In this document: positions 1 to 34,167 of the stretch, piece by piece | Layout: the number at the start of each line of letters is the position of its first letter | Position numbering within the stretch: position 1 is the stretch's first letter | From: an uncultured bacterium | GTDB lineage: Bacteria > Actinomycetota > Actinomycetes > S36-B12 > CAIKAW01 | Assembly (NCBI GenBank): GCA_903825575.1 | Contig: CAIKAW010000006.1 | Location: 1-34,167, forward strand | DNA length: 34,167 nt | Direction: 5' to 3' | Notes under the pieces: model-generated | Database searches by the model: none | Told to the model about the DNA's origin: nothing | What the model saw: only the letters and a program-made list of their open reading frames with translations | Position numbers and translations under genes: made by a program

Positions 1-228
1 CTTGCACAATCGGCCCCGGTCGAAACTCCGATCGTTGCGCCGCCAGGCACTGCGCCCGGTAGTGCGGCACCGGCTCCGAGAGCGGCTCACTCATCAACCG
101 AGTTGCTCGAGTTGATGACTGGCACCGCATCCGATGCACCGCTGTGCTTCACATGCGGCACCAAGATGCGTCCGGCCGGTTCGTGCTACGTCTGCGAAGG
201 TTGTGGGAGCACCAGCGGCTGCAGCTAG
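1..228 (+). CDS. nrdJ: Vitamin B12-dependent ribonucleotide reductase (class II), C-terminal fragment
   Basis: Only the last 75 codons are in the window; the frame is open from base 1 and ends at TAG 226-228. Class II ribonucleotide reductase converts ribonucleotides to deoxyribonucleotides using adenosylcobalamin, in the cytoplasm. The recognisable part is the Cys-rich tail: a CFTCGTKMRPAGSCYVCEG segment followed by a CGSTSGC end, which in this family is a zinc-ribbon-like tail with redox cysteines that re-reduces the active site. Before it lies an Ala/Pro-rich linker, normal for actinobacterial NrdJ. The catalytic barrel is outside the window. The identity is confident because this tail is almost invariant in actinobacterial NrdJ. 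Confidence 0.95.
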   Translation, partial: LAQSAPVETPIVAPPGTAPGSAAPAPRAAHSSTELLELMTGTASDAPLCFTCGTKMRPAGSCYVCEGCGSTSGCS

Positions 229-270
229 ATCCCTGAGGTCCTTCAACAGTTGCCCCTGTAGGCGGAGCAG

Positions 271-459
271 TCAGTCGGACCAGGTGGCGCAGTCGGTGCA
301 GGACCACATCACGCGTGGCTGGACGGCCGTAGCCGCGGCGAAGTACTCGATCCGATTCATCGGCTCAAGACACGATCCGCAAACGCGAGTTCGGACGTCA
401 ACCACTCGCTCAGCACCAACGGCTACCGCACTCTGAGCAGCCCGTTCGCTTTCGACCAT
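271..459 (-). CDS. Small putative zinc-ribbon protein (unrecognised)
   Basis: A 62-residue ORF converging on nrdJ. It has two CxxC knuckles, CGSC near residue 29 and CTDC near residue 56, about 23 residues apart, with aromatic residues around the second pair (MWSCTDCATW). This is the layout of a small zinc ribbon. Codon choice is like the neighbours (GC-ending codons such as GAG, TAC, TTC, GCC), which supports real coding. I chose ATG at 459 because a TAGATT hexamer lies exactly 6 nt upstream, fitting a leaderless transcript; an in-frame GTG at 465 is possible. No function is proposed. It could still be a chance ORF. Confidence 0.5.
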   Translation of the reverse strand: MVESERAAQSAVAVGAERVVDVRTRVCGSCLEPMNRIEYFAAATAVQPRVMWSCTDCATWSD

Positions 460-465
460 TTCCAC

Positions 466-471
466 AATCTA
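466..471 (-). promoter_or_regulatory. Putative -10 element of a leaderless promoter
   Basis: On the minus strand the hexamer TAGATT lies 6 nt before ATG 459, with no Shine-Dalgarno between. No convincing -35 element is seen. It fits the TANNNT-N6-start pattern found in front of several other genes here. Confidence 0.35.
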
Positions 472-653
472 GGCCTTCGGTCAAGACCCCAACACTCTCA
501 CGACCGTGTCGGGCCCACTTCCATGCCGCCTTGCTAATCCACAGATGTCGATTTCCTGCGGTCGTATTCGTCATACTCGTGTCGGGGGCGGCACGTCGCC
601 GGCTGCTTAGTCCGGCTCCGCCGTGGAACCGGAATCGACACAGGGGGATCAAC

Positions 654-830
654 ATGGCTTACTCATTCGTATGTGCTGACACCGGCGCCGACTGCCCGGG
701 GTCCTTCAAGTCCGAAGGCAAGGAAGAACTCTTCGCCCACCTTGGCGTTCACGCCGAGCATGCACACCCCGAGATGGTGGGCAACGCTGAGATGGCTGCG
801 GCGATCCCGGCACTAATCAAGCAGGTCTGA
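654..830 (+). CDS. DUF1059 family small protein
   Basis: A 58-residue cytoplasmic protein that matches the DUF1059 pattern: an early Cys-containing strand (FVCADTGADCPG), then a helix in which EELFAHLGVHAEHAHPE resembles the family's E-E-L/H-A/H sequence, and a short C-terminal helix. The function of DUF1059 is unknown. Start ATG 654 is chosen over the longer upstream frame because a purine-rich GGGGGA (642-648) sits at normal ribosome-binding distance and the family begins here. It stands alone, ending 35 bases before the convergent alkane hydroxylase gene. Confidence 0.8.
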   Translation: MAYSFVCADTGADCPGSFKSEGKEELFAHLGVHAEHAHPEMVGNAEMAAAIPALIKQV

Positions 831-865
831 GCCGGGTCGAAAAGAACGGCACTGCCGCGCTAGGT

Positions 866-2260
866 CTACTCTGCCGCCGTTAACTCGAGGACGAAGTCGG
901 CCTTGTCGCGTACGGCACAGTCTGGGCACGTCCAGGCATCCGGTACGGCTGACCAAGGGGTTCCCGGCGGGAAACCTTCGTGGTCGTCGCCCCGGGCAAT
1001 GTCGTACGTATAGCCGCAACCGGGGCAGCGTGCTTGTCGTACGGATACCGGCACAACCCGGTCCGAAGGTGAGGGCCCCGGTTGCGGCGGCTCGGAGGCG
1101 TGGGGGAGTGCGCCCGCATAGCGCATGAGGATTCGGCCTTTCTTGCGCGGTGAGATGTTGGCCAGTGACAGGTCACCGTCAAGGTGCGTTAGCACCCGCG
1201 GGTCCATGACCTTGCGCCACAGCGGTGGAACAAGGGCAAGCAGGATCATCCCGGCATACCCCGTGGGCAGCGCCGGAGCCTCGGCGTAGTCGCGCAACGC
1301 CTGGTAGCGCCGGGTTGGGTTGGCGTGATGATCACTGTGTCGCTGCAGGTGGTAGAGCAGCACATTGGTCGCGACGTTGTTGGAGTTCCAACTGTGACGC
1401 GGCTCGACGCGTCCGTAGCGCTGGCCATCGCCAACCCGTTCCCGCAGCAGCCCGTAGTGCTCGAGGTAGTTCACCGCTTCAAGGAGCGTGAAGCCCATGA
1501 CAGCCTGAAGCACGAGGTAAGGCAGGACGCCAATGCCGAGCCAAAGCATGACAGCGCAAAACAGGACGAGGGTCATAAGCCAGGCGCTCAGCACGTCGTT
1601 GCCCCAGTTCCAGGGCGACTGTTTGCGCCGAGCGAGCCGCTTGGCCTCAAGTCGCCAAGCACTTTGTAGGGAACCGAAAACCGAGCGCGGCCAGAATTGG
1701 TAGAAGTTCTCGCCCATCCGACTGCTAGCCGGATCATTCGGCGTCGCGACGCGAACGTGATGTCCGCGGTTGTGCTCAATGTAGAAGTGGCCGTATCCGC
1801 TTTGGGCAAGCGCAACCTTTGCGAGCCAGCGCTCGACCGGCTCACGTTTGTGGCCTAACTCGTGCGCGGTATTGATTCCGAGGCCAGCGATAAACCCGAG
1901 CGTTACGGCCAATCCGATGCGGTCCGAAACCGTCAGGTTGGCGTGCATCAGGTAGGCAAGCGCGACCAAGAACCCCGTGTACTGCACCGGTAGGAAAAGG
2001 AAGGTGATCCATCGGTAGTACTTATCGGCCTCGAGTGCAGCTATGGCTGCATCCGGAGGAGCGCCCGGGTCAAGTCCCACGACCAGGTCAAGCAGCGGGA
2101 TCAGGCCAAGAATCACGATTGGACCAATCCATAAGAACGCCGACACCTTGGTAGCCGCGAAGCCTGACACAGCGGCAAATGGCAAAAGCGGCATTAGGAG
2201 CGCCACCGGCCACACGTATCGTTTGCGGTCGCGCCAGACGTTTGCGGTTCCGTCGGCCAT
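866..2260 (-). CDS. alkB: Alkane 1-monooxygenase (AlkB type) fused to C-terminal rubredoxin
   Basis: 464 residues. Integral-membrane non-heme di-iron hydroxylase that oxidises medium- or long-chain n-alkanes to 1-alcohols. All signature histidine boxes are present: HELGHK (133-138), EHNRGHH (162-168), the NYLEHYG motif (264-270) and LQRHSDHHA (305-313), among several hydrophobic membrane segments. After a Pro/Ser linker (about 385-405) comes a rubredoxin domain with CPGC (412-415) and CPDC (445-448), the electron donor. Natural AlkB-rubredoxin fusions are known from actinomycetes such as Dietzia, Prauserella and Nocardioides. The last knuckle reads CPDCA rather than the usual CPxCG. A strong GGGAGGGG ribosome-binding site lies just upstream of ATG 2260. 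No rubredoxin reductase or alcohol dehydrogenase is nearby, so the reductase must be elsewhere. Confidence 0.93.
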   Translation of the reverse strand: MADGTANVWRDRKRYVWPVALLMPLLPFAAVSGFAATKVSAFLWIGPIVILGLIPLLDLVVGLDPGAPPDAAIAALEADKYYRWITFLFLPVQYTGFLVALAYLMHANLTVSDRIGLAVTLGFIAGLGINTAHELGHKREPVERWLAKVALAQSGYGHFYIEHNRGHHVRVATPNDPASSRMGENFYQFWPRSVFGSLQSAWRLEAKRLARRKQSPWNWGNDVLSAWLMTLVLFCAVMLWLGIGVLPYLVLQAVMGFTLLEAVNYLEHYGLLRERVGDGQRYGRVEPRHSWNSNNVATNVLLYHLQRHSDHHANPTRRYQALRDYAEAPALPTGYAGMILLALVPPLWRKVMDPRVLTHLDGDLSLANISPRKKGRILMRYAGALPHASEPPQPGPSPSDRVVPVSVRQARCPGCGYTYDIARGDDHEGFPPGTPWSAVPDAWTCPDCAVRDKADFVLELTAAE

Positions 2261-2366
2261 GGCCCCTCCCGAGTTCTACCGAAGAGAACCACACGCAGGC
2301 ACTCAAGGCAAGGAGCGTAGGTGTGCGGGCGAACTCGTTTCGATTGGTGCGTGAGAAGATCATGAG

Positions 2367-2975
2367 GTGGGCGCAATCCTCGCCGGCTTTTTGGTCGGTC
2401 TGTCGCTCATTCTGGCTATTGGGGCACAAAACGCATACGTCCTGCGCATGGGCTTGACGCGGCATTACGTCGGTCTAATTGTTGTGATGTGCGCCCTGTC
2501 AGATATCGGACTCATCGTCCTGGGCGTCGCCGGCATCGGCGGCGTCATCCGATCGGCACCTTGGTCACTGCAGGTGCTGCGCTGGGTTGGCGTTGCCTAC
2601 CTGACCCTGTTCGCGTTTCGCTCCTTCTGGCGAGCATTTCGTCCAGGAGTGTTGCTTCCCTCGGAACAGCAATCACCTGCCCTTCGAACGGTGATTGCGA
2701 CCACGTTGGCTTTCACGTTCCTCAATCCGCACGTCTATCTAGACACCGTCATATTGCTCGGGTCGATCGGCAACCAATACGGACATGCACGGTGGCTATT
2801 TGCCTTTGGGGCGTCGATGGGTTCGGTTTTGTGGTTCACCGTTCTTGGCTACGGGGCCAGATTCGCGTCCCGGATGATGTCGCGACCTGGAACGTGGCGG
2901 GCCCTCGATTCCCTTATTGGGGTAGTGATGCTGTTGATTGCCCTGAAGCTGACGCTGACACCACTGCCTGCCTGA
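2367..2975 (+). CDS. LysE/ArgO family amino-acid exporter
   Basis: 202 residues with about six hydrophobic segments. The LysE family exports basic or other amino acids across the cytoplasmic membrane to relieve excess. The diagnostic N-terminal sequence GAQNAYVLRMGLTRH is the LysE/ArgO signature, and the conserved FLNPHVYLDTV segment in the second half also matches. The start is GTG 2367 with GAGAAG (2353-2358) as ribosome-binding site; ATG 2362 is out of frame. It diverges from the alkB gene across 106 bases and is followed 62 bases later by a DUF1989 gene on the same strand. The substrate cannot be read from the sequence. No LysG-type regulator is adjacent. Confidence 0.9.
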   Translation: MGAILAGFLVGLSLILAIGAQNAYVLRMGLTRHYVGLIVVMCALSDIGLIVLGVAGIGGVIRSAPWSLQVLRWVGVAYLTLFAFRSFWRAFRPGVLLPSEQQSPALRTVIATTLAFTFLNPHVYLDTVILLGSIGNQYGHARWLFAFGASMGSVLWFTVLGYGARFASRMMSRPGTWRALDSLIGVVMLLIALKLTLTPLPA

Positions 2976-3037
2976 ATTAGTGCCAATGCAAGTTAGGGTG
3001 TCCTGATGATGCATCGACAGGCGAAGGGTGACTCGCG

Positions 3038-3685
3038 TTGATCGTTAACTTCGGGGCACCGCTGCACTTGAAGACCGTGCCCGGCGGGAGTGGTTACGCC
3101 GTTGCGGTCAACGCTGGCCAACGCGTGCACATCGTAAACACTCTTGGACATCAGGTTGTTGATACCTGGGCGCTGAGCCCTGACGGCCTGCAGCGGCTCT
3201 CGATGTCGCACACACGATTGGCGATCGGGCGGGTTAGTCCACAAGTAGGTGACGTTCTTGTCGATGACGCTCGCCAGCCAATGCTGCAGCTGGTCGAGGA
3301 TGACAGCATTGGCGATCACGACACCTTGATTCCGGCTTGCGACGCGCAGCGTTACCGGTCGCTGGGATTCACGGGCTACCACGCGAGCTGCACGGATAAC
3401 TACATCGCCGCGGTCGCTGCCTTTGGGGTTGCGATTCCGACACGGGCTCCGGATCCGCTCAACCTATTCATGGTTGTACCAGTAGCGGCAGATGGTGGAC
3501 TGACTCTTGAATCCTCCGTCGCCCCGCCCATGAGCAAAGTCGTGCTTGAGGCGATCCGCGACCTCGTACTGGTCGTCAGCGCGTGTCCGCAGGATTTGAT
3601 AGCGATTAACGGTGCAGATATGAGTCCTCGCCTGATCGACATCTTCATTTCTGATCCAATCGATACTCGCGGAGGCATTCAGTGA
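3038..3685 (+). CDS. DUF1989 (urea carboxylase-associated/CgdA-CgdB-like) family protein
   Basis: 215 residues, soluble. Family marks are the N-terminal beta region with HIVNTLGHQVVDTWAL, the likely metal-site segment GYHASCTDNY near residues 113-122, and the ACPQD...N segment near residues 182-190. DUF1989 proteins were named urea-carboxylase-associated proteins; in guanidine degradation two such subunits form carboxyguanidine deiminase. Here only one copy exists and no guanidine carboxylase or guanidine riboswitch is seen, so that role is not supported. The start is TTG 3038 with GAAGGG 3023-3028 upstream; no in-frame ATG or GTG fits better. Its stop overlaps the next gene (GTGA), so the two are translationally coupled. 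Confidence 0.82.
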   Translation: MIVNFGAPLHLKTVPGGSGYAVAVNAGQRVHIVNTLGHQVVDTWALSPDGLQRLSMSHTRLAIGRVSPQVGDVLVDDARQPMLQLVEDDSIGDHDTLIPACDAQRYRSLGFTGYHASCTDNYIAAVAAFGVAIPTRAPDPLNLFMVVPVAADGGLTLESSVAPPMSKVVLEAIRDLVLVVSACPQDLIAINGADMSPRLIDIFISDPIDTRGGIQ

Positions 3686-4242
3686 TCGCTCCAGAGGATT
3701 TGCCCGAAGTTCTCGACGAATTCAGGATGAGCAATAGCTTCCTAGGCAAGATCGTCGAGGTGTGCCTAGTTACCGAGGATCATCAGCGGACAATGGAGGG
3801 CTTGGTTCGCTTAGGCATTGGGCCGTTCCGGGTCTTCACATTCTCACCCGAAACGGTCACTGAGCAGACTTACCGTGGCGATGCCAGCCCGTTCTCTCTG
3901 ACCGTGTGCTTCGCGACCAATGACGACCTCACCTTTGAGATCATGCAACCAGTGTCGGGTCGCAGCGTTATGCGCGAATTCCTTGACAAGCATGGCGAAG
4001 GAATCCACCACATCGCCTTTGACTGCAACGGTATGCCTTGGGATCAGCGGCTAAAGCTGTTCACTGATCGCGGTTTTGCGCAGACCCAGAGCGGGCGTTG
4101 GCGCGACCAGAACGCCTTCTCATTCTTTGACACCGAAGCGGCCACGACCACGTGTTTTGAGACCTACCACTTCCCGGATGACTTCGTATTCCCTGAGCCG
4201 GACCGCTGGTACCCCGCGCCCCCGCCGATTGCTAGCGTCTGA
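3682..4242 (+). CDS. VOC-superfamily protein (glyoxalase / methylmalonyl-CoA epimerase-like)
   Basis: 186 residues. The vicinal-oxygen-chelate fold is indicated by the paired beta-alpha-beta-beta-beta layout: first module starting near FLGKIVEVCLVTEDH (residues 20-34), then DLTFEIMQP with a candidate Glu ligand, then EGIHHIAFDCNGM opening the second module and a terminal CFETYHF strand. The internal spacing resembles methylmalonyl-CoA epimerase or Glyoxalase_4 proteins. Those enzymes bind a divalent metal through His/Glu, but the reaction here is unknown. It starts at GTG 3682, overlapping the DUF1989 stop by 4 bases, which suggests the two proteins act on one pathway or in one complex. It may be a small-molecule epimerase, lyase or dioxygenase. 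Confidence 0.8.
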   Translation: MIAPEDLPEVLDEFRMSNSFLGKIVEVCLVTEDHQRTMEGLVRLGIGPFRVFTFSPETVTEQTYRGDASPFSLTVCFATNDDLTFEIMQPVSGRSVMREFLDKHGEGIHHIAFDCNGMPWDQRLKLFTDRGFAQTQSGRWRDQNAFSFFDTEAATTTCFETYHFPDDFVFPEPDRWYPAPPPIASV

Positions 4243-4267
4243 CGCGGATTCGATCTGTTCGGGCAAG

Positions 4268-4834
4268 TCAGTTCGTTAGAAGCGCGGCGGCTACGTTCTC
4301 CCAAGAGATGTCGTCGGCGTCCCCATGGGCCTGCGCAAGAATCGAGCCGTCTCGGCAGACGACGAACGCCCACACGTCATCGTCGTTTGGGATGTCCAGT
4401 GATCCGCGCAAAGCACCAACGTCGGTGTAGACGGTGATCGTGCGGGCCAGCACATCCGGATCCCCGATGCCGGCAGTCATACCACCGTCGATGAACCGGC
4501 GCACCGGACGCCAAGACGCCGACAAGGCCGGCACCTCGACAACCGCAAGTGGCATCGGTTGAGTCTGACCCCGAGGTGTGGCCGGTACACCAGCCTTGAT
4601 CGCGCGCACAATCCAAAGGTCCACTTGGCTTTGTTGGTGACGCTGAAAAGCAACAACGACAAGCGTTCGGTCACCCGGCAAGTCGGCCGGAAGGTTCAGA
4701 TCAACACCTAGCAATGTACGTCCGGCGACGCTAGGGAACCGAAGCGAAGAACCATCGCCAGCTCTGGCGGATGTCGGGCTCACTTGTCCAGAATGGCACC
4801 TGCTTTGAACGGCAATGTGGCCGGGTTCAAACAT
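4268..4834 (-). CDS. Thioredoxin-fold (ATP10-like) protein of unknown function
   Basis: 188 residues. The core RTLLGVDLNLPADLPGD followed by RTLVVVAFQRHQQSQVD looks like the beta-alpha start of a thioredoxin/AhpC-like fold, and the ITVYTDVGALRGSLDIP and VWAFVVCRDGSILAQAHGDAD segments match its second half. The active-site position has QRHQQ rather than CxxC, so it is unlikely to be a thiol oxidoreductase; this pattern resembles ATP10-like proteins. There is no signal peptide. The start is uncertain: ATG 4834 is used, but GTG near 4783 gives a form beginning just before SPTSARAG. It lies 40 bases downstream of the pilus operon on the same strand, so it may be read through from it, although a link in function is unproven. 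Confidence 0.6.
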   Translation of the reverse strand: MFEPGHIAVQSRCHSGQVSPTSARAGDGSSLRFPSVAGRTLLGVDLNLPADLPGDRTLVVVAFQRHQQSQVDLWIVRAIKAGVPATPRGQTQPMPLAVVEVPALSASWRPVRRFIDGGMTAGIGDPDVLARTITVYTDVGALRGSLDIPNDDDVWAFVVCRDGSILAQAHGDADDISWENVAAALLTN

Positions 4835-4874
4835 CGGTCCCGTACAAGACTCTTACTCGCAAAAGTACATGTAG

Positions 4875-7529
4875 CTACTGTTCACGGAAGGTAAGGACTG
4901 TGGTCTTTCCGTTTGCAACCGACACCGTGGCCGTCGCAGTTACAGACCCTGCGGTTGCCGAGAGTGTCATGCCAGTGCTGACGGGAACGGCAATGCTGGG
5001 TTGCCAGGCCGCTGGCGGACTAGTTCCGCAGAAATTCTGGCCCGAACTGGTCTCGTCATTGTCGACGCAGTCACCTACGGGTAACTGAGTGGGACTGCCC
5101 TCTTGGAGCACGTTTAGCCCATAGAGATCAACGCCGTAAGTGATCAGCACGCCACCTGTGCCGGAACCCTGAATGTGTAGGGCCAGACCCAGCGAATCGG
5201 AGGGTGCATACACAGCGCCCTGCAACCCGATAGTCCCGTTCGTTGGGTTCCCGCTCGACGCTAGTGGGTCTGCCAATAGCGCGCAGTTGGTGGACGAGCC
5301 GCTAGTCGCAAGTTTGCCCAGATCGATCGATTGGGCGGAGCACGGTGAACTCGGCGCGTACAGCGTGCCGATGTTCGAAGTACCGATGTTCTGCCAGGTG
5401 ACCGTGCCGTCGGTCACGCTAGCCCCGACCGTCAACGGCCAGATAGTGCTGCTGCCGATGTTTGTCCAGGTAACCGTGCCATCGGTGACGGTCTTGCCAA
5501 CGGTGGTGGGCCAGGTCGGAGAGCTAGTGGACGACTTTCCAGCGGTCGTGACGCTGTATAGGTAGCCGTTCGAGGTCGCTGGGGCGAGGATCGTTCCAAG
5601 CGCGTAGGCGGTCGACTTAATCCAGGTGCCGGGGGCGGTAGTCACGCTCGTTGGTGCGGTAGCTCTAGTTGTCCCGGCGGTGGTCGCCTGGTAGAGGAAG
5701 CCATTGGCGGTAGCCGGAGCGACGACGTCACCGGTGTTTTGCGAATTGCTGGCCGTCCAGGTTGCACTCGACTGGTTGAACAGCAACGGCGCATTCGGGC
5801 CTATGTTCGTCCACGTGGCGGTGCCGTCAACTAGTGTTCCGCCGATGGTCAGCGGCCAAATAGTGCTGGTTCCGACATTCGTCCAGGTGACGGTTCCGTC
5901 GCTCACTTTGGCGTTCAGCGTTGTTGACCAAACTGGTGTGGTGCCGCCTGACTTGCCAGCCGTGGTGACCTTGTAAAGATACCCATTCGAGGTTGCTGGC
6001 GAGACCGCCGCGTTTAGTGCGTATGTCGTAGACGGTGACCAAGTTCCAGCGGCTGCCGTGATTGACGTTGGTTCGTTCGCACTCGAGACGCCTGCCGTTG
6101 TTGCTTCATAGACGAAGCCGTTGCCGGTGCTAGGGCGCACGACCGAACCCAGGGTGTACGAAGTGGTGGTGGCGTGGGTACTGCTCCAGGCGTTGGCTGC
6201 AAACCCGTTGTACCCGTAGACCGAGATCGGCTCAACGCCGGCGCTCGCCATCGCGGAGTTGAATCCGCCGCAAACCTGCAGGGCGTTACTTATCCCGATC
6301 TGGTTTCCGTACTTGCTGTCTGCTACCACGATGCCATTTCGCATTGCCGAAGCGACAGAATTCCCGACAGTCAGTAGCACTCCCGTGTTGCTGCCATTGG
6401 CGACCTGAGTGCTGGGCGTGTCACAGGCCAGTCGTGCAGCGGTATTGATCGGGTTTGTCGAACTCGGCTGGTCGCCGGTCGGGCCCCCGTAATAGCCGGC
6501 AATCACGCGGGTGCCCCCGAGCGCTGAATTGCCTTTGATCACCCAGTTCTGATCCATCCCAAGGTAGTAGTAGCCCGGTTCGAGAATGACCAACGCGATT
6601 GTCGAGTTCTGTAGGAAATAGCAATTGCTAGCGCCCACTTTTGGTGATCCGCCGGTGAAGCCGTTCAGGGTGCTGGCGGTCCAGTAGCCGGGGGACAGCA
6701 CGATCATGTAAGACGTGCTGCCAACGTAGTTCTTAGTCGGGAGTGCCACGCATGATGCGGATCCGTTCGGAATGGTTCCGGTCGCAGCAGCACCTACCGA
6801 CCCGTTGAAGACGCTTGACGTCGACGGGAGCTGCGTTGGCATGGGAATTGTCGGCAACGTCGGGTTAGTAGCGATCACTGGCCCAGCTGAGGCCCAAGTT
6901 TGGGCGACGTTCGGACTTCGGTAAGTCATGGTGCCGGGGTAGACGACTGTCTGGACGCAGCCAGGCGTGGTCATAACCGCGCTCGGGAAGACTCCGGCAG
7001 TCATGGCGCATTTTGCAGCCCCAAAGTTGTCACCATTACCACTGATTTCCAATTGACCGGCGGCGGCGAAGTTGCCTTGCACAAGGAACGTGCCGCCGGG
7101 TCCGGCATTAGTGTCGTTCTGAACCAAGCTGGTGTTGGGGTCGTTCAAGATCACTGAGTTTGCCCAGCCGTAACTTAGGTTGAGAAGACCCGTGCCGCTC
7201 GTGTCCCCGTTGCCCGCTACGCCAAATGTGGATCCGGAGCAGGTGACCGGGACAGTGTTGACGGTTACTAACGTGCTTCCACTGGCACCACAATTCGCGC
7301 CCAACGCGAGGTAACCTTCGGCTGCTTGCATGGCGTTTGCCGCAGCGAGCCGATTCCGTTCCAGCGCGGACAATTGTGAGCCACTCTTGAGGCCAGTTTG
7401 TGCGAACGCGAACAACAGAGTCACGGTCAATCCGACGAAGATCAGGACTCCTAGAACGACCAGAAGTGACGCGCCGCGATCGCTCATAGAGCCACGACGT
7501 TCAATCCATGACGCGCGCCGAATCGTCAT
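4875..7529 (-). CDS. Large modular pilus-associated protein (PilX-like N-terminus, duplicated binding modules)
   Basis: 884 residues, not recognised as a whole. The N-terminus (SDRGASLLVVLGVLIFVGL, about residues 16-34) is a basic stretch followed by one membrane helix, like PilX-type minor pilins, but it lacks the Glu5 of true prepilins. The middle is Gly/Ser/Thr/Asn-rich beta-like sequence with paired cysteines. Residues about 448-577 and 591-717 are two copies of a ~130-residue block. Each block contains two NGxxYxxTTAG motifs and two DGTxTWxNIG motifs, a pattern known from phage tail and CBM5/12-like modules. A C-terminal strand-rich domain follows. The start is ATG 7529, overlapping the previous gene's stop (ATGA); a longer in-frame start at 7586 is less likely. 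As last gene of the pilus operon it may be a tip adhesin. Confidence 0.75.
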   Translation of the reverse strand: MTIRRASWIERRGSMSDRGASLLVVLGVLIFVGLTVTLLFAFAQTGLKSGSQLSALERNRLAAANAMQAAEGYLALGANCGASGSTLVTVNTVPVTCSGSTFGVAGNGDTSGTGLLNLSYGWANSVILNDPNTSLVQNDTNAGPGGTFLVQGNFAAAGQLEISGNGDNFGAAKCAMTAGVFPSAVMTTPGCVQTVVYPGTMTYRSPNVAQTWASAGPVIATNPTLPTIPMPTQLPSTSSVFNGSVGAAATGTIPNGSASCVALPTKNYVGSTSYMIVLSPGYWTASTLNGFTGGSPKVGASNCYFLQNSTIALVILEPGYYYLGMDQNWVIKGNSALGGTRVIAGYYGGPTGDQPSSTNPINTAARLACDTPSTQVANGSNTGVLLTVGNSVASAMRNGIVVADSKYGNQIGISNALQVCGGFNSAMASAGVEPISVYGYNGFAANAWSSTHATTTSYTLGSVVRPSTGNGFVYEATTAGVSSANEPTSITAAAGTWSPSTTYALNAAVSPATSNGYLYKVTTAGKSGGTTPVWSTTLNAKVSDGTVTWTNVGTSTIWPLTIGGTLVDGTATWTNIGPNAPLLFNQSSATWTASNSQNTGDVVAPATANGFLYQATTAGTTRATAPTSVTTAPGTWIKSTAYALGTILAPATSNGYLYSVTTAGKSSTSSPTWPTTVGKTVTDGTVTWTNIGSSTIWPLTVGASVTDGTVTWQNIGTSNIGTLYAPSSPCSAQSIDLGKLATSGSSTNCALLADPLASSGNPTNGTIGLQGAVYAPSDSLGLALHIQGSGTGGVLITYGVDLYGLNVLQEGSPTQLPVGDCVDNDETSSGQNFCGTSPPAAWQPSIAVPVSTGMTLSATAGSVTATATVSVANGKTTVLTFREQ
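5379..6188 (-). repeat. Two-copy internal repeat inside the large pilus-associated gene
   Basis: The blocks at 6188-5796 and 5759-5379 encode closely similar ~130-residue units, each with the order NGFxYxATTAG, NGYLYxVTTAGKS, DGTVTWTNxG, STIWPLT, DGTxTWxNIG. Similarity is visible in the DNA as well (for example around 5540-5580 and 5960-6000), so the duplication appears fairly recent. The spacer between copies is Asn/Ala-rich. Confidence 0.8.
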
Positions 7530-8116
7530 GAGGTCTGCCGCACTACAAAGAAGTCGAAGGTGCGCGACTTTGTGCCTGCCTGCCACGCGCGTGACAAAGT
7601 GCCTGAAAGGTCGATGGCTGCCGTAGTAGCACCGCAGGTCGATGACGTCGCGGATGCCGCGTTGTAGCAGACCGGAGTAATCGTTGTGGATAGTTCAGTG
7701 AGCAGAGTCTGGTTGGTGGAAGTTGTTCCGTGGCATTCGCTCCGAGTCAGGTTCGTGCCCGACTGGCTGTAGAAGACGGCCGTTACCGTGGCGTCGCTCG
7801 GATTTGAAGGCACCAGTTGCAGCAAGACCGCACCGCTGCCGCAAGCCGGCGCATTCGCGTTTACCTGAATGCTGCCGGCCGTGGCTCCGGCGACGTCGGC
7901 ACTGAGGGCCGTGGAAGCGAACATGACTTGGTTGTCTTGCGACAGTCCTGCCTTCGCAGGCACTGAACTTCGCGCGACCGTGTAGACGAGGCCAACGGAC
8001 ACCACGCTTAGCAACCCCAGAATCATGACGGAGACGGCCAATTCGACCAAGGTCAGGCCGCGGTCGTCGGCCGGTCGGTCGGCGCGATATCCAAATGCCC
8101 AGCCAGTCCGGTTCAT
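7526..8116 (-). CDS. PilW-like type IV minor prepilin
   Basis: 196 residues. It carries a class III (type IV) prepilin signal: a basic leader ending DDRG, then LTLVELAVSVMILGLLSVV, with cleavage expected after Gly and Glu at mature position 5, followed by a hydrophobic helix. The rest is a Ser/Thr/Ala-rich globular domain with several cysteines (ACGSG, SECHG, PVCYN, STCGA) that could form disulfides outside the cell. The start is ATG 8116, whose last bases overlap the stop of the upstream prepilin gene (ATGA), preferred over the upstream in-frame start at 8185. It is the fourth gene of the pilus operon. PilW-like proteins help prime pilus assembly; the exact class is inferred from position and size. 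Confidence 0.8.
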   Translation of the reverse strand: MNRTGWAFGYRADRPADDRGLTLVELAVSVMILGLLSVVSVGLVYTVARSSVPAKAGLSQDNQVMFASTALSADVAGATAGSIQVNANAPACGSGAVLLQLVPSNPSDATVTAVFYSQSGTNLTRSECHGTTSTNQTLLTELSTTITPVCYNAASATSSTCGATTAAIDLSGTLSRAWQAGTKSRTFDFFVVRQTS

Positions 8117-8571
8117 TTGCCGACCACCACGGTTAGAGTTTGGGAGCCGCTGGTCGCGCGTCCAGTGATGTTGATCCCAGTCCATTGGACGGGTACGACT
8201 ACTTCAAGCACCCCGTGGTCGCTCACTGCATCGCAGGCCGTGAAGGTGTTCGTGCCTGATGCGATCGTTCCGTAGAAGTAGTTCGCCGTCCCCAGAGTGA
8301 CCCCAGAAAGGCTTGCATCCTCCGCGGACAAGGCGGTGTCGATCTGGGATGTGTTCGCGCATGAGGTGACGTTGAGGTTCTGAACCCGTTGGGCAACGGA
8401 GTACATCGCGGTTCCCAAATTGGCCTGAGTGTCGCGCGCGCTGGTAAATGAGAATGAGTCAAGCGCCCCGGCGACCAGAGTGGCAATGGCCCCCGAAAGG
8501 AGCACCAGCGACATCAGAATCTCGACCAAGGTTTCACCGCGATCGTTGCTGGCAAAGTTGTGCTTAGCCAT
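8113..8571 (-). CDS. PilV-like type IV minor prepilin
   Basis: 152 residues. The leader ends NDRG and is followed by ETLVEILMSLVLLSGAIATLV: a prepilin peptidase site with Glu at both mature positions 1 and 5, a form seen in actinobacterial pseudopilins where Phe/Met at +1 is replaced. One membrane helix is followed by a small domain with two cysteines (TSCAN, TACDA). The start ATG 8571 shares a base with the pilC stop (TGATG), so translation is coupled. Minor pilins of this kind sit at the pilus tip and assist initiation. The third gene of the operon. Confidence 0.82.
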   Translation of the reverse strand: MAKHNFASNDRGETLVEILMSLVLLSGAIATLVAGALDSFSFTSARDTQANLGTAMYSVAQRVQNLNVTSCANTSQIDTALSAEDASLSGVTLGTANYFYGTIASGTNTFTACDAVSDHGVLEVVVPVQWTGINITGRATSGSQTLTVVVGK

Positions 8572-9728
8572 CAGTGCACCTGTCGGAAGATCCCGTACAT
8601 GGCAGAGATTAGGGCTACCGCAACAAAGCCGACGGAAATCCCAACCCCCACAACTACGGCGGGCTCGATGAGGGTCGTGAGGCGCTTGAGTTTGTAATCA
8701 AGTTCGGCAGCGTAGTAATCGGCAGCGACGTCGAGTTGTTCGGGAAGCGACCCAGTCTCCTCACCAACTCGAATCATCTGAAGCGCCGTGCCCGGCATGA
8801 CCCCGGTGGAGTTAAGGGCCGAACTCAGGGATCCACCGTTGATTACAAGTCGTTCAACCTCGACGATTGCTTCCACGTAAACGGCGTTGGAGAGGGCTTC
8901 ACCGGCGACACCGAGGCCAGCGAGAAGGCCGACGCCCGAACGTTCCAGCGATGCAATCAGGCGGCAGAACCGTTCAGTCAGGGCCAATTGCACGATCGGT
9001 CCCACAAGAGGCAACCGCAGCAGCAATCGGTCGAAACGCAACTTGCCCCAGGGTTGGTGACGGACCCAGGCGAGGCCAATTCCGAGCATGATTAGGGCCG
9101 CCGCAATGGCGAGCCCCCATTGACCTACGAAGTGCGCGCCGTTGAGAAGTGCACGGGTTGCAAATGGGAGCTTGGCGTTGAGGCTTGTGAAGAAGATCTG
9201 AAACTTGGGTAGTACTGAGATGCAAAGGATTGAGACGGTGACCAGCGCCATGCCAACGACGATTGCCGGGTAGGTCAGCGAACTCTTCACCTTTTGCCTG
9301 GCCTCGAGGTCGCGCTCTAGATAGGTGGCAAGTTGATCTAGCACATCGTCGAGTCGACCGGTCATTTCGGCTGCGCGCATCATGCGGCGATAGAAGTGTG
9401 GAAAATCCTTCGGGTAGCCATCGATCACTGCACTGAGCGGAACGCCGTCGGCAAGCTGGACCTGCATTCCAGTGGCGACGCGACGGACAGCCTCGCTCTC
9501 TCCGTCAGTCCGCAGAACGTCAAGGGCCCGCAACAAGGTAATCCCGGCTCGAGTGAACGCCGATAGCTGCCGTGACATGTGCACCAGTTCGGAGCGCTTG
9601 ATGTGCTTTTGAGTGATATTCGGGTTCAAGGTGAATCGCGGCGCGGCCTTATCCCGTGGCGACCCAGCTCGCCGGCGCCCGTTTCCAGCAGGAGACGAAC
9701 CGGAAGTGACTTCATCGGTCAGTGCCAT
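8571..9728 (-). CDS. pilC: Type II secretion/type IV pilus inner-membrane platform protein PilC
   Basis: 385 residues. It has the two tandem T2SSF (GspF/PilC) domains, about residues 50-175 and 255-375: the first opens with MSRQLSAFTRAGITLLRALDVL, the second with ERFCRLIASLERSGVGLLAGL. Each is followed by a hydrophobic segment (YPAIVVGMALVTVSILCISVL and VVVGVGISVGFVAVALISAMY). PilC is the membrane platform that couples the PilB/PilT ATPases to pilin polymerisation. The N-terminal ~35 residues are basic and low-complexity. ATG 9728 has a good GAGGT site upstream. The motor ATPases are not in the window and must be encoded elsewhere. Confidence 0.93.
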   Translation of the reverse strand: MALTDEVTSGSSPAGNGRRRAGSPRDKAAPRFTLNPNITQKHIKRSELVHMSRQLSAFTRAGITLLRALDVLRTDGESEAVRRVATGMQVQLADGVPLSAVIDGYPKDFPHFYRRMMRAAEMTGRLDDVLDQLATYLERDLEARQKVKSSLTYPAIVVGMALVTVSILCISVLPKFQIFFTSLNAKLPFATRALLNGAHFVGQWGLAIAAALIMLGIGLAWVRHQPWGKLRFDRLLLRLPLVGPIVQLALTERFCRLIASLERSGVGLLAGLGVAGEALSNAVYVEAIVEVERLVINGGSLSSALNSTGVMPGTALQMIRVGEETGSLPEQLDVAADYYAAELDYKLKRLTTLIEPAVVVGVGISVGFVAVALISAMYGIFRQVH

Positions 9729-9828
9729 TTGGTTACCTCATTTGCTGGATTGGGCATCAAGTCAGAACGTGGCTGCTGCGCCGGCATCGAGTCGGGCTTG
9801 CTTTCGAATCACTGGACTCGGATTTGGT

Positions 9829-9869
9829 TGAACGGGTAGGTGCGAAGCAGTTCCACACCCACCCGTTCA
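9829..9869 (-). terminator. Hairpin between major pilin and pilC (attenuator or processing signal)
   Basis: Arms 9829-9842 (TGAACGGGTAGGTG) and 9856-9869 pair over 14 positions with one mismatch and a 13-base loop. Two smaller palindromes follow toward the pilin gene (9869-9881 and 9883-9894). There is no T-tract on the minus strand. Such a structure behind a pilin gene would let the pilin be made in excess over pilC and the minor pilins; that is inference. Confidence 0.55.
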
Positions 9870-9906
9870 GGCCAAGGGCCTAGATCAAATGATCTTGGAC
9901 GCTAGG

Positions 9907-10260
9907 TCAGCAGGTGGCAGGGCCGCCGGCGCCGGTCGTAACGGAAACTGCGCCGGTTGCCGATGAGTAGGCGAACGTGACGCCGGTCAGCGCCGGGGTG
10001 GACTTGAGGTATGACGGCACCAGCGAAGCGATAGCAGCTGGGTAGGTGTTGGAGTTGTTGGCGTAGTACGCCTCAACTGCGGTCTGCGCCTCGTTCAGCG
10101 TCTGCTTGCAGGCAGCTGCTGCACCATTGTTGGTGACACCACTGACTGAGAAGACCACGATTGCGGCCAAGATACCGATGATCACGATGACGATCAGAAG
10201 CTCGATCAGCGTGAAGCCGTCCGCGCCGTCTTCCTGGTAGCGGCGTACGCGTTCCATCAT
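9907..10260 (-). CDS. pilA: Major type IV pilin (PilA-like)
   Basis: 117 residues. The short leader MMERVRRYQEDGADG ends at Gly15, followed by FTLIELLIVIVIIGILAAI: a textbook type IV prepilin site with Phe1 and Glu5 in the mature protein. The globular part has exactly two cysteines, Cys51 and the terminal Cys117, suiting the disulfide that closes the pilin D-region. ATG 10260 is chosen over the longer frame because AAGGAG stands 6-7 bases upstream; the extra residues from 10338 would break the leader pattern. Hydrophobicity and small size mark it as the fibre subunit. It is the first gene of the operon and is preceded by a long leader region. Confidence 0.92.
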   Translation of the reverse strand: MMERVRRYQEDGADGFTLIELLIVIVIIGILAAIVVFSVSGVTNNGAAAACKQTLNEAQTAVEAYYANNSNTYPAAIASLVPSYLKSTPALTGVTFAYSSATGAVSVTTGAGGPATC

Positions 10261-10432
10261 TTCTTTCTCCTTTAGGGACGGCCCGGGTAGTGGCCTTTTG
10301 GTTGGACGATTTGTCCAATGCCGGGAACTCTCGGTCACTTAGGGCAATGCCGCAAACGCGTGAAACGCTTTGGTTGAATCTTCAGGTTTTTGCAACTTAC
10401 CTGCCACCTAGTACTTCTCGTCGCTATCAGAA

Positions 10433-10458
10433 GATCACGGAAAGTAGTGATCGCACTA
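10433..10458. promoter_or_regulatory. Overlapping palindromes, possible operator upstream of pilA
   Basis: GATCAC(N8)GTGATC spans 10433-10452 and TAGTG(ATCG)CACTA spans 10445-10458; they share GTGATC, so the two structures are mutually exclusive if formed in RNA. As DNA they look like a dimeric regulator site. No regulator gene is adjacent, so the protein is unknown. Confidence 0.4.
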
Positions 10459-10658
10459 AGTTCTTCTCATGGTTTCTTCATTGTGGTCACGCAACATCAC
10501 TGCACTGCCAAGTAACGCAGTTGCCGCTACTGGCATTTAGCAGGTCTTGGATCCAGAATTGAGATAGCAGAGGCCGCTGCTGGACATCGGCGAGGTCACC
10601 TAGAGTAGTTGCGACTACTGCGCTGGGTGTCGGTCTGGTGGCTGCCTCAACTTGTGAA

Positions 10659-10664
10659 TACGCT
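10659..10664 (+). promoter_or_regulatory. Putative -10 element of a leaderless promoter (methyltransferase)
   Basis: TACGCT lies exactly 6 nt before ATG 10671, and the bases between (CCGGTG) offer no Shine-Dalgarno. It supports the ATG 10671 start over the upstream in-frame start at 10638. Confidence 0.45.
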
Positions 10665-10670
10665 CCGGTG

Positions 10671-11351
10671 ATGAACTCAACGGATGCCGCCGATCCCTAT
10701 GAGGCAATCACTTCGGCCAAGCGCGCCTATGCGGTTGGCAGTAGCCCCGAGGCGATGCGCGCGTTCTACGACACTTGGTCGACAACATATGACGACGATT
10801 TCGGCGAGGCCGGCGGCTATATCTACCGAGCCCAAGTTGCGAACGTCTATCTGTCACAGGCGAATTCCGACGATGTACCTATAGCCGATGTTGGTTGTGG
10901 CACCGGGTTGGTGGGCTTGGCTCTGGCGTCATCGGGCCGACCGGTTGATGGGTTCGACGTGTCACTTGGGATGCTCGCCAAGGCCGGCGACAAGCACGTG
11001 TACCGCGAGTTGATTGAAGCTGATCTAACAATCGGCCCCAAACAGCCAAGTGCTTATGGCGCGGTGGTTAGTTCCGGAACATTCACGGTCGGCCATCTAG
11101 GTCCTGATGCGTTGGCGAAGGCCCTGCATTTGGGGCGAACATCTGCGCTGTGCGTGATCGGTATCAACAGTCAGCACTATCGCGATGCAGGCTTTGCTGA
11201 CTGTGTAGCGAAGTGGACCGAGTCCGGGGCGATTAGCGATCTGCAAGTCCGCACTGTGCCTATCTATCGGGATGCGGGCAACCCAGAAGATCCTGCGGAC
11301 GTTGCTCTTGTGCTGGTATTCCGATTGGCAAACGCCGCTCTGCTCACCTGA
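10671..11351 (+). CDS. Class I SAM-dependent methyltransferase (METTL27/WBSCR27-like)
   Basis: 226 residues from ATG 10671. The SAM-binding motif I, PIADVGCGTGLVGLALA, lies near residues 69-85, with the acidic end of strand 2 at GFDVS and a later VVSSGTF strand. The pre-motif AFYDTWSTTYDDDF resembles the Williams-Beuren METTL27 group of methyltransferases rather than rRNA or quinone enzymes. Substrate unknown. It faces away from the pilin operon and converges on the SIMPL gene; a 16-bp hairpin at its 3' end includes its last codons. The start rests on the TACGCT element 6 bases upstream. Confidence 0.8.
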   Translation: MNSTDAADPYEAITSAKRAYAVGSSPEAMRAFYDTWSTTYDDDFGEAGGYIYRAQVANVYLSQANSDDVPIADVGCGTGLVGLALASSGRPVDGFDVSLGMLAKAGDKHVYRELIEADLTIGPKQPSAYGAVVSSGTFTVGHLGPDALAKALHLGRTSALCVIGINSQHYRDAGFADCVAKWTESGAISDLQVRTVPIYRDAGNPEDPADVALVLVFRLANAALLT

Positions 11352-11375
11352 ACTGTCGGGCAGAGCGGCGTTTGC
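11328..11375. terminator. Bidirectional terminator hairpin between convergent genes
   Basis: A perfect 16-bp inverted repeat: 11328-11343 (GCAAACGCCGCTCTGC) pairs with 11360-11375 across a 16-base loop. The left arm is inside the last codons of the methyltransferase gene and the right arm ends one base before the stop triplet of the convergent SIMPL gene (11377-11379). No T-tract is present, which is usual for actinobacterial terminators. Confidence 0.75.
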
Positions 11376-11376
11376 G

Positions 11377-12162
11377 TCACACCAGTGAGAAGACGACGGT
11401 CACGTCGACCGTGACGTTCGTACTTCCGGCCTGAATCGGAACCGATGCGGCCGAGGCTCCGGCTACTGCCCGGAAATCGACCCCGTAGTTCACCGGGTTC
11501 TGTGATTGAACGCTTTCGCTGATGCTCTGGACCGCACCTACCGTGCGACCAGCGGCGGTGGCGTACTGCGTCGCCTTAATGCGCGCGTTGCTGATGGCAT
11601 CGGCCCGAGCTGCGGCCATCAGACTCGAATCGTCGCTGAGCGCGACGTTGACGCCATCAACGCGAACGCTGTTTCCGCCAGCATCAACCGCTGCGCCCAG
11701 AGCCGCACCTGCAGTGCTGAGATCGCGCAACGTCGCCGTCAGGCTTTCGTATACCTGGTAGCCACTTGGTGTTCCGTTGGTTGAGTAGTTCGGCTGAATC
11801 GACATGTTCGATGTCTGCATATCCTTTGCCAGTACGCCGTTTCCGGACAAAGAGTTCTGCACGGCCTTCGCAGTCCGGTTGGCAGCAGCCAATGCGTCGT
11901 TGATGTTCGCGGCCGTCGTATTGACGGATAGCGAAATATTCAGGCTGTCGGGGATCCCGGTTACCTTCCCTGAACCGGTGACGGTGATACCTGTAGCACC
12001 CGGACTGGCAATGTTCGCAGTCGAACTCAAGGCGACAGGTGAGTAGTTGGGGGCGGCCGCAGCAACGCTGGGGCGGCTTGAGCCGAGCAGGTAGGCGGCG
12101 AGGATGACGACGGCCGCAAGAGCGACGGTGGCGGTAGTTCTGCGATTCAAGGTGATGGTCAT
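11377..12162 (-). CDS. SIMPL (DUF541) domain protein, membrane-anchored or secreted
   Basis: 261 residues from ATG 12162. The N-terminus has basic residues, then TATVALAAVVILAAYLLG, an export signal or anchor, so the rest is extracytoplasmic. The SIMPL domain shows in ITVTGSGKVTGIPDSLNISLSV at its start and in the later AARADAISNARIKATQYATAAG helix, the most conserved part of DUF541. Family members are linked to oxidative and cell-envelope stress, without a defined reaction. The start at 12162 is preferred over an in-frame TTG at 12189. It lies downstream of the ECF sigma/anti-sigma pair on the same strand, but a strong hairpin separates them, so co-transcription is uncertain. Confidence 0.85.
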   Translation of the reverse strand: MTITLNRRTTATVALAAVVILAAYLLGSSRPSVAAAAPNYSPVALSSTANIASPGATGITVTGSGKVTGIPDSLNISLSVNTTAANINDALAAANRTAKAVQNSLSGNGVLAKDMQTSNMSIQPNYSTNGTPSGYQVYESLTATLRDLSTAGAALGAAVDAGGNSVRVDGVNVALSDDSSLMAAARADAISNARIKATQYATAAGRTVGAVQSISESVQSQNPVNYGVDFRAVAGASAASVPIQAGSTNVTVDVTVVFSLV

Positions 12163-12182
12163 GTGCCTATGACGCAAGTTCA

Positions 12183-12213
12183 CTGCCAACGGTTCCCAAC
12201 CGTTTTTTGGCAG
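12183..12213. terminator. Hairpin between anti-sigma gene and SIMPL gene
   Basis: CTGCCAA (12183-12189) pairs with TTGGCAG (12207-12213) and CGGTT (12190-12194) with AACCG (12198-12202), with a bulge of four T and a CCC loop. Read on the plus strand the inner stem is followed by a run of T, the classical terminator form, yet both flanking genes lie on the minus strand. It may stop sigma/anti-sigma mRNA or an antisense transcript. Confidence 0.5.
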
Positions 12214-12225
12214 CTGCCGAATCCC

Positions 12226-12864
12226 TTAGGCGCTTAGCGGCACGCTGACCAAGACCGCAGAGGTGCCCGAGTCCACAACGTCTAGCGCGCTCAGGGACGC
12301 AGGGACGAGGGGGACTGATGCTGAGAACGATGCTGCCCCGCTGTAGTTGGCAACCCAAGTCGGACCCCAGCTGGTTTGACCGTCGACACCGCGGATCAGC
12401 AGGGTGCACTTGGTGCCAGGAGTCACTCCGGTCAAGCGGATTCGCAGGCTGCTGCCAGCTGCCGCAGCGCTCACGGTGATGGTGGCGGCAACGCCGGAGG
12501 TGTCAGCCACCGCAGAGTACGTATGCACCGGCCGTTCGTGTCGAGTGGCGGCCGCCAACCAGCCAGCCGACATGCCGACGAACAGTACTGATGCGGCCAC
12601 GGCGGCAATTAGTCGACGCATGCGGGCGGGACGCGATTCGGCCCGTGCCGCCTGCAAGAGCCGCTGCAATGACAATTCGTCGACGCCGTTGGCGAGAGCC
12701 GGAAGTTCAGCGAAGTGGTCGAGCAACGCAGGCAAAGGCTCAAGCTCCAGGAGGTCAGCGCGACAGTCCGGGCAGTTCGACAGATGTGCAGCCACCTCGG
12801 GCGGCAATGCCGTTCGCGACAGCAAGGCCGTCGCAAATTCCTCACGCGTGTCTTGGCAATTCAT
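12226..12864 (-). CDS. Anti-sigma factor with zf-HC2 zinc finger
   Basis: 212 residues. N-terminal zf-HC2 domain: Cys3, then His27-x3-Cys31-x2-Cys34 (AAHLSNCPDCRADLL), the zinc-binding motif of ECF anti-sigma factors. One membrane helix follows near residues 84-107 and then a ~100-residue extracytoplasmic beta-like domain (RLTGVTPGTKCTLLIRGVDG). Such proteins hold their cognate sigma factor at the membrane and release it on an envelope signal. Its start codon overlaps the stop of the sigma gene (ATGA, 12861-12864), which assigns it as that sigma factor's partner. Confidence 0.92.
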   Translation of the reverse strand: MNCQDTREEFATALLSRTALPPEVAAHLSNCPDCRADLLELEPLPALLDHFAELPALANGVDELSLQRLLQAARAESRPARMRRLIAAVAASVLFVGMSAGWLAAATRHERPVHTYSAVADTSGVAATITVSAAAAGSSLRIRLTGVTPGTKCTLLIRGVDGQTSWGPTWVANYSGAASFSASVPLVPASLSALDVVDSGTSAVLVSVPLSA

Positions 12865-13391
12865 TGCACTATTCCTCGTTCCTCGCAGGCGTTGCGCAGC
12901 GCTCGAAGCGCGTAGTAGGCCCGAGATTTGACGGTCCCCACCGGAACCCCTAACTTCTGCGCTGTTTCAGTTACGGAAAGGTCCTTCAAGTAGAGCTCTT
13001 CAATAACGCTGCGATGTTCCGGGCTCAGAGCTTGCATCGCGTCTGCGATTTCCATAGCTGCAAGCACCTGATCTAACGATCGATCGTTGGTGGCCCGTTG
13101 GATCTCAACATCCAGTGGTGACTCGCTAGGCCTGGCGCCGGCTGCTCGCTGAAGATCCACTATGAGGTTGCGGGCGACGGTGAACAGCCAACTGCGCATC
13201 TGGCCAGCTGTTGTCGAACCGTCGAATACGTCGGGGTGACGCCAAGCACGTAGCAGTGTTTCCTGCACCACGTCTTCGGCGCGTGCTCGATCTCCGCCAA
13301 GCAGGCGAGTGGCGTACCCAAGGAGAGGTCCAGCGAATTGGGCGTGCAGGTGCTGCAATAAGCCTTCACTCGCCACCGCAGCCCCCCTCAT
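12861..13391 (-). CDS. ECF-type RNA polymerase sigma factor (SigK-like group)
   Basis: 176 residues if ATG 13391 is used. Region 2 is seen in LLGGDRARAEDVVQETLLRAW, including the DVVQET core recognition helix, followed by AGQMRSWLFTVARNLIVDLQR. Region 4 is a helix-turn-helix, LSVTETAQKLGVPVGTVKSR. There is no region 1 or 3, as expected for group 4 sigma factors. A GTG five codons on (13376) has a much better ribosome-binding site (GAGGGGGG) and may be the true start. The gene is coupled to its anti-sigma gene and sits opposite an F420-type oxidoreductase gene. A GAACC-N16-CGTT motif in front suggests autoregulation. Confidence 0.92.
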   Translation of the reverse strand: MRGAAVASEGLLQHLHAQFAGPLLGYATRLLGGDRARAEDVVQETLLRAWRHPDVFDGSTTAGQMRSWLFTVARNLIVDLQRAAGARPSESPLDVEIQRATNDRSLDQVLAAMEIADAMQALSPEHRSVIEELYLKDLSVTETAQKLGVPVGTVKSRAYYALRALRNACEERGIVQ

Positions 13392-13399
13392 GTCCCTAG

Positions 13400-13424
13400 A
13401 ACGTATTCCAAAGTCCGGCGGTTC
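13400..13424 (-). promoter_or_regulatory. Putative ECF-type promoter of the sigma/anti-sigma operon
   Basis: On the minus strand GAACC (13424-13420) and CGTT (13403-13400) are separated by 16 bases, matching the ECF promoter form (G)GAAC-N16/17-CGTN. The CGTT ends 8 bases before ATG 13391, so the transcript would begin close to the start codon. Function is inferred from the match to the ECF consensus. Confidence 0.5.
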
Positions 13425-13467
13425 AGGGTGGAGCCGGCAAGTTAGGCGCAAATTCAGGGAACCTGCG

Positions 13468-13493
13468 GGAACAATCTGCTTCTCCCTAGCGTT
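13468..13493 (+). promoter_or_regulatory. Putative ECF-type promoter of the F420-type oxidoreductase gene
   Basis: GGAAC (13468-13472) and CGTT (13490-13493) are separated by 17 bases, matching ECF promoters such as those of actinobacterial SigE/SigK/SigR-like factors. It points toward the gene at 13543. A second GGAAC occurs 10 bases earlier (13458-13462). Confidence 0.5.
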
Positions 13494-13542
13494 CGAGGAG
13501 AGGATGTCAGGGGGCATCAACTGATCTTTGGGGGAGTTCGCC

Positions 13543-13971
13543 GTGGCCGAAATGAATGACTGGAATGCCCATATCATTTCCGAATTCCGGGCCAATGCTG
13601 GTCAAGTGGGTGGGCAGTTTGCCGGAGCGCCGATTGTTCTCATGCATCACCGTGGGCGCAAGAGTGGGACCGAATTCGTTAGCCCGGTTATGTATCTACC
13701 CGATGGAGCAGACGCTGACCGGATCTTCGTATTCGCTTCAAAGAGTGGAGCTCCAACGCATCCGGATTGGTACTACAACCTGACCGCGGCCGGCGAGGGC
13801 GTCGTCGAGGTTGGGACTCAAACCTACGCCGTAACCGTAACTGACCTGGTCGGTCAGGAACGCGAGCGAGTTTTCGCCGAGCAGGCCGCTAAGTACCCCG
13901 GCTTCGCCGAGTATGCGGAGAAGACCGCCGGAATCCGCACGATCCCGGTCCTCGCACTTTCTCGCCGCTGA
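13543..13971 (+). CDS. Deazaflavin (F420)-dependent nitroreductase/oxidoreductase family protein (DDN-like)
   Basis: 142 residues from GTG 13543. The split-beta-barrel flavin-binding fold of the Ddn family is marked by MHHRGRKSGTEFVSPVMYL and then RIFVFASKSGAPTHPDWYYNL, the best conserved segments, followed by VEVGTQTYAV. Characterised relatives use reduced coenzyme F420 to reduce quinones or nitro compounds, and some protect against oxidative stress. GTG 13543 is chosen because GGGGAG (13530-13535) is 7 bases upstream; TTG 13528 and ATG 13552 are in frame but fit worse. The adjoining ECF-type promoter motif suggests control by the divergent sigma factor. Confidence 0.88.
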   Translation: MAEMNDWNAHIISEFRANAGQVGGQFAGAPIVLMHHRGRKSGTEFVSPVMYLPDGADADRIFVFASKSGAPTHPDWYYNLTAAGEGVVEVGTQTYAVTVTDLVGQERERVFAEQAAKYPGFAEYAEKTAGIRTIPVLALSRR

Positions 13972-14009
13972 CACTCTGGACTATCCGACGACGCAGGCGG
14001 AGCTGGCCC

Positions 14010-14504
14010 CTAGCCGGTCTGTGTCGTACGGGAGACATAGAGCAACAACATGATGCAGGCGCCCTGCGCTTGGGCTGGACAAGTCGTGGTGACCTCAAGC
14101 ACTTCCCAGATGTTCGAATCGTGCCGAACAGCGGTGATGTGGTTGCGCGACAGATCAAGTCCTGGAGCCCAGCCGTCAGCTTTTAGGGTCAAGGTTACGT
14201 CATTGAGGCTAGTTGCCAGCTTTTCTTGAGCAAGACCAAAACTTGCCGTCCAACCGATTACGCGCCCAAGGAACTTGAACGGGCTCGGCGGCGCCAGAGC
14301 GGTGAGGCTCAAGGGTATGTGCACACGGTCGCCAAGTGGCTGGGTGCCCAAGCTTCCAGCGCTAGAAGATGCAGCGGCGCTTGCGGTCGCCGATGAACTT
14401 TGGGATGGCGTGCTGCTTACGGCGGGCACGGTCGTAGCCGAACAACCGAGCAACAAGGCACTCGTCGCAACTACCGCACATGTAGACGCCTTGCCGGCAA
14501 ACAT
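14010..14504 (-). CDS. Putative lipoprotein of unknown function
   Basis: 164 residues. An export signal ends in the lipobox LLLGC with Cys21 as the lipid-anchored residue. A Ser/Thr/Ala-rich linker (about 24-52) leads to a globular part with two cysteines (TTCPAQAQGACIM), which could form a disulfide. No domain is recognised. The ribosome-binding region GAGGAAGGG lies just before ATG 14504. It is preceded on the same strand by another lipoprotein gene with an 89-base gap. It ends 38 bases from the convergent oxidoreductase gene. Confidence 0.7.
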   Translation of the reverse strand: MFAGKASTCAVVATSALLLGCSATTVPAVSSTPSQSSSATASAAASSSAGSLGTQPLGDRVHIPLSLTALAPPSPFKFLGRVIGWTASFGLAQEKLATSLNDVTLTLKADGWAPGLDLSRNHITAVRHDSNIWEVLEVTTTCPAQAQGACIMLLLYVSRTTQTG

Positions 14505-14593
14505 TTCCGGCCCTTCCTCGGGTGAGGTCCAGTGTCGGCCTCAACGTCAATCTAGGAAGATCCGCACAGTTCAGGTAGGGCCATTGGTCGCGG

Positions 14594-15328
14594 TCAAAGG
14601 CCTAGCACGTTGATGGCGGTTTCCCAATTGGCGACAATCGCCTGTTGGGCCGCGCGCAGGGTTGTTCGGCCTCCGCAAACTGCGTATTTAAGCGAGTTCT
14701 CGACCTTGTCCTTGGCGTTGATGTAGAAACCGCCCGAGCCGCCGATATTCGGTTCTGGCCAAAGGTTGTAGGTGCTGGACGACCCACCGAGTTCTAGCGG
14801 AATCAGGTGGTCGTACTCGAGCGCTGATGCTGGCAGATTCGTGTTGTACTCCAACATCGACTCCCGCTTGGCCTTTCCAGTCATCGACGATGGTGGCCGG
14901 ACTGTCTTTGTGTACCCGGATTTGCAGATGGTCGATCCCAACGTCGAATCGTTGACCGTGGAGTCGATGGCCCCGGGCGTGCAGCGCGGGTCAGGCAAGT
15001 ACTGGCCGTCAGACAACTTGCGGTAGTGGCAGTAGCCAACCGCGAACGTTGGGCCATCCAGGCCCGCGGCCGTCCAGGCAGGGCCGGCCGTCGCCATGAT
15101 TAGGCCAGCGGCTGGGCCGATCGTCGCCGACGGTTTTGGGGTGGGTTTGGCGCTGGGTTTCGTGGTTGGTTTTGGCGTCGATTTCGGTGTGGCTGCGGTG
15201 GGGGTCGGCGTAGTCGTCTGAGGCAGTCCTAACGAGGCGCTGGGGGTAACCCCGACATCCGCCGGAGAGGCGCACGCAGCCAAGAGCATGGCTATAGCCG
15301 CAACCTCAACAAGCGATCTTGTTCGCAC
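14594..15328 (-). CDS. Lipoprotein with HNH-nuclease-like C-terminal domain
   Basis: 244 residues. Lipobox LAAC with Cys19 shows it is lipid-anchored outside the membrane. Residues 37-69 are a Pro/Thr/Lys-repeat linker (TPKPT, KPTPKPS). The C-terminal domain has DPRCTPGAIDSTV, the STICKSGYTKTVRPP segment and then EYDHLIPLELGGSSSTYNLW (171-190), which resembles the DH...LGG...N pattern of HNH/beta-beta-alpha-metal domains, and finally KDKVENSL. Similar exported proteins are common in actinomycetes but uncharacterised. The start GTG 15328 is fixed by the lipobox distance and by TACGCT 6 bases upstream. Whether it cuts DNA is unknown. Confidence 0.75.
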   Translation of the reverse strand: MRTRSLVEVAAIAMLLAACASPADVGVTPSASLGLPQTTTPTPTAATPKSTPKPTTKPSAKPTPKPSATIGPAAGLIMATAGPAWTAAGLDGPTFAVGYCHYRKLSDGQYLPDPRCTPGAIDSTVNDSTLGSTICKSGYTKTVRPPSSMTGKAKRESMLEYNTNLPASALEYDHLIPLELGGSSSTYNLWPEPNIGGSGGFYINAKDKVENSLKYAVCGGRTTLRAAQQAIVANWETAINVLGL

Positions 15329-15334
15329 CCAACG

Positions 15335-15340
15335 AGCGTA
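15335..15340 (-). promoter_or_regulatory. Putative -10 element of a leaderless promoter (lipoprotein)
   Basis: On the minus strand TACGCT lies exactly 6 nt before GTG 15328, with no Shine-Dalgarno between. The same hexamer and spacing occur before the methyltransferase gene at 10671. Confidence 0.45.
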
Positions 15341-15357
15341 TCGGTCCGGCCAGACAA

Positions 15358-16410
15358 TCAGGTGAGATCAGCCGAGCGTTTGCGGCGACGCACACCAAGT
15401 GCGCTCATTGCCAACAAAACTAGGCCTGCGACTAGGAAACCAAGCACTGGCTGGGCGGATCCTCCGACAAGTTGGAACATGAAGTACGTAAGTGTCGCAA
15501 TCGCGAACACTAGCCACGGCCACAAAGACATTCGCAGGTACCGCCATAGCCCGAAGGCAGCGAGTGCGCCCATCAGTGCCAGGCCTTCGACGCGAGTTCC
15601 GGAGCCACTCAGGTAGCCAATGCCAGCGATAAATGAAAGGCCGAGACCTAGGACCGTCGCCAGTTGTTGCTGTTTGAGCATCCGGGACACGCCCAGTGCC
15701 CAAAGCAAGCCCACGGCGCACAGGAGTAGCGGGAAGATTAGGTCGTACGTTGTTGCTGGCGGAACATTGTTCATCGGTCCGGTATTGACGTAGATGTCCT
15801 TGGGCTTGAATTTGTCGCTGATCGCGAACACCAGCATTACGGTCCAGCCAAAGGCACCGATCTCGGACAAGGCGCTGGTGACGTAGCGATCAGCCAGCAC
15901 GACAGTGACCAGCCCGACGACGCCGATAATCAAGCGGCGGTCAGAACTAAGTGCCGTACCGAAGAATGGGTAAGTAGACGCCGCTGAGATTGCCACGCTC
16001 GAGCCCACCAGTAACGTGCTAATGACACGCCGACGTGGGCTGGCATCCGGCGCAAGCACCGCGACGCGGCCGCCGGAAGTTGTCCGAACCAATCCGATCC
16101 CGACTCCTGCGGCGACGGCAGCGACGATGAGCAGGAGCGCCAACTGCCCACCACGGGCTAACTGCCCCCAGGACTGAGCGATGAGCACGAACAGTGCCAC
16201 CCCTACAAACGCTCCACCCACATATGCCGACGCCTCGATGAGGCGATCGCGCAGCGGTCGGGCGAAATGGGCAGGTGCGGCCGCCGCCGGATCGTCCGGC
16301 GGGATTGTCTCCTGAGCGAGAGCAGTCCACACGGCATTGGCTTGTTCCTGAGTCAGCGTCCCAGAGGTGACCAGTTGGTGAAGCGCGGCGATCTGCGTCG
16401 AGTTGAGCAT
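15358..16410 (-). CDS. DUF2157-like multi-pass membrane protein
   Basis: 350 residues. A short cytoplasmic N-terminal helical segment (QLVTSGTLTQEQANAVWTAL), like the leading region of DUF2157 proteins, precedes about eight to ten hydrophobic segments, starting with ASAYVGGAFVGVALFVLIA. The C-terminus is basic (GVRRRKRSA). Function unknown in the family. The gene has an unusually strong ribosome-binding site: AGGAGGTGATC, 11 bases complementary to the 16S rRNA 3' end, 7 bases from ATG 16410. It stands divergent from the DUF5302 gene. Confidence 0.7.
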   Translation of the reverse strand: MLNSTQIAALHQLVTSGTLTQEQANAVWTALAQETIPPDDPAAAAPAHFARPLRDRLIEASAYVGGAFVGVALFVLIAQSWGQLARGGQLALLLIVAAVAAGVGIGLVRTTSGGRVAVLAPDASPRRRVISTLLVGSSVAISAASTYPFFGTALSSDRRLIIGVVGLVTVVLADRYVTSALSEIGAFGWTVMLVFAISDKFKPKDIYVNTGPMNNVPPATTYDLIFPLLLCAVGLLWALGVSRMLKQQQLATVLGLGLSFIAGIGYLSGSGTRVEGLALMGALAAFGLWRYLRMSLWPWLVFAIATLTYFMFQLVGGSAQPVLGFLVAGLVLLAMSALGVRRRKRSADLT

Positions 16411-16412
16411 GT

Positions 16413-16423
16413 GATCACCTCCT
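16413..16423 (-). promoter_or_regulatory. Near-perfect Shine-Dalgarno sequence
   Basis: On the minus strand AGGAGGTGATC is complementary over 11 bases to the conserved 3' end of 16S rRNA, the AGGAGG core ending 7 bases before ATG 16410. It fixes the start and is stronger than any other site in the window. Confidence 0.8.
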
Positions 16424-16486
16424 AGCCTCAGCGTAGGGGTCGGCGGGTGTCACAGTGGCCATTCCAGTGTGAGCCTACGAGCCAAG

Positions 16487-16492
16487 TAGAGT
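16487..16492 (+). promoter_or_regulatory. Putative -10 element of a leaderless promoter (DUF5302)
   Basis: TAGAGT ends 7 nt before ATG 16500. The G-run between them is too close to the start codon to act as a Shine-Dalgarno, so a leaderless message is likely. Confidence 0.4.
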
Positions 16493-16499
16493 CGGGGGC

Positions 16500-16685
16500 A
16501 TGACAACCAAGCCAGCACCTGACAAGGGCGACGACGACATGCGTCGAAAGTTTCTTGAGGCGCTCGAAGCCAAGAAGGCCGGACATGGCTCCGGCGGATC
16601 CGGCAAGGGTGGGGATGCCAAGGCATCCGGGGCGACAGCAAACACAACCTCGCAACGGATGTTCCGCCGCAAATCCGGCGGCTGA
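16500..16685 (+). CDS. DUF5302 family small protein
   Basis: 61 residues, charged and probably disordered. The helix DDDMRRKFLEALEAKKA (11-27), a Gly/Ser/Lys-rich middle and the end SQRMFRRKSGG match the DUF5302 family, which is restricted to actinomycetes and has no known function. It is first of a pair with the PLP decarboxylase gene, which starts 30 bases later. The start follows a TAGAGT element. Confidence 0.85.
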   Translation: MTTKPAPDKGDDDMRRKFLEALEAKKAGHGSGGSGKGGDAKASGATANTTSQRMFRRKSGG

Positions 16686-16715
16686 ACGCTCGCGCCCGTC
16701 GACTTGGGGGAGCCG

Positions 16716-18071
16716 ATGACCAGTCGGATGCACGAGCACGACCCGCAACTGACGTCGCTCGTCTTTGACTACCTGCAGCGTCGTTTGGCAATGGATCCGG
16801 TTCCGTTGGACCGGCCGGGGGATGCAGCTGAGATTCAGGCGGCCCTCTCCGGGTTGATCACCCCCGGGGGCCGCGGCGCACCGGCGGCACTTTCGGTCTA
16901 TTCCGAAACCATCGCCAAAAGCGTCCTCTCGGCCGATCACCCAAAGTTCTGGGCCTTCATTCCGGCAGCGCCGACGAAGGCTTCGCTGCTGTTCGACATG
17001 GTCGTCTCCTGCGCCTCGATACAAGGGATTTCGTGGCTTGAGGCAGCCGGCGCGGTGGCGGCTGAGAATCAGGTGCTTCGTTGGATTGCTGACTCGGCGG
17101 GGTTGCCTGAAGGCGCCGGTGGCACCTTTGTGTCTGGCGGGTCGGCCGCAAACCTCTCAGCCTTGGTGGTGGCAAGAGACACGGCTCGGCGAAAGCGTGC
17201 ACCGGGTGCCAAGCTGCGAATAGCCGTGTCCGATCAAGCACACTCGTCTATTCGCAACACCGCCAACATCATTGGCGTCGAACTGTTTGTGGTCCCAACC
17301 CAGGATCACGTGCTGACTGCCGCAGCACTGCGTCTAGCGATTGATGCTGACCCCACGGGTGCAGCCGAAGCCTTCGCAGTTGTAGGCACTTGCGGTACCA
17401 CCAACGCCGGGATCATCGATGACCTCTCAGGGATCGCCGAAGTTGCTCGAGAACGCGACTGGTGGTTTCACGTTGATGGCGCCTACGGAGGGGCGGGTCT
17501 GCTTGCGCCAAGTGTGCGTGGACTCTATGCCGGGATTGAGCACGCAGATTCGTTCATTGTGGATCCGCACAAGTGGCTTTTCGCTCCGTTCGACTGCGCA
17601 GCACTGATCTATCGCCAACCTGCATTGGCACGCGCGGTGCACACTCAGGATGCGTCGTACCTCGATGCGATTCACGACTCTGAGGAATGGAATCCAACCG
17701 ACTATGCGTACCACCTCACTCGGCGTGCCCGCGGCTTGCCGCTGTGGTTTTCGTTGGTTGTGCACGGCACCGACGCATACACCGAAGCAGTCGAATCGTC
17801 GCTGACGTTGGCACGCGAGACTGCGAAGTTGATTGCAGCAACACCAGGCTTGAAGTTGCTGCGCCAACCAACTCTGTCAGTCGTCTTGTGGCAGCGCGAT
17901 GGTTGGTCGGCTGTGGATTACAACGAATGGTCCCATCGCATTCTTGCCGATCAGGTGGCATTCGTGACACCCACGCAGTGGGCTGGTCAGACTGTTGGCC
18001 GGTTCGCATTCCTACACCCGAAGACGACTATCGCTGATGTCCGTGAGGTGCTTGCAACTCTGCAAAGCTAG
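16716..18071 (+). CDS. PLP-dependent group II amino-acid decarboxylase
   Basis: 451 residues from ATG 16716. It belongs to the aromatic-L-amino-acid/2,4-diaminobutyrate/glutamate decarboxylase group, which removes the carboxylate of an L-amino acid as CO2. Seen: TFVSGGSAANLSALVVARD, the PLP phosphate-binding region; HVDGAYGGAGL with the Asp that pairs with the cofactor pyridine; and VDPHKWLF with the Schiff-base Lys286. The substrate cannot be fixed from sequence; an aromatic or diamino acid is likeliest. GGGGGAG upstream supports ATG 16716 over TTG 16704. The stop overlaps the convergent exchanger gene by 3-4 bases (CTAG). Confidence 0.9.
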   Translation: MTSRMHEHDPQLTSLVFDYLQRRLAMDPVPLDRPGDAAEIQAALSGLITPGGRGAPAALSVYSETIAKSVLSADHPKFWAFIPAAPTKASLLFDMVVSCASIQGISWLEAAGAVAAENQVLRWIADSAGLPEGAGGTFVSGGSAANLSALVVARDTARRKRAPGAKLRIAVSDQAHSSIRNTANIIGVELFVVPTQDHVLTAAALRLAIDADPTGAAEAFAVVGTCGTTNAGIIDDLSGIAEVARERDWWFHVDGAYGGAGLLAPSVRGLYAGIEHADSFIVDPHKWLFAPFDCAALIYRQPALARAVHTQDASYLDAIHDSEEWNPTDYAYHLTRRARGLPLWFSLVVHGTDAYTEAVESSLTLARETAKLIAATPGLKLLRQPTLSVVLWQRDGWSAVDYNEWSHRILADQVAFVTPTQWAGQTVGRFAFLHPKTTIADVREVLATLQS

Positions 18072-19081
18072 GTGCCGAGTTGGACCAAGATCACGACGAA
18101 AGTCAAGTACCCAGCGATCCCTGCGATCGCCGCGCTGCGACCTATCCCTCGGGATAACCACGCGATCGCTAATACCGGGACTGCCGAAGCCAGATACCAC
18201 CAGGCCACTGCAATGCCGCCGGCGCCAACGGTGCCTAGGCCTATCAGCGCTGCTGGCAGCAAAAAGCCCACCACCGTATTGATGGCATTGCTGTTCATCG
18301 CCTCACTCAGAGTGGCTGCACCGCGGCCCCGGCGCGCGAGGTAGATGGCGGCAACAGTGTTGGGCAAGGTAGTAACTGCCGCGAGAATGACGCCTCCGAC
18401 AATCACATCAGGAATGCGCAATCGCATTCCGACTCTGGAGATACTTGATTCCATTGCTACCGCCGCGGTAATAACCACGGCTAATGAAATGGCTGCGACG
18501 AGTCCGTCCCGCCACGTGCCTGGCTCAGGATGAATCGCTTCGGAAAGTTCAATTTCCTCCTCGCCCAGAGTGTCGGTGAGTGCTTTGCGTTGCCGGCGAG
18601 GGATCGGCAAGCGCTCGCGCAGTCGCGGCGGCAACGCGGAGGCGACTACGTATGGGATGAACACCACCAACGCCAGCGCCAGCCCCCACCTTGGCGACGT
18701 TCCACCGGTTACGGTCGCCACGGTGGCCGCGGCGAGCCAGCAGGCGATGAATCCTTCTAGTGCAACTACTCGACGATCGAGCTGGATCCGACCGGCCAGG
18801 AGCGCACCAAGGCCCAATAGAACCAACAGGTTGAACACATTTGCGCCGAGGATGACGCCGATGCCGATGTCGTGGCGGCCTTGAGACAGGGCCGTGAACG
18901 CCGAAGTGATCTCCGGTCCGTCGGCGGCCATGGCGGCCACAAGCCCCAACGTGGCCTCTGTGAATCCCAAGCGGGCGCCCACGCGTTCAAGCCGACTGAT
19001 CAACAAGGTGCTAGCCCCGAGCGCAATGCCCGTCGCAAGAAGGAACTCGACGACAAGTCCAGCCGTTGAATTCACCTGCAC
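18068..19081 (-). CDS. Sodium/calcium exchanger (CaCA) family membrane protein
   Basis: 337 residues with about ten hydrophobic segments in two halves. The alpha-repeats that form the ion path are visible: AAMAADGPEITSAFTALS in the first half and VILAAVTTLPNTVAAIYLA in the second, where the usual PE signature is replaced by PN. An acidic loop (LGEEEIELSEAIHPEPG) lies between the halves, as in other exchangers. It probably exchanges Ca2+ or another cation for Na+ or H+. GTG 19081 is used; GTG 19075 has the better AGGGAG spacing. Confidence 0.82.
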   Translation of the reverse strand: MQVNSTAGLVVEFLLATGIALGASTLLISRLERVGARLGFTEATLGLVAAMAADGPEITSAFTALSQGRHDIGIGVILGANVFNLLVLLGLGALLAGRIQLDRRVVALEGFIACWLAAATVATVTGGTSPRWGLALALVVFIPYVVASALPPRLRERLPIPRRQRKALTDTLGEEEIELSEAIHPEPGTWRDGLVAAISLAVVITAAVAMESSISRVGMRLRIPDVIVGGVILAAVTTLPNTVAAIYLARRGRGAATLSEAMNSNAINTVVGFLLPAALIGLGTVGAGGIAVAWWYLASAVPVLAIAWLSRGIGRSAAIAGIAGYLTFVVILVQLGT

Positions 19082-19149
19082 TCCCTAAGGTCAGTGTTCA
19101 GGTAGGACCCTATCGGCGCGGTAGGAAGGCTCCGAGGCAGAATCAACTC

Positions 19150-19815
19150 ATGCAGGTAGACATTTGGTCTGACGTCGTATGCCCGTGGTGCTACATCGGC
19201 AAGCGCCGATTTGAAAGTGCTCTGGCCGAGTTCGAAGGCCGCGACGACGTGCGGGTTGTTTGGCACTCGTTCGAACTCGATCCCAGTGCCCCCAGGCGCC
19301 GAGAGCAACCGACTATTGAGTACCTCGCCTCCAAATACGGCATGCCACTTGCACAGGCGCAGCAGATGGAGGACAACGTCACCTCCGTAGCGAGCGCCGA
19401 AGGGCTCACCTACGACTTAGCCAATACAAAGTCGGGTAACAGTTTCGATGCTCACCGACTGATCCACTTTGCAGCGGCCAACGGCAAGCAAGATGAAATG
19501 AAGGAACGCCTACTGGCGGCCTATTTCACCGAAGGTAAAGCTATTTCGGATGCTGCGACATTGGTCGAACTAGCCGAGCAGGTGGGTCTTGACCGCGACG
19601 AAGCCGTGGCTGTTTTGGGATCCGATGCTTTCGCAGCCGAGGTTCGAGGGGACGAAGGGACAGCGCAACAACTTGGGATCAGCGGGGTTCCGTTCTTTGT
19701 CTTTGAGCAGAAGTACGGGGTTTCAGGAGCGCAATCAAGTGAGGTCTTCGCGCGGGTCCTTGCCCAAGTTGCTGATGACGCGATGGCCGTCGCCAGTTCA
19801 CCACCGACGCACTAG
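19150..19815 (+). CDS. DsbA family oxidoreductase, FrnE-like
   Basis: 221 residues from ATG 19150. The thioredoxin-fold motif CPWC occurs at residues 11-14 directly after the first strand (DIWSDVVCPWCYIGKRRF); an all-helical insert follows, and the fold ends with the cis-Pro segment ISGVPFFVFEQKYGVSGAQ. FrnE-type DsbA proteins are cytoplasmic dithiol oxidoreductases or isomerases; there is no signal peptide here. Longer upstream starts (19066) are rejected because they add residues before the fold. It overlaps the convergent PAC2 gene by 4 bases. Confidence 0.92.
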   Translation: MQVDIWSDVVCPWCYIGKRRFESALAEFEGRDDVRVVWHSFELDPSAPRRREQPTIEYLASKYGMPLAQAQQMEDNVTSVASAEGLTYDLANTKSGNSFDAHRLIHFAAANGKQDEMKERLLAAYFTEGKAISDAATLVELAEQVGLDRDEAVAVLGSDAFAAEVRGDEGTAQQLGISGVPFFVFEQKYGVSGAQSSEVFARVLAQVADDAMAVASSPPTH

Positions 19816-20720
19816 TTTTCGTCGCGCCCCTGTTTGTCGAGGTCAGCTAGGAACTGTTCGACCTGAGCTGCAATCTCATCGGCGCTCGGTAGTGGCGCTC
19901 CATCAGGGTTCTCGTCAACAGCCGTGGCAACGTAGGTGTCATATTGCTGCTCTAAGGCTCGGACAGCATCGTCGTTGTCGGAAGAGCCGGAGACCTGCGC
20001 GCTAATTTCGGCATCGGTGCGATCAGCTGACTCAAGTAGATCGCCGAGCGGCAACACCAAGCCGGTCTGAGCGCTTACGGCTTCGATAAGAGCCACGGCT
20101 CCTCGCGGGTAATCCACACCTGTCAGGTAGTGCGGGATGTGCGCCACAAAGCCCATTGCGCTTTGTCCGGCAGTACCCAAACTCAACTCCAACAGCCCTG
20201 CGACGTGTCCGGGCACTTCAAGGTTGCCGACCCACGTGCGATGGACGCCAAGTAGCGATGGATCAGAAGAGTGTGTTGTGAGCCCCACGGGCCTGGTGTG
20301 CGGCGCCGGCCACGGAACCGCATGCATTCCGACCGTAAGTTTCACACCGAACCGGCGAACCAACTCTTCGACAGCCGCAGCAAATCCTTGCCAGGCGAAG
20401 TCAGGTTCCGGCCCAGCTAGTAGCAAGAAGCGAACACCCGTTTGGTCGCGAATCTCCGACAACGTCAACTCGGGCAGATCAATTTGGCCGTAGTGATCGT
20501 TTAGGAAGGTCATGCGCGGACGTCTGGCTCGGTAGTCGTATAGCGCATCAACGTCGAACTTTACGAGGACCCGGGTCTCTAGCAAAGAGGTCAATTGGCC
20601 GACGGCTAGTCGTCCGGAGGAACCGGCGTCCAGAAAGCCCGCGAGGCTGTGGATCAGCACCGGAGAGCCGAAATCAGTCTCGTCGGTCAGCAATTGATAA
20701 AGCTCAGAAGGCTCGCGCAC
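19812..20720 (-). CDS. PAC2 family protein (proteasome assembly chaperone-like)
   Basis: 302 residues. The PAC2 fold is indicated by PVLIHSLAGFLDAGSSGRLA at the N-terminus, VRFLLLAGPEPDFAWQGFAAAV in the middle and VGFVAHIPHYLTGVDYPRGAVALIEAV later. The C-terminal 60 residues are acidic and helical (PSADEIAAQVEQFLADL). In actinomycetes PAC2 proteins are widely conserved and of unclear function; a role in proteasome assembly is inferred only by homology to eukaryotic PAC2. The start GTG 20720 follows TAACCT by 6 bases, so it is probably leaderless. Confidence 0.92.
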   Translation of the reverse strand: MREPSELYQLLTDETDFGSPVLIHSLAGFLDAGSSGRLAVGQLTSLLETRVLVKFDVDALYDYRARRPRMTFLNDHYGQIDLPELTLSEIRDQTGVRFLLLAGPEPDFAWQGFAAAVEELVRRFGVKLTVGMHAVPWPAPHTRPVGLTTHSSDPSLLGVHRTWVGNLEVPGHVAGLLELSLGTAGQSAMGFVAHIPHYLTGVDYPRGAVALIEAVSAQTGLVLPLGDLLESADRTDAEISAQVSGSSDNDDAVRALEQQYDTYVATAVDENPDGAPLPSADEIAAQVEQFLADLDKQGRDEN

Positions 20721-20726
20721 AGGTCA

Positions 20727-20732
20727 AGGTTA
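20727..20732 (-). promoter_or_regulatory. Putative -10 element of a leaderless promoter (PAC2 gene)
   Basis: On the minus strand TAACCT lies exactly 6 nt before GTG 20720. No Shine-Dalgarno or convincing -35 hexamer is present. TAACCT at the same spacing also precedes the gene at 28796. Confidence 0.45.
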
Positions 20733-20763
20733 CGACACGGACGGCAGGGACTGGCAGCCATTA

Positions 20764-20785
20764 CCGCCTAGGCGGCCTTTAGGCC
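20764..20785 (-). terminator. Palindromes after the VOC gene, possible terminator
   Basis: CCGCCTAGGCGG (20764-20775) and GGCC-TTTA-GGCC (20774-20785) are adjacent palindromes in the 69-base gap between the VOC stop and the PAC2 gene. They could end the VOC transcript. No T-tract follows. Confidence 0.4.
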
Positions 20786-20789
20786 TGGC

Positions 20790-21428
20790 CTAGTCGAGCC
20801 GGACGCTGCCCTTCGGGGTGGCAAAGTGGATCGCAACGATCCCCGGGTCTTCGCCTTCGACCCAATCAACCTCAATGCCATCAAGTGGGTGCTCACGGGG
20901 GACACCAAGGTAGGTCGAGACGCGGTCTTCGTCGCCACAGATCTCGAGCCGCTCAATTCGCAGGTCACTTTCGGCACCAAACGCAGGATGCAGTTCTGGC
21001 GCGCCGAGCCACTGGACGAAGAACGGCAGTTGTGGGTCGGCAATCAATTCGTTGACACCGATTTGACGCCACTCCAAATCCACGCCGTCGGGGCGCCGGC
21101 GGTGCCCTGGCACCGATGATCGGCCGAGGCGAGTTTCAATACTTGCGATGTCGTCAACAGCGACTGCCCAACCGAGCCAGCCGCCGCCCGCCTCAGCTCG
21201 CGCCTTGACTGCCTTGCCGAACGGAGCGGCGTCCGATGCCGGGTGGTCAAGTGCGGCAACGACTTCTAAATAGGTTCCGCCACCGAGTGCCAGGACGAAG
21301 TTGCGGGTGCCAAAGCGCGGGTGCAATCCACCGTCGCGAAAGCCGTAGCCCAGCGCCGAACCGATGCGTTGAACTTCGTCCGCCAGATGCTCAGGAGCCG
21401 CGGCGTAGGACAGGTGATCGAGGCGCAT
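20790..21428 (-). CDS. VOC-family glyoxalase-like protein
   Basis: 212 residues from ATG 21428. The first half opens MRLDHLSYAA and HPRFGTRNFVLALGGGTYLEVVAAL, the strand order of the glyoxalase-like domain PF13468, with His5 and the Glu of YLEVVA as likely metal ligands. The second half is a diverged repeat ending GIVAIHFATPKGSVRL. The family has unknown substrates. The start is uncertain: an in-frame TTG at 21452 adds eight residues, but the domain begins at MRLDH. It lies 45 bases downstream of the exchanger gene on the same strand. Confidence 0.78.
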   Translation of the reverse strand: MRLDHLSYAAAPEHLADEVQRIGSALGYGFRDGGLHPRFGTRNFVLALGGGTYLEVVAALDHPASDAAPFGKAVKARAEAGGGWLGWAVAVDDIASIETRLGRSSVPGHRRRPDGVDLEWRQIGVNELIADPQLPFFVQWLGAPELHPAFGAESDLRIERLEICGDEDRVSTYLGVPREHPLDGIEVDWVEGEDPGIVAIHFATPKGSVRLD

Positions 21429-21473
21429 GCCGTCATGGTGCCGCAGGTCCAATCCGGACTCGCAGCCGGGGTC

Positions 21474-22715
21474 CTACGGACGCGACCGGCGTCCGGTTCC
21501 CAACGCGGCGAGGGTGGCCGGCAGGTAGCGTCTATTGACGTAGGCGGCGACCAGCGCAAGCGCGACATACACAACTGACAACTCATACCGAGCCGAACCA
21601 GCTGTGATTAGAAACTGTGAAAGGAACAGGCAAAGGAGCAACGCCGCAGCCCAGCGTGGGATGCGAAGCGGCAACAACAACATCACGCCAAGGGCCGTCT
21701 GCGCGAGAGTGAGCGTAACTTCAGCGGACTGGCGCGCATCCAGTGGTAATCCGATCAATCCGCCTCCGCCGATGGCATACATCAAAGGCAGGCCTCCGAC
21801 TAGCAACATCCACTGGTTCACTTTGCTCGAAAGTAAAGTTCCCATTGCTTTGCCCGAACTTCCGCGGAGTGCAAACAACACCGCGACGATAAATTCGGGT
21901 GCTTCTGAGGCAAGTGGGGCTACCCATTGCACTAACAAAAACCGGTCAATTCCTAGGCTTTCGCCGGTGGCGACCAACGCATTGGCAAATGGAGCGGCTG
22001 CCGTGAGCACTAGGCCGGCAGCAACTAGGAACATCGCCCCAACAGCGCTGCGACGTTGTCTGGTGGGCAAGCCTCCAATCAGAGCTGGGGTTCCAATCAG
22101 CTCCGGTTCCACGATGTCGGCCGAGCCGTGGCGGCGCAGGTACAGCGCATACAGACCGAACAGCAACAGCCCAAGTACCAGGTAGATCTGACCGGTCAAG
22201 GGAGCGATCACGATTACCAGGCTGGCAAGAAGCAGGGCGCCGAGTTCAACTCTCGCGCTGGGTTCCAGAGGAAGAGCCCGTGGTCGAACTTCGCCCGGTT
22301 TCGCTCGACGCCAACGGCTAAGGGCAATCAGGACGACAAGCGGCCACCCGATACCAAGCAGGAGCCGATTCGATCCGGTCATGTTGGCCGCTGCGTAAGA
22401 CCGATACGTCGGATCATGACCGCCGCGGTAGGCGAAGTACGCGTCGACTGCGTACTCGGGCAGCACCGCCACGAAAGCCAACAGCGCGATCGCTAGGCCG
22501 CCGGACATGTCGTGTTCAGCGGCTTCGGCTGCCCAGGCTAGGAGCAGCGACGCGCCAACGATCGCCGCGCCGTAGATGATCGCCGACACAAGGGGACTGG
22601 GCGCGAATCCGCCGACGCGACAGGTGACAGCCGGGACGCCGACTAGTACTGCGAGGCTGATCCGCGCCCAACTGGCACGGGCAGTGGGCAGGTGCGGACT
22701 CGTGAGACTGCTCAC
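21474..22715 (-). CDS. Sodium:calcium exchanger family membrane protein (second copy)
   Basis: 413 residues from GTG 22715. About ten hydrophobic segments. The two alpha-repeats are HDMSGGLAIALLAFVAVLPE near residue 75 and VQWVAPLASEAPEFIVAVLF near residue 285, both with the PE signature, and each is followed by a segment that fits helix 3/8 (ANMTGSNRLLLGIGWPLV and GTLLSSKVNQWMLLVGG). It likely exchanges Ca2+ for Na+ or H+. GTG 22715 overlaps the stop of the upstream plsC gene (GTGA), so it is preferred to the longer frame at 22745. It is not closely similar to the exchanger at 18068. Confidence 0.82.
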   Translation of the reverse strand: MSSLTSPHLPTARASWARISLAVLVGVPAVTCRVGGFAPSPLVSAIIYGAAIVGASLLLAWAAEAAEHDMSGGLAIALLAFVAVLPEYAVDAYFAYRGGHDPTYRSYAAANMTGSNRLLLGIGWPLVVLIALSRWRRAKPGEVRPRALPLEPSARVELGALLLASLVIVIAPLTGQIYLVLGLLLFGLYALYLRRHGSADIVEPELIGTPALIGGLPTRQRRSAVGAMFLVAAGLVLTAAAPFANALVATGESLGIDRFLLVQWVAPLASEAPEFIVAVLFALRGSSGKAMGTLLSSKVNQWMLLVGGLPLMYAIGGGGLIGLPLDARQSAEVTLTLAQTALGVMLLLPLRIPRWAAALLLCLFLSQFLITAGSARYELSVVYVALALVAAYVNRRYLPATLAALGTGRRSRP

Positions 22716-23386
22716 TCTTGCGGGGCCGGGGGATGCGGGAGCCACCAGGCGTCGTCGGGCCGATTCGGGTACCGCGCAACCGACTCGGCAAGTAATGCTT
22801 CCAGCCGGCGGCGAAGTTCAGCAGTCACCTCGGCGGCGTCGTCAGTGCGCTGCGGATACAACGGTTCGCCGATGATCATCACGACTGTCTTTCCACGGCT
22901 GAAGTCACGGTGTCGACCCTTGGTTAGGAGTCGTTGCCCGCCGAAGGTAACCATCGGAATGAGTGGGGCGTTCGCCGACATCGCCAACCTGACGGCGCCG
23001 GATTTGAGATCCTTGATCGAGAAGGTGGTGCTGATTGTCGCCTCGGGAAAGACTCCAACGATCTCGCCTGCTCGAATAGCGGTGAGGGCTTCCCGGAAAG
23101 AACCAAGTCCAGCGTCGCGATCGACTGAAATGTGATGCATACCTCGCATAAGCGGCCCGGCTAGCCAATGTCGGAAGATTGCTTCTTTGGCCATGAATCG
23201 AACGAGCCGGGGGCGGGCCGCAAAACCGCAGAAAGTGAAGTCCAAGTAGCTGAGGTGGTTGCTGGCCAACACGGCCCCGCCCTGCGCCGGAATGTTCTCG
23301 GCGCCGACGATGTCAAAGTGGATCCCTAGTGCAGCAAATGTCAGGCGGGCAGCCCCAATGATGGGCGGGTAGATCAGGTCAGCCAT
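22712..23386 (-). CDS. 1-acyl-sn-glycerol-3-phosphate acyltransferase (PlsC family)
   Basis: 224 residues from ATG 23386. The catalytic NHxxxxD motif is NHLSYLD (43-49); the GVFPEATIS segment is the substrate-binding block III, and IPMVTFGGQRLL is block IV. These enzymes acylate lysophosphatidic acid to phosphatidic acid at the membrane in phospholipid synthesis; related members act on other lysolipids, so the acceptor is not certain. The start is marked by TACGGT 6 bases upstream. It diverges from the ornithine aminotransferase gene and is coupled to the exchanger gene downstream. Confidence 0.9.
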   Translation of the reverse strand: MADLIYPPIIGAARLTFAALGIHFDIVGAENIPAQGGAVLASNHLSYLDFTFCGFAARPRLVRFMAKEAIFRHWLAGPLMRGMHHISVDRDAGLGSFREALTAIRAGEIVGVFPEATISTTFSIKDLKSGAVRLAMSANAPLIPMVTFGGQRLLTKGRHRDFSRGKTVVMIIGEPLYPQRTDDAAEVTAELRRRLEALLAESVARYPNRPDDAWWLPHPPAPQE

Positions 23387-23392
23387 GCACCG

Positions 23393-23398
23393 ACCGTA
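23393..23398 (-). promoter_or_regulatory. Putative -10 element of a leaderless promoter (PlsC gene)
   Basis: On the minus strand TACGGT lies exactly 6 nt before ATG 23386. The divergent rocD gene, 75 bases away, has the same arrangement. Confidence 0.4.
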
Positions 23399-23449
23399 TC
23401 GGCCCGGGCCAGATTGTGTGCCTCCCACCTGCCAAACCCGGTGACGTCC

Positions 23450-23455
23450 TAGGCT
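23450..23455 (+). promoter_or_regulatory. Putative -10 element of a leaderless promoter (rocD)
   Basis: TAGGCT lies exactly 6 nt before ATG 23462, with GGCGAC between and no Shine-Dalgarno. No clear -35 hexamer. Confidence 0.45.
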
Positions 23456-23461
23456 GGCGAC

Positions 23462-24658
23462 ATGCCGCATCCCACGCAGGTTCAGGCAGAGCAATTCGGC
23501 GCGCACAACTATCACCCACTTGAAGTGGTCGTCCATCGGGCCGAAGGTTCTTGGGTCTATGACACTGAAGGCAAGGGCTATCTAGACCTGCTGTCGGCGT
23601 ACAGCGCGCTGAACTTCGGGCACCGACACCCGAATCTGATTGCGGCCGCAAAGGCCCAACTCGAATTGGTCACGTTGACGTCGCGGGCTTTTCACAACGA
23701 CCAGCTGGGACCTTTCCTAGCCGAGCTCACCGACTTTGTGGGGCTTGATCTGGCTTTGCCCATGAACACAGGTGCCGAAGCTGTGGAGACCGCGATCAAG
23801 GCAGCCCGAGCGTGGGGCTACCGGATCAAGGCGGTGCCGGCGGACCAAGCTGTGATCGTCGTATGCGACGGTAATTTCCATGGGCGCACGACCACGATCG
23901 TCTCGTTCTCGGACGACCCAACCGCTCGAGACGACTTCGGGCCATTCACTCCGGGCTTCGTCAGTGTCCCATTTGGTGACGTTGCCGCCTTGCGTGTTGC
24001 CCTTGCTCAGCCCAATGCTGTCGGATTCCTGGTTGAGCCGGTGCAGGGTGAAGCGGGAATTGTGGTTCCGCCAGTCGGGTACCTGAAGGCTGCGCGCCAG
24101 TTGTGTGACGAACACAATGTGCTCCTAATCGCCGACGAGATTCAAAGTGGACTCGGGCGCACCGGGCGCACGTTCGCCTGCGAGCACGAAGGTGTAGTGC
24201 CCGATGCCTATCTACTTGGTAAGGCGCTGGGTGGGGGGATCTATCCGGTGTCGGCCGTCGTTGCCCGCCGCGAGGTGCTCGGAGTCTTCCGGCCAGGAGA
24301 GCACGGTTCAACGTTCGGCGGGAATCCGCTCGGTGCCGCCATCGGCCGCGAGGTAATCCGAATGTTGAGGACGGGGGAATACCAGCAGCGTTCGGCTGAA
24401 CTTGGTGAACACCTGCTTGCCCGACTCCGAGCCGAGGCTCCGGAGACTGTGCGCGAGGTGCGCGGAATCGGGTTGTGGGCGGGCATCGAGATGTACCCAG
24501 AGGCTGGGCCGGCGCGTCAGCGGTGCGAAGCGTTGCTGCTCGAAGGGGTACTGGCCAAAGACACGCACAGCACCACGATTCGACTAGCCCCACCGCTGAT
24601 TATCGAACTCTCGGAGTTGGACTGGGCAATCGATCGGGTGCTCAAAGTCCTAGCCTGA
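23462..24658 (+). CDS. rocD: Ornithine-oxo-acid transaminase
   Basis: 398 residues, class III PLP aminotransferase. It moves the delta-amino group of ornithine to 2-oxoglutarate, giving glutamate-5-semialdehyde in arginine breakdown and proline formation. Supporting segments are GAHNYHPLEVVVHRAEG at the start, typical of ornithine aminotransferase, LPMNTGAEAVETAIK, the DEIQSGLGRTG motif with the cofactor Asp, and LLGKALGGGIYPVSAV with the PLP Lys254. HGSTFGGNPLG is the conserved substrate-side loop. Length matches the family (~400). No arginase or proline gene is adjacent. The start is backed by TAGGCT 6 bases upstream. Confidence 0.93.
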   Translation: MPHPTQVQAEQFGAHNYHPLEVVVHRAEGSWVYDTEGKGYLDLLSAYSALNFGHRHPNLIAAAKAQLELVTLTSRAFHNDQLGPFLAELTDFVGLDLALPMNTGAEAVETAIKAARAWGYRIKAVPADQAVIVVCDGNFHGRTTTIVSFSDDPTARDDFGPFTPGFVSVPFGDVAALRVALAQPNAVGFLVEPVQGEAGIVVPPVGYLKAARQLCDEHNVLLIADEIQSGLGRTGRTFACEHEGVVPDAYLLGKALGGGIYPVSAVVARREVLGVFRPGEHGSTFGGNPLGAAIGREVIRMLRTGEYQQRSAELGEHLLARLRAEAPETVREVRGIGLWAGIEMYPEAGPARQRCEALLLEGVLAKDTHSTTIRLAPPLIIELSELDWAIDRVLKVLA

Positions 24659-24732
24659 TCCACCGGATGGGTTCATCCACAGTTGCACGCCGGACCGGCA
24701 GGTCGGGAGCCGATTCCCTCCACCGTTAGGGC

Positions 24733-25833
24733 ATGGCCAATTCAGAACAGTCCGACATCATTAATCTTCGATCCCCATCTGCCGTCGCGGCAACGGTTCC
24801 TTACTTACTTGGGTTCCTTCCGAGTTGGAGTTTGGTGCTACTGCTAAGTCAGTCGGATGCTAAAGCTCCTCGAGGTCGAGTCGTGCTCACTATTCGGTTT
24901 GATCTGCCAGATTCGGCCGGTGGTCTCGTTGCGCTTGAGTCCGAGGTCGCCCGCCGCGCACAGCACGTGGCAGCTGATTCGGCGATCGCCGTTATTTACG
25001 CAGATCCCGGGGAACAGCCACCTCCGACGCGGTGGCGCCTTTTGGTGGCCAGGCTCGGTGTCGGGTTGGCTGTAGTCGGTGTCCACCTATCTGACGCGTT
25101 GTTTGTGGCGGATGGCCAATGGTGGTCCTACCTTTGTGTAGATCAAGACTGTTGTCCGGCGGAGGGCAATTCAGTAGCTGACGCGGCCGGTTGCGCGGCT
25201 GCGGCCGAAGCTGTGTGGCACGGAATGGCTTTGGCTGGATCCCGCGAAGAGCTTGCCTTGTCTTTTGCACAGGTGTCACCTGAGCGAGTGCTGGAAACCG
25301 TCGCAGTGCTTGGCGAAGTCGAGCCAAGAGTTCGGGCGAACTTCAGCCAATGGCGTGATGTCGCTGAGGCTGAATTCATTGCACTCATAGCGAGCGCCGA
25401 GTCCGAACCTGCGATCAGACTTGCGCCACCGGTAACGGCTGGCACTCTCTTGGCATTGGCTGATTTCCGGGTGCGCGATCCGATCATGTGGTTCCTTGCT
25501 AACCAAGCCACCTTGCCGGAACTTCGAGCCGCCCAACAAGTGCTGCTCGATCTAGTGGCTGCGGCACCACGTGACCTGTTGCCTCCGGCGGCGACCTTGT
25601 TGGCAATCGTGTGTTGGCAATTGGGCAACGGCACTCAAGCGCACCTAGCCCTCGCGCGAATTGCGAGGGCGGTGCCTGAATACGCGCTGGCGACACTTGT
25701 GGGGCGGGCACTTGATGCGGGGATGCCGCCGAGTGAATGGGTGCAGATGATGCGCGGACTCGACATAGCCGGCTGCCGAACGGGAGTTTCCTCCCGTCCT
25801 AGGCAAGTGGCACAGGCCCCTCCGGCAGCCTGA
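24733..25833 (+). CDS. DUF4192 domain protein
   Basis: 366 residues. The N-terminus (IINLRSPSAVAATVPYLLGF) and the following SLVLLLSQ and GRVVLTIRFDLP strands match the actinobacterial DUF4192 family; the later AVWHGMALAGSREELALSF and the helical C-terminal half ending ALATLVGRALDAGMPPSEWV also fit. The function is unknown; the gene is usually found near the housekeeping sigma factor in actinomycetes, as here (about 5 kb away). Start ATG 24733 begins at the family's usual N-terminus; no clear ribosome-binding site is seen. Confidence 0.9.
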   Translation: MANSEQSDIINLRSPSAVAATVPYLLGFLPSWSLVLLLSQSDAKAPRGRVVLTIRFDLPDSAGGLVALESEVARRAQHVAADSAIAVIYADPGEQPPPTRWRLLVARLGVGLAVVGVHLSDALFVADGQWWSYLCVDQDCCPAEGNSVADAAGCAAAAEAVWHGMALAGSREELALSFAQVSPERVLETVAVLGEVEPRVRANFSQWRDVAEAEFIALIASAESEPAIRLAPPVTAGTLLALADFRVRDPIMWFLANQATLPELRAAQQVLLDLVAAAPRDLLPPAATLLAIVCWQLGNGTQAHLALARIARAVPEYALATLVGRALDAGMPPSEWVQMMRGLDIAGCRTGVSSRPRQVAQAPPAA

Positions 25834-25846
25834 TTTCGGCCCGGAG

Positions 25847-25875
25847 TGGACCCGAGTTGATTCATCAGGTAAATT
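25847..25875 (+). promoter_or_regulatory. Putative promoter of the metY-metX operon
   Basis: TGGACC (25847-25852) and TAAATT (25870-25875) are separated by 17 bases. Transcription would begin about 7 bases later, exactly at the first helix of the riboswitch. Confidence 0.5.
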
Positions 25876-25882
25876 ATTTCTC

Positions 25883-25991
25883 GGTCAAGAGTTCCAGCGT
25901 TTAGCCCCGGCTAGCTGGGCGGCAACCCTCCAACCGCGGTGGGGTGCTCCGGGTGAGGACCAGGCCGACGTTTAGTCGGCAAGCGCGGGTC
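25883..25991 (+). ncRNA. SAM-IV riboswitch
   Basis: The sequence follows the SAM-IV aptamer almost base for base: GGTCAAGAG at the start of P1, the GCCCCGGCTAGCTGGGC region, the highly conserved GGCAACCCTCCAACCGCGGT core, GGGGTGCTCCGGGTGA, the GGACC that closes P1 (GACC 25958-25961), and the 3' GGCAAGCGCGGGTC pseudoknot part. SAM-IV binds S-adenosylmethionine and shuts off methionine genes in actinomycetes. The downstream hairpins GGGTCGTGC/GCACGGCCC (25987-26009) and GGCGC-AAC-GCGCC (26071-26083) are candidates for the expression platform. It precedes metY, the expected target. Confidence 0.93.
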
Positions 25992-26128
25992 GTGCACAAG
26001 GCACGGCCCCACCGAGAGCGAGGGCCTGTCCTATGTGTTGTTGTCGAATGAACTAATCCGGACGGTGTGAGGCGCAACGCGCCCGATCCGCTCCGAGCCA
26101 CGAGTTGAAGTGGCCCAGCTTCGTCCGT

Positions 26129-26149
26129 GGGATGCCTTTTGGCGTACCC
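26129..26149 (+). terminator. Hairpin in the metY leader, candidate expression platform
   Basis: GGGATGCC (26129-26136) pairs with GGCGTACCC (26141-26149) across a TTTT loop, one bulged base, 37 bases before the metY start. It may act in translational or transcriptional control by the riboswitch, but there is no T-tract. Confidence 0.35.
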
Positions 26150-26186
26150 GGTTTCCCTATTTACCCATAAACCTTTGGAGATACTC

Positions 26187-27503
26187 GTGAGTAGCGCTTG
26201 GTCCTTCGAGACCCGACAGATCCATGCCGGAACCGCCCCTGATCCGACTACCGGGGCCCGCGCCCTGCCGATTTACCAAACCACCGCCTACCAGTTCAAG
26301 AACACCGAGCACGCGGCCAACCTTTTTGCGTTGAAGGAACTTGGCAACATCTACAGCCGGATCATGAATCCGACCCAGGCCGCAGTCGAAGACCGAGTTG
26401 CTTCGCTCGAAGGCGGCGTCGGCGCACTGCTCGTCGCGTCTGGGCAGGCGGCCGAAACGCTGGCCATCTTGAACATCGCGGAAGCGGGCGATCACATTGT
26501 CGCGAGCCCGAGTCTTTATGGCGGTACCTACAACCTGCTGCACTACACGTTGCCCAAGCTCGGCATCACGACCTCGTTCGTGACGAACCCTGACGATCCG
26601 GAGTCGTGGCGGGCTGCAGTCCAGCCGAACACCAAGTTGTTCTACGGCGAATCATCGTCGAACCCCAAGAACGATGTGCTCGACATTGAGGCCGTGGCAA
26701 AGGTTGCTCACGAGGTCGGCGTTCCGCTCGTTGTCGACAACACCATTCCGACGCCGTACCTTGTGCGGCCGCTCGAGTGGGGCGCCGACGTCGTCGTTCA
26801 CTCGGCGACCAAATACCTCGGTGGACACGGCACGGCGATCGCCGGCGTCATCGTCGACGGTGGCACCTTCGACTACGCGCAGTACCCGGAGCGCTTCCCG
26901 AACTACAACACCCCTGACCCGAGTTACCACGGCCTGGTCTACGCCCGAGACCTTGGGGTCAATGGGGCCTTTGGTGTGAACTTGGCGTTCATTTTGAAGG
27001 CTCGGGTCCAACTGTTGCGCGACCTGGGTCCGGCAATCGCACCGTTCAATGCCTTCCTGATCGCCCAGGGGATCGAAACCTTGAGCCTGCGGATGGATCG
27101 TCATATTGAGAACGCCAACGTTGTCGCCAACTGGCTTGATGGTCGCGACGAGGTGTTGTCAGTCTCGTACGCTGGTCTGCCCAGCAGCCCGTGGCACGAG
27201 AAGGGCAAGAAGTACGGCCCCAAGGGGATTAGTGCCGTGCTTGCCTTCGAAATCAAGGGCGGAGTCGAGGCTGGCAAGAAGTTCGTTGAGGCCCTCGAGT
27301 TGCACAGCCACGTCGCCAACATTGGGGACGTGCGCAGCTTGGTGATTCACCCGGCTTCGACGACGCATTCGCAGTTGACGGTCGAAGAGCAGTTGACCGC
27401 CGGTGTCACCCCGGGACTCGTTCGGCTTTCCGTCGGCATCGAGAACATCGCCGACATCTTGGCCGACCTTGACGCCGGCTTCCGGGCGGCCAAGGAGGCC
27501 TGA
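26187..27503 (+). CDS. metY: O-acetylhomoserine aminocarboxypropyltransferase (sulfhydrylase)
   Basis: 438 residues. PLP enzyme that makes homocysteine from O-acetylhomoserine and sulfide. It belongs to the Cys/Met-metabolism family: TGARALPIYQTTAYQF at the N-terminus, VASGQAAETLAILNIAEAGD, the VVDNTIPTPYLVRPLEWGAD segment with the cofactor Asp, and HSATKYLGGHGTAIAG with Lys209 as Schiff-base residue. Its length (~435) fits the O-acetylhomoserine enzymes, longer than cystathionine synthases. The start is GTG 26187, with GGAGA 6 bases upstream; an in-frame start at 26127 would run through the leader. Four bases separate it from metX. Confidence 0.95.
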   Translation: MSSAWSFETRQIHAGTAPDPTTGARALPIYQTTAYQFKNTEHAANLFALKELGNIYSRIMNPTQAAVEDRVASLEGGVGALLVASGQAAETLAILNIAEAGDHIVASPSLYGGTYNLLHYTLPKLGITTSFVTNPDDPESWRAAVQPNTKLFYGESSSNPKNDVLDIEAVAKVAHEVGVPLVVDNTIPTPYLVRPLEWGADVVVHSATKYLGGHGTAIAGVIVDGGTFDYAQYPERFPNYNTPDPSYHGLVYARDLGVNGAFGVNLAFILKARVQLLRDLGPAIAPFNAFLIAQGIETLSLRMDRHIENANVVANWLDGRDEVLSVSYAGLPSSPWHEKGKKYGPKGISAVLAFEIKGGVEAGKKFVEALELHSHVANIGDVRSLVIHPASTTHSQLTVEEQLTAGVTPGLVRLSVGIENIADILADLDAGFRAAKEA

Positions 27504-27507
27504 CCCC

Positions 27508-28686
27508 ATGGCCATCTCGTATTCGGGACCCCCTCCCGCCAGCGCTGCTTGGCGGGAGGGGGATCACCCCGGCTGGCGCAAGTTCGTCGACGTTGGTCCC
27601 GTCGAACTTGAACTAGGTGGGTCACTTCCGAACGTGCGAGTGGCCTACGAGACGTATGGCCAATTGGCTCCGGATGCCTCCAACGCGGTACTTGTCCTGC
27701 ATGCACTTACCGGTGACACGCACGTAGCTGGGCCGGACGGACCCGGGCAGCCCACGAGTGGGTGGTGGGACGGGCTGGTAGGGCCCGGCCTTGCCCTAGA
27801 CACCGATCAGTACTTCGTGGTTTGCCCGAACGTTCTCGGTGGTTGTCAGGGCACCACTGGACCTTCGTCGATTGCACCAGATGGTCAACCGTGGGGATCG
27901 CGTTTTCCGCTGACCACGATCCGCGACCAAGTCAACGTCGAACAAGCATTTAGCGATGCCATCGGCATTCAGCGCTGGGCGTTCATGCTTGGCGGTTCGA
28001 TGGGCGGAATGCGGGCGCTGGAATGGGCACTCATGGCGCCCGACCGGGTGGCGGCAGCCTTGCTGTTGGCGGCTGGTGCCGAAGCCTCAGCCGACGAAAT
28101 TGGCTTGTACTCGGCGCAGTTGGTTGCTATCGAGTTGGACGAACGCTGGCGCGGCGGGGACTACTACGACGCGGCGCCAGGGGATGGCCCACACCGAGGC
28201 ATGGGGATTGCCCGACGAATCGCACACCTTTCTTATCGCAGCGACACCGAGTTTGAGTCACGCTTCGGGCGAGCGGCTCAGGATGGCGAAGATCCATTGC
28301 GTGGTGGCCGCTACGCCGTTGAGTCTTACCTCGATCACCATGCCGACAAATTGGCACGGCGCTTCGACGCCGGCACCTATGTCAGTCTTACGCGCGCGAT
28401 GAACACACACGATGTCGGACGTGGACGCGGTGGGGTTGAAGCTGCGCTTCGTTCGATTCAAGTGGCGTTCGTTGTTGGTGGCTTGGACTCGGATCGCCTG
28501 TATCCGTTGCGCCTACAGCGCGAGATCGTTGACCTAGTACCAACGAGTTCAGAATTGCACGTGATCAATTCGCCACTGGGACATGACGGTTTCTTGCTTG
28601 AGATCGAAGCCGTGGGCGATCTTGTGCGGGAGACCGCAGCGGTATCGCGTTCGGCGCTTGCAGCAACCGAAAAACAGTCTGCCTGA
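27508..28686 (+). CDS. metX: Homoserine O-acetyltransferase
   Basis: 392 residues, alpha/beta-hydrolase fold. Transfers acetyl from acetyl-CoA to homoserine, the substrate for metY. The nucleophile elbow is GGSMGG with Ser164; Asp329 in SDRLYP and His359 in GHDGF complete the catalytic triad, and the family sequence CPNVLGGCQGTTGPSS is present. Start ATG 27508 follows AAGGAGG (27492-27498), 4 bases after the metY stop; the longer in-frame start inside metY is rejected. Being in one operon with metY under SAM-IV, it would be repressed when SAM is plentiful. Confidence 0.95.
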   Translation: MAISYSGPPPASAAWREGDHPGWRKFVDVGPVELELGGSLPNVRVAYETYGQLAPDASNAVLVLHALTGDTHVAGPDGPGQPTSGWWDGLVGPGLALDTDQYFVVCPNVLGGCQGTTGPSSIAPDGQPWGSRFPLTTIRDQVNVEQAFSDAIGIQRWAFMLGGSMGGMRALEWALMAPDRVAAALLLAAGAEASADEIGLYSAQLVAIELDERWRGGDYYDAAPGDGPHRGMGIARRIAHLSYRSDTEFESRFGRAAQDGEDPLRGGRYAVESYLDHHADKLARRFDAGTYVSLTRAMNTHDVGRGRGGVEAALRSIQVAFVVGGLDSDRLYPLRLQREIVDLVPTSSELHVINSPLGHDGFLLEIEAVGDLVRETAAVSRSALAATEKQSA

Positions 28687-28783
28687 TCTGCTCGCCGGTG
28701 ACGCGCTGTTGAAACCCGGCGGCGGCACACAGTCGTTGCCGACACCTGTGCGTAAGTGTTCCCGCGAGCTAGGGCCGTACGCC

Positions 28784-28789
28784 TAACCT
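28784..28789 (+). promoter_or_regulatory. Putative -10 element of a leaderless promoter (PKD protein)
   Basis: TAACCT lies exactly 6 nt before GTG 28796, with TCGCTG between. There is no Shine-Dalgarno. The hexamer matches the one before the PAC2 gene. Confidence 0.45.
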
Positions 28790-28795
28790 TCGCTG

Positions 28796-29626
28796 GTGGC
28801 TCGCATCAGATTCGTTTGGCTCGCCGGAATTCTGCTTGCCCTTCTCGCGCCTGATCCAGCTGTTGCCGCCACTTGTAGTGGTCCGACCTGTGCACCAGTT
28901 GTCGTCGGCGACCCATCTGATGCAGCGTATGTAGGCTCCGGCGGGTTAATCGTCGACTCGACTTTCAGCGGCAATCCGACTGATCGCCAACGCATCGCCG
29001 AATGCGTGGAATGTCGCTGGTGGCTGACCCCCGTCTGTTGGCGGGATCCGGCGAATGTTGATGCTGGTTGTCGCGTGGTCGCAACTTGCCTGCCAGGTTG
29101 GGTGCGAATGGCAATCTGGTACTCCAACGCAAGCGAGCCTGCTCATGTCGTCGGGCTCTACTGTTTAGGGCCGTCCGGGCCGGTGACGACGGTCAAGGTG
29201 GCTAAGGCATTGACAGGCGGATTCGTACGGAGATTGCCGGCACTACATGCCGCGCAGCAGCCCTCCATCACGTTGACCGGACTGCCGACCGTGTTTCGCG
29301 CCGGACAGGTCCGGCAGGCCGGCCCTTGGAACTACCGCATTGTCGGATTCGCGGTGACCGTTCGCGCAGTCACCAGTTGGACTTGGACCTTTGGCGATGG
29401 GACGAGTCTGACGACCACAAATCCCGGCGGCGTCTATCCGAATCTTGGAGTCACCCATATTTATCGACGGCCGGGCACGTTCCTGGTATCGCTACGCAGT
29501 AACTGGGTCGGCTCATACACGGTTTCTGGGCTAGGTCCGTTCCCGATTTCTCCTGCCGTTAGTCAGATTGGGTCATTTAGCGCGGTGGTTCGTCAGGCCC
29601 GAGCAGTTCTGATTGACCCGGCCTGA
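28796..29626 (+). CDS. Secreted protein with PKD-like domain and Cys-rich N-terminal half
   Basis: 276 residues. The signal peptide has a hydrophobic core (WLAGILLALLAP) and an AVA-A cleavage site near residue 24. The mature N-terminal half has many cysteines (Cys27 and 32, then CVECRWW, VCWRD, GCRVVATC, LYC), suggesting disulfide bonds. Residues about 160-235 look like a PKD domain: WTWTFGDG (195-202) and HIYRRPGTFLVSL (221-233) are its two marker motifs. PKD domains are found in extracellular and surface proteins, where they mediate binding. There is no anchor, so it is probably released. Role unknown. Confidence 0.78.
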   Translation: MARIRFVWLAGILLALLAPDPAVAATCSGPTCAPVVVGDPSDAAYVGSGGLIVDSTFSGNPTDRQRIAECVECRWWLTPVCWRDPANVDAGCRVVATCLPGWVRMAIWYSNASEPAHVVGLYCLGPSGPVTTVKVAKALTGGFVRRLPALHAAQQPSITLTGLPTVFRAGQVRQAGPWNYRIVGFAVTVRAVTSWTWTFGDGTSLTTTNPGGVYPNLGVTHIYRRPGTFLVSLRSNWVGSYTVSGLGPFPISPAVSQIGSFSAVVRQARAVLIDPA

Positions 29627-29706
29627 AGCCTGATCCCCGAACACGTTGGCTGGTCGTCGGCTAGGTTTAGGACGTCGCGGCTTTGCGGCCGCCGGGAGGA
29701 GAACCT

Positions 29707-30117
29707 ATGAGCACGATTGTCGTTGGCTATGCGCCTCGGCCCGAAGGTAAAGCCGCAATCAACGCCGGCATCATTGAGGCCCGTCGGCGAGGTGCCCGCC
29801 TAGTCGTTGTGAGTTCGGCCCGGGGTGGTGCGGCGCTGGACGCGGATGCGATGCTCGCGCTCGAACGCGAAGTGGCCGTGGTGCACGAGATACTGCATGA
29901 CGCCGGCATCGAGCATGAGGTGCGCCAACTGGTGCGCGGCAACGACGCTGCCCACGACCTGATCGAGGTCGCCGAGACCGAGTCCGCCGAACTGATCGTC
30001 ATTGGGTTACGCAGGCGCAGTCCAGTGGGCAAGTTGATTCTCGGAAGCGTGGCTCAGGCAGTGTTGCTAGATGCTCCGTGCCCGGTCTTGGCCGTCAAGG
30101 CCGAGGAGGCTGAATAA
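29707..30117 (+). CDS. Universal stress protein (UspA) family
   Basis: 136 residues, single Usp domain. The start STIVVGYAPRPEGKAAINAG and the C-terminal IVIGLRRRSPVGKLILGSVAQ are the family blocks. In the nucleotide-binding motif GxxG-x9-G(S/T) the second Gly is replaced by Arg (GLRRRSPVG...LGS), a variant that occurs among actinobacterial Usps, so ATP binding is uncertain. GGGAGGAG lies just upstream of ATG 29707; the longer in-frame start at 29683 has no support. The next gene begins two bases after its stop, so they are one operon. Confidence 0.9.
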   Translation: MSTIVVGYAPRPEGKAAINAGIIEARRRGARLVVVSSARGGAALDADAMLALEREVAVVHEILHDAGIEHEVRQLVRGNDAAHDLIEVAETESAELIVIGLRRRSPVGKLILGSVAQAVLLDAPCPVLAVKAEEAE

Positions 30118-30118
30118 C

Positions 30119-30700
30119 TTGACGGTTTCGATCAATATCGTCGGTGATCCGGAGGCCGACGCGCTACTTGACCGCGACCCGTTCGCTTTGCTTGTTGGCA
30201 TGCTCCTCGACCAGCAGATGCCCATGGAGCGTGCCTTTGCCGGCTCGTGGCGACTTGCTGAACGCCTAAAAACGCCTGAGCACCTCGATATTGCTGCCAT
30301 CGCTGCAGCGAATCCGGCGAAATTCGCGGCGCTGGCGTCAAAGACACCGGCGATCCACCGGTACCCGGGGTCGATGGCTGCCCGAATCCAAACCCTGGCG
30401 CAGGTGGTCCTGGACGAGTACGACGGTGATGTCACGGCTATTTGGTCGTCGGGTTCGGCTGCCCAAGTCTTGTCACGGCTGGAAGCGTTGCCCGGATTTG
30501 GTCCGTATAAAGCCAAGATCTTCCTCGCCTTGCTTGGCAAACAGCGAGGTGTTCGCCCGAAGGGTTGGCGTACAGCGTGCGAGCCCTACGGCACGGCCGG
30601 TTCGTTTCGGTCGGTGGCCGACGTCGTGGACGGCGCCAGTCTGGCCAAGGTTCGAGCCCTGAAACAGGAGGCCAAGGCCGCCGCGCGGGCCGCGACCTAG
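30119..30700 (+). CDS. HhH-GPD family DNA-repair-like protein
   Basis: 193 residues, starting at TTG 30119 with GAGGAGG (30103-30109) inside the preceding gene. The helix-hairpin-helix motif is LPGFGPYKAKIFLALLG, and upstream helices include LLVGMLLDQQMPMERAFAGS, as in the HhH-GPD glycosylase superfamily that removes damaged bases. The segment after the hairpin (RGVRPKGWRTACEPYG) does not show the usual VDxHVxR catalytic Asp, and I see no obvious catalytic Lys, so glycosylase activity is not assured. Homologous short proteins are widespread in actinomycetes. It lies between the Usp gene and the housekeeping sigma gene. Confidence 0.82.
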   Translation: MTVSINIVGDPEADALLDRDPFALLVGMLLDQQMPMERAFAGSWRLAERLKTPEHLDIAAIAAANPAKFAALASKTPAIHRYPGSMAARIQTLAQVVLDEYDGDVTAIWSSGSAAQVLSRLEALPGFGPYKAKIFLALLGKQRGVRPKGWRTACEPYGTAGSFRSVADVVDGASLAKVRALKQEAKAAARAAT

Positions 30701-30717
30701 CGCTGCGTGGGCCGCGG

Positions 30718-30747
30718 TTCAAGGTGCGACTGGTTCGGGCCTACAAT
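30718..30747 (+). promoter_or_regulatory. Putative promoter of the primary sigma factor gene
   Basis: TTCAAG (30718-30723) and TACAAT (30742-30747) are 18 bases apart. The leader to GTG 30842 would be about 90 bases, with small hairpins at 30756-30769 (GGTGG/CCACC) and 30789-30803 (CCGAA/TTCGG). The TACAAT hexamer fits the -10 consensus. Confidence 0.5.
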
Positions 30748-30841
30748 GTGACGTCGGTGGGAGGCCACCGGTTAGTGCCCGTCCGAGTCCGAAGCTATTT
30801 CGGTCTTGACACGGGCCCTTGTTATCGCCCGAGAGGTGCCA

Positions 30842-32560
30842 GTGCCGTCGTCGAAATCCCCAGTCAAGGCCGGTAAGTCGGGCACCACATCCAAGCCAGC
30901 GGCGAAGAAGAAGCCCGCTGCTTCCGCAAAGTCCAAGCCAGTTGCGGCCAAGAAGGCCGTGCCGGCCGCGAAGGCCCCGGCCAAGAAGGCCGCTCCGGCC
31001 AAGAAGGCCGCTCCGGCCAAAGCCCCGAGCAAGAAAGCTGCTCCCGTAGCAAAGGCCCCGGTCAAGAAGGCTGCTCCCGCAGGCAAGGCCCCTGTCAAGA
31101 CGGTCGCCCCCGTAGCAAAGGCCCCGGTCAAGAAGGCCGCACCGACGAAGAAGGCCGCCTCAACAAAGGCGGCTCCGGCCAAGTCAACTCCGGCCAAGTC
31201 CGCTCCCGCCAAGTCCGCTCCCGCCAAGGCTGCTCCTGCCAAGGCTGCTCCTGCCAAGGCTGCTCCGGCCAAGGCTGCTCCCGCCAAGGCCCTGCAAGCC
31301 GTTCCTGCAAAGGCGGCGAAGGGCAAAGTCGCAAGCGGATCAGACCTCGCGCCGGTCGTCAGTCTGGTTCCGGACCTTGAGGACCTTGGCATTGAGGTTG
31401 AAGCGTTGGTGTTGGATGGCGAGATTGTCGCCGTCGGGCTCGATGTTGAAGATGTCGATGTCGCCAGCCTGGAAGTGGTGGCCGAACTTGAGGTCGAACT
31501 CGAAGTTGAACTAGCCCAGGACTTGGCTGAGATCGACACGGACGAGACTCCCGCTGCTCCGGCTGCCGCCGAAGAATCTGACTCGGAAACGTTCGTGATC
31601 TCAGACGTCGATGATGCCGACGAGCCGGTGCAACAAGTCATCACCGCTGGTGCCACGGCCGACCCAGTCAAGGACTACCTCAAGCAGATCGGCAAGGTCC
31701 CGCTGCTGAACGCCGAGCAGGAGGTCGAACTTGCCAAGCGGATCGAGGCTGGCCTTTTCGCCGAAGAGAAGATCAACGGCCCTAAGTCGCTGAACCCCAA
31801 GTTGCGCACCGAGCTTGAATGGATCGCCGAAGACGGACGTCGCGCGAAGAACCACCTGCTGGAAGCAAACCTTCGACTCGTCGTCTCGCTTGCCAAGCGC
31901 TACACGGGCCGTGGCATGTTGTTCCTCGACTTGATCCAAGAAGGCAACCTCGGTCTGATTCGCGCCGTCGAGAAGTTCGACTACACCAAGGGCTACAAGT
32001 TCTCGACGTATGCGACGTGGTGGATTCGGCAGGCCATCACTCGTGCGATGGCTGACCAAGCTCGCACCATTCGGATTCCAGTACACATGGTCGAGGTAAT
32101 CAACAAGCTGGCGCGTGTTCAGCGTCAGATGCTGCAGGACCTTGGCCGGGAACCAACGCCTGAAGAGTTGGCCAAGGAACTGGACATGACTCCCGAGAAG
32201 GTTGTCGAAGTTCAGAAGTACGGCCGCGAGCCAATCTCGTTGCACACCCCACTTGGTGAGGACGGAGACAGCGAGTTCGGCGATCTGATTGAAGACTCCG
32301 AAGCGATTGTTCCGAGCGACGCGGTGTCATTCACACTGTTGCAGGAGCAACTTGAGTCGGTCCTAGACACGCTGTCTGATCGGGAGGCGGGCGTTGTGCG
32401 TATGCGCTTCGGTCTGACCGACGGTCAGCCGAAGACGCTTGACGAGATCGGCAAGGTCTACGGCGTTACGCGCGAGCGCATCCGCCAGATCGAGTCAAAG
32501 ACCATGTCCAAGTTGCGTCACCCGTCGCGTTCGCAGGTCCTGCGCGACTACCTGGACTAA
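30842..32560 (+). CDS. sigA: Primary RNA polymerase sigma factor (SigA/RpoD/HrdB)
   Basis: 572 residues from GTG 30842, GAGAGG 5 bases upstream. Residues 1-165 are Lys/Ala/Pro-rich (repeats of APAKK/APAKA), and an acidic stretch follows to about 265, the extension typical of actinobacterial SigA. Then region 1.2 ([16 protein letters not shown]), region 2 with [20 protein letters not shown] and the -10-binding [17 protein letters not shown], region 3, and region 4 with the -35 helix-turn-helix [20 protein letters not shown]. It directs transcription of housekeeping genes. In-frame TTG 30806 upstream is judged not to be the start. A hairpin after the gene ends transcription. Confidence 0.96.
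30954..31309 (+). repeat. Tandem low-complexity repeats in the sigma factor N-terminal region
   Basis: DNA units near GCTCCGGCCAAGAAGGCC and GCTCCTGCCAAG repeat many times, encoding APAKK and APAKA. They are imperfect 12-18 bp units, a known feature of actinobacterial primary sigma factors. Length may vary between strains by slippage. Confidence 0.85.
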
Positions 32561-32731
32561 GGGGAGTCGGCGCTAGATTCTCCGCAGGGGCGCTCTTCAA
32601 GACAAAGTGCAGGCGAAGGCAGTCGAACGGCGTTGGAACTCTCAGGAATCTCGGTACCGGCACTTGGCCGATCTTCACGGTTACTGGTGGCTAAGTCGGC
32701 TCACGTTTGTAGCTCTCGCCGAGTACCAGCG

Positions 32732-32775
32732 GCCGGGGCCCAAATGCGCGTAGTAAACAATCGCCGGGCCCCGGC
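32732..32775. terminator. Bidirectional terminator between sigA and the DUF4242 gene
   Basis: A perfect 10-bp GC-rich stem: GCCGGGGCCC (32732-32741) and GGGCCCCGGC (32766-32775), with a 24-base loop. It lies in a 230-base gap between convergent genes in which I see no other feature. There is no T-tract. Confidence 0.65.
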
Positions 32776-32790
32776 GCGCTAGTCAGCAGG

Positions 32791-33039
32791 TCAGCCTTGA
32801 TGGACCTCGTAAATCTCGTCGGCAACCAGCCCGTGTGCTTGCCTGTGCACCTCGGCTGCGGCTTCGGCGCTGGGTGCTTCAACTAGGCAGAAGATCTTTC
32901 CCGCCTTCTCATCCACCCAGTAGTCCTTGTAGTTCACGTCGTGTTCGCCTTGAACCTCAACATCTTTTGCATGCGCCCCCGCGACGTCGGCCGCGGAAAC
33001 GCCCCCGTCCATGTGATGTATATCCATGTAAAGCGGCAT
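32791..33039 (-). CDS. SCO4226/DUF4242 family nickel-binding-like protein
   Basis: 82 residues, small soluble ferredoxin-like fold. It starts MPLYMDIHHMDGGVSAADVAGAH and continues with YKDYWVDEKAGKIFCLVEAPSAEA and VHRQAHGLVADEIYEV, the DUF4242 pattern; the Streptomyces coelicolor member SCO4226 binds nickel. The paired His in DIHH and HRQAH are likely metal ligands. Metal preference here is inferred only from the family. ATG 33039 has GGGGGGATC just upstream. It ends after a hairpin shared with sigA. Confidence 0.85.
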   Translation of the reverse strand: MPLYMDIHHMDGGVSAADVAGAHAKDVEVQGEHDVNYKDYWVDEKAGKIFCLVEAPSAEAAAEVHRQAHGLVADEIYEVHQG

Positions 33040-33095
33040 TCGATCCCCCCATCACGCGCCCCAATTTGAGGCGTTCGGGTGATGCTAGCCGCAAC

Positions 33096-33902
33096 TCACC
33101 TGTGGCGAACCGCTATCGCGAACACAATGGCGTCGAGTGCGAACGCGGCCAGCAAGGCCTGAAAAGCGGCCTGTCTGCGGGTCGAACGTTTGCCGTAGGC
33201 GAATGCGCCTAGGTAGCCGGCTCCGACAAATCCGGGGAGCAATCCAGTGACGTGTCTGGTCTGCAGCGCCAGGATCACCGACCCGATTCCGAGCAGAGAC
33301 CAACAGGTGAAAGATGTCCGTTTGGCGCCGAGTCTGACGCAGATGCCAGAGCGTCCGGCCGATCGGTCTGAGTCAAGGTCCGGTAGCGCATTGGCCAGGT
33401 GCGCGCTAACTCCGAAGGTGGAAAACACCGCAATTATCCAAGTAGCCGGTGCCCGGTGCTCGAGTCCGTAGGTAAGGAAAGTCGGGATCAAACCAAAAGC
33501 AATCGCGTAAGGCAGCCACGACCAAATCGTGCGCGATAGCGCGACGTTGTAAAGCCATGCAACAGCCGTCGCACCAACGGCGATTGCGCATCCGAGCCAG
33601 CCGGCAAGCCGCCAACTGAGTAGAGCGCTGCCTGCGGCCGCTAGAACCGCTGCCCGCCACAGGATTCGCGGGGCTATGGCACCTACTGCCGTGGGTTTGT
33701 CTTTGCGTCCGCTTTGAGCGTCGAGCGGCGCGTCAAATGCATCGTTGCTCCACCCGACCGACAGTTGGGAGAACAGGACGGTGAACAAGACCTGCAACAA
33801 TCCGACGCCGCGCCAGCCCAGACTCGCGGCATAGGCGGTTGCGATAGTCGTGACTGCGACGGTGGGCGGAAAATGGCTGGCCCGCACTAGCGCGCGAATC
33901 AT
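33096..33902 (-). CDS. UbiA-family prenyltransferase
   Basis: 268 residues with about eight hydrophobic segments. The Asp-rich motif 1 is NDAFDAPLD (53-61) and the second is DLDSD (175-179), which bind the Mg2+-prenyl diphosphate. Such enzymes attach isoprenoid chains to aromatic acceptors in quinone or other lipid synthesis. This actinobacterial branch is not one of the well-studied UbiA or MenA types, so the acceptor is unknown. ATG 33902 follows TGAGGAC at a fitting distance; the longer frame from 33995 would overlap the preceding gene. It is 31 bases downstream of the P1 peptidase gene, probably in one operon. Confidence 0.85.
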   Translation of the reverse strand: MIRALVRASHFPPTVAVTTIATAYAASLGWRGVGLLQVLFTVLFSQLSVGWSNDAFDAPLDAQSGRKDKPTAVGAIAPRILWRAAVLAAAGSALLSWRLAGWLGCAIAVGATAVAWLYNVALSRTIWSWLPYAIAFGLIPTFLTYGLEHRAPATWIIAVFSTFGVSAHLANALPDLDSDRSAGRSGICVRLGAKRTSFTCWSLLGIGSVILALQTRHVTGLLPGFVGAGYLGAFAYGKRSTRRQAAFQALLAAFALDAIVFAIAVRHR

Positions 33903-33933
33903 CAGGTCCTCACATGAAGCGCAGACAGAGCCG

Positions 33934-34167
33934 CTAGCCCTGGGCCAGTAGTTCTGGCAGCCGTGAAACCGGGAAGCCTGGGCTGCGATGCCCATCGCGG
34001 CCGGTCATCGAGCGGGACGCCGCCAGCACGTTGAGGACGGCTTCCTCGGTCGACTGGACCACAGCTTCGAAGAGCGGATCCATCGCGCCCCAGGGTACAA
34101 AACCGATGCTGTGCAGGGACATCGAGCTCGACTCGATGTCTGCGAAGGCGCTGTCTAGGGCGCCTGG
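33934..34167 (-). CDS. P1-family (DmpA/S58) peptidase, C-terminal fragment
   Basis: Only the last 77 codons lie in the window; the frame is open to the window edge, so the 5' part is missing. The end matches the P1 (DmpA-type) N-terminal nucleophile aminopeptidase family: MDPLFEAVVQSTEEAVLNVL followed by the MTGRDGHRSPGFP tail, the most conserved C-terminal part. The self-cleavage site and nucleophile are outside the window. Continuity across the edge shows that ATG 34122 is an internal Met. It lies just upstream of the UbiA gene. Confidence 0.8.
   Translation of the reverse strand, partial: PGALDSAFADIESSSMSLHSIGFVPWGAMDPLFEAVVQSTEEAVLNVLAASRSMTGRDGHRSPGFPVSRLPELLAQG

Follow-up and report, generated by a model that had tools for sequence, protein, structure and literature searches.

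A large K-type minor pilin with a nested phage-type CBM5/12 cassette, a probable tip adhesin, in an uncultured actinobacterium

The last gene of a type IV pilus operon in an uncultured actinobacterium codes for a large pilin, here called X, whose core holds a cassette of probably four CBM5/12-like modules. In our proposal, X is a modular pilin of the tip that binds a surface glycan through its phage-type cassette and would thereby serve as an adhesin. We consider this reading probable, though well short of certain: the location at the tip is deduced from homology and from the loss of Glu5, and the binding from the fold and kinship of the modules. The cassette is, we infer, of phage origin. Modular pilins with grafted binding domains are already known and widespread (PMC8179133), and thus X is of a known kind. 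Judged against open-licence papers, X is new in three respects: the cassette is inserted internally into a K-type pilin, it consists of nested CBM5/12 modules of phage type, and the actinobacterial family of X is large and has a variable site. Hereafter, the window denotes the whole stretch of DNA analysed (34,167 nucleotides).

Results

The operon and its last gene

The reading frame of X comprises 884 codons on the minus strand, with the ATG at 7529 and the stop at 4875; read on the plus strand, 4875-7529 contains many stops. The start codon of X and the stop codon of the pilin gene before it overlap by four bases (ATGA). The operon has the order pilA-pilC-pilin-pilin-X, all on the minus strand (Table 1), in agreement with the first-pass annotation, which had placed X at the end of a pilus operon. 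No gene for the extension ATPase (pilB) was found in this operon; the genome encodes its PilB homologues at C53 and C4. Neither a promoter-like site upstream nor a terminator-like excess was detected within 4200-10700.

Elsewhere in the window, 866-2260 (minus strand) by eye codes for an alkane hydroxylase of the AlkB type with a rubredoxin fused at its C-terminus (HELGH, HNRGHH, HSDHHANP and two CxxC pairs), and 30806-32560 (plus strand) for a primary sigma factor whose N-terminal extension is very long, rich in Lys, Ala and Pro, and made of KAAPAK-type repeats.

Table 1. Features of the pilus operon and of X (window coordinates)
Feature	Position	Strand	Evidence
X, 884-residue K-type (GspK/PilK-like) modular minor pilin	4875..7529	-	ATGA overlap with upstream pilin; C53 paralogue 48% identical over N-core; family in 24/395 class genomes
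Class III signal peptide (residues 1-19; expected cleavage site behind G19), then alpha-1 helix (about 20-77); no Glu5	7299..7529	-	Sequence; model helix 18-77; Glu5 absent in 31/31 family members
Conserved core, N-terminal part (landmarks PGYW..PGYYY, GVLLTVGN, LQVC, PISVYG)	6201..7298	-	Alignment with paralogue and named-genome homologues
Insert, residues 444-721, missing from paralogue; probably four CBM5/12-like modules as two nested pairs	5367..6200	-	Comparison with C53 paralogue
Repeat copy 1, residues 446-577: A1 N-part, complete B1 (5865-6047), A1 C-part	5799..6194	-	
Repeat copy 2, residues 585-716: A2 N-part, complete B2 (5451-5630), A2 C-part; copy used for modelling	5382..5777	-	
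Conserved core, C-terminal part (landmark GAVYAP ... GVDLYGLNV ... TVLTFRE)	4878..5366	-	Alignment with paralogue and homologues
J/W-like minor prepilin, Glu5 present	7526..8185	-	PF07963 and TIGR02532
I/V-like minor prepilin, Glu5 present	8113..8571	-	Weak PF07963; sequence RGETLVE
PilC/GspF platform protein	8571..9728	-	PF00482 E 4.9e-52; TIGR02120
Major pilin PilA/GspG-like	9907..10338	-	PF07963 2.9e-07; near-copy in C53 operon

The pilin-type membrane N-terminus that had been read from the sequence is present in X (RG followed by ASLLVVLGVLIFVGL). It has the traits of a type IV pilin, namely a class III signal peptide ending in G (RGSMSDRG followed by ASLLVVLGVLIFVGLTVTLLF), a hydrophobic stretch of about 20 residues and a long alpha-1 helix. 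The full-length AlphaFold model, with a pLDDT of 36, is unusable for the core fold or the exposure of the insert; the same low-confidence model has a long N-terminal helix at residues 18-77, with a pLDDT of about 70 at 20-40. The core of X amounts to ~600 residues. Direct scans of X against Pfam, NCBIfam and PDB sequences gave no match, and no GspK/PilK family profile of Pfam or NCBIfam matched up to an E-value of 1. X is therefore not filed as a GspK protein, but as one that would work like it.

A family of large K-type pilins

The same genome encodes a paralogue of X at C53, in an operon of the order pilB-pilC-pilin-pilin-X-pilA (L005:2885-9519). Over the core, this paralogue shares 48% identity with X; it runs straight through the insert site, and the major pilin of its operon is almost identical to the PilA protein of the X operon. 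The presence of a complete sister operon suggests two pilus types that differ mainly at the tip.

A contig scan with the window core as the query found no relatives. We used a profile built from six cores for a class-wide search, which detected the family in 24 of 395 genomes. Two profiles were dropped as too diverse, and full-length homologues replaced fragmented ones, which misaligned the C-terminal core. One match of the first class-wide search (L008) was discarded as spurious, since it is by eye serine/threonine kinase-like. A second scan yielded 28 named loci, in Streptomyces, Kribbella, Kutzneria, Lentzea, Amycolatopsis, Actinoplanes, Nocardioides, Pimelobacter and metagenome-assembled genomes of Acidimicrobiia. 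Both pilB and pilC lie upstream at 24 of these loci, and homologues of X are thus regularly found with pilus genes. All 31 family members checked lack Glu5, with L, I, M, F or V at position +5. One homologue (L047:5008-7250, in G031) has an in-frame stop about halfway, after which the frame retains similarity to the family.

No Pfam or NCBIfam family covers X-type proteins, which apparently form an unnamed, actinobacteria-wide family of large K-type pilins. The first-pass annotation had suggested a new class of actinobacterial pilus adhesin. This holds insofar as the large K-type family is widespread and apparently unnamed; it does not for the CBM repeats, which in the data searched occur on pilus proteins of one genome only, nor for the design, which falls within known modular pilins.

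Two nested pairs of modules in the insert

The two ~130-residue motif-bearing copies noticed earlier are real: they align over 132 columns without gaps, with 59% amino-acid and 61% DNA identity, and their BLOSUM62 score is 436, as against 64 +/- 10 (maximum 102) in 500 shuffles. Of the 132 codons, 101 are not the same in the two copies: 47 carry synonymous changes only and 54 change the amino acid. Together with the DNA identity, these counts indicate that the duplication is old and that both frames stayed open. Construction by module duplication, as had been proposed, is thus supported.

Each copy contains the motifs NGF/YxY...TTAG and DGT[VA]TW twice and hence consists of two modules. It runs from the N-part of module A (46-50 residues) through a complete module B (58 residues) to a 21-residue tail, which repeats the C-terminal hairpin of B (WPxTxGxxxxDGTxTWxNIG). 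When joined, the A N-part and the tail can be aligned to B: copy 2 needs a single gap of two residues, copy 1 the same gap and a four-residue overhang. Module A is therefore probably interrupted by module B, which, judging from the sequence, gives four modules in two nested pairs. At the level of its predicted strands, the repeat model fits this order.

Fold and sequence relatives of the modules

Repeat copy 2 was modelled with an alignment including 58 phage relatives (mean pLDDT 82.7), and the model has the fold of CBM family 5/12. A Foldseek search of the PDB gave weak E-values (0.05 and up) and a consistent list, comprising CBMs of chitin de-N-acetylases, the receptor-binding domain of the cyanophage Pam1 tailspike, receptor-binding proteins of Agrobacterium phages, and chitinases. 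With VIA-align, model residues 52-114 matched the C-terminal domain of the Pam1 tailspike with a Z-score of 9.4 (1.3 A over 57 residues). The next matches were CBM12/CBM5 domains of chitin deacetylases and chitinases (Z 4-6), including a chitin deacetylase CBM (Z 6.2, 2.0 A over 50 residues) and several chitinase CBMs (Z 4-5). The initial description of the repeats as phage-tail/CBM-like is thus supported, and their fold is not that of an unrelated filler.

The only PDB sequence matched by the repeat profile is the chitin-binding domain of chitinase A1 (ChiA1; E 0.027). The CBM_5_12 family (PF02839) is matched by 20 of 60 alignment members, which are phage relatives (best 7.4e-06); the window repeat had no match to it up to an E-value of 1 and none at 10. 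PHROG 20658 (head decoration) matches X at 1.1e-28 and the single copies at 3e-16 and 1.5e-17. We found no proven ligand for phage modules of this kind.

Among predicted viral structures, 17 matches pass 1e-3, including tail fibre, baseplate and major tail proteins; an actinophage is represented by a protein of Gordonia phage Skog, with 51% identity over 59 columns. The module is very common in IMG/VR, with at least 377 confirmed among the 600 pattern matches listed, and is carried there by tail sheath, major tail, head closure (Hc3) and head-tail adaptor proteins. The order N-part, B and tail recurs in phage proteins: twice in the tail sheath L114, in L191 and, by eye, in L238. The nested pair thus appears to be itself an element of phage type. 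In the environmental phage tail sheath (L114:2686-5280), two nested CBM5/12-like pairs split the match to the sheath profile. A tblastn search of cultured phages with the whole insert gave no match at 1e-5, and the whole insert had one plasmid match, in Burkholderia; an idealised consensus module as the query matched eight phages.

In the class, the module was found in six of 346 genomes, and in the order in one of 148, the source genome. In all the data searched, CBM repeats on pilus proteins were found in the source genome only. Two genomes of one genus have single module copies in open frames of ~4300 codons (G179:C20:42753-42932 and G156:C37:84129-84308). A weak module match at G000:C22 was rejected, since it runs antisense to a kinase-like ORF with a stop.

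A variable insertion site

The site is bounded by the landmarks LxC...(P)(I/V)xVYG and G(T/A)xYAP, which are 82 residues apart in G020, 90 in the C53 paralogue and 350 in the window protein. In most relatives measured the spacing is 223-272 residues, corresponding to a common domain of 160-180 residues, and in Streptomyces it is about 710, corresponding to tandem copies of that domain. Such tandem domains are seen in the X homologues L042:4078-7899 and L132-L134 (Streptomyces). No Pfam or PDB relative of the 160-180-residue domain was found.

In a tree of the cores, the window and C53 proteins are sisters (1.00), joined next to G020/G035 (0.985). The insert is missing from the C53 paralogue and from the nearest relative, G020. 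Because neither has a domain at the site, the simplest account is that the insert was gained on the window branch. The G020 homologue (L045:2750-7291; 1513 residues) carries several AHGL-type repeats elsewhere in its core, one of which matches E1_FCCH (PF16190).

Discussion

Known tip complexes are capped by a K subunit that lacks Glu5 (PMC10191384; PMC9934059). The I- and J-like pilins and X would start the assembly of the filament, and X would end up at its distal tip as a cap, since without Glu5 no subunit could dock above it. A loop of the extracellular core would be extended by the four CBM5/12-like modules, made by duplication, and exposed, as we assume of a module insert. Displayed at the tip, these modules would grip a surface glycan multivalently (chitin-like or another bacterial or algal polysaccharide), and the pilus would work as a grappling adhesin. 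The X operon, itself devoid of pilB, may be served by the pilB gene of the C53 or C4 operon. As the C53 operon encodes an almost identical major pilin and a putative tip protein that lacks the cassette, pili of two kinds, with and without the cassette at the tip, could be made by one cell.

The modules might alternatively be a structural spacer, rigid CBM5/12-like beads that lengthen the tip protein without binding a glycan. Phages do carry the module on proteins other than receptor-binding ones (head closure Hc3, head-tail adaptor and tail sheath), the tryptophan of the PxW motif is lost in the N-parts of A1 and A2, i.e. in two of the four modules, and most relatives have an unrelated domain at the same place. 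However, the closest structural match is the receptor-binding C-terminal domain of a tailspike, followed by chitin-binding domains, and the B modules retain the W, the Y and the PxW motif. We regard a mere spacer as unlikely, if worth keeping in mind. The chance that the insert is an assembly chimera, or a recent phage insertion that broke a pilin gene, appears minimal. The module is otherwise phage-borne and missing from the rest of the order, but the reading frame has no interruption, the flanks on either side align with the paralogue in the same order, insert and core agree in GC content (0.61 against 0.59-0.60), and the codon differences between the repeats speak of an old duplication.

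It is also conceivable, if quite improbable, that the operon builds a secretion- or competence-type pseudopilus, in which X would act like GspK or ComGG, mainly in assembly and in the capture of substrate or DNA, its modules engaging a secreted or taken-up ligand rather than a surface. This would suit the absence of Glu5 from X, as from GspK, the absence of PilT from the operon, and the best-scoring families of PilA and PilC, GspG and GspF, respectively. Nevertheless, the scores of both proteins to pilus and secretion families overlap widely, PilT-like ATPase genes are present elsewhere in the same genome, and CBM-type domains would be an odd choice for protein export.

As a putative tip adhesin, X can be compared with several known systems. 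It combines a pilin N-terminus with a non-pilus, CBM5/12-like domain, as modular pilins do (Raynaud 2021). The PilB and PilC proteins of Streptococcus sanguinis likewise have a class III N-terminus and non-pilus domains and are predicted to lie at the tip (PMC8179133, PMC9934059); the lectin module of PilC binds glycans (PMC8179133, PMC9934059). Their modules are at the C-terminus of a small pilin that retains Glu5, whereas X has a tandem phage-type CBM5/12 cassette inside a large core and lacks Glu5. X resembles GspK/PilK in its bulk, its lack of Glu5 and its position after I- and J-like pilins in the operon, but differs in matching no profile and in the other pattern of its core. Its modules share the fold and the W...Y..G..V..NG..Y pattern with CBM 5/12 domains (ChiA1, ChiB, ChiC and Vibrio chitin deacetylases); in contrast to those, they have an extra DGTVTW hairpin, form nested pairs, fall below the Pfam threshold and are putative binders. 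Phage decoration modules (PHROG 20658, the Pam1 tailspike, the L114 sheath and the Skog protein) are alike in sequence, fold and nested pairs, but X is a cellular pilin and not a virion protein. Among open-licence papers, we found none joining CBM5 with a type IV pilin.

In a broader reading, which we hold with more doubt than confidence, the core loop might be an exchange site for receptor-binding domains at which lineages swap heads: the 160-180-residue domain in most genera, tandem copies of it in Streptomyces and a captured phage CBM cassette in the window. The latter would have re-armed the tip, possibly for gripping other microbes.

The ways in which type IV pili acquire new binding specificities are an open question, and actinobacteria are where it has been studied least. 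Here, one genome holds putative tip pilins with and without a binding cassette. The insertion site is defined and common to a wide family (including Streptomyces, Kribbella, Lentzea and Amycolatopsis), and the nearest kin of the cassette are phage virion modules. The recruitment of phage receptor-binding modules by cells as pilus adhesins thus becomes testable.
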